Source: Bacillota bacterium
Lineage (GTDB): Bacteria > Bacillota > Sulfobacillia > Sulfobacillales > JAIMBI01
NCBI GenBank assembly: GCA_021846565.1
Contig: JAJZWS010000029.1
Coordinates: 1-36,408, forward strand
Reading direction: 5' to 3'
DNA length: 36,408 nucleotides
Position numbers and translations under genes: made by a program. Each line of letters begins with the position of its first letter. The stretch's first letter is position 1. Below are positions 1 to 36,408 of this stretch, one piece after another. The notes under the pieces were generated by a model. The model was not told the origin of the DNA, made no database searches, and was given only the letters and a program-made list of their open reading frames with translations.

Positions 1-659
1 CCGGACGTGCCGTCCTTGGTCCACACGGCGACGAACGCGGGGACGTTCGCACCGGATGCCGCCTTGGCCCAGCTCGCGCCGGCGGTCGTGGACGTGTACA
101 GGGCAGACACGGGGTGGCAGCTCCCAAAGCAGTTTGCGGAACTGGCCGCCAGCCAGAGACCCGCTGGCGCGTAAGCGCGTGCAGCGGTCCAAGCGAGGCC
201 GTTGGCCTTCTCGGTCACCGTGAAGTGGAGGCCGCCGTCGCTACTCGACAGCACTTCCGCGGTGCAGGTGTGGCCCACGTCAACGCAGCCCGGGGTCTCG
301 GCCCACACCACCACGTTGTCGGCAGAGTGCGCGTAAAGCCCTTGATACACAAGTCGCGGGGGCAGTGGCAGGGTGGCCCAGTTGGCTCCACCGTCCACGG
401 TCCGGAGAAGGGCTCCGCCCACCCCGGACTCGTTGGACGCCCGCTCAAGCACGAAGCCGATATCGGCGGTCACCGAGGTCACGGCAATAGGAGTCCCCTT
501 GGCCACGGACGTTGGCGTCATCGGGGGCCCTTCGGGGCCGGACCCAAAGCGGGCCGACACCACCTGAGGTGCCTGACGCGCCGGCGGAGCGGACGCGAGG
601 GATCCACAGGCGGTGATGACCCCGACCAGCAGCATGAGCAACCCCGCGGTGACACGCAC
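1..659 (-). CDS. BNR/Asp-box repeat lipoprotein (3' end outside window)
   Basis: The gene is open at the left edge, so only about 219 N-terminal codons are visible. The product starts with a hydrophobic segment and a lipobox (ITAC, Cys at residue 18), so it is probably a lipid-anchored extracytoplasmic protein. At least three Asp-box-like repeats follow: TVDGGANW, SSSDGGLHF and TSTTAGASW. These repeats are typical of beta-propeller proteins of the sialidase or photosystem-II-assembly-factor fold. The GTG start was chosen because GGAGG lies 8 bases upstream; an ATG two codons earlier (663-665) is almost on top of that site. The ligand or enzymatic role cannot be told, because BNR propellers occur in hydrolases and in non-enzymatic binding proteins. 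The neighbouring sequence gives no functional context. Confidence 0.75.
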   Translation of the reverse strand, partial: MRVTAGLLMLLVGVITACGSLASAPPARQAPQVVSARFGSGPEGPPMTPTSVAKGTPIAVTSVTADIGFVLERASNESGVGGALLRTVDGGANWATLPLPPRLVYQGLYAHSADNVVVWAETPGCVDVGHTCTAEVLSSSDGGLHFTVTEKANGLAWTAARAYAPAGLWLAASSANCFGSCHPVSALYTSTTAGASWAKAASGANVPAFVAVWTKDGTS

Positions 660-834
660 CCCCATCCCCTCCAGATCCAACTAACGCCGGCCGATGGGCC
701 GGGGTTGTTGCCGGGGGGACGCCGCCCGCTGACCTACCACACGTCCAGATCTAGGTCTTCTGGCGGGCGCAGTGACTGTCCCTCCTACGGACGACGGAAT
801 AAGCCGCCGACCCGAGCACAAGGCCGATAGAACG

Positions 835-1330
835 GGCGAGTATAGGTTTTGGTCGCTGGTGGCGGGCCACCGGGATGTGCAGCACCTGTGGCTGGGCGAA
901 GCCATCGCGGGGAGGTGGTACGTATTTGTCCGCACCGGGCCCGGGCCTGGACACCGCGATCGTGGGGGTGGCGGCGTGCGTGGCCATGGTGTGGGCCAAT
1001 GGCCGTCGGCACCCACCGCCGCTTGATCGTGTGGTCGAACGTGGGGTCCGCCGCGCGTGCCTTCACCATGGGTCTGGGAGCCCAGGCGCTTTGGCCGGTG
1101 TATCTGGTCGCCGCCCTGATGGGGGCGGCGGTGTCCCTCTACGGTCCGGCGCGGGCGGGCATAGATCCCGAAATGGTGCCGGGGCAGGACTTTTTGGCCG
1201 CCAACGCCCTGGGTGCGACCGTTTCGGGCGGGGCGCTATTGCCGTGGTCGGCGCGGCGGACGCCTGGGTGGCGACGGTCCACGACGTGTACCCGTCCGCG
1301 CGACCCCACGGGGCGGGGGCCGGGACGCGT
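835..1330 (+). pseudogene. Decayed MFS transporter (MFS_3-type) remnant
   Basis: Pieces of one major facilitator transporter can be read in order but in three frames. First comes HRDVQHLWLGEAIA (about 865-910), like the conserved N-terminus of the enterobactin-exporter-like MFS group. Then AIVGVAACVAMVW (about 957-1000) resembles the next helix. Then THRRLIVWSNVGSAARAF and YLVAALMGAAVSLYGPARAG (about 1010-1165), ending in PEMVPGQDFLAANAL (about 1170-1215). The last piece, VVGAADAWVATV, is again in another frame (about 1241-1280). The remainder of the expected roughly 400-residue protein is missing. At least two frameshifts and a 3' truncation make function very unlikely. Sequencing error is a less likely alternative, because the C-terminal half is absent altogether. 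Confidence 0.65.
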
Positions 1331-1647
1331 CACTCGCGCATGAGCGAGGATCTGGGCGAAGCATGACGGTGGATTCGCCAGCGTCCGGTGCATGGCCGTG
1401 GGGGCTGGAGCCACCCGAGGTCCGCAACGCCCGCGCATCGACAGATCCCAGAGATGGCAAGGTCGCGCCGTCGTCAGGGGGCCGTTGGGTCGGTGGACTC
1501 CGTCGTCCGCATGTCACCGCCAGGAAGCGGTCCGGGAACCTGCCCGCGTCCGGCTCGGGTCGGTTGGGAGTCTTGGGCGGTGGAAGCGCGGGCTGTGGGC
1601 CTGATGGCCCTCCCTGTCGGAAGGATGCGAATGTTACGGTCGCGGGC
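1331..1647. other. Intergenic stretch, no gene recognised
   Basis: Open frames exist on both strands but none resembles a known family, has a convincing ribosome binding site, or continues the upstream MFS remnant. It separates that remnant from the convergent methyltransferase gene. Confidence 0.5.
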
Positions 1648-2394
1648 TCATGCCGGGGGCGCCCACGACAATAAGGCGGCGCGCCCGGCCGCCGGGTGCT
1701 GCCAGACGTCAGGATGCGTCCGCAAGCGCTCTCGGAGCCTGGCTTCGTCAGCCGCCTCCGTGATCTCGAACCGCGCGATCAGGGCCGCGGCGGCTTCGTC
1801 TTCCGTTGACCATCGAGGCCCCATGTGCTGCTGAAAGATGGCCACGTCGGGGACGATGTCGTGCTGCAGGAGCAACGGATAGAGGTCCTTGAACAAGCGC
1901 GAGGGGTGCGGGCCCGGACCACCGGGCCAGAGTGGTCCAAACGCCTCGCGCCATCGGGCAAACAATGGGTCCACGTGCACCGCCACTACCACACGGGCCG
2001 TGGCATGCCGCTCCATGGCCCGCACAAAGGCCACGGGATCGTCTGAGAAGTGGACGACGAACGCCGCCAGCGCCACCTCCGCCACCCCGGCCGCTCCCGT
2101 GGGCCACGCGTCGGCAATGACACGCACCCGCGCCGGGACCTCGCTGTCCTCGACGTAGCGCGACAGGTAATGGCGCATCGTGTCAGACGGTTCGACCGCC
2201 TCGACCCGGACACCCGCACGCGCCAGCGGTACCGCAAACCGGCCTACGCCGGCTCCGATGTCCAAGACGGTGCGTTCGGGGCCGACAAACTGGAAGACGT
2301 GGTCCAGTATGGGGGACGCATCGGCCGACTCCCGTTGGACCGCGCGCCACAAGCCCTCGGCCATTCGTCCCATCCGAGGTGCCTCATCTCCCAC
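1648..2394 (-). CDS. Class I SAM-dependent methyltransferase
   Basis: The product (248 residues) carries the Rossmann-fold SAM-binding motif I, VLDIGAGVGRF, at about residues 43-53. The acidic end of strand beta-2, VEAVEPS, follows at 64-70 and should bind the SAM ribose. This pattern is typical of the Methyltransf_11/25 group acting on small molecules or lipids; the substrate cannot be inferred. The C-terminal half contains no recognisable specificity domain. The GTG start was chosen because the protein then begins shortly before the conserved core and a G-rich GAGGGGGG lies upstream. Longer in-frame extensions up to 2463 have unlikely composition. The gene stands alone between the convergent MFS remnant and the LysE-type gene, which lies upstream on the same strand. 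Confidence 0.8.
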   Translation of the reverse strand: MGDEAPRMGRMAEGLWRAVQRESADASPILDHVFQFVGPERTVLDIGAGVGRFAVPLARAGVRVEAVEPSDTMRHYLSRYVEDSEVPARVRVIADAWPTGAAGVAEVALAAFVVHFSDDPVAFVRAMERHATARVVVAVHVDPLFARWREAFGPLWPGGPGPHPSRLFKDLYPLLLQHDIVPDVAIFQQHMGPRWSTEDEAAAALIARFEITEAADEARLRERLRTHPDVWQHPAAGRAALLSWAPPA

Positions 2395-2671
2395 GAGCCA
2401 TCCCCCCTCGTGGTGACGAGTATACGCCACGGGGTGACCGGACCCGCGGGACCGGCCGACCACGAGCCGTGCCGGGACCCTGTGGCTTCACCCAGGGAGG
2501 CAACCCCGCGCCTCCGAGGATGCGCGGGAGGGCACCGCTTGGGCCGAGGCGTGCACGGATCCCCTGTGCTGCGGCTCCGTCGTCACTGACTCGGTAGGCA
2601 GATGAGCCGTGGTGCGCGGGGTGAGGCTCCGTCTCCGTCCGAAGCGTGCGCTACCACGCCGCATGAGCACG

Positions 2672-3313
2672 TTATGATCGCTGGCCGGAAGCCAAAAGCG
2701 CGAGCCCCACCGCGACGATGGCCAGGCCACCTGCCCCCCCGATGAGCGCGCGTCGCCGGGGCGAGCGGACAAACCAGGCGCGCGCCGCGCCTGCGGCCAG
2801 CGCCCAGATGGAGTCCGACAGCACCGCGATGACCGAAAAGACTGCGCCCAGAAACAAAATCTGCGCGCTCACGTGTCCGCTGGCAAACGTCACGAATTGC
2901 GGAAGGATGGCCGCAAGAAACACGAGCGTTTTGGGGTTGGTCCCGCCCACGGTGATGCCCTCAAGAAATGGGTGGCGCCGAGCCGGCCGCTGGGGCAAAG
3001 CGACCAGGAGTTCACCCTGGCCTCGTTCGCGGAACGTTTTCACGCCCAGGTACACCAGGTAGAGGCCGCCCGCCAGCTTCATGACGGTGAACAGCACCAT
3101 CGACTGCTGGGCCACCGCGCCCAGGCCCAAGGCCACCGCGCCCACCTGCAGGTATTCCCCCACGGTGTTTCCCAGCACGCTCCAGAGAGCGACCCGCCGA
3201 CCACTGGCCAAGGCCCGGGATACGACAAACAAGACACTGGGCCCCGGGATCGCAATGACCACGGCGGCCACGACCACGAAAGCGACCCAGTGGGGCCCGG
3301 CAACCTCAAACAC
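2672..3313 (-). CDS. LysE/RhtB family amino-acid exporter
   Basis: This 213-residue protein has about six hydrophobic segments and the length usual for the LysE/RhtB family of inner-membrane amino-acid exporters. The family signature IPGPSVLFVVSRALASGRR is at residues 22-40. The second conserved block, NPKTLVFLAAILPQF, is in the middle. Members export amino acids or homoserine lactones by proton exchange; the substrate here is not predictable. The GTG start has AAGGAG seven bases upstream (minus strand). In-frame sequence further upstream to 3598 is Arg/Ser-rich and unlike the family, so it was excluded. The methyltransferase gene downstream is on the same strand but about 280 bases away, so co-transcription is uncertain. 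Confidence 0.88.
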   Translation of the reverse strand: MFEVAGPHWVAFVVVAAVVIAIPGPSVLFVVSRALASGRRVALWSVLGNTVGEYLQVGAVALGLGAVAQQSMVLFTVMKLAGGLYLVYLGVKTFRERGQGELLVALPQRPARRHPFLEGITVGGTNPKTLVFLAAILPQFVTFASGHVSAQILFLGAVFSVIAVLSDSIWALAAGAARAWFVRSPRRRALIGGAGGLAIVAVGLALLASGQRS

Positions 3314-3505
3314 GACGTCCACTCCTTGTTGGCAGGGCCGACTGGTGGGGGCCGAGAAGGGCCGCGTCGCTGACGACATTATGCCACCGCGGCCGGACCT
3401 CGGTGGGTAGCGGCCAAGCGAACGCCACGGCGAGGGCGGCCGGCAAAGAGCCCCCGCGTGCCAGCCGTCTCGCCGCCAGGACAGATGCTCGACCGGCGGG
3501 AGCCC

Positions 3506-3670
3506 GTGAAGATCGCAACCTACGCGGATTCTCCGGCGCATTGTCGACGACCGCGAGGAAGTCATCGTGACGCGGGCGGGTTGCGCATCCGACGTCATCG
3601 TGGCGGTGGACGACTATGAGTCGCGGCAGCCCAACGTGCATGCCGGAGGAACGGCGAGAGGCGTGGCCAT
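3506..3670 (+). pseudogene. Decayed Phd/YefM-type antitoxin
   Basis: A GTG-initiated frame begins VKIATYAD, like the start of Phd/YefM antitoxins. It then shifts by one base into a frame reading RRIVDDREEVIVTRAG followed by VIVAVDDYESRQ. This matches the conserved middle of the family (a 'DREEVIVTR' strand and a 'DDYESL' stretch). The 'ARANL' helix is shortened by the frameshift, and after about 3670 the reading frame no longer resembles an antitoxin. No RelE/YoeB-like toxin follows. I read it as a remnant of a toxin-antitoxin module; confidence rests on motif similarity only. Confidence 0.55.
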
Positions 3671-3931
3671 GGACTCGCCCGCGGCCGCTCCCAGTGGTCA
3701 TCATGTCATGGGGATGATAAGCCAAAGCGTGCGGGGGCCCGTCCATGGGCTGGCCCCGTGCTGATCCCGCTGGTGCTTCATGCGCCGGCCCGTGCGCGGG
3801 CCATTTTCATCACCTGTGGCGCTGTCGGGGTGGTGGGCCCTGCCATCAGCGCAAGCCAACTATAGTCCAGCGGTCGCCCTGGCGGCCGCGATGGACATCC
3901 GCGCCCTTCGCCGCGGTACCCAGGTGGACCA
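3671..3931. other. Intergenic stretch, no gene recognised
   Basis: No supportable coding region or RNA. It lies between the antitoxin remnant and the terminator serving the convergent SWIM gene. Confidence 0.5.
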
Positions 3932-3981
3932 AAAGACAAGCCCGACCAGTACCCGGCGTCGAGATGCCGTGTACTGGTCGG
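3932..3981 (-). terminator. Intrinsic terminator of the SWIM gene
   Basis: An 11-bp perfect inverted repeat (3942-3952 with 3971-3981) encloses a single mismatch and a further 4-bp CGGC/GCCG pairing (3954-3957 with 3966-3969). The loop is 8 bases. Read on the minus strand, the stem is followed by CTTGTCTTTTGG, a T-rich tail. It lies about 130 bases beyond the stop codon of the minus-strand SWIM gene, so Rho-independent termination of that transcript is the natural reading. Confidence 0.75.
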
Positions 3982-4109
3982 TGCCAACCGGTTCCGTTCT
4001 CTGCCCTGCGCACGTGCGCACCAGCTGCCGGGGCGGGAGATGCGCCGGAGCAGGAAGGGGTTCGTTGGCCCGATCGGCCTACGTCCGGGGCTGCTCCTTT
4101 GTGGTCGGG

Positions 4110-5795
4110 TCAGGGCCGTTGGCCCAGGGTTCGTTCAACCCGAGCGAGCTCCTCCTGGAAGGCTGGCTTTCTGGGGTAGCGGGCTTTGAGCTGGCTCACC
4201 AGCACGCGGGCTTCGTTCATGCCGCCGGCTTTCACCATGCGGTGAATGTGGGCGCACACCTGCTGATAATATGCCCGGGTACTGGCGCGGTCCGCCTCGA
4301 CCTCGATGAGCTCTCCCATCATGGCCACGACGCCGTCGCGATAACGCGGCACCAAGTGCGGGTACAGCGTGTCCACCTCGTGCGGATGGGCTTGACAATA
4401 AATCCAGAGCCGTTCGGTTTCCCCCTCGGCGATGAGAATCTGGGTGTATACGCTGGTGTGCCAGGTGCTTTCCAGCTTGGTCAGCAGGGTGTGGTACACG
4501 TCCGGCCACAGGGCGGCATCGGTGGCGTCTTTGAGTGGAGCGTAATAGCTGACGTCGCCATCGGTGACCAATTCCAGCGCAATCTCGCGTTGCTGTACGG
4601 GTCGGCCCGCCGTGCCCGCCACCTCGTACATCAGTTGCTTCCAGCGCTGCCCCTGGCCGGGGCGCTGGCGCTCGCGGTCTTGGTTCACGCCGTCCCGGGC
4701 CAGACGGAGCGCCTCGTCAAACTGTTGGTTGGCGGCGGCCGCTTGGATGGCCAGCTCCCGCAAGGCCGGCAAGTGGAGGTGCTCTCGCAAGTACGCCTCG
4801 GCACTGGCGGGCTCGCCGTACTCCGCCAGAAGGCCGTAACGCAACAGCGTCACCTCTTGAATCAAGTACCCTTCGTCGCCGGTGCCGCTGCGCTTGAGCA
4901 CGGCCGCGGCGTGGGCCTCCCACTGCGCGCGCCGCTCTGGGCTCGTGGCCAATACCGCCGCTTCGCTGAGCCACGGCACCTGCCAATCTGGCCAACCCGT
5001 CAGCACCCCGTCGCCGGCGCCTTCCAGAAGGCTCAAAAAGACGGCCTCCTCATCCTCCGGGTCCAACGGCGGCACGTCGGTATCCTGCACGCGGGACAGG
5101 CGTCCCAAACTTTCGTCAATCAGGCCGCCGATGAACCCGTCGGAGTCGTCGGCCCTCTCCATCGCGGCGGCGAGCTCATGGACCAGGCAGCGCTCCAGCG
5201 CGATGGCCAGCATCACCTGGCCGTCTTCCCAGGCGGCTTCGGCCTCCTGGGAAACGTCCGCCGCGGTCTCGGTGGCCGCGGAAACCGCGTGGTAGTCTAA
5301 AAACCCCTCGTAGTCGGCCGCGCGGCGCATCGTCTCCTGAATGCGTCGCCGGGCCGCCTCCGCACGGGCGGCCACCGGCTCGTGCTCGCCTGTGAGTTCG
5401 GTCCGAATGCGGTCGGCCAACATGGGCGAGTCGGCCGCCAGGTCCAGGAGGAGCGAGGCCAGCCGCTGAGCCGATTCGGCCTGCACCACGTCCGATAGCG
5501 GGGGGAGGGGGGGCGCCGCGAGCGGTGGCACCCCCCCGCGGCGCTTCAGCAGCACCGCCACCACGTGCTTGCACACCGGCCCGCCGTCGTACGGGCAGTC
5601 GCACGCCGTGCTGACCACGGTGCCGTCCGGCGCCACGTTGACGGTCACCGTGTAGTCTTGCGTGCCTTGCACCACGGCGAGGCCAGCGCCCGACGCGGGC
5701 GCCGCCGCCATGCGTACGCGGCCCGCCTGCAGATACTCGCGGCCGCGTGCCAGGATCACCGGATCTACGTCGGATTCCAATGACTTGAGATTCAT
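4110..5795 (-). CDS. SWIM zinc-finger protein
   Basis: The 561-residue product carries a SWIM zinc finger at residues 65-77 (CDCPYDGGPVCKH, the CxC...CxH ligand pattern). It sits at the end of a small N-terminal beta-rich domain, as is usual for this family. SWIM domains are thought to bind DNA or protein and are often found with SWI2/SNF2 helicases. The remaining ~480 residues are helical, rich in Ala/Leu/Glu, and look like TPR/HEAT-type repeats ending in KARYPRKPAFQEELARV. The ATG start has GGGAGG eight bases upstream. No SNF2 helicase lies next to it here, so its partner, if any, is elsewhere or absent. A long open frame on the opposite strand (3780-5300) is a composition artefact of this gene. 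Confidence 0.88.
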   Translation of the reverse strand: MNLKSLESDVDPVILARGREYLQAGRVRMAAAPASGAGLAVVQGTQDYTVTVNVAPDGTVVSTACDCPYDGGPVCKHVVAVLLKRRGGVPPLAAPPLPPLSDVVQAESAQRLASLLLDLAADSPMLADRIRTELTGEHEPVAARAEAARRRIQETMRRAADYEGFLDYHAVSAATETAADVSQEAEAAWEDGQVMLAIALERCLVHELAAAMERADDSDGFIGGLIDESLGRLSRVQDTDVPPLDPEDEEAVFLSLLEGAGDGVLTGWPDWQVPWLSEAAVLATSPERRAQWEAHAAAVLKRSGTGDEGYLIQEVTLLRYGLLAEYGEPASAEAYLREHLHLPALRELAIQAAAANQQFDEALRLARDGVNQDRERQRPGQGQRWKQLMYEVAGTAGRPVQQREIALELVTDGDVSYYAPLKDATDAALWPDVYHTLLTKLESTWHTSVYTQILIAEGETERLWIYCQAHPHEVDTLYPHLVPRYRDGVVAMMGELIEVEADRASTRAYYQQVCAHIHRMVKAGGMNEARVLVSQLKARYPRKPAFQEELARVERTLGQRP

Positions 5796-6094
5796 CGTGA
5801 ACGCCTCCCTGGCCCATGTGTGACGATGAACGGAGAGATACCAGAGGCCACCGGTCCGATTGGGAGTCCACAGCTATACCGCACGGCGCAACATCCTCAG
5901 GATAAGGCAGTGTTCAGTCGGGGTCGACCATGGGAGAGTCGACGCTCTTCCCGTGGAACCAGTGCGTGACCAAGCCGGCACACGGTGTTAACGTCCGGTC
6001 GCACGGCGGTCATGCATGGGCGATAATGAACCGAGACCAGCAAGGCACACGGCCGTGAGGTCGAATGATGGGGAAAACTAGCGATTGTTTGGAC
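5796..6094. other. Divergent intergenic region
   Basis: This is the upstream region of the minus-strand SWIM gene and of the plus-strand coiled-coil gene. No reading frame here is convincing. The SWIM ribosome binding site (GGGAGG on the minus strand) is at its left end. Confidence 0.5.
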
Positions 6095-6123
6095 TTGACG
6101 GTGAAGGGATGCGCGTCCATAGT
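6095..6123 (+). promoter_or_regulatory. Candidate sigma-A-type promoter
   Basis: TTGACG at 6095-6100 and CATAGT at 6118-6123 are separated by 17 bases. That gives five of six -35 matches and four of six -10 matches. The nearest downstream gene starts about 300 bases later, so either the leader is long or this is a chance match. Confidence 0.35.
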
Positions 6124-6426
6124 GTATAAAAAGGTGGCGCTGCAAAGCTCGACCGCCCGGTGAACGACATCTTGCCTCGGTGACAGCGCACAGACCGGCG
6201 TCGACGGCCCTGTGGGAAGAGTTGGCCACGACTCGACCCGGCTGTGTGGAAGGGGGGAGTGTCGTGAGAACGAACGACCCCCCGAGCCGAAATCAGGGAT
6301 CCCGAGCCGAACGGGGCTCATCCGAGGTCGGATCGACGCTCGCCGTCATCAGATGGCGGACGTCCGCTGGCCGATGGACTGCCGGCAAAAGGCCGTGGGT
6401 CGCCGGCTCGAATCGTTGAGCAGGTG

Positions 6427-6852
6427 ATGGACATGGAGCTCGGGATGTCTGGCGACGATGGTGCTGGGGCGCCTGGCCACGTTACTGGTGCCGGGACCCT
6501 AATCGGCATGAGGGGAGCCCAAGAACCAAAAGGCAGGTCGAGCGGCGTGGTAGAGAGCGGCGAACCGCCGAAACCGGAGGACGAGCGCCCGAGCACCACA
6601 TGGCTCATTCTTGAGCGGCTGGACGACATCAGCGCGCAGGTGAGCGACCTACGCACGGAGGTCAGCGACGTAAGGGTGCAGGTTTCGGACCTCCGCGGCG
6701 AGGGGGTCGAGCTCCGGGCCGTCACGGATGCGCGGTTCGAATCGGTGGACCGGCGGTTCGACCGGTTGGAGCGACGCTGGACGTGGAGCCTCGGTATCGT
6801 GGCCATGATGATCCTGGGTTTGTTGACGAAGTTGCTGTTGCCCGGGGGATAG
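6427..6852 (+). CDS. Small coiled-coil protein with C-terminal membrane anchor
   Basis: The product has about 141 residues. A low-complexity N-terminus is followed by regular heptads (about residues 60-115: repeated 'VSDLR' and 'RFDRLERR' units). A single hydrophobic helix, LGIVAMMILGLLTKLLL, ends the protein. This layout resembles XhlA/BhlA-like phage or bacteriocin-associated proteins and many tail-anchored scaffolds, but no specific family can be claimed. No strong ribosome binding site precedes the ATG, so the true start may be an internal codon such as the ATG at 6508; the coiled coil and anchor would be kept in either case. It stands alone with no phage genes around it. Confidence 0.6.
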   Translation: MDMELGMSGDDGAGAPGHVTGAGTLIGMRGAQEPKGRSSGVVESGEPPKPEDERPSTTWLILERLDDISAQVSDLRTEVSDVRVQVSDLRGEGVELRAVTDARFESVDRRFDRLERRWTWSLGIVAMMILGLLTKLLLPGG

Positions 6853-7522
6853 CGGCCGCGCCCCGGGCACGCGCCGCGGTTTCCTTTCCGCCGCTCGGGC
6901 AGGGCATTGGGTTTCCCCACCGGCGGCCCTGCCCACCGCGCGGCTGCCTGCGCGCCGCCCAATTCCCATATGACGTCTGGGATAAGACCGACGTCCTGGG
7001 CGACGCATGTGACCAAGACTGGGCACGGATTCGGGTGCCTGGACCGCGCGTGGGCGGCGGGAAGGCGCATCCCGAGACAGCGCCCACTTTGCTTCGGCGT
7101 TGGCGTTCCGCGTACGCCGCGTGATTCGTCACGGGGAGGTGCAGCATGAACGTCAGACGAATGTGATGGCGTCGCGCCACCTCGGCCTGGGGAGCCCGTG
7201 ACGCCCCGCCCACACGCGGTCCTCTCAGCGGGGAGGCTTAGAGGGCTACCGGCGGAAACACGTTGGTCGGCGCGCTCGTTGTGCGTGAGCGTGCGTTCTC
7301 ATGCGCCGAAAGCCCATTCGGGACCCGGGACCGCAAGTCGGGGCAGAGAAGAGATGTCTCCTGCGGTGAATCCGGCCAGACTAGGTTGCTAAACCTCGCG
7401 CGGCGCCGGAACCTCGGCCGACACGCTGTCGCCGCCGTCCCGCTGCCGGGGTCGGGGTGCTGGTTTATCGGAGAGGGACACAGCCGGCGTTCGCTGAGTC
7501 AGCGCGGGGGTCGCAGTCACGG
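6853..7522. other. 670-base intergenic region with an inverted repeat
   Basis: No frame here is supportable as a gene. A perfect 9-bp inverted repeat (GGGCAGGGC 6897-6905, GCCCTGCCC 6926-6934, 20-base loop) follows the coiled-coil gene. It lacks a T-tract, so terminator function is uncertain. No tRNA, riboswitch or insertion-sequence signature was recognised in the rest. Confidence 0.45.
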
Positions 7523-7528
7523 TATAAT
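7523..7528 (+). promoter_or_regulatory. -10 element of the pcrA-ligA promoter
   Basis: A perfect TATAAT lies 21 bases before the pcrA start codon; no good -35 hexamer is seen 16-18 bases upstream. Transcription would begin at about 7535, leaving a very short leader that still contains the G-rich ribosome binding site (GGGGGGA, about 7536-7542). Confidence 0.5.
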
Positions 7529-7548
7529 TGTTCCCGGGGGGACGGGCC

Positions 7549-9672
7549 GTGCCTGATTGGACCGAGGGGTTGAATGATGGACAGCAGCAGGCGGTCCTGA
7601 CCACGGAAGGCGCCGTGCTGGTGCTGGCCGGGGCGGGCAGTGGCAAAACGCGTACGCTGACCCATCGCATTGGACATCTCATTGAAGACCTGGGCGTCAG
7701 CGCCGACCGGTTGCTGGCGTTTACGTTTACCAACAAAGCCGCCACCGAAATGCAGCACCGGGTGTGGAGTCAGGTGGGAGACCGTGCGCGCTCGATGTGG
7801 GTGGGCACTTTTCACGCCACCGCGGCACGCCTGCTGCGGGAGGCGCTGCCGCTGGTGGACCGTGACCCGCGCTTTTTGGTGTATGACCAGGACGATGCCC
7901 GCACGGTGATGCGGGAAGTGGTGCGGGCTTTGAACTGGGACGAGCGGCAGTTTCCGCCGGCACAGATCCTGGCGCAGGTGAGCCGGGCGAAAAACGCGTG
8001 CCGGGGCCCCGCGGACGTCGACGACGGTACATACCTGGGCCGGCGGCTCTCGGAAGCGTACACCCTGTATCAGGAGCGGCTGGGGCGCTTAAACGCCATG
8101 GATTTCGACGACCTCATCGTAACCGCGGTCACCCTCTTGGAGACGGCGCCGGCGCTGCAGCGCTACCCGGAGCGGTTTCGCTACGTGATGGTGGATGAGT
8201 ATCAGGATACGAACCATGCGCAGTATCGGCTGATTCGCGCGCTGGCGGGCCGCCATGGCAATCTCTACGCGGTCGGCGACGACGACCAGTCCATCTATGG
8301 CTGGCGCGGGGCGGAGCTGCGCAACATCCTGGAGTTCCAGCGGGACTATCCGAACGCCGTCGTGATTCGGCTGGAACAAAATTATCGCTCGACGGCCGCT
8401 ATTTTGGATGCCGCCAATGCGGTGGTGCGGAATAACCGGTCGCGACTGGGCAAGGAGCTTTGGACCAGCCGCCCCGCCGGGGCGCTGGTGAAGTGCTTTG
8501 CGGCGGCGGACGAAGAGGCCGAGGCCTGGTTCGTCGCCCAGGGGATTCACGACCTGGTGCGCGAAGGCCATGTGCCGGACGACGTGGCTGTGCTGTACCG
8601 CACCAACGCGCAGTCGCGATCGCTGGAACTGGGCTTGGCCCGGGCCGGCATCCCGTATCGGCTGGTGGGCGGCGCGCGGTTTTACGAGCGGCGCGAGGTG
8701 AAAGATCTCATCGCCTACCTGCGCGTGATGTACAACCCGGGCGACGATTTGTCGCTGGCGCGCATCATCAATGTGCCGCGGCGCGGCATTGGGGACGTGG
8801 CGCTGGCGCGGCTCAGAGCCTACGCGGAAGGGCGCGCCATGCCGCTCGCGACCGCGCTGGACGAGGCGTACCAGGTGCCGGATCTCGCCCCGCCGGCGGC
8901 ACGAGCCTCTGCCCAGCTGGGCGCGCAGTTTCGCCAGTGGCGGCAGCGCGCGGGGGTGCCGCTGGCCGATGTGATTTTGTCGGTGGCCGAGGAAAGTGGG
9001 CTCATGCCCCAGCTCAGAGCCGAACACACCCCCGACGCCGAGGATCGGATGGCCAACATCGGGGAGCTGGCGTCCGAGGCCAAGCGCTTCCAGGACCAGC
9101 GGGGTGAGCCGGAACTGGGGGACTTTTTGGGGTGGGTCGCATTGGTGACGGATCTGGATTCCGTGAAGGAGGACCGGGGCGGGGTATGGCTCATGACCCT
9201 GCACAGTGCCAAGGGCCTGGAATTTCCGGTGGTGTTCCTGACCGGGCTGGAGGAGCGGGTGTTCCCGCACGCGCGCGCCTTAGAGGCGGAAAACGACGTC
9301 GAAGAGGAACGCCGGCTCATGTACGTGGGCATCACCCGCGCCCAGGACCAGCTGTTCCTGACGCATGCCCGTCAGCGGACCCTGAATGGCCAAACCTTGA
9401 ACAACCCGGTCTCTCGCTTTTGGGACGAGGTGCCGGCGCACATGCGGCAGGTGGTGCAGGGTCGCACCGCCACCCCAGCCCACGCCGGGTCCGGCGGCCG
9501 GACCCTCACGTTCGCGGAGGGCGAGCGCGTGCGCCATCCCCGCTTTGGGTGGGGCACGGTGGTGACCAGCCGCGGTGACGGCGAAGAACTGGAAGTCACG
9601 GTGGCGTTTCCCGGTGGTGGCATTCGGTCGCTTTTGGCCCGCTACGCCCAGCTGGAGCGAGAAAACGCGTGA
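7549..9672 (+). CDS. pcrA: ATP-dependent DNA helicase PcrA/UvrD
   Basis: The 707-residue product is a superfamily 1A 3'-5' DNA helicase of repair and plasmid replication. Motifs are in order: Walker A GAGSGKT (residues 28-34), Walker B/DExx DEYQDTN, motif III DDQSIYGWRGA, motif IV NYRST, motif V LHSAKGLEFPVVF and motif VI YVGITRAQ. The C-terminal RHPRFGWGTVV block is the Tudor-like domain that in PcrA contacts RNA polymerase. Length is normal. GTG was chosen as start because the frame upstream runs into the -10 box. Its stop overlaps the ligA start (GTGA), the classic Firmicute pcrA-ligA pair, so the two are probably translationally coupled. Confidence 0.97.
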   Translation: MPDWTEGLNDGQQQAVLTTEGAVLVLAGAGSGKTRTLTHRIGHLIEDLGVSADRLLAFTFTNKAATEMQHRVWSQVGDRARSMWVGTFHATAARLLREALPLVDRDPRFLVYDQDDARTVMREVVRALNWDERQFPPAQILAQVSRAKNACRGPADVDDGTYLGRRLSEAYTLYQERLGRLNAMDFDDLIVTAVTLLETAPALQRYPERFRYVMVDEYQDTNHAQYRLIRALAGRHGNLYAVGDDDQSIYGWRGAELRNILEFQRDYPNAVVIRLEQNYRSTAAILDAANAVVRNNRSRLGKELWTSRPAGALVKCFAAADEEAEAWFVAQGIHDLVREGHVPDDVAVLYRTNAQSRSLELGLARAGIPYRLVGGARFYERREVKDLIAYLRVMYNPGDDLSLARIINVPRRGIGDVALARLRAYAEGRAMPLATALDEAYQVPDLAPPAARASAQLGAQFRQWRQRAGVPLADVILSVAEESGLMPQLRAEHTPDAEDRMANIGELASEAKRFQDQRGEPELGDFLGWVALVTDLDSVKEDRGGVWLMTLHSAKGLEFPVVFLTGLEERVFPHARALEAENDVEEERRLMYVGITRAQDQLFLTHARQRTLNGQTLNNPVSRFWDEVPAHMRQVVQGRTATPAHAGSGGRTLTFAEGERVRHPRFGWGTVVTSRGDGEELEVTVAFPGGGIRSLLARYAQLERENA

Positions 9673-11696
9673 ACGGGGGCGGCTCGGCTCCCCACGACGC
9701 TGACGTCCAGAACGACCGGATGCGGTGGGACGCACTGACGAGGGAGGTGCGGCGCCACCAGCTGGCCTACCATCGAGACGACGCGCCCATCGTGCCCGAC
9801 GCCGAATACGACCGGCTGGTGGCGGAACTGGAGGAGCTGGCTCGCCGCCACCCCGACTGGGGGGCAAAGGATTCGCCGGCCGCGCGCGTCGGGGCGAAGG
9901 GGCGGTCCACGCTGGCCCCCGTGCGGTTCACGCGGCCCGTGCTGAGCCTGAACAATGCGCACAGCCGTGAGGAGCTGGCGGAGTTCATGGCGCGGGTGGG
10001 TGTGCCGGGCCCGTGGCTCGTGGAGATGAAAATCGACGGATTGTCCGTCATCCTGCGGTATCGCCAGGGAGGGCTGGTGCTGGCCGCCACCCGCGGCGAC
10101 GGGAGCATGGGCGAAGACGTCACCGCCAACGCGGCCACCGTCGCGGGCATCCCGAGCGAGCTCTCGGCACCGGTGGATGTGGAGGTGCGGGGGGAGGTGT
10201 ATCTCGCCAAAAGCCGCCTGGCCGCCTTGAACGCCGACCGGGCGGCCCGGGGCGAAGCGCTTTTGGCCAATCCGCGCAATGCGGCCGCCGGCTCGCTCCG
10301 CCAGTTGGATCCCACCATCACGGCGGCCCGGGGTTTGAGTGCCTTTGTCTACGAAATTCGCGAGGCCGAGGAGCCGCCCGCCACGCAGGGGGCGGCCCTG
10401 GCGCGCCTGGCATCGCTCGGGTTTGCAGTCGAGCCGCACTGGCAGCGGTGCGCGGATCTCGAGGCCGTGTGGCAGTTTGTCCAACAGTGGAGCGAGGAGC
10501 GCCGGACGTTGGACTACGACACCGATGGCCTGGTGGTCAAACTGGACGACCTCGGGAGGGCGGCGCGCCTGGGGGCCACCCAGAAAGCGCCGCGCGCGGC
10601 GGTGGCGTTCAAGTACCCCCCCGATGAGGATGTGGCCACGGTGCTGGGCATCCGACTCACGGTGGGCCGGACCGGCGCCGTGACGCCGACGGCCGAGCTG
10701 TCGCCGGTGCAGCTGGGGGGGACCACCGTCACGCGAGCATCATTGCACAACGCCAACATCCTGGAGCGCTTGGACGTGCGCGTGGGAGACCGCGTGGTGG
10801 TGCGGAAGGCCGGCGAAATCATTCCCGAAATTGTGTCCGTGCTGAGCACCGAACGTACGGGCAGCGAAGGGCCCTTTGTGTACCCCGACGCGTGTCCGGA
10901 CTGTGGCACTCCCCTGGTGCGAGAGCCGGATGAGGTGGACATTCGCTGCCCGGCGGCCCTCACCTGTCCCGCTCAGCGTCGCGAGGGACTCATCCACTAC
11001 GGATCCCGCGGGGCTTTGGACATTGCCGGGTTGGGTGACAAGACCGTGGACCAGCTGCTCTCCGCCGGCTGGCTGGCGACCCCCGTCGACCTGTACGCCC
11101 TGTCCGCGGACCGCTTGGCCGAACTGCCGCGGTTCGGCCCGGTGGCCGCGGACAACCTCGTGCGCGCGGTGGCGGCCAGCCGATCCCAACCGCTGTCGCG
11201 TCTGTTGGTGGCGTTTGGCATACGCCACGTGGGTGAGCGGGTCGCGGCCGCCCTGGCCGGGCATTTTCGCACGCTGGACGCGCTCATGGCAGCGGACGCG
11301 GACGAGGTGGCGGCCGTGCCCGGCGTGGGTTCCATCATCGCGGGCAGTGTCGTGGCGTTCTTTGAGGCGCCGGCGGGCCAGGCGCTGGTGGAGGGACTTC
11401 GTCGCGCCGGCGTGAATTTTGCCGAGCCGGAAGGAGATCGGGGGACGGAGGAGGGACCCCTGTCCGGCCAGTCGGTGGTGATCACGGGGACGCTGGCGCA
11501 CGCCAGCCGCCGCGAGGCGGAGGAAGCAGTGACGCGGGGGGGTGGTCGTGTGCAGTCCGCCGTGACGCGCCAAACCACGCTGGTCGTGGCGGGAGAGGGG
11601 GCGGGCAGCAAACTGGCCCGAGCCCGCGCGCTCGAAATTGAAGTGGTTGACGAGCAGGAATTTTGGTCGAGAGTGGCGAATGAATCCCCTCCTTAA
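9669..11696 (+). CDS. ligA: NAD-dependent DNA ligase LigA
   Basis: The 675-residue protein seals nicks in duplex DNA using NAD+. The N-terminal Ia domain binds NMN (YHRDDAPIVPDAEYD). The adenylation motif EMKIDG has the nucleotide-accepting lysine at about residue 121. An OB fold follows, then a four-cysteine zinc finger (CPDCG ... C-P-A-A-L-T-C), helix-hairpin-helix repeats, and a C-terminal BRCT domain beginning GPLSGQSVVITGTL. All expected domains are present at normal length. The GTG start overlaps the pcrA stop; an internal ATG at 9720 (MRWDAL) is an alternative that would still keep domain Ia. The gene is probably co-transcribed with pcrA. Confidence 0.97.
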   Translation: MNGGGSAPHDADVQNDRMRWDALTREVRRHQLAYHRDDAPIVPDAEYDRLVAELEELARRHPDWGAKDSPAARVGAKGRSTLAPVRFTRPVLSLNNAHSREELAEFMARVGVPGPWLVEMKIDGLSVILRYRQGGLVLAATRGDGSMGEDVTANAATVAGIPSELSAPVDVEVRGEVYLAKSRLAALNADRAARGEALLANPRNAAAGSLRQLDPTITAARGLSAFVYEIREAEEPPATQGAALARLASLGFAVEPHWQRCADLEAVWQFVQQWSEERRTLDYDTDGLVVKLDDLGRAARLGATQKAPRAAVAFKYPPDEDVATVLGIRLTVGRTGAVTPTAELSPVQLGGTTVTRASLHNANILERLDVRVGDRVVVRKAGEIIPEIVSVLSTERTGSEGPFVYPDACPDCGTPLVREPDEVDIRCPAALTCPAQRREGLIHYGSRGALDIAGLGDKTVDQLLSAGWLATPVDLYALSADRLAELPRFGPVAADNLVRAVAASRSQPLSRLLVAFGIRHVGERVAAALAGHFRTLDALMAADADEVAAVPGVGSIIAGSVVAFFEAPAGQALVEGLRRAGVNFAEPEGDRGTEEGPLSGQSVVITGTLAHASRREAEEAVTRGGGRVQSAVTRQTTLVVAGEGAGSKLARARALEIEVVDEQEFWSRVANESPP

Positions 11697-11739
11697 TCCC
11701 GCGCGCTACTGGCGACCGATGCTTCGGATGGGTTTTCCA

Positions 11740-11769
11740 TTGCCGGCCGGGTGGCCAGACCACTATAAT
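11740..11769 (+). promoter_or_regulatory. Promoter of the oppDF genes
   Basis: TTGCCG (11740-11745) and a perfect TATAAT (11764-11769) are 18 bases apart in the ligA-oppD gap. The leader to the oppD GTG would be about 60 bases and ends with GGGAGGGA as ribosome binding site. This suggests the ABC-transporter genes are not simply part of the pcrA-ligA operon. Confidence 0.65.
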
Positions 11770-11838
11770 GTGCGTCAAATCGCTGAATGATGTGTCGCAG
11801 AAGAACGGCGAAGCCGTGAGAGAGAGGGAGGGAAGCCG

Positions 11839-12837
11839 GTGGCACAGCGGGTATTGGAGGTGCACGACCTTCAGACGCACTTCACGGGGGAGCGGGGCGA
11901 AGTTGTCCCAGCCGTAGAGCACGTGAGCTTCTACGTCGACGCGGAAGAGACGCTGGGCATCGTGGGAGAGTCGGGCTGTGGCAAGAGCGTCACCTCGTTG
12001 TCCGTGATGCAGCTGGTGCCAAATCCTCCGGGAAAGATTGTCGGGGGGGAAATTCTTTTTGACGGCCAGGACCTGCTGAAAAAGTCGCCTGACGAGATGC
12101 GCAAGATCCGCGGCAAAGATATTGCGATGATTTTTCAGGAACCCATGACGTCGTTGAACCCGGTGTACACCGTGGGGGACCAAATTGCCGAAGCCGTCAT
12201 GCTCCACCAGAAGGTTGATAAGCGCGAGGCGATGAAGCGTGCCACCGAGATGTTGCGGCTGGTGGGCATTCCGGCGCCGGAGCGCCGCGTCCGCGAATAC
12301 CCGCACGCTCTGTCGGGCGGGATGCGGCAGCGCGTCATGATTGCCATGGCGCTGTCGTGCAACCCCCGCCTGCTGATTGCCGATGAGCCCACCACGGCGT
12401 TGGACGTGACCATTCAGGCGCAGATCCTGGAACTGATGAAAGAAATCAAGCAGAACTTCCACACGTCGATCATGCTCATCACCCACGACTTGGGCGTCGT
12501 CGCCGAGATGACGGACCGAGTGATGGTGATGTACGCGGGCAAAGTCGTCGAAGAGGCGCCGACACCCGACCTGTTTTCCGAGCCGATGCATCCGTACACC
12601 CGGGGGCTGATGGAGTCCATTCCCCGTCTGGACACGGAGGCCCACGCCAAACTGCACGTGATCGAGGGAACCGTGCCCAACTTGGCGCATCTGCCGCCGG
12701 GATGCAGCTTCGCGCCGCGGTGTGGGAACGCGATGCCCATCTGCACCACCAAGACGCCGGTGCTCACTCAAGTGGCGGACAATCGCAAGGTGAGTTGCTG
12801 GCTCCATGTCGACCACGGTGAGGAGGCGGTGTCATGA
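11839..12837 (+). CDS. oppD: Peptide/nickel ABC transporter ATPase, OppD/DppD type
   Basis: The 332-residue ATPase subunit belongs to the oligopeptide/dipeptide importer class. It has Walker A GESGCGKS, signature LSGGMRQRV, Walker [13 protein letters not shown] and the H-loop ITHDLGVV. The C-terminal oligo_HPY extension contains the cysteine-rich stretch [14 protein letters not shown], which in several family members carries a 4Fe-4S cluster. The first of two ATPase genes, it overlaps oppF by four bases (ATGA). No permease (OppB/C) or substrate-binding protein (OppA) gene is next to it, so the membrane parts must be encoded elsewhere. The GTG start is preceded by GGGAGGGA. Confidence 0.93.
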
Positions 12838-13838
12838 GCGTGGTGGACAAGGCCGCAGCGGAGCAGGAACTGCCCGAGAACCTTTTGGAGGTGCATGACC
12901 TCAAAAAGTACTTCCCCATCACCGGTGGGGTGCTGTCGCGCGTGGTGGCCTACGTGCGCGCGGTGGACGGGGTTTCCTTCAATGTCAAGCGGGGCGAAAC
13001 CTTTGGGCTGGTGGGCGAGTCGGGCTGTGGTAAGTCCACGACCGGTCGGGCTATCCTGCGCCTGCAGGAGCCGACGTCCGGATCCGTGCTGTACAACGGT
13101 CAGGACATCGTGAAGTACAACAAGAACGACATGCGGTCGATCCGGCGGGAGATGCAGATTATCTTCCAGGACCCCTACGGATCGCTGAACCCGCGCATGT
13201 CGGTGGGACAAATCATTCAGGAGCCGTTGGACATTCACCGGATGGGCACCAAGAAAGAGCGCCAGGAGCGCGTCAAGGAATTGTTGAATGTGGTGGGCCT
13301 GGCGCCCTATCACACGCGCCGGTACCCACACGAGTTTTCGGGGGGCCAGCGCCAGCGCATCGGGATTGCGCGGGCGTTGGCGCTCAACCCGAAGCTCATC
13401 GTGGCCGACGAGCCGGTCTCGGCGTTGGACGTGTCGATTCAGTCACAGATCCTGAACCTCATGGAAGGCCTCCAGGAGCAGTTTGGGCTCACCTACGTGT
13501 TTATTGCGCACGGGCTGAACGTCATTCGGCACATCTCCGACCGCGTGGGGGTCATGTATCTCGGCGTGATGATGGAGATGGGCAATGCAGACGACTTGTA
13601 CCGTCGACCGGTCCACCCGTACACCGAGGCGCTGTTTTCCGCCATTCCCATTCCCAACCCGGCGATGCGCCGCGAACGCATCATTTTGACCGGGGATGTC
13701 CCGAGCCCGGTGAACCCGCCGTCCGGTTGCCGCTTTCATACGCGGTGCCCCATCGCCGAGGAAGTGTGCAAGGTCGACGTGCCCGAGCTGAAGGACATCG
13801 GCGGCGGCCATTTGGTCGCCTGCCATCTGCGGACCTAG
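12834..13838 (+). CDS. oppF: Peptide/nickel ABC transporter ATPase, OppF/DppF type
   Basis: The 334-residue partner ATPase of OppD has Walker [10 protein letters not shown], signature [10 protein letters not shown], Walker [13 protein letters not shown] and the C-terminal oligo_HPY motif with [14 protein letters not shown]. An oddity is the H-loop, which reads FIAHGLNVI instead of the usual FIAHDLSVV: the catalytic histidine is kept but the following aspartate is a glycine. Length and all other motifs are normal, so the protein is probably functional as a heterodimer with OppD. The ATG overlaps the oppD stop, and a strong terminator follows the gene, marking the end of a two-gene unit. Confidence 0.93.
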
Positions 13839-13854
13839 CTCGATCCCCGACCTC

Positions 13855-13884
13855 GCGAGCACCGACACTCCGGTGCTCGCTTTG
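13855..13884 (+). terminator. Intrinsic terminator after oppF
   Basis: GCGAGCACCG (13855-13864) pairs perfectly with CGGTGCTCGC (13871-13880) around a six-base loop and is followed by TTTGT. It ends the oppDF transcript before the gatCAB promoter. Confidence 0.75.
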
Positions 13885-13926
13885 TCTGTGCTCCACACGC
13901 CCCGGGACGGACCGTGTGTGCCGCGC

Positions 13927-13955
13927 TTGGACCCTTGGCGGCGTTCGTTTATTCT
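13927..13955 (+). promoter_or_regulatory. Promoter of the gatCAB-rlmD operon
   Basis: TTGGAC (13927-13932) and TATTCT (13950-13955) have an exact 17-base spacer. Transcription would start near 13962, giving a leader of about 40 bases before the gatC TTG codon. This position also rules out the longer in-frame gatC extensions that begin upstream. Confidence 0.6.
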
Positions 13956-14001
13956 GGGCGGGCAGAAAAAAGTTGGCCGGCTGAAGGGATGGGGGCGTTC
14001 G

Positions 14002-14343
14002 TTGAGCCAGGAAGATGCCAGTGCGATCCAGGGAGCGGCTCGGGTGGCCTGGGTGGCCCAGCTGGCCCGCCTCAGGGTAGAGCCCGAGGAGGCGGTGGCC
14101 CTGGGACAGGATTTGGACGGGGTGTTGGAACATGTGTCGACGCTGCAGGCCTTGGATACCGAAGGTGTCGACGCCTTCGTGCCCCCGGCGGTGGCCCCCG
14201 ATCCGTGGCGGGATGACGCCGTTGTGCCGGGTCTGGATCGGTCGGTGGCGCTGGCGGCGGCCCCAGCGGCGCGCGACGGTCAGTTTTGGGTGCCACGCAT
14301 TGTGAGCGCCCCGGCGGCCCAGTCCGGTGAGGGCCAGCCATGA
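14002..14343 (+). CDS. gatC: Asp-tRNA(Asn)/Glu-tRNA(Gln) amidotransferase subunit C
   Basis: This small (113-residue) subunit stabilises GatA and holds the GatAB complex together. The family core VAWVAQLARLRVEPEE is at about residues 14-29, followed by the DLDGVLEHVSTLQALDTEGV helix. The C-terminal tail ends WVPRIV, the usual GatC ending. The TTG start is inferred: GGGGG lies six bases upstream, the start follows the likely promoter, and it gives a length close to the family norm (about 95-100). Upstream in-frame sequence to 13873 overlaps the promoter and terminator. The stop overlaps the gatA ATG. Confidence 0.88.
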   Translation: MSQEDASAIQGAARVAWVAQLARLRVEPEEAVALGQDLDGVLEHVSTLQALDTEGVDAFVPPAVAPDPWRDDAVVPGLDRSVALAAAPAARDGQFWVPRIVSAPAAQSGEGQP

Positions 14344-15809
14344 CCCCTGGAGACGAAAGCGTCGCGGAAAGCGCACGCGCGGTCCATCAGGGCGCGTCGG
14401 CGGTCCGCCGGGTGGAGGCCGCACTCGCGCACCTCGCGGAGACGGAGCCCCGATTGCACGCGTACCTGCATGTGCGTGCGGACGGGGCACTGGCCGACGC
14501 GGCTGAACTGGACCGCCTGGGTCCGGAGGCGCGGGCCGCGCTGCCGCTCGCGGGGGTGGTGGTCGCGGTCAAGGACAATCTGGTCCTAAAAGATACCCCC
14601 ACGACGGCGGGCTCAAAAATTTTGGAAGGGTATCGACCGCCGTATACCGCGACGGCGGTGGCACGCCTGCAGGCGGCGGGCGCCTTGGTGATCGGAAAAA
14701 CCAATCTGGACGAGTTTGCAATGGGGTCTTCCACGGAGCATTCGGCTTATGGCCCAACGAAAAATCCTTGGGACGTCACCCGCGTTCCCGGTGGGTCGAG
14801 CGGCGGGTCGGCGGCCGCGGTAGCTGCGGGCACCGCCCTCGTCGCGCTCGGCTCCGACACGGGCGGCTCGGTGCGCCAGCCCGCCGCGTTCTGCGGCGTG
14901 GTGGGGCTCAAGCCCACGTACGGCCGGGTGTCGCGCTACGGTCTGTTGGCCTTTGCGTCGTCGTTGGACCAGGTGGGGCCGCTGGGACGCCGGGTGGCGG
15001 ACGTTGCCCAGGTGTTTCAGGTGATGGCCGGGCGGGACCCTCACGATGCCACGTCGGTGGAGGGGCCTCCCGGCGGTCCGGTGCTGGACGCCACGGGTTC
15101 CCTGAGGGGTCTCCGGGTCGGAGTGGTGGGAAGCCAGCGGGACCAAGCCGGCCCCGAGGCTAGAACGGCGCTGGATGAAGCGGTAGTGGCGCTCAGCGAC
15201 CAGGGGGCCGTGGTGTCGGAGGTGGACCTGCCCCACAGCCGCTACGGCATTGCTGCGTATTATTTGGTCGCGCCGGCTGAAGCGTCCAGCAACCTGGCAC
15301 GCTACGATGGCGTGCGCTATGGCGTGCGGGGCGAGGGCCAAGACCTCGCGGAGGTTTATCTGCACACGCGCGGCGAGGGCTTTGGCACGGAAGTCAAACG
15401 GCGCATTCTGCTGGGCACGTTCGCGCTGGCCGAGGGCTATTACGACGCGTACTATCTGAAGGCCCTGAAGACGCGCACGCTGCTGGCCCAAGATTATCGC
15501 GCGGCCTTTCGGTCTGTCGATGTGCTGCTGACGCCCACGGTGCCAGAGACGGCCTTTCGGTTGGGCGAGAAGTTGGAGGACCCGTGGGCCATGTACCAGT
15601 CCGACGTCATGACGGTCGGCGCGAACCTCACGGGTCTGCCGGCGCTGTCGCTGCCGTGGAGCGTCACGGCGGGGGGACTGCCGACCGCCATCCAACTCAC
15701 CGCCCCCTGGCTGGAGGAGGCGCGGCTGTTTTCCACGGCTGCGGCGCTGGAAGCGAGCCGCGCCCAACCGTGGACGGGTCCGGCCGGCGAAGGGAGGGGC
15801 GCCTCGTGA
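14340..15809 (+). CDS. gatA: Asp-tRNA(Asn)/Glu-tRNA(Gln) amidotransferase subunit A
   Basis: The 489-residue amidase-signature subunit releases ammonia from glutamine for transamidation of misacylated Glu-tRNA(Gln) or Asp-tRNA(Asn). The Ser-cisSer-Lys triad is visible: Lys in VAVKDN (residue 78), Ser in GGSSGGS (153), and the nucleophile Ser in GSDTGGS (177). These positions match the spacing of the known GatA active site. The length is normal. The gene lies within the promoter-gatC-gatA-gatB unit with four-base overlaps on both sides. It implies that this organism makes at least one of Gln-tRNA or Asn-tRNA by the indirect route. Confidence 0.97.
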
Positions 15810-17281
15810 TATTGGATAACGGCGCCGAAGTGATCATCGGGCTCGAAGTGCACGTCGAGCTGGCCACGCGGACCAAGCTGTTCTGCGCCTGTCCCAGTGC
15901 GTTCGGGGCCCCGCCCAACACGGCGGTGTGCCCGGTCTGCCTGGGTCTGCCGGGCGCCCTGCCGCAGCTGAATCGCGAAGTGGTGCGGCTGGCGGCGCGG
16001 GCTGGATTGGCGCTGGGGTGCACTGTGCGCACCCGCTCGCGATTCGACCGCAAGAATTATTTTTACCCGGACCTGCCCAAGGGCTATCAGATCACACAGT
16101 ATGAGCACCCCATCTGCGAGTGGGGTGCGCTAGACGTGCCGCTGGCCGACGAACGCGTGCGCCACGTGCAGATTCGCCGCATTCACATTGAAGAAGAGGC
16201 GGGCAAGCTCATGCACGAGGGTGACAGCCTGTGGCAGGCGCGTGGCAGCCTGGTGGACTTGAACCGCGCGGGCCTGCCGCTCATAGAAATCGTTACGGAG
16301 CCGGATCTGCGCTCTCCGGACGAGGCGCGCCTGTTCCTCCGGGAGCTGGTGTCGACCCTGTCGTATCTGGATGTGTCGGACCTTCGCATGGAAGAGGGCT
16401 CAATACGCTGCGACGCGAACCTGTCGCTCAAGCCCCCGGGATTCACGGGCGTGCTGGAAGAGCTGGCGCGGGTCGAAGTGAAAAACGTCAACTCCATCCG
16501 CAATGTGGTGGCCGCCCTGGAGTCCGAGGTGCGCCGGCAGCGGGCCGTCTTGGACGCGGGAGGCCGGGTGGTCCGTGAAACCCGCGGCTTTGACGAGGTT
16601 ACGGGCAGCACGCTGCCCCAGCGCAGCAAAGAAGCGGCGAACGACTATCGCTACTTCCCCGAGCCGGACCTGCCGTGGCTGTCCGTGGATCCGGCGGTCA
16701 TCGAAGAAGAGCGTGAACGGTTGCCGCAGCTGCCGGGTGCCCGGCGCCGCCAGCTGCGGGAACGGGGGCTCGCGCCCAAAGACGCCGCCGTCATTGCGGC
16801 CGAGCCGGCGGCCGCGCGGTACTTTGCCGGGCTCACGGACCAGGGCGCCGACACGCGGCTCGCCGTGACCTGGATGCTGGGCGACCTGGCGCGGCTGCTG
16901 AATGAGACCCGCCGCGGCTACGACGAGAGTCCGGTGGGCCCGGCCGCGCTGGCTGAGCTGTTGGCCCTTATCGCCGGGGGGACACTTTCGGGGCGGATGG
17001 CCAAAGAGGTCCTGGACAAAATGTTCGAGACGGGGCAATCGGCGGCCATCGTGGTCGCGGAGGCGGGGCTCACGCAGATTTCCGACCAGGATATCCTGGC
17101 GGAGGCAGTGGGCCGCGTGCTGGCGGCGCACGCCGCTGCGGTGGCGGACTACCGGGCGGGAAAGGCACAGGCCCTCGGCTTTTTGGTTGGTCAGGTGATG
17201 AAAGCCACCCGTGGCCAGGCCAGTCCCGACGTGGTGAATCGCCTCCTGCGGGAGCGGTTGGCCGCCGACGCGGCGGTTTGA
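15806..17281 (+). CDS. gatB: Asp-tRNA(Asn)/Glu-tRNA(Gln) amidotransferase subunit B
   Basis: The 491-residue subunit binds the misacylated tRNA, phosphorylates its carboxylate and accepts ammonia from GatA. Conserved blocks are present: GLEVHVELATRTKLFC, then the zinc-binding cysteine region FCAC...NTAVCPVCLGLPG, RKNYFYPDLPKGYQI, DFNRAGxPL-like VDLNRAGLPLIEIVTEPD, and YFPEPDLPWL. The C-terminal YqeY-like tail ends KATRGQASPDVVNRLL. The GTG start overlaps the gatA stop (GTGA), with AGGGAGGGG just upstream. In-frame sequence back to 15584 is only a shadow of gatA. Confidence 0.97.
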   Translation: MILDNGAEVIIGLEVHVELATRTKLFCACPSAFGAPPNTAVCPVCLGLPGALPQLNREVVRLAARAGLALGCTVRTRSRFDRKNYFYPDLPKGYQITQYEHPICEWGALDVPLADERVRHVQIRRIHIEEEAGKLMHEGDSLWQARGSLVDLNRAGLPLIEIVTEPDLRSPDEARLFLRELVSTLSYLDVSDLRMEEGSIRCDANLSLKPPGFTGVLEELARVEVKNVNSIRNVVAALESEVRRQRAVLDAGGRVVRETRGFDEVTGSTLPQRSKEAANDYRYFPEPDLPWLSVDPAVIEEERERLPQLPGARRRQLRERGLAPKDAAVIAAEPAAARYFAGLTDQGADTRLAVTWMLGDLARLLNETRRGYDESPVGPAALAELLALIAGGTLSGRMAKEVLDKMFETGQSAAIVVAEAGLTQISDQDILAEAVGRVLAAHAAAVADYRAGKAQALGFLVGQVMKATRGQASPDVVNRLLRERLAADAAV

Positions 17282-17283
17282 GC

Positions 17284-18642
17284 GTGGACCGCGGTGCGCA
17301 GGTGGTCGTGGACGTCACGGCCATGGGTCAGGCGGGGGATGGGGTGGCGAAAGCGCCCGACGGGCGCACGTTGTTTGTGCGCGGTGCGCTTCCCGGCGAA
17401 CGTGTGCGGGCCACGGTCACCGAGCTGCACAGCAACTTCGTCCGGGCCCGCCGGGACCAGGTGCTTAAGGCGTCGGATGACCGCGTATCTCCGCCGTGCC
17501 CGGTCTTTGGCCGCTGCGGCGGATGCACGTTTCAACACTGGAGCTACGACGCGGAACTTCGCCACAAGCAGGATCGGGTGGTGCAGGCCTTAAGGCGCAT
17601 CGGCGGTTTTGAGGCGCCTCCCGTAAAGCCCGTGGTGCCGGCGCCCGATCCCTATGGGTATCGGGCCAAAGCCAGCTTTGCCTATGCGGGTACGGTGGAC
17701 CGTCCGGTGCTGGGCTTCTACGTCGCGGGCACCCACCGGGTGGTGCCACTGGCGGAGTGCGCCATTCAGGATGACCTCATCAACGACGTGCTGGCCGCCG
17801 CGCTGCCGGCGGCCACCGGCCTCGCGCTCGCGCCGTACCAGGAAGAGACGGGCCAAGGCTTGCTGCGACATCTGGTGGTGCGCGCGAGCCGCTGGCAGCG
17901 GACCACGGCCGCCATGGTCGTGGTCAGCGCGACCGATCCGCGCCTCGCGGTGTGGGCCGAGCGTCTGATGGCGCGCGTGCCGACGCTGGCCGGGGTGGCG
18001 GTGAATGTGAATCCCGACCGCACAAATCGGATCGAGGGACCGGTCACCCGCACCCTCGCCGGGGATCCGGTGCTGCAGGAACAGATACTCGGCGTGCCCT
18101 TTCGCCTGGCCCCGGACGCATTCTTTCAGGTGAATCCGATTCAGGTGGAGCGTTTGTACGCTCTGGTGCTCACCGGCATGGGTCCCGAGCGTGTGGAGAC
18201 GGCCTGGGACCTGTATGCCGGCGTGGGGACGCTGGCGCGGCTCATGGCGGGCCGCGCCGACCAGGTTGACGCGGTCGAGATGAACGCGCGGGCCGTGGCC
18301 GAAGGCCGGCACAATACGGCCGGGTACCCGGTCCGGTTTCACGTCGGAGGCGTGGAGGGCGTGCTCGCGGAGCTGCTGGATGGCGGGTCGACGCCGGATG
18401 TCGCGGTGATGGACCCGCCACGCAGCGGTGTCCGCCCGGTGGTGGTGGCGGCCCTCCTGGAGGCTCGGCCCCGCCGGATCGTTTATGTCAGTTGTCGGCC
18501 GGAAACCCTGGCGCGTGACCTCCGCCTCCTAAGCGAGGCCTACACCCTCCGTTCCGTGGAACCCGTGGACATGTTTCCACGGTCGGACCACGTGGAATCC
18601 GTAGCGGTGCTGGAGCGGCGCGGCGGAGCCCAGGCGGTCTGA
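17284..18642 (+). CDS. rlmD: 23S rRNA (uracil-C5)-methyltransferase, RlmD/RlmCD (TrmA) family
   Basis: The ~452-residue SAM-dependent enzyme methylates uracil C5 in 23S rRNA; Firmicute homologues can modify both U747 and U1939. An N-terminal TRAM domain (DVTAMGQAGDGVAK...GERVRATV) precedes an iron-sulfur cysteine set (CPVFGRCGGC plus a further Cys downstream). SAM motif I is DLYAGVGTLARLMA. The catalytic block DPPRSGVR and VYVSCRPETLARDL contains the nucleophilic cysteine. TTG at 17278 overlapping the gatB stop is an alternative start; GTG 17284 has better spacing to GGCGG. Its place directly behind gatB matches other Firmicutes. Which uridine is modified cannot be told from sequence. Confidence 0.92.
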   Translation: MDRGAQVVVDVTAMGQAGDGVAKAPDGRTLFVRGALPGERVRATVTELHSNFVRARRDQVLKASDDRVSPPCPVFGRCGGCTFQHWSYDAELRHKQDRVVQALRRIGGFEAPPVKPVVPAPDPYGYRAKASFAYAGTVDRPVLGFYVAGTHRVVPLAECAIQDDLINDVLAAALPAATGLALAPYQEETGQGLLRHLVVRASRWQRTTAAMVVVSATDPRLAVWAERLMARVPTLAGVAVNVNPDRTNRIEGPVTRTLAGDPVLQEQILGVPFRLAPDAFFQVNPIQVERLYALVLTGMGPERVETAWDLYAGVGTLARLMAGRADQVDAVEMNARAVAEGRHNTAGYPVRFHVGGVEGVLAELLDGGSTPDVAVMDPPRSGVRPVVVAALLEARPRRIVYVSCRPETLARDLRLLSEAYTLRSVEPVDMFPRSDHVESVAVLERRGGAQAV

Positions 18643-18736
18643 TCACGTGACGGGGCGCCAAGCGGCCGCGGTGCGCGAGGGGCCAAAAGCCCTCGGGGCA
18701 GCGCCGCGTACAGGCTGTGTCCGGCTAGATCCGGCG

Positions 18737-18742
18737 TATAAT
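18737..18742 (+). promoter_or_regulatory. -10 element upstream of the Rpn gene
   Basis: A perfect TATAAT lies 24 bases before the GTG start, with GGGAGG between them as ribosome binding site. No -35 hexamer of quality is seen at the expected distance. Confidence 0.45.
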
Positions 18743-18765
18743 GGGAACAACCGCAGGGAGGGTGG

Positions 18766-19671
18766 GTGCGCAGGGTGGAGCTGTTGGACCCTCGGAACGA
18801 CTTTCTGTTCAAGCGGATCTTTGCAGCAGAAGAAAATCGCGACCTCTTGGTTCATCTGCTGAACGCGGTATTTGTCGATGCCGACCAGCCCCCGGTGGCC
18901 GAGGTGGAGCTGTTGAACCCCGCGATCGACCCGATGTCCCTCAGTGACAAGCTGACGATTTTGGACCTGAAGGCGCGCACCGAGACGGGTGTCCTGCTTG
19001 ATGTGGAGATGCAGTTGACCGACGAGCGGGACATGGCCGCGCGGACGCTCTACTACTGGGCCAAGTTGTTTGACCAGCAGCTGAAGTCCGGCGGAGCTTA
19101 CAAGGCCCTGCACAAGACGGTGACGATTAACTTGCTGAACTTTGTCTACCTGCCCTCGGCCCCGGCGCACAGCACGTTTCACCTGCGCGAAGATCGCCGT
19201 GCCGACCTGTTGACCGACTTGTGTGAGGTGCATTTTGTGGAATTGCCGAAGGTGGGGCGGGTTGAGCGGTCGGACGTCGCCCTGGAGCGGTGGGTGTTGT
19301 ACTTGACCCTGGACACGTTGGCCCAACGGGAGGTGTTGGCCATGGGGGACCCGGTGATGCAAAAGGCTGTAAACGTATTAGAGTTTCTGAGTCAGGACCA
19401 GCAGGTCCGCGAGCAGTACGAGGCCCGGCAAAAAGGCCTGCGGGACTTCCGATCAGCGATGGAGACCCAGCGCGAGAAGGGCCGGGAAGAAGGCCGGGAA
19501 GAAGGCCGGGAGGAAGGCCGGGAGGAAGGCCGGGAAGAAGGCCGGGAAGAAGGCCGCCAGAACCTGCGCGCCGCCGCCCGCGCGTTGCTGGCCATGGGCG
19601 TTTCCCGGGAAAAGGTGGCCCGGGCCACGCAGCTGTCGACGGCTGAGGTCGAGGCACTGGAACGGCCCTAG
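18766..19671 (+). CDS. Rpn family recombination-promoting nuclease (PD-(D/E)XK)
   Basis: The 301-residue product belongs to the Rpn/PDDEXK_2 'transposase-like' nuclease family, whose E. coli members promote RecA-independent recombination. The start LLDPRNDFLFKRIF is the family hallmark. The catalytic core is visible as LTILDLKARTETGVLLDVEMQ (Asp ... ExQ; shown here in parts, about residues 65-86). A charged coiled linker with six GREE repeats follows, then the typical C-terminal mini-helix block LLAMGVSREKVARATQLSTAEVEAL. The GTG start is preceded by GGGAGG. A truncated second copy lies directly downstream, indicating local duplication. These genes are commonly multicopy and variable; the cellular role here is unknown. 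Confidence 0.88.
   Translation: MRRVELLDPRNDFLFKRIFAAEENRDLLVHLLNAVFVDADQPPVAEVELLNPAIDPMSLSDKLTILDLKARTETGVLLDVEMQLTDERDMAARTLYYWAKLFDQQLKSGGAYKALHKTVTINLLNFVYLPSAPAHSTFHLREDRRADLLTDLCEVHFVELPKVGRVERSDVALERWVLYLTLDTLAQREVLAMGDPVMQKAVNVLEFLSQDQQVREQYEARQKGLRDFRSAMETQREKGREEGREEGREEGREEGREEGREEGRQNLRAAARALLAMGVSREKVARATQLSTAEVEALERP
19480..19551 (+). repeat. Six in-frame 12-bp repeats encoding GREE
   Basis: Six tandem GGCCGGGA(A/G)GAA units each encode Gly-Arg-Glu-Glu in the linker of the Rpn protein. The downstream truncated copy has only two units (20027-20050). The units keep frame, so copy-number change by slippage would alter linker length without breaking the protein. Confidence 0.9.
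19552..19665 (+). repeat. 114-bp direct repeat with 20051-20164
   Basis: The 3' end of the Rpn gene and the 3' end of its truncated copy are the same over 114 bases except one substitution (GCC versus GTC, Ala to Val). The spacing between copies is 499 bases. Upstream of the repeat the two copies are clearly diverged, so the near identity suggests recent gene conversion. Confidence 0.9.
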
Positions 19672-19719
19672 CGAAGGCCGACCAGCCGTGGCGTCCTTGC
19701 CGATGCTGCGTCGGAACGT

Positions 19720-20170
19720 TGTACCTGCCCTCGGCGCGCATAGTACGTTCACGTGGCTGAGGATCGGCGCAGGGCCCGTGTGACCGGCGTGTGCGAGGTT
19801 CACTTCAGGGAATTGCTGAGGGCCGAGGGGCCGGACGGGGACCCCTCGCTCTGGATCGGAGAGTTGCGGTTAGGGGAAGGTGTTGGTCGTGGGAGATCCG
19901 GTGAGGCCCCAGGCCGTGGACGTGTTGGAGTTTCTGAAGCAGGACCGAGCGATTCGCGAACAGAATGAGGCCCGGGAGAAGGGCATGCGGGACTTCTGGT
20001 CACAGATGGAGACCCAGCGCGACAAGGGCCGGGAAGAAGGCCGGGAAGAAGGCCGCCAGAACCTGCGCGCCGTCGCCCGCGCGTTGCTGGCCATGGGCGT
20101 TTCCCGGGAAAAGGTGGCCCGGGCCACGCAGCTGTCGACGGCTGAGGTCGAGGCACTGGAACGGGCATAG
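19720..20170 (+). pseudogene. Truncated second Rpn-family copy
   Basis: This segment corresponds to the second half of the Rpn gene at 18766. It starts at TACCTGCCCTCGGC, matching 19147 in the intact gene. It then reads GVCEVHFRELL in one frame, loses the frame, and resumes as VGDPVRPQAVDVLEFLKQD down to the stop at 20170. The N-terminal nuclease core is missing. A frame from 19880 (96 residues) stays open and could still make a peptide containing the coiled linker and C-terminal helices, but without the catalytic residues. Best read as a decayed tandem duplicate. Confidence 0.8.
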
Positions 20171-20304
20171 GGAGACTTGCCAGTCGTCAGGCCCGGGATT
20201 GTGCCAGAGTTGCGCGCCATCGGCCGCGGGTCGGCCTCGTGCTCCGCCCTACGTCGCGGGGAAAGACCCGATCGCCTCACTGGCGTTCGCGCGCCCAAGG
20301 TTAT

Positions 20305-20329
20305 GGGCGGCCCTGGGTTGGGGCCGCCC
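20305..20329. terminator. GC-rich hairpin between convergent genes
   Basis: GGGCGGCCC (20305-20313) pairs with GGGCCGCCC (20321-20329) around seven bases. It sits between the Rpn remnant (+) and the end of the permease gene (-). Neither side has a clear T-tract, so it may be a weak bidirectional terminator. Confidence 0.4.
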
Positions 20330-20344
20330 GCTGAAAGGCTTTGG

Positions 20345-21751
20345 TCAAAGCCGCGAGTGCGACGCCGTCAGACGAGGCCGCACGAACAAATAGGCGATCC
20401 CGACGGTGACGATGAATGCCGCCGCCAGTTCGAGGCCGATGCGCTCACTGGTGGCAAAAAACGCGCCCCCCATGCCTACGGCCACCACCAGGAGGGTGAA
20501 ATACGTGGTCCACGGATAGAGAACGAGCTTCAGCGTGAGATGGTCGGGCTTCTTCTCCTGGAGATACCGCCGATACCTGAGGTGCGTCAGCAGCACCACC
20601 AGCCAGATGAACATGGCCTGGAACCCGGTGGCGGTGACCAGGTAGGTGTAAGCGGTCTTCGGCAGCAGGTAGGCCAGCAGGATGGTGAGGGCGAGAAGCG
20701 CGGCCGACCACCAGATGGCCATGGCCGGCAGCCCCTTGTGATTGAGCCGGCCGACGGCCCGCGGCGCCTGTCGATGCTGGCCTAAGTCGTACAAGACGCG
20801 GCTGTTGCTGTACAGCGCGGCGTTCATGGTGGACAGGACGGCGAAAATCAGGACCAGGTTCATCACGTGCCCGATGTCCGGGATGCCGGTCAGCGTCAGG
20901 GCCTGGACGAACGGACTCGTGTGGGTGACGATGTGGTTGGCGGGGACGAGTGCCAGGATGGCCACCACGGACCCCAGGTACAAAATTACGACCAGCGGAA
21001 TCGTGAGCGCGAGCGAGCCGGCGATGGTTTTGGCGGGATGCTTCGTTTCCCCCGCGGCGAGCCCCAGCACGCCAGTGCCCGCAAACGCAAAGAGCACCAG
21101 CACCAGCGAGGCCAGTGTCCCGATGCCGCCGTGCGGCCACCAGGCGACGGTGGACAGATGATAAAAAATGGGCGCCGAAGTGGGCCGGCCAGGCAGCACA
21201 CCTACCAGCACCGCGGCGGTTATGAGGATGAATAGCGAAACGGCCGCCACCTTGACGCCGGCCATCGCCCCTTCGATTTCTCCGAACCCACGCACGGAGA
21301 TGAAGTTGATGGCCACGATAGCCACCGAATACACCAGAGACCAGATCCAAAGCGCCAGGCCAGGAAACCAGCTGTGGGTAAATAGGGCGGCGGCGGTCAC
21401 TTCGGTGGCCATGGTGAGAACGCTCGAGAACCAGAACACCCAGCCCCCGATAAAGCTCATGCCGGGCCCGTAGACCCGCTCGGCGTAAACCAGAAACGAG
21501 CCCGGCGCGGGGTCGGCTGCCGACATCTCCGCCAGCGCCGTGATCTCGAGGCCCATGGCCAGCGCCGCGATGGCAAACAACCAGAGCGCACTGGCCCCCG
21601 AATGAGCGATGACGAGCCCGGTGGCCAGAAACAGGCCGGATCCCATGATGCCGCCCACGGTCAACAGCGTGAGCGGCATCACGCCGAGGTCCCGTTGAAA
21701 GGCCTGATGCGGCTTGGCCCTGGTGCGGGGATGCCCGGATTTAACGCTCAT
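20345..21751 (-). CDS. APC-family amino acid permease
   Basis: The 468-residue inner-membrane protein has about 12 hydrophobic segments and belongs to the amino acid-polyamine-organocation superfamily. The family signature in helix 1 is VGGIMGSGLFLATGL (the GxG/GSG substrate-binding bend). Helix 2 is followed by the acidic-rich loop ALAEMSAADPAPGSFLVYAERVYGP. Helix 6 has the FAFAGTGVLGLAAGETKHP motif, where the usual 'F-x-G-x-E' region is kept. This pattern is closest to the AAT group (GabP/AnsP/ProY-like) with proton-driven uptake; the substrate is unknown. The ATG start lies about 65 bases from the divergent thioesterase gene. Confidence 0.9.
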   Translation of the reverse strand: MSVKSGHPRTRAKPHQAFQRDLGVMPLTLLTVGGIMGSGLFLATGLVIAHSGASALWLFAIAALAMGLEITALAEMSAADPAPGSFLVYAERVYGPGMSFIGGWVFWFSSVLTMATEVTAAALFTHSWFPGLALWIWSLVYSVAIVAINFISVRGFGEIEGAMAGVKVAAVSLFILITAAVLVGVLPGRPTSAPIFYHLSTVAWWPHGGIGTLASLVLVLFAFAGTGVLGLAAGETKHPAKTIAGSLALTIPLVVILYLGSVVAILALVPANHIVTHTSPFVQALTLTGIPDIGHVMNLVLIFAVLSTMNAALYSNSRVLYDLGQHRQAPRAVGRLNHKGLPAMAIWWSAALLALTILLAYLLPKTAYTYLVTATGFQAMFIWLVVLLTHLRYRRYLQEKKPDHLTLKLVLYPWTTYFTLLVVAVGMGGAFFATSERIGLELAAAFIVTVGIAYLFVRPRLTASHSRL

Positions 21752-21768
21752 GGGCGGTAGGGTACACT
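21741..21768 (+). promoter_or_regulatory. Candidate promoter of the thioesterase gene
   Basis: TTAACG (21741-21746) and TACACT (21763-21768) with a 16-base spacer, about 50 bases before the start codon. Matches are moderate (four of six each) and the -35 lies inside the first codons of the divergent permease gene. Confidence 0.35.
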
Positions 21769-21817
21769 CATCAGACGGGCTTATGCGCCCAGACGCGCCA
21801 CCAGGGAAGGGCGGGAC

Positions 21818-22294
21818 ATGATGGCTTCGGTCTCAGGCAAGACGGTCGCCCAGAGCGTGACCGAGATGACGGAATTGGTTCTGCCGAACGACTCCAACAT
21901 GCTCGGCAACATCTTGGGTGGGCGCGTGATGCATTTTATTGACTTGGCGGCGGCCATTACCTGTGCGCGCCACGCCGGTCACGTGGCGGTCACGGCGTCC
22001 ATGGACCGTGTGGATTTTCGGCACCCGATCCGCGTGGGTCAGGTGATCGAGCTGCAGGCAAGGCTCAACTGGGCGGGCTCGACCTCGATGGAGGTGGAGG
22101 TGCAGGTGTTCTGCCAGGACCTCAGAGCTGGCACGCGTGTGCTGACCAGCACGGCCTTTCTGACCTTCGTCGCCCTGGATGACGAAGGGCACCCGGTGCG
22201 GGTGCCCCCGTTGGTGCTCACCACCCCTGAGGAGGAGCGCCGCTTTCGGGAGGCCGAGGAGCGCCGCGCGGAGCGGTTGCGCCGGCGGAGCTAG
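21818..22294 (+). CDS. Acyl-CoA thioesterase (hotdog fold, YciA/YkhA type)
   Basis: The 158-residue cytoplasmic enzyme is predicted to hydrolyse acyl-CoA. The single hotdog domain shows the family pattern VLPNDSNMLGNILGGRVMHFID (about residues 22-43), in which the Asn/Asp and the GG-helix form the active site. DRVDFRHPIRVGQV follows at about 64-77. The C-terminal tail is highly charged (EERRFREAEERRAERLRRR). GGAAGGG precedes the paired ATG-ATG start, so either Met (21818 or 21821) could be used. It is divergent from the permease and convergent with the DUF4129 gene; no fatty-acid genes lie nearby. Confidence 0.9.
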   Translation: MMASVSGKTVAQSVTEMTELVLPNDSNMLGNILGGRVMHFIDLAAAITCARHAGHVAVTASMDRVDFRHPIRVGQVIELQARLNWAGSTSMEVEVQVFCQDLRAGTRVLTSTAFLTFVALDDEGHPVRVPPLVLTTPEEERRFREAEERRAERLRRRS

Positions 22295-22387
22295 CGCGGC
22301 TCGGCGCGGCGTCGGGGGGCGGTGCCATGCGGTGCACTCGCGTCCCTGATCGGGGCGGCATCCCGGTCTGACCACCATCCTGGCTGG

Positions 22388-23479
22388 CTATCCTTGAGGT
22401 GCGCTTGGGTTTCTGGGTTGCCCTGGGTCCGTGGGCCAATGCTGCTGCACCGTCCGCGCGCGCCCTGGGTCATCCGGGGCGCCGCCGTAGCGCACCTCTT
22501 CATACAGAGACGCCAGCGGGCCGGTGGACCCCCCGTAGACGCGCCCCAGCCACTCCCGGACGGTCTCGCCGCGTTCCAGGCCTGCCCGCCGCCGCTCGGC
22601 GCGCCGCATCCGCGGCTGGACTACCCGCCGCGTCAGCACGGCCCGCACCCCGTACATGCGGTGCCGGCGAGCCGGGTCCATGACCTCTCGTTCCACCCGG
22701 CCCTCCTCACCCTCGTCGCGGCCACGCCGGCCTGGCGGTGCGATGCGGCGCACAGCCACGACAGCCAGCGCGATGGCCCCGGCCGCCAACACCACCGCCC
22801 CCACGAACAGCCAGAGTGGGGTTGGTGCCGCGTGAGCCACGTGCCGAGTGCGGCCGGCCCGGCCCGCGTATGCTTTTTGCAAGAGCTGACGCCCTCGCCC
22901 GTGGCTCAGGGCCGACACGAAAAACGCGACGACGTGCCCAATCCCGTCGAGGATGGCCCGCAGCAGGGGAAAGGCCAACCGCAGCGGCAGCAGCGCCACG
23001 AAGGCCATCACCACGAGGCCGGCCGCGGCACCTACCAGGGCCAGCGTCCCCGCCATGCGCACCTGGGCGGTCCGGTTTGTGGCGGGGTCGTGGTTTAGGT
23101 CGAGCGCCGCCACCAGACCTACCACGACGGCCGTCGGCAGGGTCCATGCCCAGGCGACGGCCACAATCGCCAGCGGCGCGGCCCCAATGAGCGCAATCGC
23201 CACGCGCTCGTACACCGCCGGCTGGTCCCGATGCGGGGGCGAGGCGCCCCGCCACATCGCCGCCAGCACCAAGAAGACACCCCACCACCCACCCGTCAGC
23301 GCGCCAGCGGCAATCCCCAGAATCCAGGTCGGTACCGCCTACGCCCCGTAGTACGGGCGCACCTGGGAAGCCGCGATGGCCGCCAGCGGCATCACCGCCA
23401 CGTCCCACCCGGCGCCGAAGTGCAGCGCCCAAGCCGCTAGCCAGCCCACCTCCAGCACCCACAGGAGGGCGCGCGCCAT
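22388..23479 (-). pseudogene. DUF4129-domain membrane protein interrupted by an in-frame TAG
   Basis: One continuous reading frame of about 364 codons is broken only by TAG at 23339-23341. The 46 residues before it (MARALLWVLEVGWLAAWALH ...) form membrane helices. The same frame continues after it (VPTWILGIAAGALTGGWWGV ...) with further helices, then a soluble C-terminus. That C-terminus, ETVREWLGRVYGG with LYEEVRYGG, is the DUF4129 pattern found at the end of TgpA-like transglutaminase proteins and beside DUF58 genes. No transglutaminase core is present. Its ATG overlaps the DUF58 stop (TGATG) with GAGGT upstream, as expected for a coupled operon. Reinitiation from TTG at 23272 could still make a shortened protein; a sequencing error or suppression are alternatives. 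Confidence 0.72.
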
Positions 23480-24729
23480 CACGGTGCCACCTCTGCGGGT
23501 GTCCAGGGATGCACGCGGACCCCCGCCAGCTGCGGCGCCCCGGCGTCCGGGCCCACGGGCACAAACGTGATAGGCACCCCGCGCTGCACCAACTGGCGCA
23601 GCGGGGTGTCCCAGCCCGGCCGGTGAAAGCACGCCAGCACGACCAGCTGGGCCCCGGGGCGGAGTCGCCGCGCCAACCCCGTGAGCGTCGGCGTGAGGTC
23701 GTGGCCCTGGCCGCCGCCCGGTTGCACCCACGCGAGCGCGGTCATCACGCGGGCCCACTGTTGTGGGCCGCGCGTCGCTGCCAGGTGCACCCCCCGCGGC
23801 GCGCCGTACACCGACCCCACCAGCGACAGCCCCACCGCGGACCCCTCGCGGAGGTGCCGATCGGCGACCGACGCTGCCGCCGACACCACCGCCTCAAACA
23901 AGGCGGGGTCGATGCCCTCCCAGAGAAACGGCGCCGAGGCGGCCAGGGCCACCAGCTCCACCGCGGCGTCGCCTTCGGGTTCCAGGCGCTTCACCTGCAG
24001 CGTGCCGGTGCGGGCCGTCGCGTGGGGGTGAATCAGGCGCGGGGGGGCGCCCGGCTGATACGGGCGGATGCCCGCGACACGCAGGGGATCGGGCGGGTTC
24101 CAGGGCGGACCCCGCCGTTCGCCCTGGGGCCGCGTGGATGCCACCAGTCCCGGCGGGACGGGGTACCGACGGGGATAGACCGTGACCACGGCGCGGTCGG
24201 CGCTGTGCTGTTCAAACCGCGCCCACCCCAGGGGATCCCCGCTCCACACACGGGCAGGGCCGATCTGCCAGCGGCCGCGGGCGGCCCCGGCCACCGTGAG
24301 CCGGTAGCGCACCCGTTCGTGGGCCCCGACAAACAGCGCCCCCGACACCATGCTGCCGTGGATCAGGCGCTGCAACCCCGGCGGCACAGGGGCCGCCACC
24401 TCGAGTCCCTCGGGGACGACCTCCTCGAAGTGCACGGTCGTGAGCGGCCACGGCTCCGGGTTCTCGACCGTGAGCCACACGTCGGCGGTGTCCCCTAAGG
24501 CCACGCCGGCTCGGCCCACATGATACGACAGGGCCAGTGTCGCGTAGCTACGTCGCGCCAGCCAGTCCGCGGCCAACGCGAGCATGAGCAGCATGGCGGC
24601 GGATCCAGCCAAGAGGGGCGCGCCGGCCCAGAGGCCCACGGCCACCGCCACGATGAAAAACTCCAAGACCCAGCGTCGCTGGGGAATCACCCAGTTCAGT
24701 CCCTTCCGCCTCCAAGTGATTCTCTGCAT
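23479..24729 (-). CDS. DUF58-domain protein
   Basis: The ~416-residue protein has two N-terminal membrane helices (about residues 23-60). A beta-rich extracytoplasmic region follows. The DUF58 block is in the middle: GDPLGWAR, then DPLRVAGIRPYQPGAPPRLIH, corresponding to the family 'R-x-Y-x-x-G-D' region. In this protein the canonical 'YxxGDxxRxIxW' reads YQPGAPPRLIH, so Asp is replaced. The C-terminus is a degenerate von Willebrand A-like fold. DUF58 proteins usually act with a MoxR AAA+ ATPase, but none is visible upstream. The ATG at 24729 is assumed; GTG at 24690 (VIPQRRW) is a good alternative. The coupled downstream gene is the interrupted DUF4129 protein. Confidence 0.8.
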   Translation of the reverse strand: MQRITWRRKGLNWVIPQRRWVLEFFIVAVAVGLWAGAPLLAGSAAMLLMLALAADWLARRSYATLALSYHVGRAGVALGDTADVWLTVENPEPWPLTTVHFEEVVPEGLEVAAPVPPGLQRLIHGSMVSGALFVGAHERVRYRLTVAGAARGRWQIGPARVWSGDPLGWARFEQHSADRAVVTVYPRRYPVPPGLVASTRPQGERRGPPWNPPDPLRVAGIRPYQPGAPPRLIHPHATARTGTLQVKRLEPEGDAAVELVALAASAPFLWEGIDPALFEAVVSAAASVADRHLREGSAVGLSLVGSVYGAPRGVHLAATRGPQQWARVMTALAWVQPGGGQGHDLTPTLTGLARRLRPGAQLVVLACFHRPGWDTPLRQLVQRGVPITFVPVGPDAGAPQLAGVRVHPWTPAEVAP

Positions 24730-25032
24730 TGACCAACGCACCGCAGCGTCCCTTGGTTGAACGCCCCGGCGAGGCGGTCTGCGGGCTCGCCACCTAGATT
24801 CCGTAGCTGTGTCGGCGCGGGTCCTGAGAGACTCGCTGGCGCCATACGCCATCGCATCCGGCCAGGAAAGGACACCAGACCTGTCCAGGAGTGCTCCGAA
24901 CCCATAGCACACATGACCGGCAGGCGTCGGGTCCCACCCTTCGCTCGTCGACGGGTGCGGTACAATTTCTCGGTTGGGATGCCAAGTCCTGCTACTTAGA
25001 CGCCTCACGTTGGATCCAAGGGGGTGAAAATC
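24730..25032. other. Intergenic region with a possible -10 element
   Basis: No gene recognised. On the plus strand TACAAT at 24961-24966 could be the -10 box for the XRE-like frame at 25033; no clear -35 box accompanies it. No MoxR-type ATPase fragment was found here. Confidence 0.4.
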
Positions 25033-25248
25033 ATGGAATTGGCCGTGATCCTCGTCCAAGCACGGAGGGAGAACGCACTGAGTCAAGGGGATGTCGCCAA
25101 AGCGGCGGCGGGCGGAAGCCGGGTCGCTGTATGTGAGCCAGGGAACCCGCGCCCACACCCTCATTTGGTCCGCCTGGCTGCTGCTGGACGGGCCCAGGCC
25201 CGTGCTGGCGCGATGGGTGCGGTGCTGGCGATCGTGGCTCAACACTGA
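25033..25248 (+). pseudogene. Damaged XRE-type helix-turn-helix regulator
   Basis: The frame opens with MELAVILVQARRENALSQGD plus VAKAA, a textbook first half of a Cro/C1-type HTH. The recognition-helix part is not in the same frame: SLYVSQ and GTRAHTL, matching the usual 'S..YVS..E.GTR.PTL' block, appear in the next frame (about 25117-25165). LVRLAAA, the usual following helix, appears back in the first frame (25165-25190). Two compensating frameshifts therefore seem to have scrambled the DNA-recognition segment. A 71-residue frame stays open, but it is unlikely to bind DNA normally. AAGGGGG lies eight bases before the ATG. Confidence 0.55.
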
Positions 25249-26001
25249 GCGCTGTGCGACCGGTACCGTGCTGCCCTCAATCGTCGCGTTGGGCAATCGG
25301 CCTATGACTTGTAGCGGTACGCCGCGGGGCGGGACGGTATGCAAGGGCGAAGAACGCCCAAGCGCCGGGACGACCCGCCCCGGAGAACAAGCCCGCCGGG
25401 CGTTCAACTATGGGCTACGTTGAAGCGCTGGGGGCGGTGCGAGCGGACCGTGTCGGAGTTGCAGCAGGTCTGTTGGTTCGACGAATAAAGTGGCGATCGA
25501 GAACCGGCGGCCGATGGTCGACTGGGCCTGGGACACACTTTTAGGGATGCGCGAGACTGGGCGACGGCGCTGGGCCATTGCGAGGCGTGATGGCTGGGGG
25601 CGGCGCTGCGCGACGTTTGCGCGTATTTAAGGATGGTGCTGTCCGGCCAATCGGACCAGACGTAGCCCGCTATCGAGGGCGAAGCCCTCCGGAGGCTTAT
25701 GCGGATGGCCGACCGTCAAAGGCGCGCGGCGGCCGGCACGACCCGGCGCCACATCCGTTGGACCCAGGGCACCGTGGCACCGGCGTTCAGCACGGGCCAT
25801 CGGGCGTATGGACGCGTGCGGGCGGCTCAACAGAAGCCTCATCCCATCGAGCCGCGTGGCGGCGAACCTCTGGAGCCGATTGCACGCCGATGGTGCCACC
25901 GCAAGCGGCCACGACGCGATATGAAGAGAGATCTCGCCATATATGACCAGCGCCAGGTCGGCCGGGTGGAGCCCCGTCGCATGCTGGCCGGCCGCCGCGC
26001 G
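25249..26001. other. 750-base region without a recognisable gene
   Basis: Several open frames cross this stretch but none has family-like motifs or consistent ribosome binding sites. Composition is less biased than in the neighbouring genes, as expected for decayed DNA. It separates the broken regulator from the AbrB gene. Confidence 0.5.
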
Positions 26002-26139
26002 CTATACGACGGGCATCAGCACCACTGTGCCGTCATGCGCTGCAACCATCATGCTGTCGCCGGGGCCAATGCTCAGCGCCTCGCGTAGAGCCTTGGGAAC
26101 CACCACGTGGCCGTTTGGCCCCACGTGTACCGTCGTCAC
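26002..26139 (-). CDS. AbrB/SpoVT-type DNA-binding protein, 45 residues
   Basis: A short frame starts at GTG and reads VTTVHVGPNGHVVVPKALRE then ALSIGPGDSMMVAAHDGTVV, ending LMPVV. This is a complete swapped-hairpin AbrB domain: a GxxGxVxxPxxLRxxLxIxxGD core that dimerises to bind DNA. GAGGATGGA just upstream may serve as ribosome binding site. At 45 residues it is about the minimal size of MazE/AbrB-like antitoxins or transition-state regulators. No PIN or MazF toxin follows it on the same strand, which argues for a stand-alone regulator or an orphan antitoxin. It is divergent from the secretion/pilus operon, whose first gene starts 334 bases away, so regulation of that operon is possible but inferred. 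Confidence 0.72.
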   Translation of the reverse strand: MTTVHVGPNGHVVVPKALREALSIGPGDSMMVAAHDGTVVLMPVV

Positions 26140-26345
26140 TCCATGTCCATCCTCGTCTCACCTGGTGCCATCCCCACGGCGCCGGCACTCTCGCCCTGCC
26201 AAGCACGCGCCATGGTGGTCCACCGCCGTCGCAACGTGGTGTGGCGGTACCCGGAGCCCCGCCCATCGTGGCTGTTCTCCCCACACGCCGATTCGCGGGC
26301 GTCGCCTAAGGGAATCCCGTAGAGAGATCGAAATATGTCGAATCA

Positions 26346-26366
26346 GCGGTATTGCGCGAGTACCGC
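26346..26366. repeat. Short inverted repeat upstream of the secretion/pilus operon
   Basis: GCGGTA (26346-26351) and TACCGC (26361-26366) form a 6-bp inverted repeat with a nine-base spacer, about 110 bases before the first gene of the operon. It could be an operator half-site pair, but short repeats like this also occur by chance. No convincing -35/-10 pair was found in 26140-26473, although TATCAT (26436-26441) is -10-like. Confidence 0.25.
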
Positions 26367-26473
26367 GGCCTGAACGGTGTCGACGCGTCTAAAGTCGTAT
26401 GGCGATTAAACACGAAATATCCGGAGCTATGTCGATATCATCGGCCGTGAGCGTGGTGAGAGGAGGCAGTGCA

Positions 26474-26707
26474 ATGCCAACAGCCAACATCTTGTCGGCG
26501 CTGACGCGCATCACGGGTCTGCTGGTCACCGTCGCGGGGGGCTTGTTCACGCTGGTCATGGTCTATGGCGGCATCCGATTCATGACGGCATCCAGTCCAC
26601 GCAGCGTCGAGGGGGCCAAAAGTGTCATGGCGCGCGCCGCCTTGGGCCTGCTGCTGATCCTGATGGTGGACGTGGTCAAGAACCTGCTCACGTTTATCGC
26701 CAAGTGA
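26474..26707 (+). CDS. VirB2/TrbC-like pilin subunit
   Basis: The 77-residue protein has two hydrophobic helices (about residues 12-35 and 53-72) separated by a short polar loop (TASSPRSVEGAKSVMAR). This is the layout of VirB2/TrbC-type conjugative pilins and of the pilin-like subunits in Gram-positive and CPR type IV systems; helix 1 ends in the characteristic VMVYGGIRFMTA. Start: ATG with a perfect AGAGGAGG seven bases upstream; an in-frame ATG at 26399 lacks a site. It is the first gene of the operon, and its stop overlaps the next start (TGATG). It has no Flp-type prepilin cleavage motif. It would be the main fibre or channel subunit; that is an inference. Confidence 0.78.
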   Translation: MPTANILSALTRITGLLVTVAGGLFTLVMVYGGIRFMTASSPRSVEGAKSVMARAALGLLLILMVDVVKNLLTFIAK

Positions 26708-27462
26708 TGAACCCGGTGTTGTTGTTCCTGCAGTACTTGGACGGGCTGGTCGTGGGGGGCGTCACGGCTGGGGCGCAGGCGGCGCTCACGCAGGTCGTGT
26801 TTTTCCCCCTCACCTGGACCGGCCCCGCCGTGAGGCTGCTGACGTGGTCGCGCGACCTGGCGGGCGGGGCCATGGGTGGGGCGTTGGTGGTGGCGGCGAT
26901 TACGGCGGTATGGCCAGGGCTTATGCGGCATGCGCCGTCGGGCCCTTGGTCCGCGATCCTGGTTCGTGCCGCGCTGGGAGCCGTGGTGATGGGGGCGCTG
27001 CCCAGTTTCATGACGCTGCTGCTCACGCTGAACAACACGGTGCTGGCGGCGCTGCTTCAGGGATCGGCTGCGGGAGCGGTGCACTGGTCGGCGGGAGCGC
27101 TCTTGCTGTCACCGCTGTTGGCTCTGGGCCTCGTGGGCGTCCTGGCCGGCCTAGTGCTGTATCTGTCGCTATGGTTCGTCGTCCGGTCCGTGTATGTGTA
27201 CTGGCTGGCCGCGTGGCTGCCTTGGGCCGCATTGGGCTTCGTGGCCACCGGAGACCCGGCGGTGTTGTGGCGGCCCTTCCGGCGCCTTTTGGCCATGGTG
27301 CTGGTGCAGACAGCCCAGGCGGCGGGGTGGTGGATCACCGTGCGGCTGGTGATGGAAGCGGCCTCGTTCGGGGGTCTGTTGGTAGCCGCCGGCGGTCTGT
27401 GGTTTCTCACGCGCATTCCTAACGAGGTGGCACGGCTGGGAGGCGAACGCACGTTGTGGTGA
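26707..27462 (+). CDS. VirB6/TrbL-like polytopic membrane protein
   Basis: This ~251-residue protein is almost wholly hydrophobic, with about six or seven predicted membrane helices (including VLVVAAITAVWPGL-like, LALGLVGVLAGLVLYLSLWF, and a final GLLVAAGGLWFLTRIP). Its position between a VirB2-like and a VirB3/PrgI-like gene, its size and its topology fit VirB6/TrbL, the inner-membrane channel component of type IV secretion. Sequence conservation in that family is low, so the call rests mainly on context. The ATG shares its A with the upstream stop codon, and no ribosome binding site is visible. Translation therefore probably depends on coupling to the pilin gene. Confidence 0.65.
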   Translation: MNPVLLFLQYLDGLVVGGVTAGAQAALTQVVFFPLTWTGPAVRLLTWSRDLAGGAMGGALVVAAITAVWPGLMRHAPSGPWSAILVRAALGAVVMGALPSFMTLLLTLNNTVLAALLQGSAAGAVHWSAGALLLSPLLALGLVGVLAGLVLYLSLWFVVRSVYVYWLAAWLPWAALGFVATGDPAVLWRPFRRLLAMVLVQTAQAAGWWITVRLVMEAASFGGLLVAAGGLWFLTRIPNEVARLGGERTLW

Positions 27463-27728
27463 GGCGAGAAATTCCCTTGCCGTTGCCCAGCGAGGCGGGG
27501 GCGCTTTTGGGCATCAGCCTGGGCGACGCCCTGGTGCTGGCGGTAGGGATTGGGCTGGCAGGGATGGTCTACGCGGCGGGGTCGGGCCATGGATGGCCCT
27601 GGGCGGCGGCTGTGGGGGCGATGGCGGTCGTCGCCCTGGTGCGGATGGATCGCGATCCGTTGTGGATGCATGTCGGGTGGTGGGGCTGGTACCACGTGAC
27701 CCCGCAGCGTTTCATCGCGGAGGCCTGA
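27456..27728 (+). CDS. PrgI/VirB3-like membrane protein
   Basis: The 90-residue protein starts VVRREIPLPLPSEAGALLGI. Two adjacent membrane helices follow (about 25-40 and 47-62), then a short C-terminus reading DPLWMHVGWWGWYHVTPQR. This matches the PrgI family of Gram-positive conjugation systems, in which PrgI is the VirB3 counterpart placed just before the VirB4 ATPase. The order here is the same. The GTG start overlaps the upstream gene by seven bases. A 59-base gap to the next gene is the only real gap in the operon. Confidence 0.7.
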   Translation: MVRREIPLPLPSEAGALLGISLGDALVLAVGIGLAGMVYAAGSGHGWPWAAAVGAMAVVALVRMDRDPLWMHVGWWGWYHVTPQRFIAEA

Positions 27729-27787
27729 GCGAAACGCGGCACCCAGCCGCCGACCGCAAGGTTAAATCGGAAAGGGGAGTCAATAAG

Positions 27788-28408
27788 GTGGTCAAAATGA
27801 CGGCCGGAATGCGCCGGCTGTACCCGCTCCGGGCCATTGGCGGCGGGATGTGTTTGTTGGAACGGGATCGGTTCGTGGCGGTGCTGGAGGTGACGCCCGT
27901 GGGCTTTGCTTTAAAGAGCGAGCGCGAGCGCTATGCGCTCGTGCTGCAGTTCACCAACTTCCTGAATGGGCTCAGCTTTCCAATCCAGGTTCTGATTCGT
28001 ACGGACCGTCTGCGCTTGGATGAGTACCTGGCCGAAGTCAAGTCCCAAGAAAATCAGCTCGAGCCGCACCTCCGGCCGGCTTTGGCAGATTACATCCGGT
28101 TCCTGCAGGAGTCGGCGACCAGCGAGCATCTGCTGCGGCGTCGGTTTTTCCTGGTGCTTTCTTGGCAGGGGCAGGATTCCCGCAGCCGGCCACTCAAGCG
28201 GGGGGAGGTGTTGTGGGACGAGGCACAGATGGAATTGACCCGGCGCCACGCGGCCGTGGCGGAAGGGTTGCGTCCCGCAGGGGTCCGCATTCGCCAGCTG
28301 CCCACCGAGGAATTGTACGACTTTGTGTTTTCGGCACTGTCGGCGGCCGAGCTGCCCAAGGAGGTGAATTGGTCGTGGGACGTCGCGCCTTGGCCCGAGG
28401 ACTCATAG
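27788..28408 (+). CDS. VirB4/TraC N-terminal-domain-like protein
   Basis: The 206-residue protein has the pattern of the stand-alone 'TraC-like' proteins that precede VirB4 in Gram-positive type IV systems: a short beta-strand region (FVAVLEVTPVGFALKSERER), then FTNFLNGLSFPIQVLIRTDR and a helical LDEYLAEVKSQENQLE segment. In many VirB4 proteins this part is the N-terminal domain; here it is a separate gene. No Walker motifs are present. The GTG start has AAAGGGGAG upstream; upstream in-frame sequence to 27593 overlaps the prgI gene and was excluded. It overlaps virB4 by 34 bases. Confidence 0.72.
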   Translation: MVKMTAGMRRLYPLRAIGGGMCLLERDRFVAVLEVTPVGFALKSERERYALVLQFTNFLNGLSFPIQVLIRTDRLRLDEYLAEVKSQENQLEPHLRPALADYIRFLQESATSEHLLRRRFFLVLSWQGQDSRSRPLKRGEVLWDEAQMELTRRHAAVAEGLRPAGVRIRQLPTEELYDFVFSALSAAELPKEVNWSWDVAPWPEDS

Positions 28409-30042
28409 CCGACGAGAACTCGGACGACACGGAGCGCCGCCGTCGGCTGGGGTCCGTGTGGCCCGACTCGATTGAAGTCCTCCCGGATGCCTTGGCTATA
28501 GACGACCGATGGATACGGGTGCTGGGGGTGCGGGGCTGGCCGCGCGAGGTGCGCGCCGGATGGTGGCGCCCCCTGTTGGAGGCGCCTTTCGCTCACGTCG
28601 TGGTGCTGGGCATCGAGCCCCTGGGGTCGGAAGAACAGGTGGCCCGCCTCACCCGGCGGCTCATCTGGCACCAGGGAGCGGAGCGCTCGCGGGCTCAGCT
28701 GGGGCGGTTGCCGGACGCGGCCAGCCAAACCGCGCTGGCCGACGCGGAGGAACTGCGAAGGGAAATCGCTCGCGGGGCGACCCGGCTGTTGCGCGTAGGA
28801 TTGGCGGTGGTGCTGCAGGCACCGACGCAGGCCGAGCTGGACCGGCGTAGCCATCAGGTGATGACCTTGGCTGAAAGCCTCATGATGCCGCTCCGGCGGT
28901 GCCGCTTTCAGCAGGCGGACATTTTTCGCAGCGTCCTGCCCGGGGGCTTTCCGTCCTACGGGGCGCGTGAAATGGACAGCCGTGCCGCCGCCACACTTTT
29001 TCCTTGGATGGGGGACGATGTGCAGCATCCCCATGGACAGGTTTGGGGGGAGAACCCGCTCACGAAAAGCCTGGTGGTGGTGGACCGCGAGCGCCTGCCC
29101 GCGCCGCACAGCCTCACCGTGGCATGGTCCGGAGCCGGCAAGAGCTTCGCGACCAAGGTTCTTATCCTGCGGGCCAGGTACCATGGGCTGCCGGTAATGG
29201 TGGTGGATCCCGAGGGTGAGTACGGTTCGCTGGCGGATCCGTCCCACGTCGTGCATGTGGGCCACGGAGCCGGCCTAAACCCGCTGGCGCTGTATGACGA
29301 AAGCTCGGCGGAGCGTTCCCGCCGGGCCAACTTCGTGGTGCGGTGGTTGGAGACGATGGGGACGCGTCTACCCCGGCGGATGGCCGAAACGGTCAAGGCG
29401 GACCTCGCGACCTCGGACGAGACGGCGCCCAGCGCTTGGCTGGCCCGCCTGGCGCTGGCCGACAGTGCCACCGCCGAACGCGTGGGACCCGCCGTGCGGG
29501 AATGGCTGTCCGTGATGGGGGAGTCCATGAAGCCATTCCCCGACGATGGCATTACCGTGGTGGACCTGTCACGGCTGCCGCCCAGTCTCACGATGGCCGC
29601 GTACCTGGTAACGGTGGAGCACGTGGTCGCGACGCTGTACCAGGGCGCGCCCCGGTGGGTGGTGTTCGACGAGGCGTGGCACCTCTTGGCGAACCCGCAG
29701 CTGGCGCCGTATCTGGAAGAGTTGTACCGCCGGGCGCGGAAGTGGCACACCGCGCTCACGCTGGTGACCCAGGATGCTCACGATGCATTGCGCTCGGTGT
29801 CAGCGCAGGTGTGCCTGCGCAACAGTCCACTGGTGTTGCTGCTGCGACCGCATCCCGACGCCGTACCGGAACTGGCCCAGGTTTTCCATCTCACCAAGCC
29901 GGAGACGGCGCTGTTGGAAGGGTCTGCGGTCGGGGAGGGCCTCCTGATGGTGGATCGCGATCGCATTCCGATTCGGATTCTGGCCAGTCCTTTAGAAACA
30001 CGTCTCATCAAGGAGGGAGAAGCTCGTGCCCGTGCCGATTAA
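28375..30042 (+). CDS. virB4: VirB4-family type IV secretion ATPase
   Basis: The ~555-residue protein is a VirB4/TraC-type AAA+ motor that powers assembly or substrate transfer at the inner membrane. Walker A is AWSGAGKSF (about residues 250-258); the canonical first Gly of GxxxxGKS is Ala here. The strand after it is VMVVDPEGEYGSL, typical of VirB4. Walker B is WVVFDEAWHLL (about 428-438), followed by the TLVTQDAHD sensor-like block and the arginine-rich YRRARKW. The N-terminal part lacks the strands supplied by the preceding gene, so the two proteins probably work together. The GTG start was chosen because AAGGAGG (28358-28364) lies ten bases upstream; TTG at 28369 is an alternative. Confidence 0.88.
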   Translation: MGRRALARGLIADENSDDTERRRRLGSVWPDSIEVLPDALAIDDRWIRVLGVRGWPREVRAGWWRPLLEAPFAHVVVLGIEPLGSEEQVARLTRRLIWHQGAERSRAQLGRLPDAASQTALADAEELRREIARGATRLLRVGLAVVLQAPTQAELDRRSHQVMTLAESLMMPLRRCRFQQADIFRSVLPGGFPSYGAREMDSRAAATLFPWMGDDVQHPHGQVWGENPLTKSLVVVDRERLPAPHSLTVAWSGAGKSFATKVLILRARYHGLPVMVVDPEGEYGSLADPSHVVHVGHGAGLNPLALYDESSAERSRRANFVVRWLETMGTRLPRRMAETVKADLATSDETAPSAWLARLALADSATAERVGPAVREWLSVMGESMKPFPDDGITVVDLSRLPPSLTMAAYLVTVEHVVATLYQGAPRWVVFDEAWHLLANPQLAPYLEELYRRARKWHTALTLVTQDAHDALRSVSAQVCLRNSPLVLLLRPHPDAVPELAQVFHLTKPETALLEGSAVGEGLLMVDRDRIPIRILASPLETRLIKEGEARARAD

Positions 30043-30559
30043 GGTGTCCGCGACACGGTTGGTGCTGCCTGCGGCCGGCCTCCTGCTGGCCGCGGCCAGC
30101 GTGTACAGTGCACATCAGCAAGCGCCGGTTTGGGTGCTGGCACGCGCCGTGCCGGCCGGCAGCGCGCTGTCGCCGAGCGATTTCCGCCAAGTGGCCCAGG
30201 TGACGACGGCGGGCCCACCCGCGCATGCCGTGGCGCGGGTCAACCTGGAGCCCGGTCAGACCGTAGTAGGCGCGGACTTTCGCTCGACGGTGCACGGTGC
30301 GGCGCCGGGAGCCACGTTGTCGGTCGCGCTTGACAGCGTGGCGCTGGCGGGGATCACGGCCGGGGACCGGGTCGAGTTTGCCGTCGTCGGGCGGCAGGGA
30401 TCCTGGATTTCGCCCCCGGTTGTCGTCACGGCGCTCGTGGCAGGGGCCTATGGCGGCGCCGGCAGCGTGACGCTCACGGCCCCGATGCCGGTGTTGACCG
30501 CATTGGTGCAGCACAACCTGGGGTCGGCCAGCGTGATTAACCTGGGGCCGACGCCATGA
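30026..30559 (+). CDS. SAF-domain protein, CpaB/RcpC-like
   Basis: The 177-residue protein has one N-terminal membrane helix (about residues 12-29), then an SAF domain. The SAF pattern reads VWVLARAVPAGSALSPSDFR (residues 35-54) and LEPGQTVVGADFRS. The next block, ALDSVALAGITAGDRVEFAV, resembles the RcpC/CpaB 'G-x-x-x-GDRVDV' region. CpaB/RcpC is the periplasmic or extracytoplasmic assembly factor of Tad/Flp pili. It is shorter than typical CpaB (about 250-300 residues). The GTG start has AAGGAGGGA upstream and overlaps virB4 by 17 bases, directly linking the type IV secretion part to the Tad part of the operon. Confidence 0.75.
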   Translation: MPVPIKVSATRLVLPAAGLLLAAASVYSAHQQAPVWVLARAVPAGSALSPSDFRQVAQVTTAGPPAHAVARVNLEPGQTVVGADFRSTVHGAAPGATLSVALDSVALAGITAGDRVEFAVVGRQGSWISPPVVVTALVAGAYGGAGSVTLTAPMPVLTALVQHNLGSASVINLGPTP

Positions 30560-31533
30560 GCGCCTGGTCGCAGGTGGTGGTCGGCACCACTCACAGCGAG
30601 TTGCGCACCATGAGCGAGGCCTCGGGTGCCGCGGTGGTGGACTCGTGCGCGGCCTTAGAGGCGCAGCTGGCCGACCCCGGCACGCAGGGCGCTGTGGTCA
30701 CGCAGGACCTGGAAGGGTTGTCGGTAGAGCGGGTGCGCCGCTGGGCGGCCGACCACGCCGTCGCCGTATGGCTGGAGGAGGCGCCGCCCCCGGCGTGGCG
30801 GGCGCTGCCCAGCAGTGTGACCGTCTGGCATGGCGAGTTGACCGAGCCTACCCTGGCCGCCTGGGTCGAGACCCTCGTGTCGCCCTCCGGCTTTGGCGAA
30901 GACGGGCATGTGCTGGGGGTGGTGGGCTTGGCCGGCGGCGTGGGGACGACCACGGCGGCGTGGGTGTGGGGGCAGCAATGGGCGGCGCGCCAGGCGCCCG
31001 TGCTGTGGGTCGACGCCGACTGGGCGCAGGGGGGACTGACGGAAAAACTGGCGCCCACGCTTTGGCGCGACCGCCGCCCGCCGCGCCCCGTGGCTTGTCG
31101 CGGTGGCACACTCCTGCCTTCCCCCGCCCCGTGGGAACTGACGCCGCCACCCGAGGACGCCGAGGCGCCGTCCGTGGTGGCCGCGAAGGTCGGAGTGGTG
31201 GTGGTGGATCTGGGACGGGATCTGCGCGCGTGGACGGCGGCGCGGTGGGCGGCCCTGGCGGACCACGTGGTGGTGATCGGTCATCCCGAGCAGGGGGAGC
31301 GTGCCGTGGAAGTGGTTGGCCTGCTGCGTGAGTTGCATCCCGGTGTCGAGATAGCCGTGAAGGGGACGGTGCTGCCCGGACGCCATCGGGGGCTGGCCAG
31401 CGCGCTGCCTGAGGGATGGCCGGGAGGACCCCGGGCCGCGTCGGAACGACGAGAAGGAGGTGTCCCATGGCACGACTGGTTTCAGAAGAAGGCGGCCGCC
31501 GCTTTCAACCGCTCCACGCACGGGAGCCGGTGA
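30556..31533 (+). CDS. CpaE/TadZ-like ATPase homologue
   Basis: The 325-residue protein has an N-terminal receiver-like or degenerate domain (about residues 1-110). A ParA/MinD-type P-loop region follows: LAGGVGTTTAAWVWG (residues 125-139), DADWAQGG and VVVVDLGRDL. The lysines of the ParA deviant Walker A are replaced (AGGVGTTT rather than KGGVGKT). This is common in CpaE/TadZ, which localise Tad pilus machinery. It overlaps the SAF gene by four bases. The C-terminal 22 codons overlap the start of tadA by 67 bases in another frame. Confidence 0.82.
   Translation: MSAWSQVVVGTTHSELRTMSEASGAAVVDSCAALEAQLADPGTQGAVVTQDLEGLSVERVRRWAADHAVAVWLEEAPPPAWRALPSSVTVWHGELTEPTLAAWVETLVSPSGFGEDGHVLGVVGLAGGVGTTTAAWVWGQQWAARQAPVLWVDADWAQGGLTEKLAPTLWRDRRPPRPVACRGGTLLPSPAPWELTPPPEDAEAPSVVAAKVGVVVVDLGRDLRAWTAARWAALADHVVVIGHPEQGERAVEVVGLLRELHPGVEIAVKGTVLPGRHRGLASALPEGWPGGPRAASERREGGVPWHDWFQKKAAAAFNRSTHGSR
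31454..31460 (+). promoter_or_regulatory. Ribosome binding site of tadA inside the upstream gene
   Basis: AAGGAGG lies six bases before ATG 31467, inside the 3' end of the CpaE-like gene. Its quality decides the start of tadA and confirms the 67-base out-of-frame overlap between the two genes. Confidence 0.85.
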
Positions 31534-32654
31534 CCAACCTGGCGGAGGTGAGTACGCGGGTGGTTCGTGAAGTGGAAGCCCGGCAGCCCGGTCAACTGGG
31601 GTACCTGGTGTGGACCGAGGAGCGTCTGGCGGCACTGGGGCGCGCGGTGGACGACTTGTTGGACGAATTGGACACGGAGGTGGGGGTGCGGCCGTTGGTG
31701 CGTCGCTCGGTGTTGAATCAACTGACCGGGCTTGGGGCGCTGGATGCGCTGCTGCTGGACGACCGCGTCACCGAGATCATGGTCAACCGCGCCGACGAGG
31801 TGATGGTGGAGCGGGGTGGTGTGTTGGAGCGCGTGCCATCGGTCTTTGCGGATGAAGCAGAGGTGGCGGCGTTGGCCCAGCGGCTGGCGGCCCGAGCCGG
31901 GCGCGATCTCACGACCGAACATCCGATGGCGGACGCCCGCCTGTCCGATGGATCCCGGATCTCCGTCATCCTGCCTCCTGTGAGCCGATACCCAGCCGTC
32001 GCCATCCGACGAACCCCGGAGCACCCGCCGGAGATCGACGATCTGCTCGCCAGCGGCGCGGTGACGCCCGAGGTGTGGCGGTTTTTGAGCGAGGCGGTGG
32101 CCGGACGCGCCAATGTGGTGGTAGCTGGCGGTGCCGGGGCTGGCAAGACGCATCTGCTGCGCCTCCTCATCGGGGCCGTCCCCGACGACCAGCGGCTGGT
32201 AATCATTGAGGATGTGCGCGAGCTAGACCTGACCCGGGCGGGGGTCGTGTCGCTCGAAAGCTCTGGCCGATACACCACGCATGACCTGGTGGTGCAGGCC
32301 CTTCGGATGCGGCCCGACCGCATCGTGGTGGGGGAGGTGCGGGCCCAGGAAGCTTTGGACCTCATTGAGGCCATGGCCACCGGCCATCCCGGCAGCTTTA
32401 CGACGGTGCACAGCCCGGGGCCGGGGTTGGACACGGTGTACCGCCTGGCACGGGCCGCGCTGCGCAGCGGCACCCCCCTGTCGTTCGACGTCCTGTGCCA
32501 GCAGATCCTGCGGGCGGTCGACGTCATCGTGTTTGTCGCGCGCACCGCCCAAGGCGCTCGGCACGTGGCGGAAGTGGACGGGATTGTGGAGGGCAGCGTG
32601 CAGCCGCACTTTCGGCGGGATGGGCTGGATCAATTGGTGCGGGTGGGTCCGTGA
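31467..32654 (+). CDS. tadA: CpaF/TadA-type secretion ATPase (VirB11/GspE superfamily)
   Basis: The 395-residue ATPase of Tad/Flp pilus systems should drive assembly at the cytoplasmic face. The N-terminal domain has LDALLLDDRVTEIMVNRADE (residues 92-111), typical of CpaF. The Walker A is GGAGAGKT (221-228). Walker B-type IIEDV (246-250), the Asp/Glu box MRPDRIVVGEVRAQEALDLI and the His box TGHPGSFTTVHSPG are all intact. The ATG with a perfect AAGGAGG was chosen over in-frame upstream codons. Because a VirB4 is also encoded in the operon, the machine would have two ATPases. The His box reads TVHSPGPG where most CpaF have TIHANSP. It shares four bases with tadB. Confidence 0.93.
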   Translation: MARLVSEEGGRRFQPLHAREPVTNLAEVSTRVVREVEARQPGQLGYLVWTEERLAALGRAVDDLLDELDTEVGVRPLVRRSVLNQLTGLGALDALLLDDRVTEIMVNRADEVMVERGGVLERVPSVFADEAEVAALAQRLAARAGRDLTTEHPMADARLSDGSRISVILPPVSRYPAVAIRRTPEHPPEIDDLLASGAVTPEVWRFLSEAVAGRANVVVAGGAGAGKTHLLRLLIGAVPDDQRLVIIEDVRELDLTRAGVVSLESSGRYTTHDLVVQALRMRPDRIVVGEVRAQEALDLIEAMATGHPGSFTTVHSPGPGLDTVYRLARAALRSGTPLSFDVLCQQILRAVDVIVFVARTAQGARHVAEVDGIVEGSVQPHFRRDGLDQLVRVGP

Positions 32655-33358
32655 ACCCGAGTCAGGCGTGGGGGTGGTGGGTGGCGGCCGCGGTGGCGGG
32701 GGGGCTGACGGCCGCCCGCCGCAGCGGCTGGCAGGCGGCACTGGGTGCGCTGGTGGGGCTCGGGCTCGGGTCCTGGGCCTTCGCGCTTGGGGGGATGCTG
32801 CTGGGAGTGGGGTACCAGACGGCTCAGCGGTGGCGTCAGCACTGGGCGGTGCGGGACGAGTGGGACTCGGAGGTGGAACAATTTCTGGAGCAGCTCCTGC
32901 TGGTGGCCGAAGCCGAGCCCTCGCTGGCGCGCGCGGTCGACCGGGCGTTGCCGCCGCACCTGCGGCCGCTGGCGCGGAGGCTGGACACCCTGGGTAAGCA
33001 ACTGGCCGCGGTGTGGCCGGTGCCGGCGCTGAGCCAGGCGTCGCGGGCGTGGCAGGTGCTGGCGCAGCATGGGGGGTCCGTGGGGGCCGTGGCCCACCAA
33101 ATGCTGGCTCAGCTGCGGCTGGACCGGCGGCTGCGCTGGGAGCGGGCGGCGGCCCTGGCCGGTGGCCGCGGCACGGTCAGCCTGCTGGCCGCAGCGCCGC
33201 TGGGCGTGGTGCTCCTGTTCTGGGGGATGGTGCCGAGTTTCTACACGGTCATGGTGACCACGGCCCCCGGTCAGGCGGCGATGATTCTGGCGGGCGGGGT
33301 CGGGTGGGGCGTTCTGGGGCTGGCCCATCGCGAGCGGGAGGAGGGGGGCCGTGCCTGA
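32651..33358 (+). CDS. tadB: TadB-like platform protein (T2SSF domain)
   Basis: The 235-residue inner-membrane protein has two N-terminal hydrophobic segments (about residues 9-25 and 28-52). A cytoplasmic helical part follows: VEQFLEQLLLVAEAEPSLARA ... LAQHGGSVGAVAHQMLAQLR. Two C-terminal helices close the protein. The cytoplasmic part is the short GspF/T2SSF-type helical bundle seen in TadB. It is shorter than most TadB (about 300 residues). The GTG start overlaps the tadA stop (GTGA). With TadC it would form the inner-membrane platform on which TadA acts. In-frame sequence back to 32495 is a shadow of tadA. Confidence 0.78.
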   Translation: MNPSQAWGWWVAAAVAGGLTAARRSGWQAALGALVGLGLGSWAFALGGMLLGVGYQTAQRWRQHWAVRDEWDSEVEQFLEQLLLVAEAEPSLARAVDRALPPHLRPLARRLDTLGKQLAAVWPVPALSQASRAWQVLAQHGGSVGAVAHQMLAQLRLDRRLRWERAAALAGGRGTVSLLAAAPLGVVLLFWGMVPSFYTVMVTTAPGQAAMILAGGVGWGVLGLAHREREEGGRA

Positions 33359-33974
33359 GCTGTGGGCCGGAGGGGCGACGCTTCTCTGGTCGGAGTGGGC
33401 CACAGGGGGAAGGCGCGTCGAGCGGACGGTGTGGTGGGGGGCGGTCGGGATCCTGTGGGTCCTGGGAGGCCAGAGCTTGGCGGCGGGCGGGCTGTTGGCG
33501 TTGGTGGCGCTGCAGTGGCTGCCAGACGCGGGCGGCCAGGCGGACGAGCGCCGGGCCCTGTGCCGCTTCTGGCAAGCGATGGCGCTCTTAGCGTCGTCGG
33601 GGATGCCGCTGCTGGCGGCCATCGAGGAGGCGGCGCCGGCCGGGCCGCTGGGCACGGACGTCCTTGCGCTGGCTCATCGGCTGAGTCAGGGGGATGACCG
33701 GGCGGGGGACGCGTTTGTCCAGGCGCACAACACGGTGGAAGGACGGCAGGTGGCGCAACTCCTGCGCACGGCGTGGGAGCATGGCCTCGACGCCGAGGCG
33801 GCCCACGCGCAGGGGCTCCTCTTGTGGGAACGCCTCGCCCAGGAAGAACGAGTGCGGGAGGCGAAGCGGCCGCTGTGGACCGCGGCGCTGCCGGGGGCGC
33901 TGCTCCTGATGGTGCTGGTGGTGTTTCTGGTGCCGCTGGCCAGCTTTCTCATCTCGGGATGGAGCGCGTTATAG
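33351..33974 (+). CDS. tadC: TadC-like platform protein
   Basis: The 207-residue protein has N-terminal helices (about 27-58), a cytoplasmic T2SSF-like part (FWQAMALLASSGMPLLAAIE ... EGRQVAQLLRTAWEHGLD) and a C-terminal membrane helix, ALLLMVLVVFLVPLASFLIS. The final helix and the preceding EERVREAKRPLWTAALPG resemble TadC. It is the last gene of the operon; the GTG start overlaps tadB by eight bases. No prepilin peptidase, TadD/E/F-like pseudopilins or secretin follow it. Confidence 0.78.
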   Translation: MPELWAGGATLLWSEWATGGRRVERTVWWGAVGILWVLGGQSLAAGGLLALVALQWLPDAGGQADERRALCRFWQAMALLASSGMPLLAAIEEAAPAGPLGTDVLALAHRLSQGDDRAGDAFVQAHNTVEGRQVAQLLRTAWEHGLDAEAAHAQGLLLWERLAQEERVREAKRPLWTAALPGALLLMVLVVFLVPLASFLISGWSAL

Positions 33975-34472
33975 CCCACCCATCGCCGGGAGTCTGGATG
34001 GGGGACACTCGGCGCCCCAGTGTCGGGGAGTCGTTCGGACCGGCGGTGGGGCCGTGGCCGGCTGCCGAGGAGCACCCAGACGCCGGTCCGCCCCACACCC
34101 CCTCACGGTCGCGCGTTGGATAGCCAGGATTCGTCGTGCAGGGTTCAAGCGCGAGGATGTGCCCAAGGATTCTCCCATGGCGCTGGAACCCACGCGCCGA
34201 GGCGACTGCCTTCAGCAAGCATTCACCCACTCCGGGCGCGTGTTAGGTCCCCGGCCGTCGCAGGCCAATCCCGGGTATACCGCTTGGGGCAGTTGGTCCG
34301 GGTTACTTGCCGTTGCGGTCTGGGACCGCATGCCCGACATGCTGTGCGACGACGTGATGGGATCCCGCACATCGTAGCCCGACCGCCATTGCCGTAGCTG
34401 ATGCAGGTATACACTTATAGAACCAGAGGGTCGATGGCTGCCGCTAGGCAGCCTGACGGAAGGGAGTGTGAG
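33975..34472. other. 500-base intergenic region after the secretion/pilus operon
   Basis: No supportable gene. A 6-bp inverted repeat near its start (GACACT about 34004 with AGTGTC about 34019) lacks a T-tract. The toxin-antitoxin ribosome binding site (GGAAGGGAG) lies at the right end. Confidence 0.5.
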
Positions 34473-34661
34473 ATGGCTAGCCACCTCGATGCGTTGACCC
34501 GGGAGATTCTCGCGCTCGGACACGAGGAGCAGCGGGAGCTCATCCGACGACTGCGCTTGGGTTTGCAAATTCCTAAAGAGGAGTGGGGCTGGCTGCGGGC
34601 TGCCGAGCCCGCGGTTGCCTTCTGGGACAATCCCCAGGACGCCGTCTATGACCGACCTTGA
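34473..34661 (+). CDS. Antitoxin of the MazF/PemK-type pair
   Basis: The 62-residue acidic protein starts MASHLDALTREILALGHEEQ and ends PAVAFWDNPQDAVYDRP. The 'FWDNPEDAxYD' ending is typical of the small proteins encoded directly before PemK/MazF-type toxins. The N-terminal helix probably mediates DNA binding or dimerisation, and the acidic tail probably blocks the toxin. Start chosen at ATG 34473, preceded by GGAAGGGAG. The longer in-frame frame from 34401 has no ribosome binding site. Its stop lies 14 bases into the toxin gene, so the pair is translationally coupled. Confidence 0.8.
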   Translation: MASHLDALTREILALGHEEQRELIRRLRLGLQIPKEEWGWLRAAEPAVAFWDNPQDAVYDRP

Positions 34662-35013
34662 GCCCCGGTCAGTCGTGCTGGTGAGGTTTCCGTTTACGGA
34701 TCTCTCGAGCACCAAGCGCCGGCCGGCGATCGTGGTCAGCACGACGGCGTTCCACCACGGGACCCACGACGTGATCGTGGTGGCGGTCACGAGTGTCCCC
34801 AGTGCTATGCCCGCCGACTTCCCGTTGATGGACTGGTCGGCGGGCGGGTTGGTCAAGCCATCGTGGGCACGGGCCGGAAAGATCCTCACGCTTCACGATT
34901 CCATAGTGGAGGACATCCTGGGCCGCGTGTCCGAACGGGATTGGGCGCAGATTCGACAAGCGTGGGATGCAGCACTGGCCCCTCTGTCGCGCGGCGGCCC
35001 GGCGGACGCCTAA
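34648..35013 (+). CDS. MazF/PemK family endoribonuclease toxin
   Basis: The 121-residue protein has the PemK/MazF fold signature: RSVVLVRFPFTDLSSTKRRP (residues 7-26), then AIVVSTTAF and the later WARAGKILTLHDSIVEDILG block. These toxins cut mRNA at short sequence motifs unless bound by antitoxin. The start ATG overlaps the antitoxin gene by 14 bases, so the two are co-translated. The residues used for catalysis (an Arg in the first block and a Ser/Thr further on) appear to be present. The pair may help stabilise the neighbouring accessory DNA; this is inference. Confidence 0.88.
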   Translation: MTDLEPRSVVLVRFPFTDLSSTKRRPAIVVSTTAFHHGTHDVIVVAVTSVPSAMPADFPLMDWSAGGLVKPSWARAGKILTLHDSIVEDILGRVSERDWAQIRQAWDAALAPLSRGGPADA

Positions 35014-35048
35014 AAAAGGGAGACGTTGACCCTGCATCTCGCAGATGA

Positions 35049-35312
35049 GTGGGCTGGATAGAGGTGCGAGTGACGTGGAAGCCCCGATACGTCAGGGTTG
35101 TCGAGATCCAACCCGTGTACAGGAAGGTCACCCGTTGGGTGAGGCGTACACCCCCGGCTCCCTCGCCTGGCAGTATCGCGAAACTGCGACGTCACCGCCT
35201 TCGGCGCCAGCCATCTCCTCCACCAGGACGGTGGGTGAAGAAACCGGACGGGCCGAGAATCGGCTTGAGGGCCCCCGGCCCCGCCGCTAAGGGCTCACGG
35301 TCTAATAACTGA
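35049..35312 (+). CDS. Possible small basic protein, unknown
   Basis: An 87-codon GTG-initiated frame encodes a very basic, proline-rich protein (WKPRYVRVVEIQPVYRKVTR near the N-terminus). Its third-position composition is only weakly GC-biased and no ribosome binding site is clear. The 3' end runs into the IS remnant's terminal sequence, so the frame may be coincidental. No family is recognised. Confidence 0.25.
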   Translation: MGWIEVRVTWKPRYVRVVEIQPVYRKVTRWVRRTPPAPSPGSIAKLRRHRLRRQPSPPPGRWVKKPDGPRIGLRAPGPAAKGSRSNN

Positions 35313-35697
35313 GTCGGATTGGGGCGAAATTGTGTAGTGCCACTGCCCCCGGACGGTGTCGTACACCAGAGCCAAGGCGTCCGGCTCCGCCTGGGTGATG
35401 GGGATGCCCGTGGGATAGGGGCCCTGGTCCCACTCGGCCCAGACGGTCAGCCCCGTTGGCGTTTTGGTGTGCCCGATCCACTCGACGATGGTTTCAAAGG
35501 TGCTGAGCGGGTGCCCCCGCCAGTTCATGCTGATGAAACTGAACCGGCGGTGTTCAATAGAGTTCCCCTGGCTGTGCCCGGGGGGGGGGAGGGGCTGACG
35601 TGGATCGTGAGGCCGCTGGCGGGGGCTCAGCGTTGGAGCGCGACCTTCCCCAGCCGCGCCCAGGCGGCATGGTGTAGACGGCCATCGTATTCCCCCA
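35295..35697 (-). pseudogene. ISAzo13-family transposase, C-terminal remnant
   Basis: The minus-strand frame ends NSIEHRRFSFISMNWRGHPL, then STFETIVEWIGHTKTPTGLT and WHYTISPQ. This is the conserved C-terminus of the ISAzo13 (DDE_Tnp_ISAZ013) transposase. Upstream on the same strand LQR-ASGLTIHVS and GHSQG continue the match, but the frame is disturbed at a run of ten C (35579-35588) and by an in-frame stop. The N-terminal half of this copy is missing and stops where the opposite-strand copy begins. Confidence 0.75.
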
Positions 35698-35724
35698 CTT
35701 AGGAGCCCCGTCAGAATAGTTAAC
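35698..35724 (+). repeat. Candidate ISAzo13 terminal inverted repeat pair
   Basis: Read inward, the sequence at 35698-35724 starts CTTAGGAGCCCCGTCAGAAT and that at 35287-35309 starts CTAAGGGCTCACGGTCTAAT. The two are similar and lie just outside the N-terminal remnant (5' side) and just outside the C-terminal remnant (3' side), where the two ends of an ISAzo13 element should be. The similarity is by eye and gapped. Confidence 0.4.
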
Positions 35725-35809
35725 CCGAAAACAACGGAATTGAAGTGGTGGGTGACGAAGGATCCCGACCGCTGGATGCGGAAAGGGGTTCGTCCCGAGG
35801 CACTATCGG

Positions 35810-36000
35810 ATGGTCGAGGCGGCGGCCGGCATTCGCACACGCTGGGTGGCCGTGAGTGGGGAGCATAACGAACGGACCCGCCGCTTGGAGGCCGCCGCCG
35901 AGGCGAGGCGCTGGGGCGCGGCGGGATCGCGGTCGTGGCGGAGGTCACCGGGCTCGACCGGGCGACGATTCGCCGCGGTGTATTTCGTCAAGGGGTTTTC
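35810..36000 (+). pseudogene. ISAzo13-family transposase, N-terminal remnant
   Basis: The plus-strand frame MVEAAAGIRTRW ... NERTRRLEAAAEARRWG continues after a frameshift (about 35917) as RGGIAVVAEVTGLDRATIRR, the N-terminal HTH region of ISAzo13 transposases ('NERxRRLxAAxEARxxGxGGIxxVxxxTGxSRxTIRRG'). The match stops at about 35985. It runs opposite to the C-terminal remnant to its left, so it must come from a different copy or from a rearrangement. Confidence 0.7.
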
Positions 36001-36014
36001 CCCAGTTTCATCAC

Positions 36015-36057
36015 GGAAAATTCCCCATCGGCCCTGGTGCGCCCATGGGGAATTTCC
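36015..36057. other. Long hairpin near the end of the partial minus-strand gene
   Basis: GGAAAATTCCCCAT (36015-36028) pairs with ATGGGGAATTTCC (36045-36057) except for one bulged A; the loop is 16 bases. It lies about 30 bases beyond the stop of the minus-strand gene, so it could be its terminator. No T-tract follows, and an IS end or a small palindromic element is an alternative. A GGGGTTTTCCCC palindrome is directly to the left (35992-36003). Confidence 0.45.
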
Positions 36058-36086
36058 GGGAGGGGTCGAGAGCGCGTGGCGACCCG

Positions 36087-36408
36087 TTACGGGGGCAGGG
36101 ACGGGGACGAGGCCGGCACCCGCGTCGCCCACAGCGTGAGCACGCGCGCCGCCATCTCCAAGTCCGTCCGCTCCCGCGGGACGTCGGTGGTGAGGGCCCA
36201 GGTGCGGAGATCGTGAGCCGTGTCGGCCCACGTGCGCGCCGCGGGCGTGAGCGCCGGGCACCCGGGCGGCCCCGCCGCCAACGCGCGGTCCACCGCCGCC
36301 CCATCCACCGTCAGGGTCGGAAAGCGCGCGGCGACCGCCTCGCGCAGCGCCACGGACGCCGCGAACCCGGGCCAGTGCGTCAACAGCCTCTGGCGGGAGC
36401 GCCCGTCC
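36087..36408 (-). CDS. Unknown protein, 5' part outside window
   Basis: An open frame runs from the right edge to a TAA at 36087-36089, giving the last 106 codons of a minus-strand gene. Codon usage is strongly GC-biased at third positions, as in the real genes of this window. The visible part (VALREAVAARFPTLTVDGAA ... LEMAARVLTLWATRVPASS) is helical with no recognised motif. A start codon at the TTG 36383 is possible but the frame is open beyond it. No function can be given. Confidence 0.55.
   Translation of the reverse strand, partial: DGRSRQRLLTHWPGFAASVALREAVAARFPTLTVDGAAVDRALAAGPPGCPALTPAARTWADTAHDLRTWALTTDVPRERTDLEMAARVLTLWATRVPASSPSLPP

Follow-up and report, generated by a model that had tools for sequence, protein, structure and literature searches.

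Composite conjugation regions have been described on the Sulfobacillus plasmids pL15 and pY0017 and in an integrated element of S. thermotolerans Kr1, as combinations of type IV secretion system (T4SS) and T2SS homologues (PMC6803676). Plasmids of Cutibacterium acnes carry a tad locus together with a VirB4 gene (PMC5696575). In archaea, the Ced system imports DNA by means of VirB2, VirB6, and VirB4 parts that act with the ATPase and platform of a pilus (PMC11868833), and the VirB2/6/4 set of Ced and the Ups pilus system are both required for chromosomal DNA exchange (PMC9905601, PMC11868833). The monoderm-type T4SS has no VirB11-type ATPase (PMC12857230). T4SS/T2SS composites on Sulfobacillus plasmids and relaxase-less chromosomal T4SSs in Patescibacteria and archaea are already known. 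The initial annotation of the locus studied here had assumed that T4SS and Tad genes normally occur separately; composites of the two have precedents in the Sulfobacillus plasmids (PMC6803676) and in a plasmid of Embleya. In the open-licence literature, no description was found of a chromosomal, order-wide operon of this type, of its unlinked coupling ATPase, or of the associated ComEC pattern.

The window, meaning the whole stretch of 36,408 nt that was analysed, is a single contig of a 3.4-Mb draft genome. ORF calls and profile searches placed ten ORFs at positions 26474 to 33974, in the direction and order that the initial annotation had given (Table 1). Gene starts are predictions, picked by Shine-Dalgarno sequence and orthologue length. 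With these starts, overlaps were found at eight of the nine junctions (4, 7, 34, 17, 4, ~67, 4, and 8 nt), and the 17-nt overlap claimed for virB4 and the SAF gene was exact (30026 to 30042). The exception was the ORF3/ORF4 junction, a gap of 59 nt with a separate ribosome-binding site for ORF4 (GTG 27788).

Table 1. Genes of the T4SS-Tad operon, with positions in the window and supporting evidence
ORF	Product	Length (aa)	Position	Strand	Evidence
1	VirB2-type pilin	77	26474..26707	+	T4SS_pilin PF18895 1.8e-6, above curated cut-off
2	VirB6-like membrane channel protein	252	26704..27462	+	Orthologue TrbL_4 matches; AlphaFold match to TrwI/VirB6
3	PrgI/VirB3-like membrane protein	90	27456..27728	+	PrgI PF12666 via orthologues
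4	Separate-gene VirB4 N-terminal domain (TrsD/TraC-N-like)	206	27788..28408	+	Weak TraC_F_IV, TrsD, SCO6880 matches
5	VirB4 ATPase	555	28375..30042	+	NF045971 4e-60; Walker A/B motifs
6	SAF-domain CpaB-like protein	177	30026..30559	+	PF08666 1.2e-4, above cut-off
7	CpaE/TadZ-like MinD-family ATPase	325	30556..31533	+	TIGR03815 2.7e-4
8	TadA/VirB11-superfamily ATPase	395	31467..32654	+	TIGR03819 1.3e-73; catalytic motifs invariant
9	TadB-like T2SSF platform protein	235	32651..33358	+	T2SSF 9e-5, below cut-off; position conserved
10	TadC-like T2SSF platform protein	207	33351..33974	+	T2SSF 4e-6, above cut-off

Profile searches of each protein supported the assignments, for ORF2 and ORF3 through orthologues and weakly for ORF4 and ORF7. 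The pilin gene was present in 22 of 23 loci of the order, the remaining locus being cut by a contig end. ORF2 had no Pfam match by its own sequence, and 12 of 19 orthologues matched TrbL_4 (best, 6e-8). The top PDB match of its AlphaFold model (pLDDT 82.6) was VirB6/TrwI of the R388 T4SS (probability 1.00, TM 0.51, E 0.056); because no PDB match fell below E 0.001, this is supportive and not conclusive. PrgI was matched by 4 of 12 ORF3 orthologues (best, 8e-7), ORF4 was weakly similar to VirB4-N, TraC, and TrsD (about 2e-3), and ORFs 3, 4, and 5 aligned in that order onto the SCO6880 family. The VirB4 match to the CD1110 family (4e-60, 203.9 bits) lies below the equivalog cut-off of that model (325), with the Walker A (WSGAGKS) and Walker B (DEAW) motifs invariant. 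Its division into two genes was found in all loci of the order that held both whole, and a frameshift or sequencing error was therefore rejected. The assignment of ORF7 to CpaE/TadZ is weak by sequence; at the equivalent position, the related module of family f34 has a clear MinD/ParA domain.

With a VirB4 of intact motifs and homologues of VirB6 and VirB3/PrgI, the operon resembles the monoderm-type (MPF_FATA-like) T4SS core but differs from it in holding TadA, a VirB11-superfamily ATPase. It shares SAF/CpaB, TadZ, TadA, TadB, and TadC, in canonical order, with the Tad/Flp pilus, TadZ and TadB being weak assignments; unlike that pilus, it has a VirB2-type pilin, and no Flp prepilin, prepilin peptidase, or TadE/F was recognised among its ten genes. 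A cell-wall hydrolase was likewise not found in the operon.

Conservation was assessed in 42 genomes of the order, mostly draft assemblies, with 23 loci examined in three families. VirB4 was present in 40 of the 42 genomes. The block pilin-VirB6-VirB3-VirB4N-VirB4-SAF-TadZ was contiguous and on one strand in 23/23 loci (22 whole and 1 cut by a contig end), and the SAF gene adjoined VirB4 in every one of them, in agreement with the proposal that these two genes form one unit. Since the block is conserved across the order, a chance neighbourhood, already doubted in the initial annotation, was excluded. It usually lies beside gatAB-rlmD, the recurrent upstream neighbours across the order being gatA, gatB, an rlmD-like gene, an amino acid permease, and a thioesterase. 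In one genome (G007), the entire operon is duplicated in tandem, and virB4 of the second copy is broken.

The operon was kept in about 14 genera in the same chromosomal surroundings. This order-wide occurrence at a fixed position is not the mobile or patchy distribution of a conjugative element, and the homologues of VirB2, VirB6, and VirB4 are chromosomal and outside mobile elements, as in Ced/Ted-type systems. A mobile element or its remnant was accordingly rejected by conservation and position. Although related composites do occur on plasmids and an integrative and conjugative element (ICE; PMC6803676), it is scarcely credible that the operon is what remains of a conjugative element that integrated and is now decaying, given its intact ATPase motifs, its constant surroundings, and its presence in nearly every genome of the order. 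A comparison of the SAF protein with plasmids gave no match.

TadA-TadB-TadC directly followed the seven-gene block in 12 of the 23 loci: six in family f1 (including one truncated at a contig end), one in f2, and five in f3. In the other 11 they were detached, lying a few kilobases away in three (inverted in one) and beyond the limits of the stretch read in eight. Genomes of Sulfobacillus, an environmental acidophile, had them about 24 to 32 kb from the block. The co-occurrence and gene order of VirB4 and TadA/B/C, on which the initial annotation chiefly depended, thus held in about 14 genera and also outside the order, but not as a fixed linkage. Its division into a T4SS-like first half and a Tad-like second half stood as far as the assignments go, but SAF and TadZ were linked to VirB4 more tightly than to TadABC.

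A second CpaF/TadA ATPase, of about 430 to 460 aa and ~40% identical to the operon TadA, was found in all 11 genomes of the order tested. In a TadA tree (short search, SH-aLRT support only), the operon TadAs of the order formed one clade (99), the non-operon TadAs grouped with annotated CpaF proteins (95), and TadAs of the Sulfobacillus plasmids or ICE fell outside both groups. As the operon TadA was in neither clade, recruitment of TadABC from the Tad locus of the host or from Sulfobacillus plasmids was rejected. The distances of VirB4 and operon TadA were correlated (r = 0.816, 0 of 2000 permutations), including genomes with the genes unlinked, a correlation partly expected from common descent.

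Because TadABC was detached in 11 loci, the T4SS and Tad halves do not have to belong to a single machine. The operon might instead serve the joint regulation of two machines with no physical contact, namely a T4SS core and another pilus of the Tad type with its pilin encoded elsewhere. The separability of TadABC and the distinct TadA trees are consistent with such an arrangement, which is nevertheless improbable, as SAF and TadZ, themselves Tad-type parts, never leave VirB4 and composites of this kind are also found on plasmids and in other families.

The Pfam coupling-protein profile gave weak but regular matches across the order. The matched protein is an ATPase of the VirD4/TraG type, about 500 aa long, whose Walker motifs are intact and, like those of VirB4 and TadA, invariant. 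It was encoded once per genome in 35 of the 42 genomes and in all 15 genera, on the chromosome and unlinked to the operon (G000:C37:36682-37968 in the studied genome). In genome G002, it appeared as two contig-edge fragments. The VirD4 coupling protein of conjugative elements is thus present, though its gene lies outside the operon. A Replic_Relax-like gene was the next gene in 30 of 30 loci checked, and in several loci it was followed by a MinC-domain gene. Invariant residues and a structural model (pLDDT 87) suggest a PD-(D/E)XK nuclease fold for the Replic_Relax-like protein, the fold match being weak (TM about 0.3). No classical relaxase was seen in the loci examined.

The VirD4-type ATPase with its nuclease-like partner, together with the lack of ComEC described below, points to DNA as the cargo. 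With about even confidence, we infer a domesticated DNA-transfer machine as the product of the operon, one that derives from conjugation, uses a Tad motor and platform, and no longer belongs to a mobile element. In such a machine, VirB6, PrgI/VirB3, VirB4-N, and VirB4 would make up a membrane channel with its pump, and the VirB2-type pilin a fibre or channel lining. TadA with TadB/TadC would act as a pilus-type motor and platform, at the place of VirB11 in Gram-negative T4SSs, while SAF and TadZ may position or brace the machine. The coupling ATPase and the Replic_Relax-like protein would feed or process DNA, which would probably be passed between neighbouring cells, as by Ced with Ups in Sulfolobales.

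A composite fibre or secretion machine with a cargo other than DNA, either a VirB2-type adhesive fibre extended by the Tad motor or a protein-exporting T4SS suited to life on mineral surfaces, appears somewhat unlikely. It would agree with the usually adhesive role of Tad systems, with the lack of a classical relaxase in the loci, and with the export of protein by a T4SS in monoderms (the 89K system, as cited in PMC12857230). It fits poorly with the separate CpaF/Tad locus of the genomes tested, the pairing of the coupling ATPase with a nuclease-like protein, and the conjugative nature of related composites (the Embleya plasmid; PMC6803676).

ComEC (PF03772) was detected in none of the 42 genomes of the order, while the same profile matched 10 of 14 control genomes. 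Across the class it was found in 78 of 121 genomes, none of them from the order. Outside the order, VirB4 was present in 23 of 29 ComEC-lacking versus 7 of 78 ComEC-bearing genomes (Fisher value, 4e-12, treating genomes as independent, which they are not). In three of these seven (G080, G405, and G412), a coupling-protein gene lies beside VirB4, and the loci look conjugative. The six genomes that lack both ComEC and VirB4 retain DprA, and these cases probably reflect gaps in the assemblies. A LigA tree accounts for the ComEC-bearing genomes with a single change (support, 75/93); exclusion through many independent events was therefore unsupported, and the near-exclusion of module and ComEC across the class may be a single evolutionary event. 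The module-bearing lineages are without canonical transformation and keep the T4SS-Tad set, which does not prove a replacement.

Conservation of the VirD4-type coupling ATPase favours export of DNA; import would also be compatible with the lack of ComEC. A machine for DNA import in place of ComEC transformation, like Ced or the ComB system of H. pylori and with the coupling ATPase used otherwise, would accord with the ComEC pattern and with the Ced precedent for VirB2/6/4 parts driven with a pilus ATPase and platform (PMC11868833). It is nonetheless unlikely: the coupling ATPase is conserved with the module, one event may account for the ComEC pattern, and DprA, usual for ssDNA import, was absent from most genomes of the order and most module-bearing genomes, which counts against the simplest import model. 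The transfer machine preferred here has its own points against it, namely the missing hydrolase and relaxase, the detached TadABC, the scarcity of DprA, the possible single origin of the ComEC pattern, and the weak nuclease-fold match. A more specific version, held tentatively, is that a deep-branching lineage of Bacillota gave up ComEC transformation for a resident DNA-exchange machine made up of the channel, Tad motor and platform, coupling ATPase, and nuclease-like partner. Such a machine would hand chromosomal DNA from cell to cell, as a bacterial counterpart of Ced/Ups.

A class-wide VirB4 search, followed by reading of gene neighbourhoods, revealed related modules beyond the order. Families f9 and f155 had VirB6-VirB4-SAF-(TadZ)-TadA modules, and f34 had pilin-VirB6-VirB4-(MinD-domain protein)-TadA-T2SSF. 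The pilin-VirB6-VirB4 part was present in f19, f156, and f161; in f156 and f161, TadA was not found beside it in the stretches read. The coupling ATPase accompanied the module in seven other families of the class (f9, f19, f34, f155, f161, f162, and f163), with the Replic_Relax-like gene adjoining it in most f9 and f155 loci. Several domestications of the class modules are possible, because VirB4 of f9/f155 grouped apart from the order and plasmid VirB4s intermixed with f19, f34, and f156/f161.

The operon combines a conserved monoderm-type T4SS core and VirB2-type pilin with a VirB11-superfamily motor and platform. If it moves DNA, these bacteria, which lack ComEC, would have a DNA-exchange system on the chromosome, with a bearing on how they acquire genes, and experiments could ask whether the channel of a T4SS can work as one machine with the motor of a type IV filament.

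Compared with known systems, pL15, pY0017, and the Kr1 element share homologues of VirB4, a MinD-like protein, CpaF/TadA, and TadB/TadC with the operon and also have a TraG-like coupling protein (PMC6803676). They are mobile and have a relaxase, whereas the operon is chromosomal and syntenic with no relaxase within, and their TadA and VirB4 lie outside the chromosomal clades of the order. The linear plasmid of Embleya sp. NBC_00896 (NZ_CP108778.1) shares pilin-like, VirB6-like, PrgI/VirB4N, VirB4, VirD4, and Replic_Relax genes and, in a second block, SAF, a hypothetical protein, TadA, and two T2SSF genes; it differs in being plasmid-borne, in the distance of about 10 kb between the blocks, and in its TadE/TadG pseudopilin genes. 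The PAPI-1 transfer system of Pseudomonas likewise combines VirB4 and VirD4 with an essential type IV pilus, but in a diderm host, on a mobile island, and with another pilus class (PMC12857230). The chromosomal T4SSs of Patescibacteria share VirB4, TrsD, PrgI, VirB6, and VirB2-like genes, mostly without a relaxase; Tad genes are not mentioned in that description (PMC12102498). Archaeal Ced/Ted with Ups has a chromosomal VirB2/VirB6/VirB4 set and a pilus ATPase and platform, and Ted loci often include MinD/ParA genes, comparable to TadZ of the operon (PMC9905601, PMC11868833). These systems are archaeal and without VirB3, and Ups, which has pilins of its own, is encoded at a separate locus. Both Ced and Ups are induced by DNA damage. 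Judged by analogy, the operon has its nearest parallel in function in Ced plus Ups.

The chromosomal locus encoding the VirD4-type coupling ATPase was found order-wide (L205 in the window's genome and L175-L204). The genes run in the order VirD4-type ATPase and Replic_Relax-like protein, preceded in most loci by a phosphoglucomutase-like gene and followed in several genomes by a MinC-domain gene.

Coordinates and Pfam matches of the features
Feature	Position	Pfam match
VirD4-type ATPase/Replic_Relax-like locus, window's genome	G000:C37:36682-39104 (L205)	
PemK/MazF-like toxin gene	window 34615-35013	PF02452, 1.7e-11
PD-(D/E)XK nuclease family transposase-like protein	window 18766-19671	PF12784, 1e-56

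ComEC (PF03772) was matched in 0 of the 42 order genomes, and most of those sampled for DprA likewise gave no match; the order as a whole thus seems to lack the genes for canonical transformation.

Within the window, the toxin gene lies a short distance downstream of the composite operon, and the small ORF preceding it had no matches in Pfam. The transposase-like protein carries an EGRE repeat close to its C-terminus. The complete chromosome of genome G007 contains two tandem copies of the entire operon (L041:1091-18142 and L071), the second with a broken virB4, split into frames.

An Embleya linear plasmid (NZ_CP108778.1, 266283-302000; L072, L073) carries VirB4, VirD4 and Replic_Relax together with a Tad locus. 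MOB-suite typing classed it as non-mobilizable, and such systems may escape mobility typing. In three plasmid or ICE-like regions, L058 (G012:C2), L059 (G024:C1) and L060 (G010:C131), a VirB4 and a TadA different from those of the operon are spaced about 3-4 kb; these regions resemble the published backbone of the Sulfobacillus plasmids pL15 and pY0017 (PMC6803676).
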